14,546 bases of DNA from Acidobacteriota bacterium (GTDB lineage: Bacteria > Acidobacteriota > UBA6911). The stretch lies in contig JAIRVC010000149.1 of NCBI GenBank assembly GCA_031254095.1, forward strand, positions 1 to 14,546, read 5' to 3'. The notes under the pieces were generated by a model. That model made no database searches and had not been told where the DNA came from. It saw only the letters and a program-made list of their open reading frames with translations. Positions 1-14,546 of this stretch are shown here, one piece after another (the first letter of the stretch is position 1; the number at the start of each line of letters is the position of its first letter). Made by a program: the position numbers and the translations under genes.

Positions 1-2000
1 AATGTCTGCGTTCTACGATAGTTGTCCGCCGGAAAATAGACTTCCGCAATAAGATCTTTATTGTTACTAACAAAGTGGATATCCGACACTACGCCCACAA
101 CCTTATGTGTATTAGAACGCCCATCATAGATTATTTTTCCAACCGCGTTTCCAGCGCTTTCTCCCGGCCACAGTTCCTTCGCTAAAGACTGATTAATAAT
201 CGCCTTGCCGACACCGGGACTCGTTCTTCCCAACGCTAAAGTTTCGAGGTACAGCGCAAGCGTATTGTTTATATCCATTTGAGAGAAAGGACGTCCGGCT
301 ATAAACGGGATTCCAAACAAATCAAACCCTTCAGGACTTGTTTGTGCATTCATAAACGCTTCTACATAGAAAGCCTCTTCTCTGCGCCGCTCTCCAACTT
401 TCGGAGACGGTGTTCTATATGCTTTCCCACGACTCTGATTCCTGCGCACAGCCTCCGGTGAAAACGGTATGGGGTTAAAGATCCCAACGTTGTCAACCTC
501 CGGCATTGTACGCAAATTATTCTGGAATTCTTGAAAGAACATCGCCTGGCGGGTTGCGGGCTCAATTACTTGTGACGCGTTATCTGCAATATACTTCGCG
601 GCTTCTTCTACAGTGGTTGTGTTTCTTTTAGGCAACGGTGTTATTGGGGTTTTTGGATATGTGACCTGCACAACAGCCATATCACGGGATGACCAACTGA
701 TGGGGACATCTACATGAAAAATCAGGCTGTTTACCAGCAATACCACTCCCGTCAGAAGCGCCAGAGACAAACTCAACTGAACGCCTACCAGTATTTCTCG
801 CAGAGAAAAGGAAAATGGCCCAAACCGTCGCCTGGAGTTAGAGCCTGATTTTAAATACGTATTCAGATTGAAGCCGGTAGCGTACAAAGCCGGCGTTAAT
901 CCGCCAATAATAGTCACAGCAAAAACCAGCGCCGCGAAAAACGCCATTTTGACGGGCAGGACAACTTCGCCGCCATGCAACGCCGGGAACTGTGACATTA
1001 GCCACGCGCTTACGAGTTCTGAAAGCCAGGCTCCAGCCAAAGCTCCTGCGATGACCAATGGCAGCGTCTCACGCATGAGTTGAAAAACCAGGTTACGGCG
1101 CGTCGCGCCATGAATCAGCCGTATCGCCATTTCGGATTGTCTGCGCGCACCTTGAGTGACAAGAAGATTCATTACGCCGGCGCACACCAGCAGAAGGAAT
1201 AAAACCGCCGACGATCCAAGCATCAACAACACAGGCCGCCGGTCGCCGTAAAGAATCGTCCTTAATGACTGTATCGCCGGACCGGCGTTTCCGAATAATC
1301 CCTCTCCGGGCTTAAATTCGAGAGTTCTCAGTTCTTCAGCCGCTTTGCCGGGATATACTTCAGGCCGCAGACGCCCAAGATATTGCCTGGTGTTCCTTTC
1401 AAACGTTTCCCCTCCCGCCCGATACGTCCAAATGTCGGCGCCAGCCGGAAAATCAAAGGATTCCGGCATAATGCCGACAATGGAATGCTGCAAGCCATAG
1501 GCTCGAATCGGTTTGCCGATTGCATCATCCGCCCCCATCAGTTCATTGCGCCAGAAGCTGTTGCTGACAACAACAGCGCGTCTTTCCTCGCTATGTCTAA
1601 AATCGGAACCACGCAGAGGCAGAACGCCCAGCGTTTCAAAAAACTCCTCGCTGACATCCACCTCGTAAACTTGTTTGTTTTTTCCCGTATCAGGCAAGGT
1701 AATATCTAATCCTAAAACAGGCGCATAAGCCGTCAGATTTGAAAAAATCCGGTCAAGCTCCTCCCTGCGTTCAAATCTGTTGTTTTTAATGTTAAACAGC
1801 GGAATATCTCCGCCGATGCGCACCAGTTGTTCCGGTTGAGGAAAAGGAAGCGGGGCGAAGACCTGCGAATAGATCGGATTAAAAACCGCCGTTACGCCGC
1901 CCGTTCCCAAAGCCAGCATGGCGATAATCGCAAGCGTCACGCCCGGAGAACGCCGCGCCGCGCGCCACGCGTAACGAAAATCAGCCCACAGGAATTTCAT
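1..2000 (-). CDS. ADOP/MacB-FtsX-like ABC transporter permease, 3' end off the window
   Basis: An uninterrupted frame of 666 codons runs from ATG at 2000 off the left edge, so the C-terminus is missing. The start is preceded by GGGAG about 7 nt upstream. The N-terminus (ARRSPGVTLAIIAMLALGTG, then PLPFPQPEQLV) matches the opening of the orphan MacB-like permeases that are abundant in Acidobacteria. In order I see TM1 at ~20-42, a MacB periplasmic core domain at ~45-250, three hydrophobic segments at ~256-280, ~312-335 and ~352-374, a fifth at ~400-425, then a second periplasmic domain (~435 on, ending near VVGVVSDIHF). This is the duplicated FtsX layout, usually ~800 residues, so about 130-150 residues with the last membrane segments are lost to the window edge. 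No ABC ATPase lies beside it here. The substrate is unknown. Family confident, exact role not. Confidence 0.85.
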   Translation of the reverse strand, partial: MKFLWADFRYAWRAARRSPGVTLAIIAMLALGTGGVTAVFNPIYSQVFAPLPFPQPEQLVRIGGDIPLFNIKNNRFERREELDRIFSNLTAYAPVLGLDITLPDTGKNKQVYEVDVSEEFFETLGVLPLRGSDFRHSEERRAVVVSNSFWRNELMGADDAIGKPIRAYGLQHSIVGIMPESFDFPAGADIWTYRAGGETFERNTRQYLGRLRPEVYPGKAAEELRTLEFKPGEGLFGNAGPAIQSLRTILYGDRRPVLLMLGSSAVLFLLLVCAGVMNLLVTQGARRQSEMAIRLIHGATRRNLVFQLMRETLPLVIAGALAGAWLSELVSAWLMSQFPALHGGEVVLPVKMAFFAALVFAVTIIGGLTPALYATGFNLNTYLKSGSNSRRRFGPFSFSLREILVGVQLSLSLALLTGVVLLVNSLIFHVDVPISWSSRDMAVVQVTYPKTPITPLPKRNTTTVEEAAKYIADNASQVIEPATRQAMFFQEFQNNLRTMPEVDNVGIFNPIPFSPEAVRRNQSRGKAYRTPSPKVGERRREEAFYVEAFMNAQTSPEGFDLFGIPFIAGRPFSQMDINNTLALYLETLALGRTSPGVGKAIINQSLAKELWPGESAGNAVGKIIYDGRSNTHKVVGVVSDIHFVSNNKDLIAEVYFPADNYRRTQT

Positions 2001-2423
2001 ACGCCGCTCCCTTCATCAGCCCGGATATTGCAGTCATTTTTATGGCATGAATGTTGATACGTGGCGCGCGCCGCAAAAGTTACAGATAATAGCCGCCTCA
2101 CGGCGGCCAGTGGTCAGTGATCAGAAAAATCCGCCGTGAACCATCTTTGGAGGGTAACTTCTGAATGAAGTTATAGGCGAGTTGATATGGCGTTGCTGGC
2201 GTCCTCGCCGGCGTGTTCTACAAAATGCGTGCGAAAGCCAGTGCGCTACATTCACGCGGCAAATCCGGCACAAACGCTGCGGCCGTCCCCGCTCCTGCGG
2301 GGATTCAAATTCGGCATAAATTGCAAAGCATTCCGCCGGCGAGACGATAGCAGCACCATGTCTCAAACTTTTCCGGCACACGCCCGGTTTCATATATTCT
2401 CGGGGCGGTTCAGGAGGGACTTT
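2001..2423. other. Non-coding interval with hairpins and one repeat copy
   Basis: I find no convincing gene here. It holds the ribosome-binding site and presumed promoter of the permease (minus strand), a 10-bp palindrome GGCGCGCGCC at 2063-2072, a GC hairpin GCCGCC-TCAC-GGCGGC at 2092-2107, one copy of the dispersed repeat at 2107-2181, and a second hairpin CCCCGC-TCCT-GCGGGG at 2287-2302. Short open frames on both strands have no recognisable protein features. The 2190-2310 part has the look of degenerate intergenic repeat DNA. Confidence 0.6.
2107..2181 (+). repeat. Dispersed repeat R1, copy 1
   Basis: About 75 bp reading CCAGTGGTCAGTGATCAG, then AAAAATCCGCCGTGAACC, ATCTTTGG, GGTAACTTCTG and GGCGAG. 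The same sequence recurs inverted at 3714-3797 with a few substitutions and small indels (for example AG inserted after ATCTTTGG, and AATGAAG against GAATAAAG). It lies ~110 bp upstream of the permease start. No coding capacity is apparent, and the function is unknown. Confidence 0.8.
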
Positions 2424-2606
2424 TTATTTGCTTGCGCTGTATTCTTTAAAAGCCGCTACTTCGTCCGGCAACGGATCGTCTTCCGCTATGTCGTCCCAGG
2501 TCTTCGGCTTTAAAAAAAACGCTTCTTTGACGTAAAGCAAAACACGGTTTGCTTCGTCTTCGCCCATGAATTCTAAAATATTGATAAGTTGTTCCTTTGC
2601 GGACAT
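2424..2606 (-). CDS. Small acidic hypothetical protein, 60 residues
   Basis: The reading frame gives a 60-residue protein beginning MSAKEQLINILEFMGEDEAN and ending KEYSASK. I chose ATG at 2606 because AAGGGG sits 8 nt upstream. A GTG three codons earlier (2615) has no room for a ribosome-binding site. The N-terminal half looks helical (EQLINILEFM, NRVLLYVKEAF). The second half is acidic (WDDIAEDDPLPDEVAAF). The shape recalls small antitoxin-like or regulatory proteins, but no toxin partner is adjacent and I do not recognise the family with certainty. It follows lpxD by 56 bp on the same strand and may be co-transcribed. The clear ribosome-binding site and coding-like composition support a real gene. 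Confidence 0.65.
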   Translation of the reverse strand: MSAKEQLINILEFMGEDEANRVLLYVKEAFFLKPKTWDDIAEDDPLPDEVAAFKEYSASK

Positions 2607-2634
2607 TGAAAACACCCCTTTAAATTATTTAGCT

Positions 2635-2661
2635 GTTCGATTTTGCCAATAGAAATCGAAC
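2635..2661 (-). terminator. 9-bp stem-loop just after lpxD
   Basis: GTTCGATTT (2635-2643) pairs perfectly with AAATCGAAC (2653-2661) around a 9-nt loop. On the minus strand it begins 1 nt after the lpxD stop codon and precedes the 60-residue gene. It lacks a clear run of U after the stem, so it may be a weak terminator, a processing site or an mRNA-stabilising hairpin rather than a classic intrinsic terminator. Confidence 0.4.
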
Positions 2662-2662
2662 G

Positions 2663-3688
2663 CTAACCACTGATCGCTGATTTTAGCAGCGCAAGCTCTT
2701 TTTCGAGCTCCCTGACGCGGCGGGCTATTTCCGGAAGTTTCGCGAAAGCAACGGTCGAACGCAGCCAGTCGGAATTTTTAAAGGCGGGCGAACCTGATAC
2801 GATCGCGCCCGCGGGAATGTCGTGCGATGTGCCGCTCTGCGCCGGAATTACCGCGCCGTCGCCTGCTTCAAGATGTCCGGCAAATCCCGCCTGACCGCCA
2901 ACCCAGACGCCGCGCCCAAGCCGCGTGCTTCCCGCAAGGCCCGCCTGCGCAGCCAGCACCGAATTTTCGCCGATCTCGGCGCCGTGTCCAACCTGCACCA
3001 GATTATCCAGCTTGGCGCCTTTGCGAATAATCGTATCGCCGATCGCCGCCCTGTCTATGGCGGTGTTTGCGCCGATCTCCACATCGTCCTCAATTATGAC
3101 CGAACCGGTCTGGAGGATTTTATAAAAAGTTCCATCTTTGAGCGGAGCGAATCCAAAGCCGTCGCCGCCGACAACGACGCCGTTCTGCAAAATAACCCGG
3201 TCGCCTATCCGGCATCCCTCGCGCACCGTTACCTGCGAATGAAACGCGCAGTTGCGTCCGGCAACAACGTCCGGATATAGCACAGTATGAGGATAAATCG
3301 TCGTTTCATCGCCGATCCGGCAGCCGCGCCCTATGACGGCGTAAGCGCCGATATTCACTCCCGCGCCAAGGATTACGTCCTCGCCGATTACCGCCGTCGG
3401 ATGAACGCCGGGTTCAGGTACAGGCGGCGCGAAGAAAATTTCAAGCGCGCGGGCGAACGCGAAATATGGATCGTCCGTCCGCAGACTGGGGATATCTACC
3501 GGCGGTATATCTTTTCCCAGAATAATTGCCGAAGCCCCGGTGGTTTTTATGCGGCTTATGTATTTGCGGTTGGAAACAAATGTCAGATCGCCCTCGCCGG
3601 CTTCGTCAATGCCCGCGACCCGCGCGATTTCCACATCATGCCCCGTCATTTCGCAGCCCAGTTTTTTGGCAATATCCGAAAGTTTCAT
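2663..3688 (-). CDS. lpxD: UDP-3-O-acylglucosamine N-acyltransferase LpxD
   Basis: Third step of lipid A synthesis: transfers a 3-hydroxyacyl chain from acyl-ACP to the 2-amino group of UDP-3-O-acylglucosamine in the cytoplasm. With the ATG at 3688 the protein is 341 residues, the usual LpxD length. Residues 1-~100 form the uridine-binding N-domain (DLTFVSNRKY). Residues ~96-300 are left-handed beta-helix hexapeptide repeats (IGEDVILGAG, IGRGCRIGDE, VEIGANTAID). His235 in VQVGHGAEIG matches the catalytic His239 of the E. coli enzyme. The C-terminus (RRVRELEKELALLKSA) is the usual helix. The start is set by GGAGGTGAT directly before ATG; an upstream ATG at 3757 would add 23 unlike residues encoded by a repeat. 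lpxA, fabZ and lpxB are not adjacent. The stop codon lies inside a repeat-like motif. Confidence 0.96.
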   Translation of the reverse strand: MKLSDIAKKLGCEMTGHDVEIARVAGIDEAGEGDLTFVSNRKYISRIKTTGASAIILGKDIPPVDIPSLRTDDPYFAFARALEIFFAPPVPEPGVHPTAVIGEDVILGAGVNIGAYAVIGRGCRIGDETTIYPHTVLYPDVVAGRNCAFHSQVTVREGCRIGDRVILQNGVVVGGDGFGFAPLKDGTFYKILQTGSVIIEDDVEIGANTAIDRAAIGDTIIRKGAKLDNLVQVGHGAEIGENSVLAAQAGLAGSTRLGRGVWVGGQAGFAGHLEAGDGAVIPAQSGTSHDIPAGAIVSGSPAFKNSDWLRSTVAFAKLPEIARRVRELEKELALLKSAISG

Positions 3689-3697
3689 ATCACCTCC
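3689..3697 (-). promoter_or_regulatory. Strong ribosome-binding site deciding the lpxD start
   Basis: GGAGGTGAT lies directly before the ATG at 3688 and is complementary over nine bases to the usual 16S rRNA 3' end (ATCACCTCC). The core GGAGG is 4 nt from the ATG, slightly close. It is the best ribosome-binding site in the window and rules out the longer start at 3757. Confidence 0.75.
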
Positions 3698-3713
3698 ATC
3701 CCTCCATGAAACG

Positions 3714-3797
3714 CTCGCCCATAGCTTTATTCCAGAAGTTACCCAAAGATGGTTCACGGCGGATTTTTTCTAACCACTGGTCACTGATCACTGGTCA
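3714..3797 (-). repeat. Dispersed repeat R1, copy 2 (inverted)
   Basis: Read on the minus strand it starts at the dedA stop with AGTGACCAGTGATCAGTGAC and CAGTGGTTAG, then AAAAAATCCGCCGTGAACC, ATCTTTGGGTAACTTCTGG, AATAAAGCTATGGGCGAG. It matches 2107-2181 in opposite orientation. The leading part is a short tandem array of CAGTGAtc/CAGTGAcc units containing the palindrome CACTGATCAGTG. The copy fills most of the gap between dedA and lpxD, so lpxD is either read through it or transcribed from within it. Confidence 0.85.
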
Positions 3798-4439
3798 CTT
3801 TTTTCGCGTATTTCGCCAGACTTCAATCACGGCCGGCAGTATGGAAACAAATATGATGACAAGAATCAGAACGGTCAGATTCTTTTTTACAAATTCCAGT
3901 TCGCCGAAGAAGTATCCCGCATATGTGAAACCCGCCACCCATACGCCGCCGCCGACAATATTATAAGCGAGAAAACGGACGTATTTCATTTTTCCCATTC
4001 CCGCCACGAAAGGAGCAAACGTGCGGACAATGGGAACGAAACGCGCGATGATGATGGTTTTACCGCCGTGTTTCTTATAAAAATCCTGTGTTTTTTTAAG
4101 ATAACTCTGCTTGAATATCTTTGAATCGGGGTTTCGGAAAAGTTTCTCGCCGAAAAGTTTGCCGATGAAGTAATTGCAGGCGTCGCCCAGCACGGCGGCG
4201 GCAAACAGCAGCGCCACAATCAAATGAACATTTATATGATTGCTTCCGACCGACGCAATCGCGCCGGCGACGAACAACAGGGAGTCTCCCGGCAGAAACG
4301 GCGTGATCACGAGGCCTGTTTCGCAAAAGATAATGAGAAAGAGTATGCCGTAAATCCAGGATCCGTAGTTTCTTGTCAGTTCCGCTAAATGTACGTCCAG
4401 ATGAAGAAAAAAGCTTATCAAAGATTGTATGTGTTCCAT
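3795..4439 (-). CDS. DedA/SNARE-associated family inner-membrane protein
   Basis: 214-residue polytopic membrane protein of the DedA superfamily, whose members support envelope integrity and proton-motive-force-dependent functions. Some are implicated in undecaprenyl-phosphate or phospholipid flipping. Hydrophobic segments lie at ~29-62, ~70-95, ~150-178 and ~187-206. The diagnostic pieces are [19 protein letters not shown] (Glu40, Asp52; the acidic pair of E. coli YqjA-type proteins) and [20 protein letters not shown] (Arg133, Arg139; the F/YxRFxPxxR motif). Length is typical. The start codon has only a weak upstream GCGGT. It lies between the acyl-CoA ligase, separated by MITE-like copy A, and lpxD, separated by repeat R1. 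An envelope-lipid role suits the neighbours, but the transported lipid cannot be read from sequence. Confidence 0.92.
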
Positions 4440-4466
4440 ATTTACCGCATTTCAACAGAATATTTC

Positions 4467-4626
4467 GAGGAAACACTGATTAATTGCCTGCGCGGGCGAA
4501 TTGCCAAATTGTTTACGGCGGCGCGGCGCCCGTAACCTGAACATATTAGCATATATGCCTCGGTTCCTTGGCTCCGTGCGCCCGCTGGCGCAATATCCCG
4601 CACAGACAATTAATCAGCGTTTCCTC
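4467..4626. repeat. MITE-like palindromic element, copy A (160 bp)
   Basis: The terminal inverted repeats are 30 bp (4467-4496 and 4597-4626) and match at 27 of 30 positions. Both arms carry GAGGAAAC.CTGATTAATTG and end in GCGGG. The centre holds ACATATTAGCATATATG followed by CCTCGGTTCC and CTCCGTGCGCC, sequence shared with copy C. A small hairpin TGCGCC-CGCT-GGCGCA precedes the right arm. There is no open frame. It begins 11 bp after the acyl-CoA ligase stop codon and ends 27 bp before the dedA start. I could not identify a convincing target-site duplication by eye. Confidence 0.88.
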
Positions 4627-4637
4627 AGAGGTTCCCT

Positions 4638-6275
4638 TTACTTATTTGTTTGCGAGGCGACGACATTATCCGCGCCGTAGATATGGCGCAGTTTGGGCTT
4701 TTCTATTTTGCCCGTCGCGTTGCGCGGCACGGAAGCGAATATGATTTTTCGCGGACGCTTATACCGCGGCAGCCCCAGGCAGAATTCGTTAATTTCATCC
4801 TCCGTAATGGAGGCGTCCGGCTTCGCCTCAATGACCGCGCACGCAATTTCGCCGAGCCTTCCGTCCTCCAGGCCGATAACCGCGACATCCCTGATCTTTG
4901 GATGCGCCGCAAGGAAATTCTCTATCTGCACCGGGTAGATGTTCTCGCCTCCCGTGATGATCACATCTTTTTTCCTGTCTACAAGGAATATGAAGCCGTC
5001 TTCGTCCAGTTGCGCCATGTCGCCGGTGTGCAGCCATCCATTTTTAAGCGTTTCGTCCGTCGCTTTGCGGTCGTTGTAATAACACAGCATAACGCCGGGA
5101 CCTTTCACGCACAGCTCGCCGACATCGCCGTCCTTGACGGGCGCGCCGTTTTCATCGACGATCTTGCATTCCCATCCGTAGCCCGGCACGCCTATCGCGC
5201 CGACCTTATGCGTATTTTCGACGCCAAGATGCACGCATCCGGGGCCGATGGATTCCGACAGCCCGTAGTTCGTATCGTACCGGTGATGCGGAAACAGTTC
5301 CAGCCACCTGCGGACAAGACTCTGCGGCACGGGCTGCGCGCCTATGTGCATGAGCCGCCATTGACCAAGCTCGTAATCGGACAGCCGGACATCGCCGCGT
5401 TCTATGGCGACCAGAATATCCTGCGCCCACGGCACCAGCAACCACACTATCGTGCATTTTTCGCGCGCCGCCGTTTCAAGTATGTAGCGCGGTTCTGTTC
5501 CTTTCAGCAAAACAGCGCGCCCGCCGACGATAAAACTGCCAAACCAGTGCATTTTCGCGCCCGTATGGTACAGCGGCGGTATGCACAAAAATACATCTTC
5601 TTTCGTCTGCCCGTGATGCGCCTGTTCCACGCGGCAGGCGTGCATCAGGCTTTTGTGATCGTGCAGTATCGCTTTTGGGAAGCCCGTTGTTCCCGACGAA
5701 AAATATATCGCTGCAATGTCGCTGTCCGAGAGCTTTACGTCCGGCGGCGCGGACGAACAGTCCGAGGTCAGTTCCGTGTAGCTTTCCGCGAAGGTCGGGC
5801 ATGTCTCGGAACCGCAGAAGATGAGGGCAAGGCGGGGCGGCAGATGGTCGGCAATTTCCTCGATGCGCCCTATAAACTCCGGCCCGAAAATTAAAACGTC
5901 AACCTCCGCGAGTGTAAGGCAGTACTTTATCTCATCTGCGGAATACCGGAAATTCAACGGCACGGCGACCGTTCCGGCCTTTAGCGCTCCAAAATACACC
6001 GGCAGCCATTCGAGGCAGTTCATCAATAATACGGCGACTTTGTCCTCCCGGCGTATGCCGCGCGAAATAAGCAGATTCGCGAACCGGTTTGCCTTTTCGT
6101 CAAAAACGCTCCATGTGATTTCGCGCCTGTATGACCGGGCGTGTTCCGGCTCGATAAGTTCATATTCACGCCAGGTGACGCGCCGCGTCTCGCGCCGGTC
6201 AGGATTGACTTCGACAAGCGCGACATCGGAGCCGAATTTTTCCGCGTTTCGCGAAAGGATTTCTGTAATGGGCAT
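4638..6275 (-). CDS. Class I adenylate-forming acyl-CoA ligase (FadD-like)
   Basis: 545-residue AMP-binding enzyme that activates a carboxylic acid, probably a fatty acid, to acyl-AMP and then acyl-CoA. Core motifs are intact: P-loop YFSSGTTGFPKA (~191-202), YGLSE (~337-341), the TGD and hinge region GWLHTGDMAQLDEDGF (~413-428) with DRKKDVIITGGENIYP, and PRNATGKIEKPKL with the catalytic lysine near 523. The N-terminus has ~25 extra residues between two similar 'TW' segments (RRVTWREYEL and REITWSVFDE), a feature I associate with ligases of Desulfobacterota and relatives. Chain-length preference cannot be read. The start at 6275 has a modest AGAG about 7 nt upstream. It is flanked by gene remnants upstream and copy A downstream, and is probably transcribed alone. 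Confidence 0.92.
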   Translation of the reverse strand: MPITEILSRNAEKFGSDVALVEVNPDRRETRRVTWREYELIEPEHARSYRREITWSVFDEKANRFANLLISRGIRREDKVAVLLMNCLEWLPVYFGALKAGTVAVPLNFRYSADEIKYCLTLAEVDVLIFGPEFIGRIEEIADHLPPRLALIFCGSETCPTFAESYTELTSDCSSAPPDVKLSDSDIAAIYFSSGTTGFPKAILHDHKSLMHACRVEQAHHGQTKEDVFLCIPPLYHTGAKMHWFGSFIVGGRAVLLKGTEPRYILETAAREKCTIVWLLVPWAQDILVAIERGDVRLSDYELGQWRLMHIGAQPVPQSLVRRWLELFPHHRYDTNYGLSESIGPGCVHLGVENTHKVGAIGVPGYGWECKIVDENGAPVKDGDVGELCVKGPGVMLCYYNDRKATDETLKNGWLHTGDMAQLDEDGFIFLVDRKKDVIITGGENIYPVQIENFLAAHPKIRDVAVIGLEDGRLGEIACAVIEAKPDASITEDEINEFCLGLPRYKRPRKIIFASVPRNATGKIEKPKLRHIYGADNVVASQTNK

Positions 6276-6327
6276 ATCGTTCTCTTTCCGTAAAAATCGT
6301 AAATGTCACGAGGCAAAACCAAAAAAT

Positions 6328-6590
6328 TTACCAATATTTCCTTATGCGTTCCACTTTATAAGCAAGCCCTGCGTTGATAAGCCATATCGGCGCATCCTCT
6401 AAATCCTTTGCGCGCCAGCCTTTTTTTTACCTGACTTAAAATGAATTTACGGTTTTCCTGCAGAACTAACTCGGAATAGACTGCCAGACGGCTGAAATTT
6501 TAGGATAATCTTTTGTGTCCGCGTATTTTACAAAGTTTTTTTGACAGCCGATTAATATTTCATCCTGCTTTTTTCAACATCTTCAAGCAT
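6328..6590 (-). pseudogene. Frameshifted remnant of an AAA-ATPase with DUF4143 domain
   Basis: No single frame is long, but adjacent frames on the minus strand spell out the C-terminal domain of the AAA_14/DUF4143 ATPases in order. MLEDVEK (from 6590) shifts to KQDEILIGCQKNFVKY and ISAVWQSIPS (to 6469). After a frame shift at a TAG comes LVLQENRKFILSQVKK (from 6469). After an A8 run (6421-6428) comes GWRAKDLEDAPIWLINAGLA with YKVERIRKYW and the stop at 6328. In the family the corresponding stretch reads like VWxSIPSQLxxENKKF ... GARAKDxExAxxWLxDAGLVYKV, so the order and spacing fit. There are two or three frame breaks, two of them at A-runs, and everything upstream (the ATPase domain) and downstream is missing. 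It is a decayed fragment, not an expressed gene. Confidence 0.7.
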
Positions 6591-6611
6591 TACGGGGTTG
6601 ATCGGATTCGC

Positions 6612-6746
6612 TCAACTGTAACGTTCTTTTCCGGCGGCCTTTTGAGCCTTTTTGAACGCCGCAGGATTTATGCCTCCGGCCAGTTGATTCCGTGTTTCGC
6701 CATGCTCTGTATGCGCCTCTTGCAGGGAAATATCAGGGTATCTTCC
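6612..6746 (-). pseudogene. P4-type tyrosine integrase N-terminal-domain remnant (DUF4102-like)
   Basis: A 44-codon open frame with no start codon, ending in TGA at 6612. It reads GRYPDISLQEAHTEHGETRN, then QLAGGINPAAFKKAQKAAGK and ERYS. This closely follows the signature of the N-terminal arm-binding domain of P4-like phage/island integrases (GxYPxxSLxEARxxxxEARxLLAxGIDPxxxKKAxK). The catalytic domain and the first ~50 residues are absent. The match begins exactly at the outer boundary of MITE-like copy B (6747), so the element or a deletion ending at it cut the gene. Family assignment is from the motif alone, but the run of agreement is long. Confidence 0.65.
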
Positions 6747-6905
6747 ATGAAAACGCTGATCAATTGTCTTTGCGGGCGAATTGCCAAATTCTCTGCGGCT
6801 GCGCGGCGCTCATATTTCCATATATGCATCGGCTTTGTGCGCCTGCCTGTCTCGGCAGACTGGCAGGCGCAATATCCCGCACAGACGATTAATCAGCATT
6901 TTCCA
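6747..6905. repeat. MITE-like palindromic element, copy B (159 bp)
   Basis: Same family and orientation as copy A: terminal arms at 6747-6776 and 6876-6905 (GCTGATCAATTGTCT and GCTGATTAATCGTCTG, both ending GCGGG), and shared interior GCGGGCGAATTGCCAAATT and CATATATGC. It differs by a large internal hairpin at 6838-6871: TGCGCCTGCC pairs with GGCAGGCGCA, and GTCT with AGAC, around CGGC. That is 14 bp with one T-T mismatch. The element starts 40 bp after the rubrerythrin stop codon and abuts the integrase remnant. Open frames across it are chance. Confidence 0.88.
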
Positions 6906-6945
6906 TCCAAAAACCGCCGGTTTTGTGGATAAAAGACGGATGTTG

Positions 6946-7488
6946 TTATTTGAAATACCGCGCTAAAAGCCCCTTGAAGCTCGCGCAGTGACGGGCTTCG
7001 TCCCTTGCCATTTCGTGGACAGTATCGTGAATGGCGTCAAGTCCCTTTTCCTTGGCGCGCTTTGCGATGTCGGTTTTGCCGGCACAGGCGCCGAATTCCG
7101 CTTCGATCCGCATTTCGAGGTTTTTCTTCGTGCTGTCGGTAATTACTTCACCCAGCAGCTCGGCGAATTTGGCGGCATGTTCCGCTTCTTCATAAGCGGC
7201 TTTTTCCCAGTATTGGCCAATTTCGGGATAACCCTCCCGGAAAGCGACCCGCGCCATGGCCAGGTACATGCCCACTTCACAGCATTCGCCGTTAAAGTGA
7301 GCCTGCAGGTCTTTAACGATATCCGCGTCCACTCCCTTTGCGACTCCTGCCGCGTGTTCGGCCGCAAACGCGCCGCCGGCTTTCTGCTCGTTAAATTTGG
7401 AGGCTGGAGCCTTGCACTGGGGGCAGGCGGTTGGGGGCTCATCACCCGTGTGAACATAACCGCAGACTGAACAAACCCATTTTTTCAT
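6946..7488 (-). CDS. Reverse-type rubrerythrin (rubredoxin domain N-terminal)
   Basis: 180-residue non-haem iron protein of the rubrerythrin family, cytoplasmic. These act as NAD(P)H-linked peroxidases that detoxify hydrogen peroxide in anaerobes. Residues 1-32 are a rubredoxin-like FeCys4 site (Cys6, Cys9, Cys22, Cys25 in WVCSVCGYV and ACPQCKAP). Residues ~55-180 are a ferritin-like four-helix di-iron domain (NGECCEVGMYLAMA, YEEAEHAAKF with Glu101 and His104, EARHCASF with Glu164 and His167). This order is reversed relative to classical rubrerythrin and matches 'reverse rubrerythrin'. The start has an excellent TAGGAGAG upstream. Copy C ends only 37 bp upstream, leaving little space for a separate promoter. 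Copy B follows 40 bp downstream. Confidence 0.94.
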   Translation of the reverse strand: MKKWVCSVCGYVHTGDEPPTACPQCKAPASKFNEQKAGGAFAAEHAAGVAKGVDADIVKDLQAHFNGECCEVGMYLAMARVAFREGYPEIGQYWEKAAYEEAEHAAKFAELLGEVITDSTKKNLEMRIEAEFGACAGKTDIAKRAKEKGLDAIHDTVHEMARDEARHCASFKGLLARYFK

Positions 7489-7525
7489 GTTTCTCTCCTA
7501 AAGATTAAATACGCATCACCATTAA

Positions 7526-7673
7526 AAGGAAGTGTTGAATAAATGGTTGTGCGGGATGAAGCGCGAGGCGCACGGAGCGCAGGAACCGAGGCATATATCA
7601 ATGATATGTCGAGGTTACGAACACCGCGCAACGAAGTGATTCGCCCGCACAGCCATTTAGTCAGCACTTCCTT
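7526..7673. repeat. MITE-like palindromic element, copy C (148 bp, inverted relative to A and B)
   Basis: Arms at 7526-7555 (AAGGAAGTGTTGAATAAATG then GTTGTGCGGG) and 7644-7673 pair at nearly every position. Read in reverse it shares with copy A the blocks GTGCGGGCGAAT, CGTAACCT, ATATATGCCTCGGTTCCT and CTCCGTGCGCC. Its centre is itself palindromic (ATATCATTGATAT). The outer end of one arm touches the TAA stop codon of the metalloprotease gene (7673-7675). The arms have the same length but diverged sequence from A and B (GGAAGTGCTGA against GGAAACGCTGA), so this is an older or separate subfamily. Confidence 0.87.
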
Positions 7674-8980
7674 TACTCATACAGCTTTTTACCGTCAGCC
7701 TCAGGGAGCCCCAAAATAATACGGACAGAAGCGCCTTCTCTGAAAAGGGCGCTGAATTCCCCGTTCTGAATCAGTAAAAATCCTTCCGGAGTTACACGCC
7801 TTGAGACTTTAGAATAGCGAAGCCGGAACCAGTCGTCCATGGCGGCAAAGAATTTTTCCGCGTCATCGCCGGTGTCCCACTCCGTTTCAATCCAGACGGC
7901 ATTCCGTCCCGTGCCGTTTTCCAGAAGCAGAACCTCGTCTCCTCCCCATCCCGCCGCCGCGCGCCTGGCGCGGTCCTTGCTCATGTGAAGTTCCAACATC
8001 TGCCCCAGCATAAATTCTCCGAATACGCTTTTGTAGGGGATTTTCCATTCAGCGCCGAGTTTCGCCGCTTTTTCCGCGGCGTTTACCGGCTTCGGATTGT
8101 CCCGCGTTCCATAATATTTTTCCGGGTGCATGATCTGCTCGGATGACACCGGCGGATCCGAGTAAATTTTATTTACGGCTTCCCATGACGGATTCCGTTT
8201 CCATGCTTCCTGCAGAAACGCGGCGCCATACCCGTAAGGGAAAATCAGGGTCTCCCTGAGAAACCGCGGCGTGGTTGAAAGAGCTGGAGATTTCGACATC
8301 TCGGCATCCATCTGCGTTTCCATAATGAAAGCAAGGTTGGGCAGGTCGGAAAAATGCCGATTGAGCGGCTCGACGGTAAATTGCAGCGCCGTTACCGTGG
8401 CGTCGCCCTCAAACAGCGCCTGCTGCGCCAGCAAATAATCGTCGTTATCAGAGTTCCGGTTGGCGCGAAATCTCGCCTGTAAATCAAAATGCTGGTCTTG
8501 CAGCGCATGTGCGATTTCATGCGTCATGACCGATTCCTGGTCGGACATGGGAAGCCAGGAGGCGATAAACAGCATCCTTTCCTCCGGATCGTAAAACCCC
8601 TGCACCTGTTCGGTCAGAAGATCAATCACCGTTTGCTGGTAGTCGATTTTTTCCGGCAGCAGCCCCGTTTTTTTCAGCATCTTCTCTTCCAGTAAAATCC
8701 GATCCATCTGGTAATCTTCGTTGATTTTCCGGGCCATATAACCGGTAATTTCTTCGCGGCTTTTGATTCCTTTCTGAATGGGGCCTTTGAGTTCAAGCCC
8801 GCGCACACGCGCCGCAACGCCCGTCAGTTCGTCCAGGGCTCTCAGGATCTGGCTTTCGTCAATCTGCTCTGCGGCCGCGGGAACGCCTGCAATCAGGCAT
8901 AAAACTAACAATAATTTCCAAAGCGAACTGCAAAACTTTCCGGCTTTGCGAGCGTCTTTCCGTAACGATCGAATCAGCAT
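7673..8980 (-). CDS. Secreted or membrane-anchored HExxH zinc metalloprotease-like protein
   Basis: 435 residues with a basic N-terminus and one hydrophobic segment (SLWKLLLVLCLIAGVPAAA, ~19-37), consistent with a signal peptide or anchor. The catalytic motif is HEIAHALQDQHFDL (His154, Glu155, His158), followed ~33 residues later by EGDAT, whose Glu191 is a plausible third zinc ligand (gluzincin pattern). The rest is soluble. I know this combination from uncharacterised proteins of Acidobacteria and related phyla; the substrate is unknown. I prefer ATG at 8980 because GAGGA sits 8 nt upstream. An in-frame ATG at 8995, 4 bp after the fusion gene's stop, would add five residues but lacks a good ribosome-binding site. 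Tight spacing implies the same operon as the upstream fusion gene and ccmH. Confidence 0.8.
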   Translation of the reverse strand: MLIRSLRKDARKAGKFCSSLWKLLLVLCLIAGVPAAAEQIDESQILRALDELTGVAARVRGLELKGPIQKGIKSREEITGYMARKINEDYQMDRILLEEKMLKKTGLLPEKIDYQQTVIDLLTEQVQGFYDPEERMLFIASWLPMSDQESVMTHEIAHALQDQHFDLQARFRANRNSDNDDYLLAQQALFEGDATVTALQFTVEPLNRHFSDLPNLAFIMETQMDAEMSKSPALSTTPRFLRETLIFPYGYGAAFLQEAWKRNPSWEAVNKIYSDPPVSSEQIMHPEKYYGTRDNPKPVNAAEKAAKLGAEWKIPYKSVFGEFMLGQMLELHMSKDRARRAAAGWGGDEVLLLENGTGRNAVWIETEWDTGDDAEKFFAAMDDWFRLRYSKVSRRVTPEGFLLIQNGEFSALFREGASVRIILGLPEADGKKLYE

Positions 8981-8999
8981 TGCGGTTTTCCTCATTATT

Positions 9000-11756
9000 T
9001 CATTTCTTTAAAGATCGTAAATCATCAAATAAACGGCCTACCAATTGGCGCAGCCGCTCGGAGTCCTCCGGATACGGGTCAGACTTGGGACTTTCCGCGG
9101 GCATGAAAGCTTCCCCGAAAGCGACACGGACTTTGCGCGGGCGGATACGGCCGCTGCCGCGCGGCCAGACTTCATACGCGCCGGCGATTGCCGCCGGAAC
9201 CACCGGTACGGAAAGCTCGCGCGCCAGAATCGCCGCCCCTTTTTTGAACTCCGTCAACTCTCCGTCAAATGAACGGCCGCCTTCCGGGAAAATGCAGAGA
9301 ATCCCGCCTCGCCTCAGCCCTGCCGCTCCCGCTTTCATCGCGCCAAGCAAATGCGTATCTGGATCGACAGGAATAATATTCAGGATTCTGGCCGCGATTT
9401 TCATGACCGGCCCGGTGAAAAACGCGCTGTAGCCGACAAAGAACATCCTGCTGAAAACTCTGAATGGCAGCGCCGCGATAAGAACAAATGGATCGATATA
9501 ACTCTGATGATTCGGACAAATCAGGTACGGGCCTTTTTCTGGCAGATTTTCGAGACCGCCGGTTTTAAGCCGCAGTAGCGGTTTAAAAAGCCCATAGTAA
9601 AGCGTTTTTAGCACAATATATTTAAGAACCGATGCGGCTGTTCCCGAAGGGCTGAATACGGGTTCGCCGTTTCCGGGGCTTTCGGACAGAAGCTCTTTCC
9701 AGCTCCGGCGCGCGGCGGCCGCGTTTGCCGCGCCTCCCGCTTCGCGTTCCAGCCGGGCAATCAGATCACGGACGGTGAAAATTTCGGCGGCGTCGTCATC
9801 GGACAGGCGGACATCAAGCCGCTCCTCAAGGCCGGAGAGCAGTTCGACGCGCTCCATGGAATCAAAGCCCAGATCAAGTTCCAGATTCATATCGGGCGCA
9901 ATCGCTTCGTCCCGATGGTGCGCCTTGCGCATACAGTCGATAATTTCCCGCCCGGCGGCCGAGTCCATTATTGCCTGATCTTCGGCGCTCACGGCGGCCT
10001 GCGCAGGCGCGCCCTTGTCGCCGCTTTCAGCCAGCCTCTTAATTTCCAGCCTCCGGAGCTTTTTTGTCGTAGTGCGCGGGAGCGGCTCCGCCTGAATCTG
10101 ATAACTCATCAGGCGTTTGTATTTCGGCAGACGGCCGGAAAGCGCGGCGATTTCGTCACGCAGAGCTTCACGGGCATTGGAGATTTTTTTAGACTTCAGA
10201 TGCCCGAAATTCGGGACGACGACCGCGTGCGGTTTTTCTCCGCGCCCGTCGTCGCCTTGCACGCCGACAACCGCGATTTCCTGAATGTACGGGCATTGCA
10301 GGTAATGCGTTTCAAGCTCGTCGGGATAAAGGTTTTTGCCGTTCGCGAGTACGATGACTTCTTTTTCGCGCCCGGTAATGAACAGATTTCCTTTTTCGTC
10401 CAAACGCCCAAGGTCTCCGGAATGAAACCAGCCGCCGCGCATGGACTGACTCGTGGCTTCCGGATTTTTGTAATAACCGTCGGCAACTACCGGCCCGCGG
10501 ATCAGTACCTCGCCGACGCCCGTTTCGTCCGGCGAAAGAATTTTTATATCCATTCCCGGAATCGCCCGCCCCACGGAACCTATGGCGTTCGTCTTAACGC
10601 TGTTGACCGTACACGCGCCGGTTGTCTCTGTCAGGCCGTACCCCTGCAGGATGGTAAAACCCATGTTGTGAAAGTCGCGCTCAACCGCGATGTCAAGCCC
10701 GGAACCGCCGCTGAAGAAAAGCCTCAGGCGCGCGCCAAAACTTTTATGGACTTTTGCAAAGAACATTTTTCCGGCATTGAGTTTCAAATAGCGCAAGCTG
10801 AGGCGGTTCAGCGCCAGCATTCCGCGAAACGCCCGGCGCGCGAACGCGGGCCTGCGGGAAAGTTCCTCCTGAATACGGTTGTGGAACATATAGAAAAACT
10901 GCGGCACCGTGGCAAGGATGGTGATGCCCGCCTCCGAAAGCGCCTGCATGATTTCTGCCCGTTTCAGCGTGTCGGCAAAAACGACGTATCCGCCTTTGTA
11001 GAGCGGCAAAAGCACGTTAATTATCGAGGCAAAAACATGCTGAAGCGGCAGCAGGCAAATAAACGCATCGTCGGAAGTAATGTGTATGACGCCGAAAATG
11101 GAACGCAGTTCGTGCATGATGTTGGCGTGCGTCAACGGCACGCCTTTGGGATTACCCACGGTTCCCGACGTATAAATAATGACGACAACATCGGAGGGAG
11201 CGCTTTCCATAATTTCTGGCGGATTTTCGTCGCGAAGCGCGCTTTCGATTATTTCATCGAAGCTGCCGCAGCCGTCGTTTTTCGCGGCTTCGGAATCGTC
11301 GAATATTATGATTCTTTCATTTGGAATTCCCGCGCCGTCTAGCGCCGCTATGAGTCTTGCGGCCAACATGCCGCTCACAAAAACAGCCCGCGCTTCGGAA
11401 TTGTCGATCAGGCGCCGCCATTCCTCCGGTGAAATCTGGGTGTCAAGCGGCACGGCAACGGTTCCGGCAAAATAAGAACCAAAATACGCGATTGCCCATT
11501 CCGGACGATTTTCCGAAAGGATGGCGATCCGTTCGCCGCGCCGAACGCCAAGAATATGAAGCCCTAGCGCCGTTCCGCGAATACGCCGGTACGCTTCGCC
11601 ATAGGAAATGGACGCATAACCGCCGGGCGTTTTCAGCTTAAAGGCGGTTCGTTCGGGCCCGCGCCGGACAACCGCCGCGAAATGCCGGGTGAATGTCTCG
11701 TGAGCTTCTTTTGACAGCTCGTCGTTTGTGTCCAGGTCAGTGGGGAAATTAGTCAT
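9000..11756 (-). CDS. Acyl-ACP/CoA ligase - acyl carrier protein - PlsC acyltransferase fusion
   Basis: 918-residue three-part enzyme. Residues ~20-575 are an AMP-forming fatty-acid ligase: YTSGTVGNPKG (195-205), GYGLTETTG (~372-380), GWFHSGDLGRLDEKG (~442-456), NGKNLYP, and an atypical A10 segment PRTTTKKLRRLEIK whose lysine pair (565-566) replaces the usual GK. Residues ~595-672 are an acyl carrier domain with LGFDSMERVEL; Ser633 is the phosphopantetheine site. Residues ~710-918 are a PlsC-type acyltransferase with NHQSYID (His750, Asp755) and FPEGGRS (823-829). It probably activates free fatty acid, loads it on its own ACP and passes it to a lysophospholipid, a one-chain equivalent of E. 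coli Aas but with domain order reversed. The start overlaps the ccmH stop by 8 bp, so translation is likely coupled. Confidence 0.92.
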   Translation of the reverse strand: MTNFPTDLDTNDELSKEAHETFTRHFAAVVRRGPERTAFKLKTPGGYASISYGEAYRRIRGTALGLHILGVRRGERIAILSENRPEWAIAYFGSYFAGTVAVPLDTQISPEEWRRLIDNSEARAVFVSGMLAARLIAALDGAGIPNERIIIFDDSEAAKNDGCGSFDEIIESALRDENPPEIMESAPSDVVVIIYTSGTVGNPKGVPLTHANIMHELRSIFGVIHITSDDAFICLLPLQHVFASIINVLLPLYKGGYVVFADTLKRAEIMQALSEAGITILATVPQFFYMFHNRIQEELSRRPAFARRAFRGMLALNRLSLRYLKLNAGKMFFAKVHKSFGARLRLFFSGGSGLDIAVERDFHNMGFTILQGYGLTETTGACTVNSVKTNAIGSVGRAIPGMDIKILSPDETGVGEVLIRGPVVADGYYKNPEATSQSMRGGWFHSGDLGRLDEKGNLFITGREKEVIVLANGKNLYPDELETHYLQCPYIQEIAVVGVQGDDGRGEKPHAVVVPNFGHLKSKKISNAREALRDEIAALSGRLPKYKRLMSYQIQAEPLPRTTTKKLRRLEIKRLAESGDKGAPAQAAVSAEDQAIMDSAAGREIIDCMRKAHHRDEAIAPDMNLELDLGFDSMERVELLSGLEERLDVRLSDDDAAEIFTVRDLIARLEREAGGAANAAAARRSWKELLSESPGNGEPVFSPSGTAASVLKYIVLKTLYYGLFKPLLRLKTGGLENLPEKGPYLICPNHQSYIDPFVLIAALPFRVFSRMFFVGYSAFFTGPVMKIAARILNIIPVDPDTHLLGAMKAGAAGLRRGGILCIFPEGGRSFDGELTEFKKGAAILARELSVPVVPAAIAGAYEVWPRGSGRIRPRKVRVAFGEAFMPAESPKSDPYPEDSERLRQLVGRLFDDLRSLKK

Positions 11757-12258
11757 CCAGATCTCTTAGTTCTTTTTCGATAATATCGTCATAACGGCCG
11801 CCGCTGCCCGGCTGCGGCAAAGAATCGGCGGCGGTTGCCGCCGGGCGAACGCGCCTTTTTCCGCCGAACAGGAAGAGGCTCCAGCCGCCCAGAATAAGCG
11901 CCGCAGCCGGCGCGATGTAAGCCAGTGTGTTTATGCCGCCGGCGCGCGGCGCGGCCAGAATGCGCTCGCCGTATTTCACGACGTAGTAGTCCAGAATCTC
12001 TTTGCGGCTTTTACCCTGTTCGACCATTTGGCGTATTTCCGCCCGCATAAGATCGGATATTTCTGAAGGATGTTCAGAGATCGGCTGAGTCCAGCAGCAT
12101 GGGGCGATCAGGTTGTTTTCTATATCGCGCACAAGCGCGGCGTTGGCCGGGCCCATGGATACCGCCGGGTTTTGCGCGGCGGCGGCATAAGCCGCCGGAA
12201 TCGCCGGAATCATGAAAACGGCTATTATCAAAATACGAAAAAAACGTCCGCGCGTCAT
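11749..12258 (-). CDS. ccmH: CcmH/CycL-type cytochrome c maturation protein, CCW variant
   Basis: 169 residues: a signal peptide (~1-25, ending PAAYA), a periplasmic three-helix CcmH domain (~38-105), one membrane segment (~111-131, LAYIAPAAALILGGWSLFLF) and a charged cytoplasmic tail (DDIIEKELRDLDD). CcmH proteins reduce the apocytochrome c haem-binding cysteines. The usual LRCxxC site is replaced by LIAPCCWTQPISEH (Cys54, Cys55). Downstream conservation is good (EIRQMVEQGKSRKEILDYYV, KYGERILAAP). I know this CCW form from several anaerobic and acidobacterial genomes. The start has AAAGGG 4 nt upstream. No other ccm gene is in the window. It is the first gene of the operon with the lipid-ligase fusion, whose ATG overlaps its 3' end. 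Confidence 0.88.
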   Translation of the reverse strand: MTRGRFFRILIIAVFMIPAIPAAYAAAAQNPAVSMGPANAALVRDIENNLIAPCCWTQPISEHPSEISDLMRAEIRQMVEQGKSRKEILDYYVVKYGERILAAPRAGGINTLAYIAPAAALILGGWSLFLFGGKRRVRPAATAADSLPQPGSGGRYDDIIEKELRDLDD

Positions 12259-12544
12259 AAAACCCTTTCACTTGCGCCGCCGCAGTAGAAGCCAATAAAA
12301 AACCAGCTTTGAGTTTACCGTAAAGGAGTCGCTGAATCTCCATTAAATATCCGGATTAACAATCGGCATTTCCCATGTCTCAACCTTTTGCGGCGCGTCC
12401 AAAATTTTGTTGCGTTTCGGCGCAAAAGACATATCATAAGTAAAGTTTTCTATTTTGGTTCCGGAAAGTATCCGGAATGACGTGCTTGCCGATTGCGGGA
12501 ATGCACGGGGAGTACGCGCACTTTTATTGAAACGGTTGAGGGAA
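12259..12544. promoter_or_regulatory. Divergent intergenic region between ccmH and the LysM hydrolase gene
   Basis: 286 bp separating the minus-strand ccmH operon from the plus-strand wall-hydrolase gene, so it should carry both promoters. I could not pick out convincing -35/-10 pairs by eye. It also holds a minus-strand open frame ending at 12343 that reads like protein (see the separate entry), and a short inverted pair TTTCCGGA around 12455-12475. The ribosome-binding site for the downstream gene is GAGGGAA just before 12545. Confidence 0.5.
12343..12432 (-). CDS. Possible 29-residue ORF or 3' gene remnant
   Basis: A minus-strand frame ends in TAA at 12343. From ATG at 12432 it encodes MSFAPKRNKILDAPQKVETW and EMPIVNPDI. 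The frame stays open without a start codon for about 40 codons further upstream, into the antisense of the LysM gene. Codon choice in the last 40 codons resembles the real genes nearby (mixed third positions, GCG/CCG/GAT/AAC). There is no ribosome-binding site at 12432. I do not recognise the sequence. It could be the tail of a decayed gene once preceding ccmH, or chance. Confidence 0.2.
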   Translation of the reverse strand: MSFAPKRNKILDAPQKVETWEMPIVNPDI

Positions 12545-13735
12545 ATGAAAACGCATCATTTTATTGTTATTACCGCCGCCATTCTGGCTGCTCTGCTTGT
12601 CTCCGCGCCGGTATTTGCCGAGCAGCAGATTTACGTGGTTCGCAAAGGCGACAACCTTTACAGAATCTCGAAATCATTTAATACGACGCCGGAATCGCTG
12701 AAAGAAATTAATGGTTTAAACAGCGACAGGCTCAGCATCGGCCAGATTCTGAAAATCACCGCTTCGCTTCCGGTGGAATCGGCAAAGGAAGTTGCCGTGC
12801 CGAAAATTCAGCCTTCCGCCGAAACCGCCGTGAAGAAAACCAATCAGGAACAGCCGCAAATTCAACAAACTCAACAAATTGAAAATGACCAACAAGCGCG
12901 GAAAGAAACGCAAACCTACACGGTGCGCAAAGGCGACACTCTTCTTGGAATTGCAAGATCTTTCAATATTAGCGTCAACTCTCTTTCCGGCGCGAACAAA
13001 ATTAAAAACAGCAATACGCTAAAAATAGGACAGGTTCTGACGATTCCCGTCAGAAATAACGCCGTTGCCGAAACGCAGATCGCGAAAATCGAAACAGCGG
13101 CGCCTGCCAAAACACAGGTTGCGAAAGTCGAAACGGCGGCGGTCGTGTCCGCTAAAAAGCAGCCTGTGGCGACGGCAGCAGCCGTTGAAGCGAATCAGGC
13201 GGCTTCGCGGCCGGTGGTGAACGTAGAAGAACTCACTACAAGAGATCGCCTGGTTGAAGCCGGTTTTAATATGCTGGGCGTGCGTTATCGTTTTGGCGGA
13301 ACATCGGAAAAAACCGGATTTGACTGTTCCGCGCTGGTCAAAAATCTTTTCGAGAAAGTTGGGTTTACGCTCCCGCGTTCGTCCCGTGAACAATACAAAC
13401 AGGGAGAAAAGGTGGCAAAGGAAGATCTGCAGAAAGGGGATCTGGTATTTTTCTCTTCCAGCGGCAAAACGCCGACTCATGTGGGTATTTATATCGGCGA
13501 CAACCAGTTTCTGCACGCGGCAAGCAGAGCCAAAAAGGTTATTATCAGCGATCTTGGGAAAACCTGGTATGACCTTCGATATCTCGGCGCGCGCCGCATC
13601 ATGGATTTGTGGTGGGAGGACGCCCGCGGGCCGCTGAACGATGCGCCTTCCAAAGAATTGACCATGCCCATACCGCCGGGCGGCGCGCCGGATGAAAAGC
13701 TCGTTGCGTCCGCTGTGCCGCAGGAAGGTCAATAA
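12545..13735 (+). CDS. Secreted LysM-LysM-NlpC/P60 peptidoglycan hydrolase
   Basis: 396 residues. Signal peptide 1-25 (FIVITAAILAALLVSAPVFA, then EQQ). Two LysM peptidoglycan-binding domains at ~28-72 (YVVRKGDNLYRISKSFN) and ~124-168 (YTVRKGDTLLGIARSFN), joined by a Gln-rich linker. A second low-complexity Ala/Lys linker (~175-225) repeats the units AKIETAAPAKTQ and AKVETAAVVSAK. An NlpC/P60 cysteine peptidase domain spans ~230-352, with Cys261 (GFDCSALV), His312 (THVGIYIG) and His324 (FLHAAS) as the catalytic set. It should cut stem peptides of peptidoglycan in the periplasm or outside the cell. I chose ATG at 12545 because the signal peptide starts there and GAGGGAA precedes it; a TTG 30 codons upstream would bury the signal peptide. 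A ~44-residue Pro-rich tail follows the peptidase domain. Confidence 0.93.
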   Translation: MKTHHFIVITAAILAALLVSAPVFAEQQIYVVRKGDNLYRISKSFNTTPESLKEINGLNSDRLSIGQILKITASLPVESAKEVAVPKIQPSAETAVKKTNQEQPQIQQTQQIENDQQARKETQTYTVRKGDTLLGIARSFNISVNSLSGANKIKNSNTLKIGQVLTIPVRNNAVAETQIAKIETAAPAKTQVAKVETAAVVSAKKQPVATAAAVEANQAASRPVVNVEELTTRDRLVEAGFNMLGVRYRFGGTSEKTGFDCSALVKNLFEKVGFTLPRSSREQYKQGEKVAKEDLQKGDLVFFSSSGKTPTHVGIYIGDNQFLHAASRAKKVIISDLGKTWYDLRYLGARRIMDLWWEDARGPLNDAPSKELTMPIPPGGAPDEKLVASAVPQEGQ

Positions 13736-13747
13736 TTCCCCGGGGAA
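13736..13747. promoter_or_regulatory. 12-bp perfect palindrome covering the ROK gene ribosome-binding site
   Basis: TTCCCCGGGGAA begins directly after the TAA of the wall-hydrolase gene and occupies most of the 20-bp gap to the kinase ATG at 13756. Its right half GGGGAA probably serves as the kinase ribosome-binding site. It might be a regulatory protein site or a chance palindrome. With no loop it is not a normal RNA hairpin. Confidence 0.3.
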
Positions 13748-13755
13748 GCATACTT

Positions 13756-14546
13756 ATGAGCGAGAAAAACCGGAAACAAGTGGTTCTTGGCGTGGATATA
13801 GGCGCGACTACCGCCAAGATGGGGTATGTGGATCGCGGCGGGAAATGTCTGTCAAGCGGCGCTTCGGTTTCAACAGGCGCGCGGCAGGCCGCGGATGTTT
13901 TTTTTAGAAGGCTTTATGAATCCGCGGAGGCGCTGCGCGCGGAACTTCCGCCGGAATACGATCTGGCGGGTATCGGCATCGGCGCGGCCAACGGCAATTA
14001 CTACAAAGGCACGATAGAATGCTCGCCGAATCTGGGGTGGGATTACGTGGATGTCGGCGCCGAACTCGGAAAATATTACAGCGTTCCTGTTTTGGTGACG
14101 AACGACGCCAACGCCGCGGCGCTCGGCGAGATGGTTTTCGGCGCAGCAAAGGGAATGAGGGATTTTATTTCCATCACGCTGGGAACAGGTCTCGGCAGCG
14201 GCATCGTAGCCAACGGTGAAATGATCTACGGCGCGGACGGGTTCGCCGGCGAACTTGGGCATACGATTGTTGATCCGAACGGACGGGAATGCGCCTGCGG
14301 GCGGCGTGGATGCCTTGAAACCTATTGCTCCGCGACCGGCCTTTGCCGCACCGTCGAGGAATTGATCTGCAACACCACCGTTCCGAGCGGACTGCGCGGC
14401 GTCAGTTACGACGAACTTACAGCCGCGAAAGTTTCCGAGGCGGCCCTCGGCGGAGACGCGCTTGCGCTGGCGGCGTTTGAGGCCTGCGGCGAAACGCTTG
14501 GGCGAAAACTCTCCGATTCGGTGGCGCACCTGAGCCCGGAAGCAAT
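13756..14546 (+). CDS. ROK-family sugar kinase (glucokinase-like), 3' end off the window
   Basis: 263 complete codons, open to the right edge; family members are ~310-330 residues, so ~50-60 are missing. ROK enzymes phosphorylate glucose, N-acetylglucosamine or N-acetylmannosamine with ATP. The nucleotide-binding loop is VVLGVDIGATTAKMG (9-23). TNDANAAALGE (115-125) holds the catalytic Asp117. ITLGTGLGSGIV is phosphate-binding. AGELGHTIVDP followed by CACGRRGCLETYCSATG gives sugar-contact Glu166 and the zinc site His169, Cys179, Cys181, Cys186, which is diagnostic for ROK. There is no N-terminal helix-turn-helix, so it is a kinase rather than a NagC-type repressor. GGGGAA lies ~8 nt before the ATG. 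It follows the wall hydrolase by 20 bp and is probably co-transcribed. The motif GRxGCLETYCSATG is the form common in glucokinases of Bacteroidota and relatives. Confidence 0.93.
   Translation, partial: MSEKNRKQVVLGVDIGATTAKMGYVDRGGKCLSSGASVSTGARQAADVFFRRLYESAEALRAELPPEYDLAGIGIGAANGNYYKGTIECSPNLGWDYVDVGAELGKYYSVPVLVTNDANAAALGEMVFGAAKGMRDFISITLGTGLGSGIVANGEMIYGADGFAGELGHTIVDPNGRECACGRRGCLETYCSATGLCRTVEELICNTTVPSGLRGVSYDELTAAKVSEAALGGDALALAAFEACGETLGRKLSDSVAHLSPEA

Follow-up and report, generated by a model that had tools for sequence, protein, structure and literature searches.

A family of roughly a hundred hairpin-shaped elements, probably nonautonomous transposons, between the genes of an uncultured Acidobacteriota bacterium

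Introduction

Short palindromic repeats in intergenic DNA are described from several bacteria. The ERIC (or IRU) elements of enterobacteria are imperfect palindromes of about 127 bp with 5'-TA termini that lie between genes and are co-transcribed with them, and their reported effect on mRNA depends on their orientation (PMC2229807). The Correia (NEMIS) elements of Neisseria occur in two sizes, near 107 bp and near 155 bp, and possess a long stem for which cleavage by RNase III has been reported (PMC2229807, PMC10969869). In Streptococcus pneumoniae, BOX, RUP, and SPRITE are mobile intergenic repeats found near gene ends, and 36 annotated genes owe their stop codon to BOX (PMC3049150). REPs measure 20 to 40 bp and carry a conserved end tetranucleotide (PMC3733652). 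IS5, finally, from which some MITEs derive, is reported to duplicate a 4-bp YTAR target upon insertion (PMC10359306).

The elements that we describe here, first noticed in a window of 14,546 bp, share features with all of these. They resemble ERIC as intergenic, imperfect palindromes, Correia in their two size classes and long stem, the pneumococcal repeats in their position near gene ends, REP and BIME as intergenic palindromes, and the IS5 group in their 4-bp YTAR duplication. They differ from ERIC and Correia, however, in sequence and in their ends, which read GG...CC between 4-bp YTAR flanks in place of 5'-TA termini and a TA duplication, and they differ from REPs in their length of about 150 bp and in being flanked by duplications. 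The window has no match in Rfam, and no report of the family appeared among the matches listed in searches of the open-access literature; it is apparently a new addition to a well-known class of genomic parasites, that of hairpin-shaped mobile elements.

Three copies in the window

The limits of the copies were set by a scan for the arm and by a profile built from the genome's own copies, and genes were called with a simple script made for this analysis. The features concerned are as follows.

3795-4439, minus strand: VTT-domain (DedA type) gene, start 29 bp from copy A
4469-4624 (156 bp), plus strand: copy A, long type, 89.5% identity to the family consensus
4469-4496, plus strand: left terminal repeat of copy A, GGAAACACTGATTAATTGCCTGCGCGGG
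4597-4624, minus strand: right terminal repeat of copy A, GGAAACGCTGATTAATTGTCTGTGCGGG
4638-6275, minus strand: AMP-binding (acyl-CoA ligase type) gene, stop 13 bp from copy A
6749-6903 (155 bp; profile 6750-6902), plus strand: copy B, divergent long type, 82% identity to the consensus
6946-7488, minus strand: rubrerythrin gene, stop 43 bp from copy B, start 39 bp from copy C
7528-7671 (144 bp), minus strand: copy C, short type, inverted, 81% identity to the consensus
7672-7675, minus strand: TAAA adjoining copy C, in which the DUF6782 stop codon TAA occupies the position of the duplicated target
7673-8911, minus strand: putative metallopeptidase gene (DUF6782), stop 1 bp from copy C

Sequence comparison recovered all three of the related inverted-repeat copies named in the original prediction, with arms that are 90% complementary to each other in both copy A (30 nt) and copy C (31 nt). 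The prediction had placed them correctly but drawn each end 2 bp too wide, and it was right that all three adjoin a stop codon, although the distances to the upstream stop, measured from the profile ends, are 13, 43, and 1 bp for copies A, B, and C rather than 11 bp, 40 bp, and touching. Its claim that the copies lack a coding frame agrees with the list of open reading frames, in which no conserved frame could be seen by eye. The prediction was silent on the nearness of copies A and C to the start of the next gene, which lies 29 and 39 bp downstream, respectively, so that both copies sit between close co-directional genes.

The sense strand of copy A (profile orientation +) runs parallel to the minus-strand genes on both of its flanks, and that of copy B is likewise parallel to minus-strand genes, while that of copy C is antiparallel to its neighbors. 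As RNA, copy A is predicted to fold at −90 kcal/mol (z of −10.2 against 200 shuffles); the fold of copy B contains an additional inner palindrome, GCCTGCC..GGCAGGC, and the departures of copy C from the consensus are common to both of its arms. None of the three retains an exact 4-bp duplication (copy C was judged by eye). With 96 to 130 copies in the genome, 0.95 to 2.3 such triplets within 3.2 kb are expected by chance, and the triplet by itself is nothing special.

An abundant family with a YTAR target

A 20-nt arm, allowing up to 3 mismatches, matched the assembly 190 times and its reversed control not once, and the 140 of 399 contigs that were read hold at least 96 pieces of the family, 65 of them full-length. 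These are far more than three copies, so the claim of an abundant MITE-like family survives the whole-genome search: roughly a hundred copies lie between the genes of this uncultured host. Full-length copies mostly measure 143 to 156 bp and fall into two size classes, of about 153 and 143 bp, with a common asymmetric core. Their terminal repeats are imperfect, 28 to 30 bp long, and begin with GGAAAC[A/G]CTGATTAATTG. The family thus has several of the attributes by which MITEs are recognized, as the elements are short, devoid of a transposase gene, bounded by terminal inverted repeats, associated with target-site duplications, and dispersed in many copies.

The target itself is evident from the flanks. 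YTAR adjoins the left end in 25 and the right end in 27 of 53 copies, against a background of 0.005 (0.5%). An exact 4-bp duplication is kept in 15 of the 53 and is missing from the remaining 38; shuffled flanks gave a mean of 4.1, and none of 10,000 shuffles reached 15. Control flanks 4 to 30 bp further out have an excess of neither YTAR nor duplications. Given these YTAR flanks and 4-bp duplications, we consider it probable that the family is one of nonautonomous DNA transposons (MITEs) with IS5-type target behavior. In contrast to IS5, the element carries no transposase gene, and no such gene bounded by the element's ends came to light. The search for one covered the assembly, which is 76% complete and has one match to PF05598 and four to PF01609, and PF05598 in 15 other genomes, of which six had matches; no pair of arms surrounds any of them, the arm matches there being single and weak. 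Two PF05598 elements from the same genus or family have ends of their own with CTAG on both sides; the scan that noted them demanded equal flanks.

Placement at gene ends

Of the 68 copies that measure 95 bp or more, only one intrudes on a called gene, in a genome in which 85.5% of bases are coding. A stop codon lies within 20 bp of 29 of 53 copies, where 6.8 would be expected by base and 13.5 among permitted YTAR sites, and in 18 of the 53 the element covers a stop or comes within 1 bp of one, against 13.6% expected for permitted YTAR positions. The predicted placement at gene 3' ends is therefore real, and not random, but the suggestion that the elements target transcript ends is better read as YTAR targeting: because YTAR contains the stop codons TAA and TAG, part of the bias follows from the target. 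An excess of about twofold remains, and the target alone does not yield the whole of the 3'-end bias.

At 14 of the 24 stop junctions the stop lies in the flank, a difference from BOX, RUP, and SPRITE; at 2 it is formed by the target TA and the first G of the element, and at 8 it lies inside the arm. Two reading frames are closed within 30 nt at 97 of 116 element ends. A putative transposase, acting from elsewhere, would recognize the imperfect terminal repeats and insert the element at a YTAR, duplicating it. A gene's own stop codon would often be that target, and the duplication would leave a stop ahead of the element and the protein unaltered; as the arms stop two of three frames, an ending put out of frame nearby would be closed after a few codons. 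We infer that insertions at stop codons are harmless and that selection has removed those inside genes, which would confine the surviving copies to intergenic gaps, with many situated at stop codons. The presence of stop codons within the target word is a simple reason why a transposon should seem aimed at gene ends.

That the copies are retained at the ends of genes as intrinsic terminators of transcription, an idea raised in the original prediction, is extremely unlikely: strong hairpins do lie near 3' ends, but no terminator-like site occurs inside the three window copies, the outer flanks continue from YTAR into A/G-rich bases rather than a T-run, and the gap classes agree with YTAR expectation (tandem, 35 versus 34.5; divergent, 10 versus 11.9; convergent, 8 versus 6.6), the lack of enrichment in convergent gaps being a further difference from the pneumococcal repeats.

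Orientation and the transcribed hairpin

The MITE account does not explain the orientation of the copies. The copies read in the sense of the neighboring gene in 50 of 66 cases, and the short type has the same bias (12 of 16). This bias opens a role of the hairpin as RNA to testing, and it is compatible with an RNA effect, such as the mRNA stabilization originally suggested, while demonstrating none. Copies that were transposed in may now be transcribed together with the adjoining genes and kept as RNA hairpins, whether as barriers on the 3' side, as sites for RNase cleavage, or as dampers within operons, with an effect that would depend on orientation by analogy with the effect reported for ERIC (PMC2229807). 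The twofold excess at stops would fit such a role, as would the greater stability of the sense RNA in 53 of 58 copies; the copies share a common ancestry, however, which makes strand stability a single trait of the family and not 53 tests. Arms within one copy pair better than shuffled arms (1,117 versus 1,081.5 paired cells; standard deviation, 3.7), but shared descent or copying between arms could explain this, and a later check set had only 4 of 7 copies in gene sense. RNAalifold, applied to 58 copies, found structure on both strands (−34.9 sense, −18.0 antisense), an outcome obtainable from shared ancestry alone. Covariation was dropped as a sign of selection at the RNA level, as the preponderance of G-U over A-C in the arms, 35 to 11 cells, shrinks to 12 to 9 among distinct variants. 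On balance we regard maintenance as RNA hairpins as unlikely, and any role that the hairpin may have taken on later, once transcribed, is unproven.

If the element served as a mobile promoter or 5' leader, driving or adjusting the gene downstream of it, gene-sense reading would likewise be accounted for, and in divergent gaps 9 of 10 copies do read towards the nearer gene; moreover, a start lies within 20 bp of 12 of 53 copies (10.6% expected; P = 0.011). We nevertheless judge this very unlikely, given that the three window copies contain no promoter-like site, that 28 of the 35 copies in co-directional gaps lie nearer the 3' end (62% expected), and that the short type shares the orientation bias.

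An asymmetry of the target might or might not underlie the bias: among exact duplications, read along the sense strand, CTAA occurs five times and TTAG never, but the counts for flanks taken singly were 7 to 5 and 9 to 3. Replication direction was set aside, as residual GC skew was unassociated with orientation, in a test made weak by short contigs.

Relatives in other phyla

A search of relatives that took in 395 other genomes of the phylum, including nine from the host genus, found the arm in none. Related copies do occur in a Synergistaceae MAG from a termite gut (90% identity) and on a conjugative plasmid of Nitrosomonas (79%). These copies have the same ends as the host family; one is flanked by CTAT on both sides, and one has TTAG, to within a base, at either end. 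Together with the absence from the nine congeneric genomes, these relatives suggest that such tiny elements cross phyla.

Beyond the MITE reading, we tentatively propose, as a doubtful but possible extension, a transposon adapted to stop codons through its stop-bearing target, the stop restored by duplication, and its two-frame-closing arms, in which the orientation with the stronger hairpin would be preferentially kept and whose acquisition would have crossed phyla, perhaps on a conjugative plasmid. If so, insertion at gene ends would be silent to the protein, and the host would carry about a hundred hairpins in its operons, mostly parallel to their genes.

Several other matches were rejected. 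One in Elusimicrobia (L032) involves a single arm and is due to chance, those in Paraburkholderia lie inside a duplicated open reading frame with no second arm, and a Klebsiella plasmid matches by chance over 23 bp. Two viral contigs are chance matches scoring about 7 bits, and a stricter arm pattern hit no viral contigs. Other weak plasmid matches come from Rhizobium, Salipiger, and Serratia, and the Nitrosomonas copy shares a 37-bp match with three phages of Enterobacter (E value of 0.01).

Identification of an abundant repeat family

Three palindromic, MITE-like copies had been predicted in the window, and all three are real: an arm scan, the arm being the element's imperfect terminal inverted repeat, and a profile built from the host genome's own copies both place them as follows.

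4469-4624, copy A
6749-6903 (profile 6750-6902), copy B
7528-7671, copy C

The original prediction that these belong to an abundant family also holds. The host assembly, in which the window is contig C36, comprises 2,087,832 bases in 399 contigs and is 76% complete with 2.7% contamination. A DNA search of it with copy A returned 172 candidates, and each of the 40 that were scored (copies B and C are outside this set) aligns along most of the element with a score of at least 133 bits. The 20-nt arm, allowing at most three mismatches, matches the assembly 190 times, versus 0 for a reversed control, a left-half pattern of the long type matches 52 times, and a right-half pattern 56 times. We examined 140 of the 399 contigs (799,153 bases), 86 of them chosen mostly for matches or transposase hits and 54 regardless of matches; over these the profile recognizes 96 pieces, of which 75 reach 95 bp and 65 are full-length. 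Only 3 of the pieces, none of them full-length by the profile measure, come from the 54 unselected contigs (274,761 bases), so most full-length host copies have probably already been captured.

Element anatomy

The element ends in GGAAAC[A/G]CTGATTAATTG, within an outer imperfect repeat of 28 to 30 bp, and 58 aligned copies share a mean pairwise identity of 87%. It has an orientation because its halves differ (GCGGGCGAATTG... versus GCGGGATGAAG...). There are two main size classes: copies of ~153 bp carry CCAAATTGTTTACGGCG in the inner left half, which CTTCGTT replaces in copies of ~143 bp. Further arm-pair spacings of 78 to 99, 122 to 129, 186, and 280 bp also occur. Arms of the same copy pair better than shuffled arms (1117 versus 1081.5 paired cells, sd 3.7, reached in 0 of 2,000 shuffles), and double changes are seen, as in copy C. 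Any one of common ancestry, copying from arm to arm, and selection could account for this. The RNA of copy A folds much more stably than shuffled versions of it, and Rfam at gathering scores gives no match anywhere in the window.

Several variants were seen in passing. Copy B has an extra inner palindrome missing from the other aligned copies, and two longer variants (contig loci L082:3983-4262 and L115:579-764) contain ~30 to 125 bp of other sequence. Arms without an interior (L043:7442, L057:1499, L056:547, and others), some straight after YTAR, may be deletion remnants or something else.

Target site and placement relative to genes

Among 53 copies of 120 to 160 bp with both arms recognized, the four-base word YTAR flanks the element on the left in 25, on the right in 27, and on both sides in 15, where the background rate is 0.005. 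The 4-bp duplication is exact in 15 of the 53, versus a shuffled mean of 4.1, and 0 of 10,000 shuffles reach 15; control flanks 4 to 30 bp further out show neither YTAR fit nor duplication excess. The IS5 duplication is reported as YTAR in a passage of PMC10359306. By size, ends, duplications, and copy number the elements form a MITE family, a new one, and their target behavior is of the IS5 type. An autonomous partner was sought around transposase hits in the assembly and in 15 other genomes and was not found. In related genomes, PF05598 elements at L144 and L141, with their own ends matched at 15 of 16 positions and CTAG on both sides (the scan demanded equal flanks), are a possible hint of YTAR-type transposases in the lineage.

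Genes were called with our own script (447 genes on 80 contigs, 85.5% coding), whose calls in the window are consistent with the ORF list and Pfam. Of 86 profile hits, 18 shorter pieces were dropped and 68 (at least 95 bp) classified: 35 in co-directional gaps, 10 in divergent gaps, 8 in convergent gaps, 14 at contig ends with one neighbor, and 1 overlapping a gene call. The predicted placement at gene 3' ends has statistical support. A stop codon lies within 20 bp of 29 of the 53 two-neighbor copies, versus 6.8 expected if all intergenic bases are equal and 21.9 if occupied gaps are kept and position is redrawn (p 0.006, approximate, the null having 62 gaps versus 53 copies). Another null consists of 464 YTAR sites in element-free gaps where insertion would leave genes intact: 25.4% of these have a stop no more than 20 bp away, versus 55% of copies (p 9e-6), and 13.6% have one no more than 1 bp away, versus 34% (18) of copies (p 1e-4). 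The target word therefore supplies part of the stop bias, and the 3'-end habit is partly its by-product, leaving an excess of about twofold to be accounted for by selection or in some other way. Starts lie within 20 bp of 12 of 53 copies, versus 10.6% expected (p 0.011), and gap classes fit the YTAR expectation (co-directional 35 versus 34.5, divergent 10 versus 11.9, convergent 8 versus 6.6).

In the 68 copies, 24 junctions lie at or over the upstream stop, with edges uncertain by 1 to 2 bases. In 14 the stop (TAA or TAG, once TGA) is in the flank, at most one base from the element; in 2, target TA plus the element's first G makes TAG; and in 8 the frame closes inside the arm at TGA or TAA. 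At 97 of 116 element ends, two frames are closed and one open within 30 nt.

Orientation

Taking as sense the strand opposite to the profile plus strand, and gene direction from both neighbors or the sole neighbor, 37 of 49 copies are gene-sense (p 0.0005). A and B follow this orientation; C does not. Sense to the nearer gene are 9 of 10 copies in divergent gaps and 3 of 6 in convergent gaps (two equidistant copies omitted). The bias is alike at all stop distances (10:4, 15:4, 8:2) and appears in both size classes (long, 30/37; short, 12/16, p 0.08). A later check set (4/7 gene-sense) is by itself no confirmation; pooled without convergent gaps, the sets give 50/66 (p 3e-5). In 53 of 58 copies the sense RNA is more stable than the antisense RNA, which is one family property rather than 53 tests because the copies share ancestry. 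The transcribed hairpin may have an effect. ERIC elements share the orientation and 3'-end habit (passages of PMC2229807), and BOX elements share the supplying of stop codons (passages of PMC3049150), whereas the target and the ends of the family are unlike those of ERIC and Correia.

Relatives and possible transfer

A DNA search of 60 genomes found the family in the host only, as did an arm search (at most three mismatches) of 396 genomes of the phylum, in which nine other genomes of the genus had no match. The exact arm pattern matched two GTDB 220 species genomes. One match is due to chance; the other is the Synergistaceae MAG Lab288P3bin103, whose code Lab288 appears in a paper (PMC7024585) about 589 MAGs from termite guts. 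This MAG carries two copies, one sharing 89.6% and the other about 85% identity with host copies, and CTAT stands on either side of one of them; 58 of its relatives have no copy. Among 72,556 plasmid records, one, a conjugative Nitrosomonas plasmid, has a copy. This copy shares 79% identity with the best host copy and is flanked on each side by TTAG, to within a base. A phage search with a host copy found none. This distribution suggests transfer between phyla. Bin contamination as the source of the host copies keeps a residual chance, although these are spread over many contigs amid ordinary genes. Named homologues of the protein of the putative metallopeptidase gene (DUF6782) next to copy C are labelled Acidobacteria (best, 84%), and the phylum searched here was chosen on these labels.

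A second repeat in the genome

A second abundant repeat, AAAAATCCGCCGTGAACCATCTTTGA, occurs twice in the window and in many host contigs.

2125-2196, plus strand, AAAAATCCGCCGTGAACCATCTTTGA repeat
3697-3768, minus strand, AAAAATCCGCCGTGAACCATCTTTGA repeat

It often has GGTAACTTC..GAAGTTATAGGCGAG after it and GCCGCCTCACGGCGG, together with copies of AGTGATCAGTGGTCAG, before it. Rfam gave no match in window 2060-2260 up to E 1, and 42 aligned copies gave no consensus fold. The repeat may be a regulatory leader or another mobile element. It matches the host assembly 88 times, versus 0 in 59 other genomes; of 38 copies in the 140 contigs, 36 are intergenic, and 28 of the 34 intergenic copies with a known downstream gene point at a co-directional gene.
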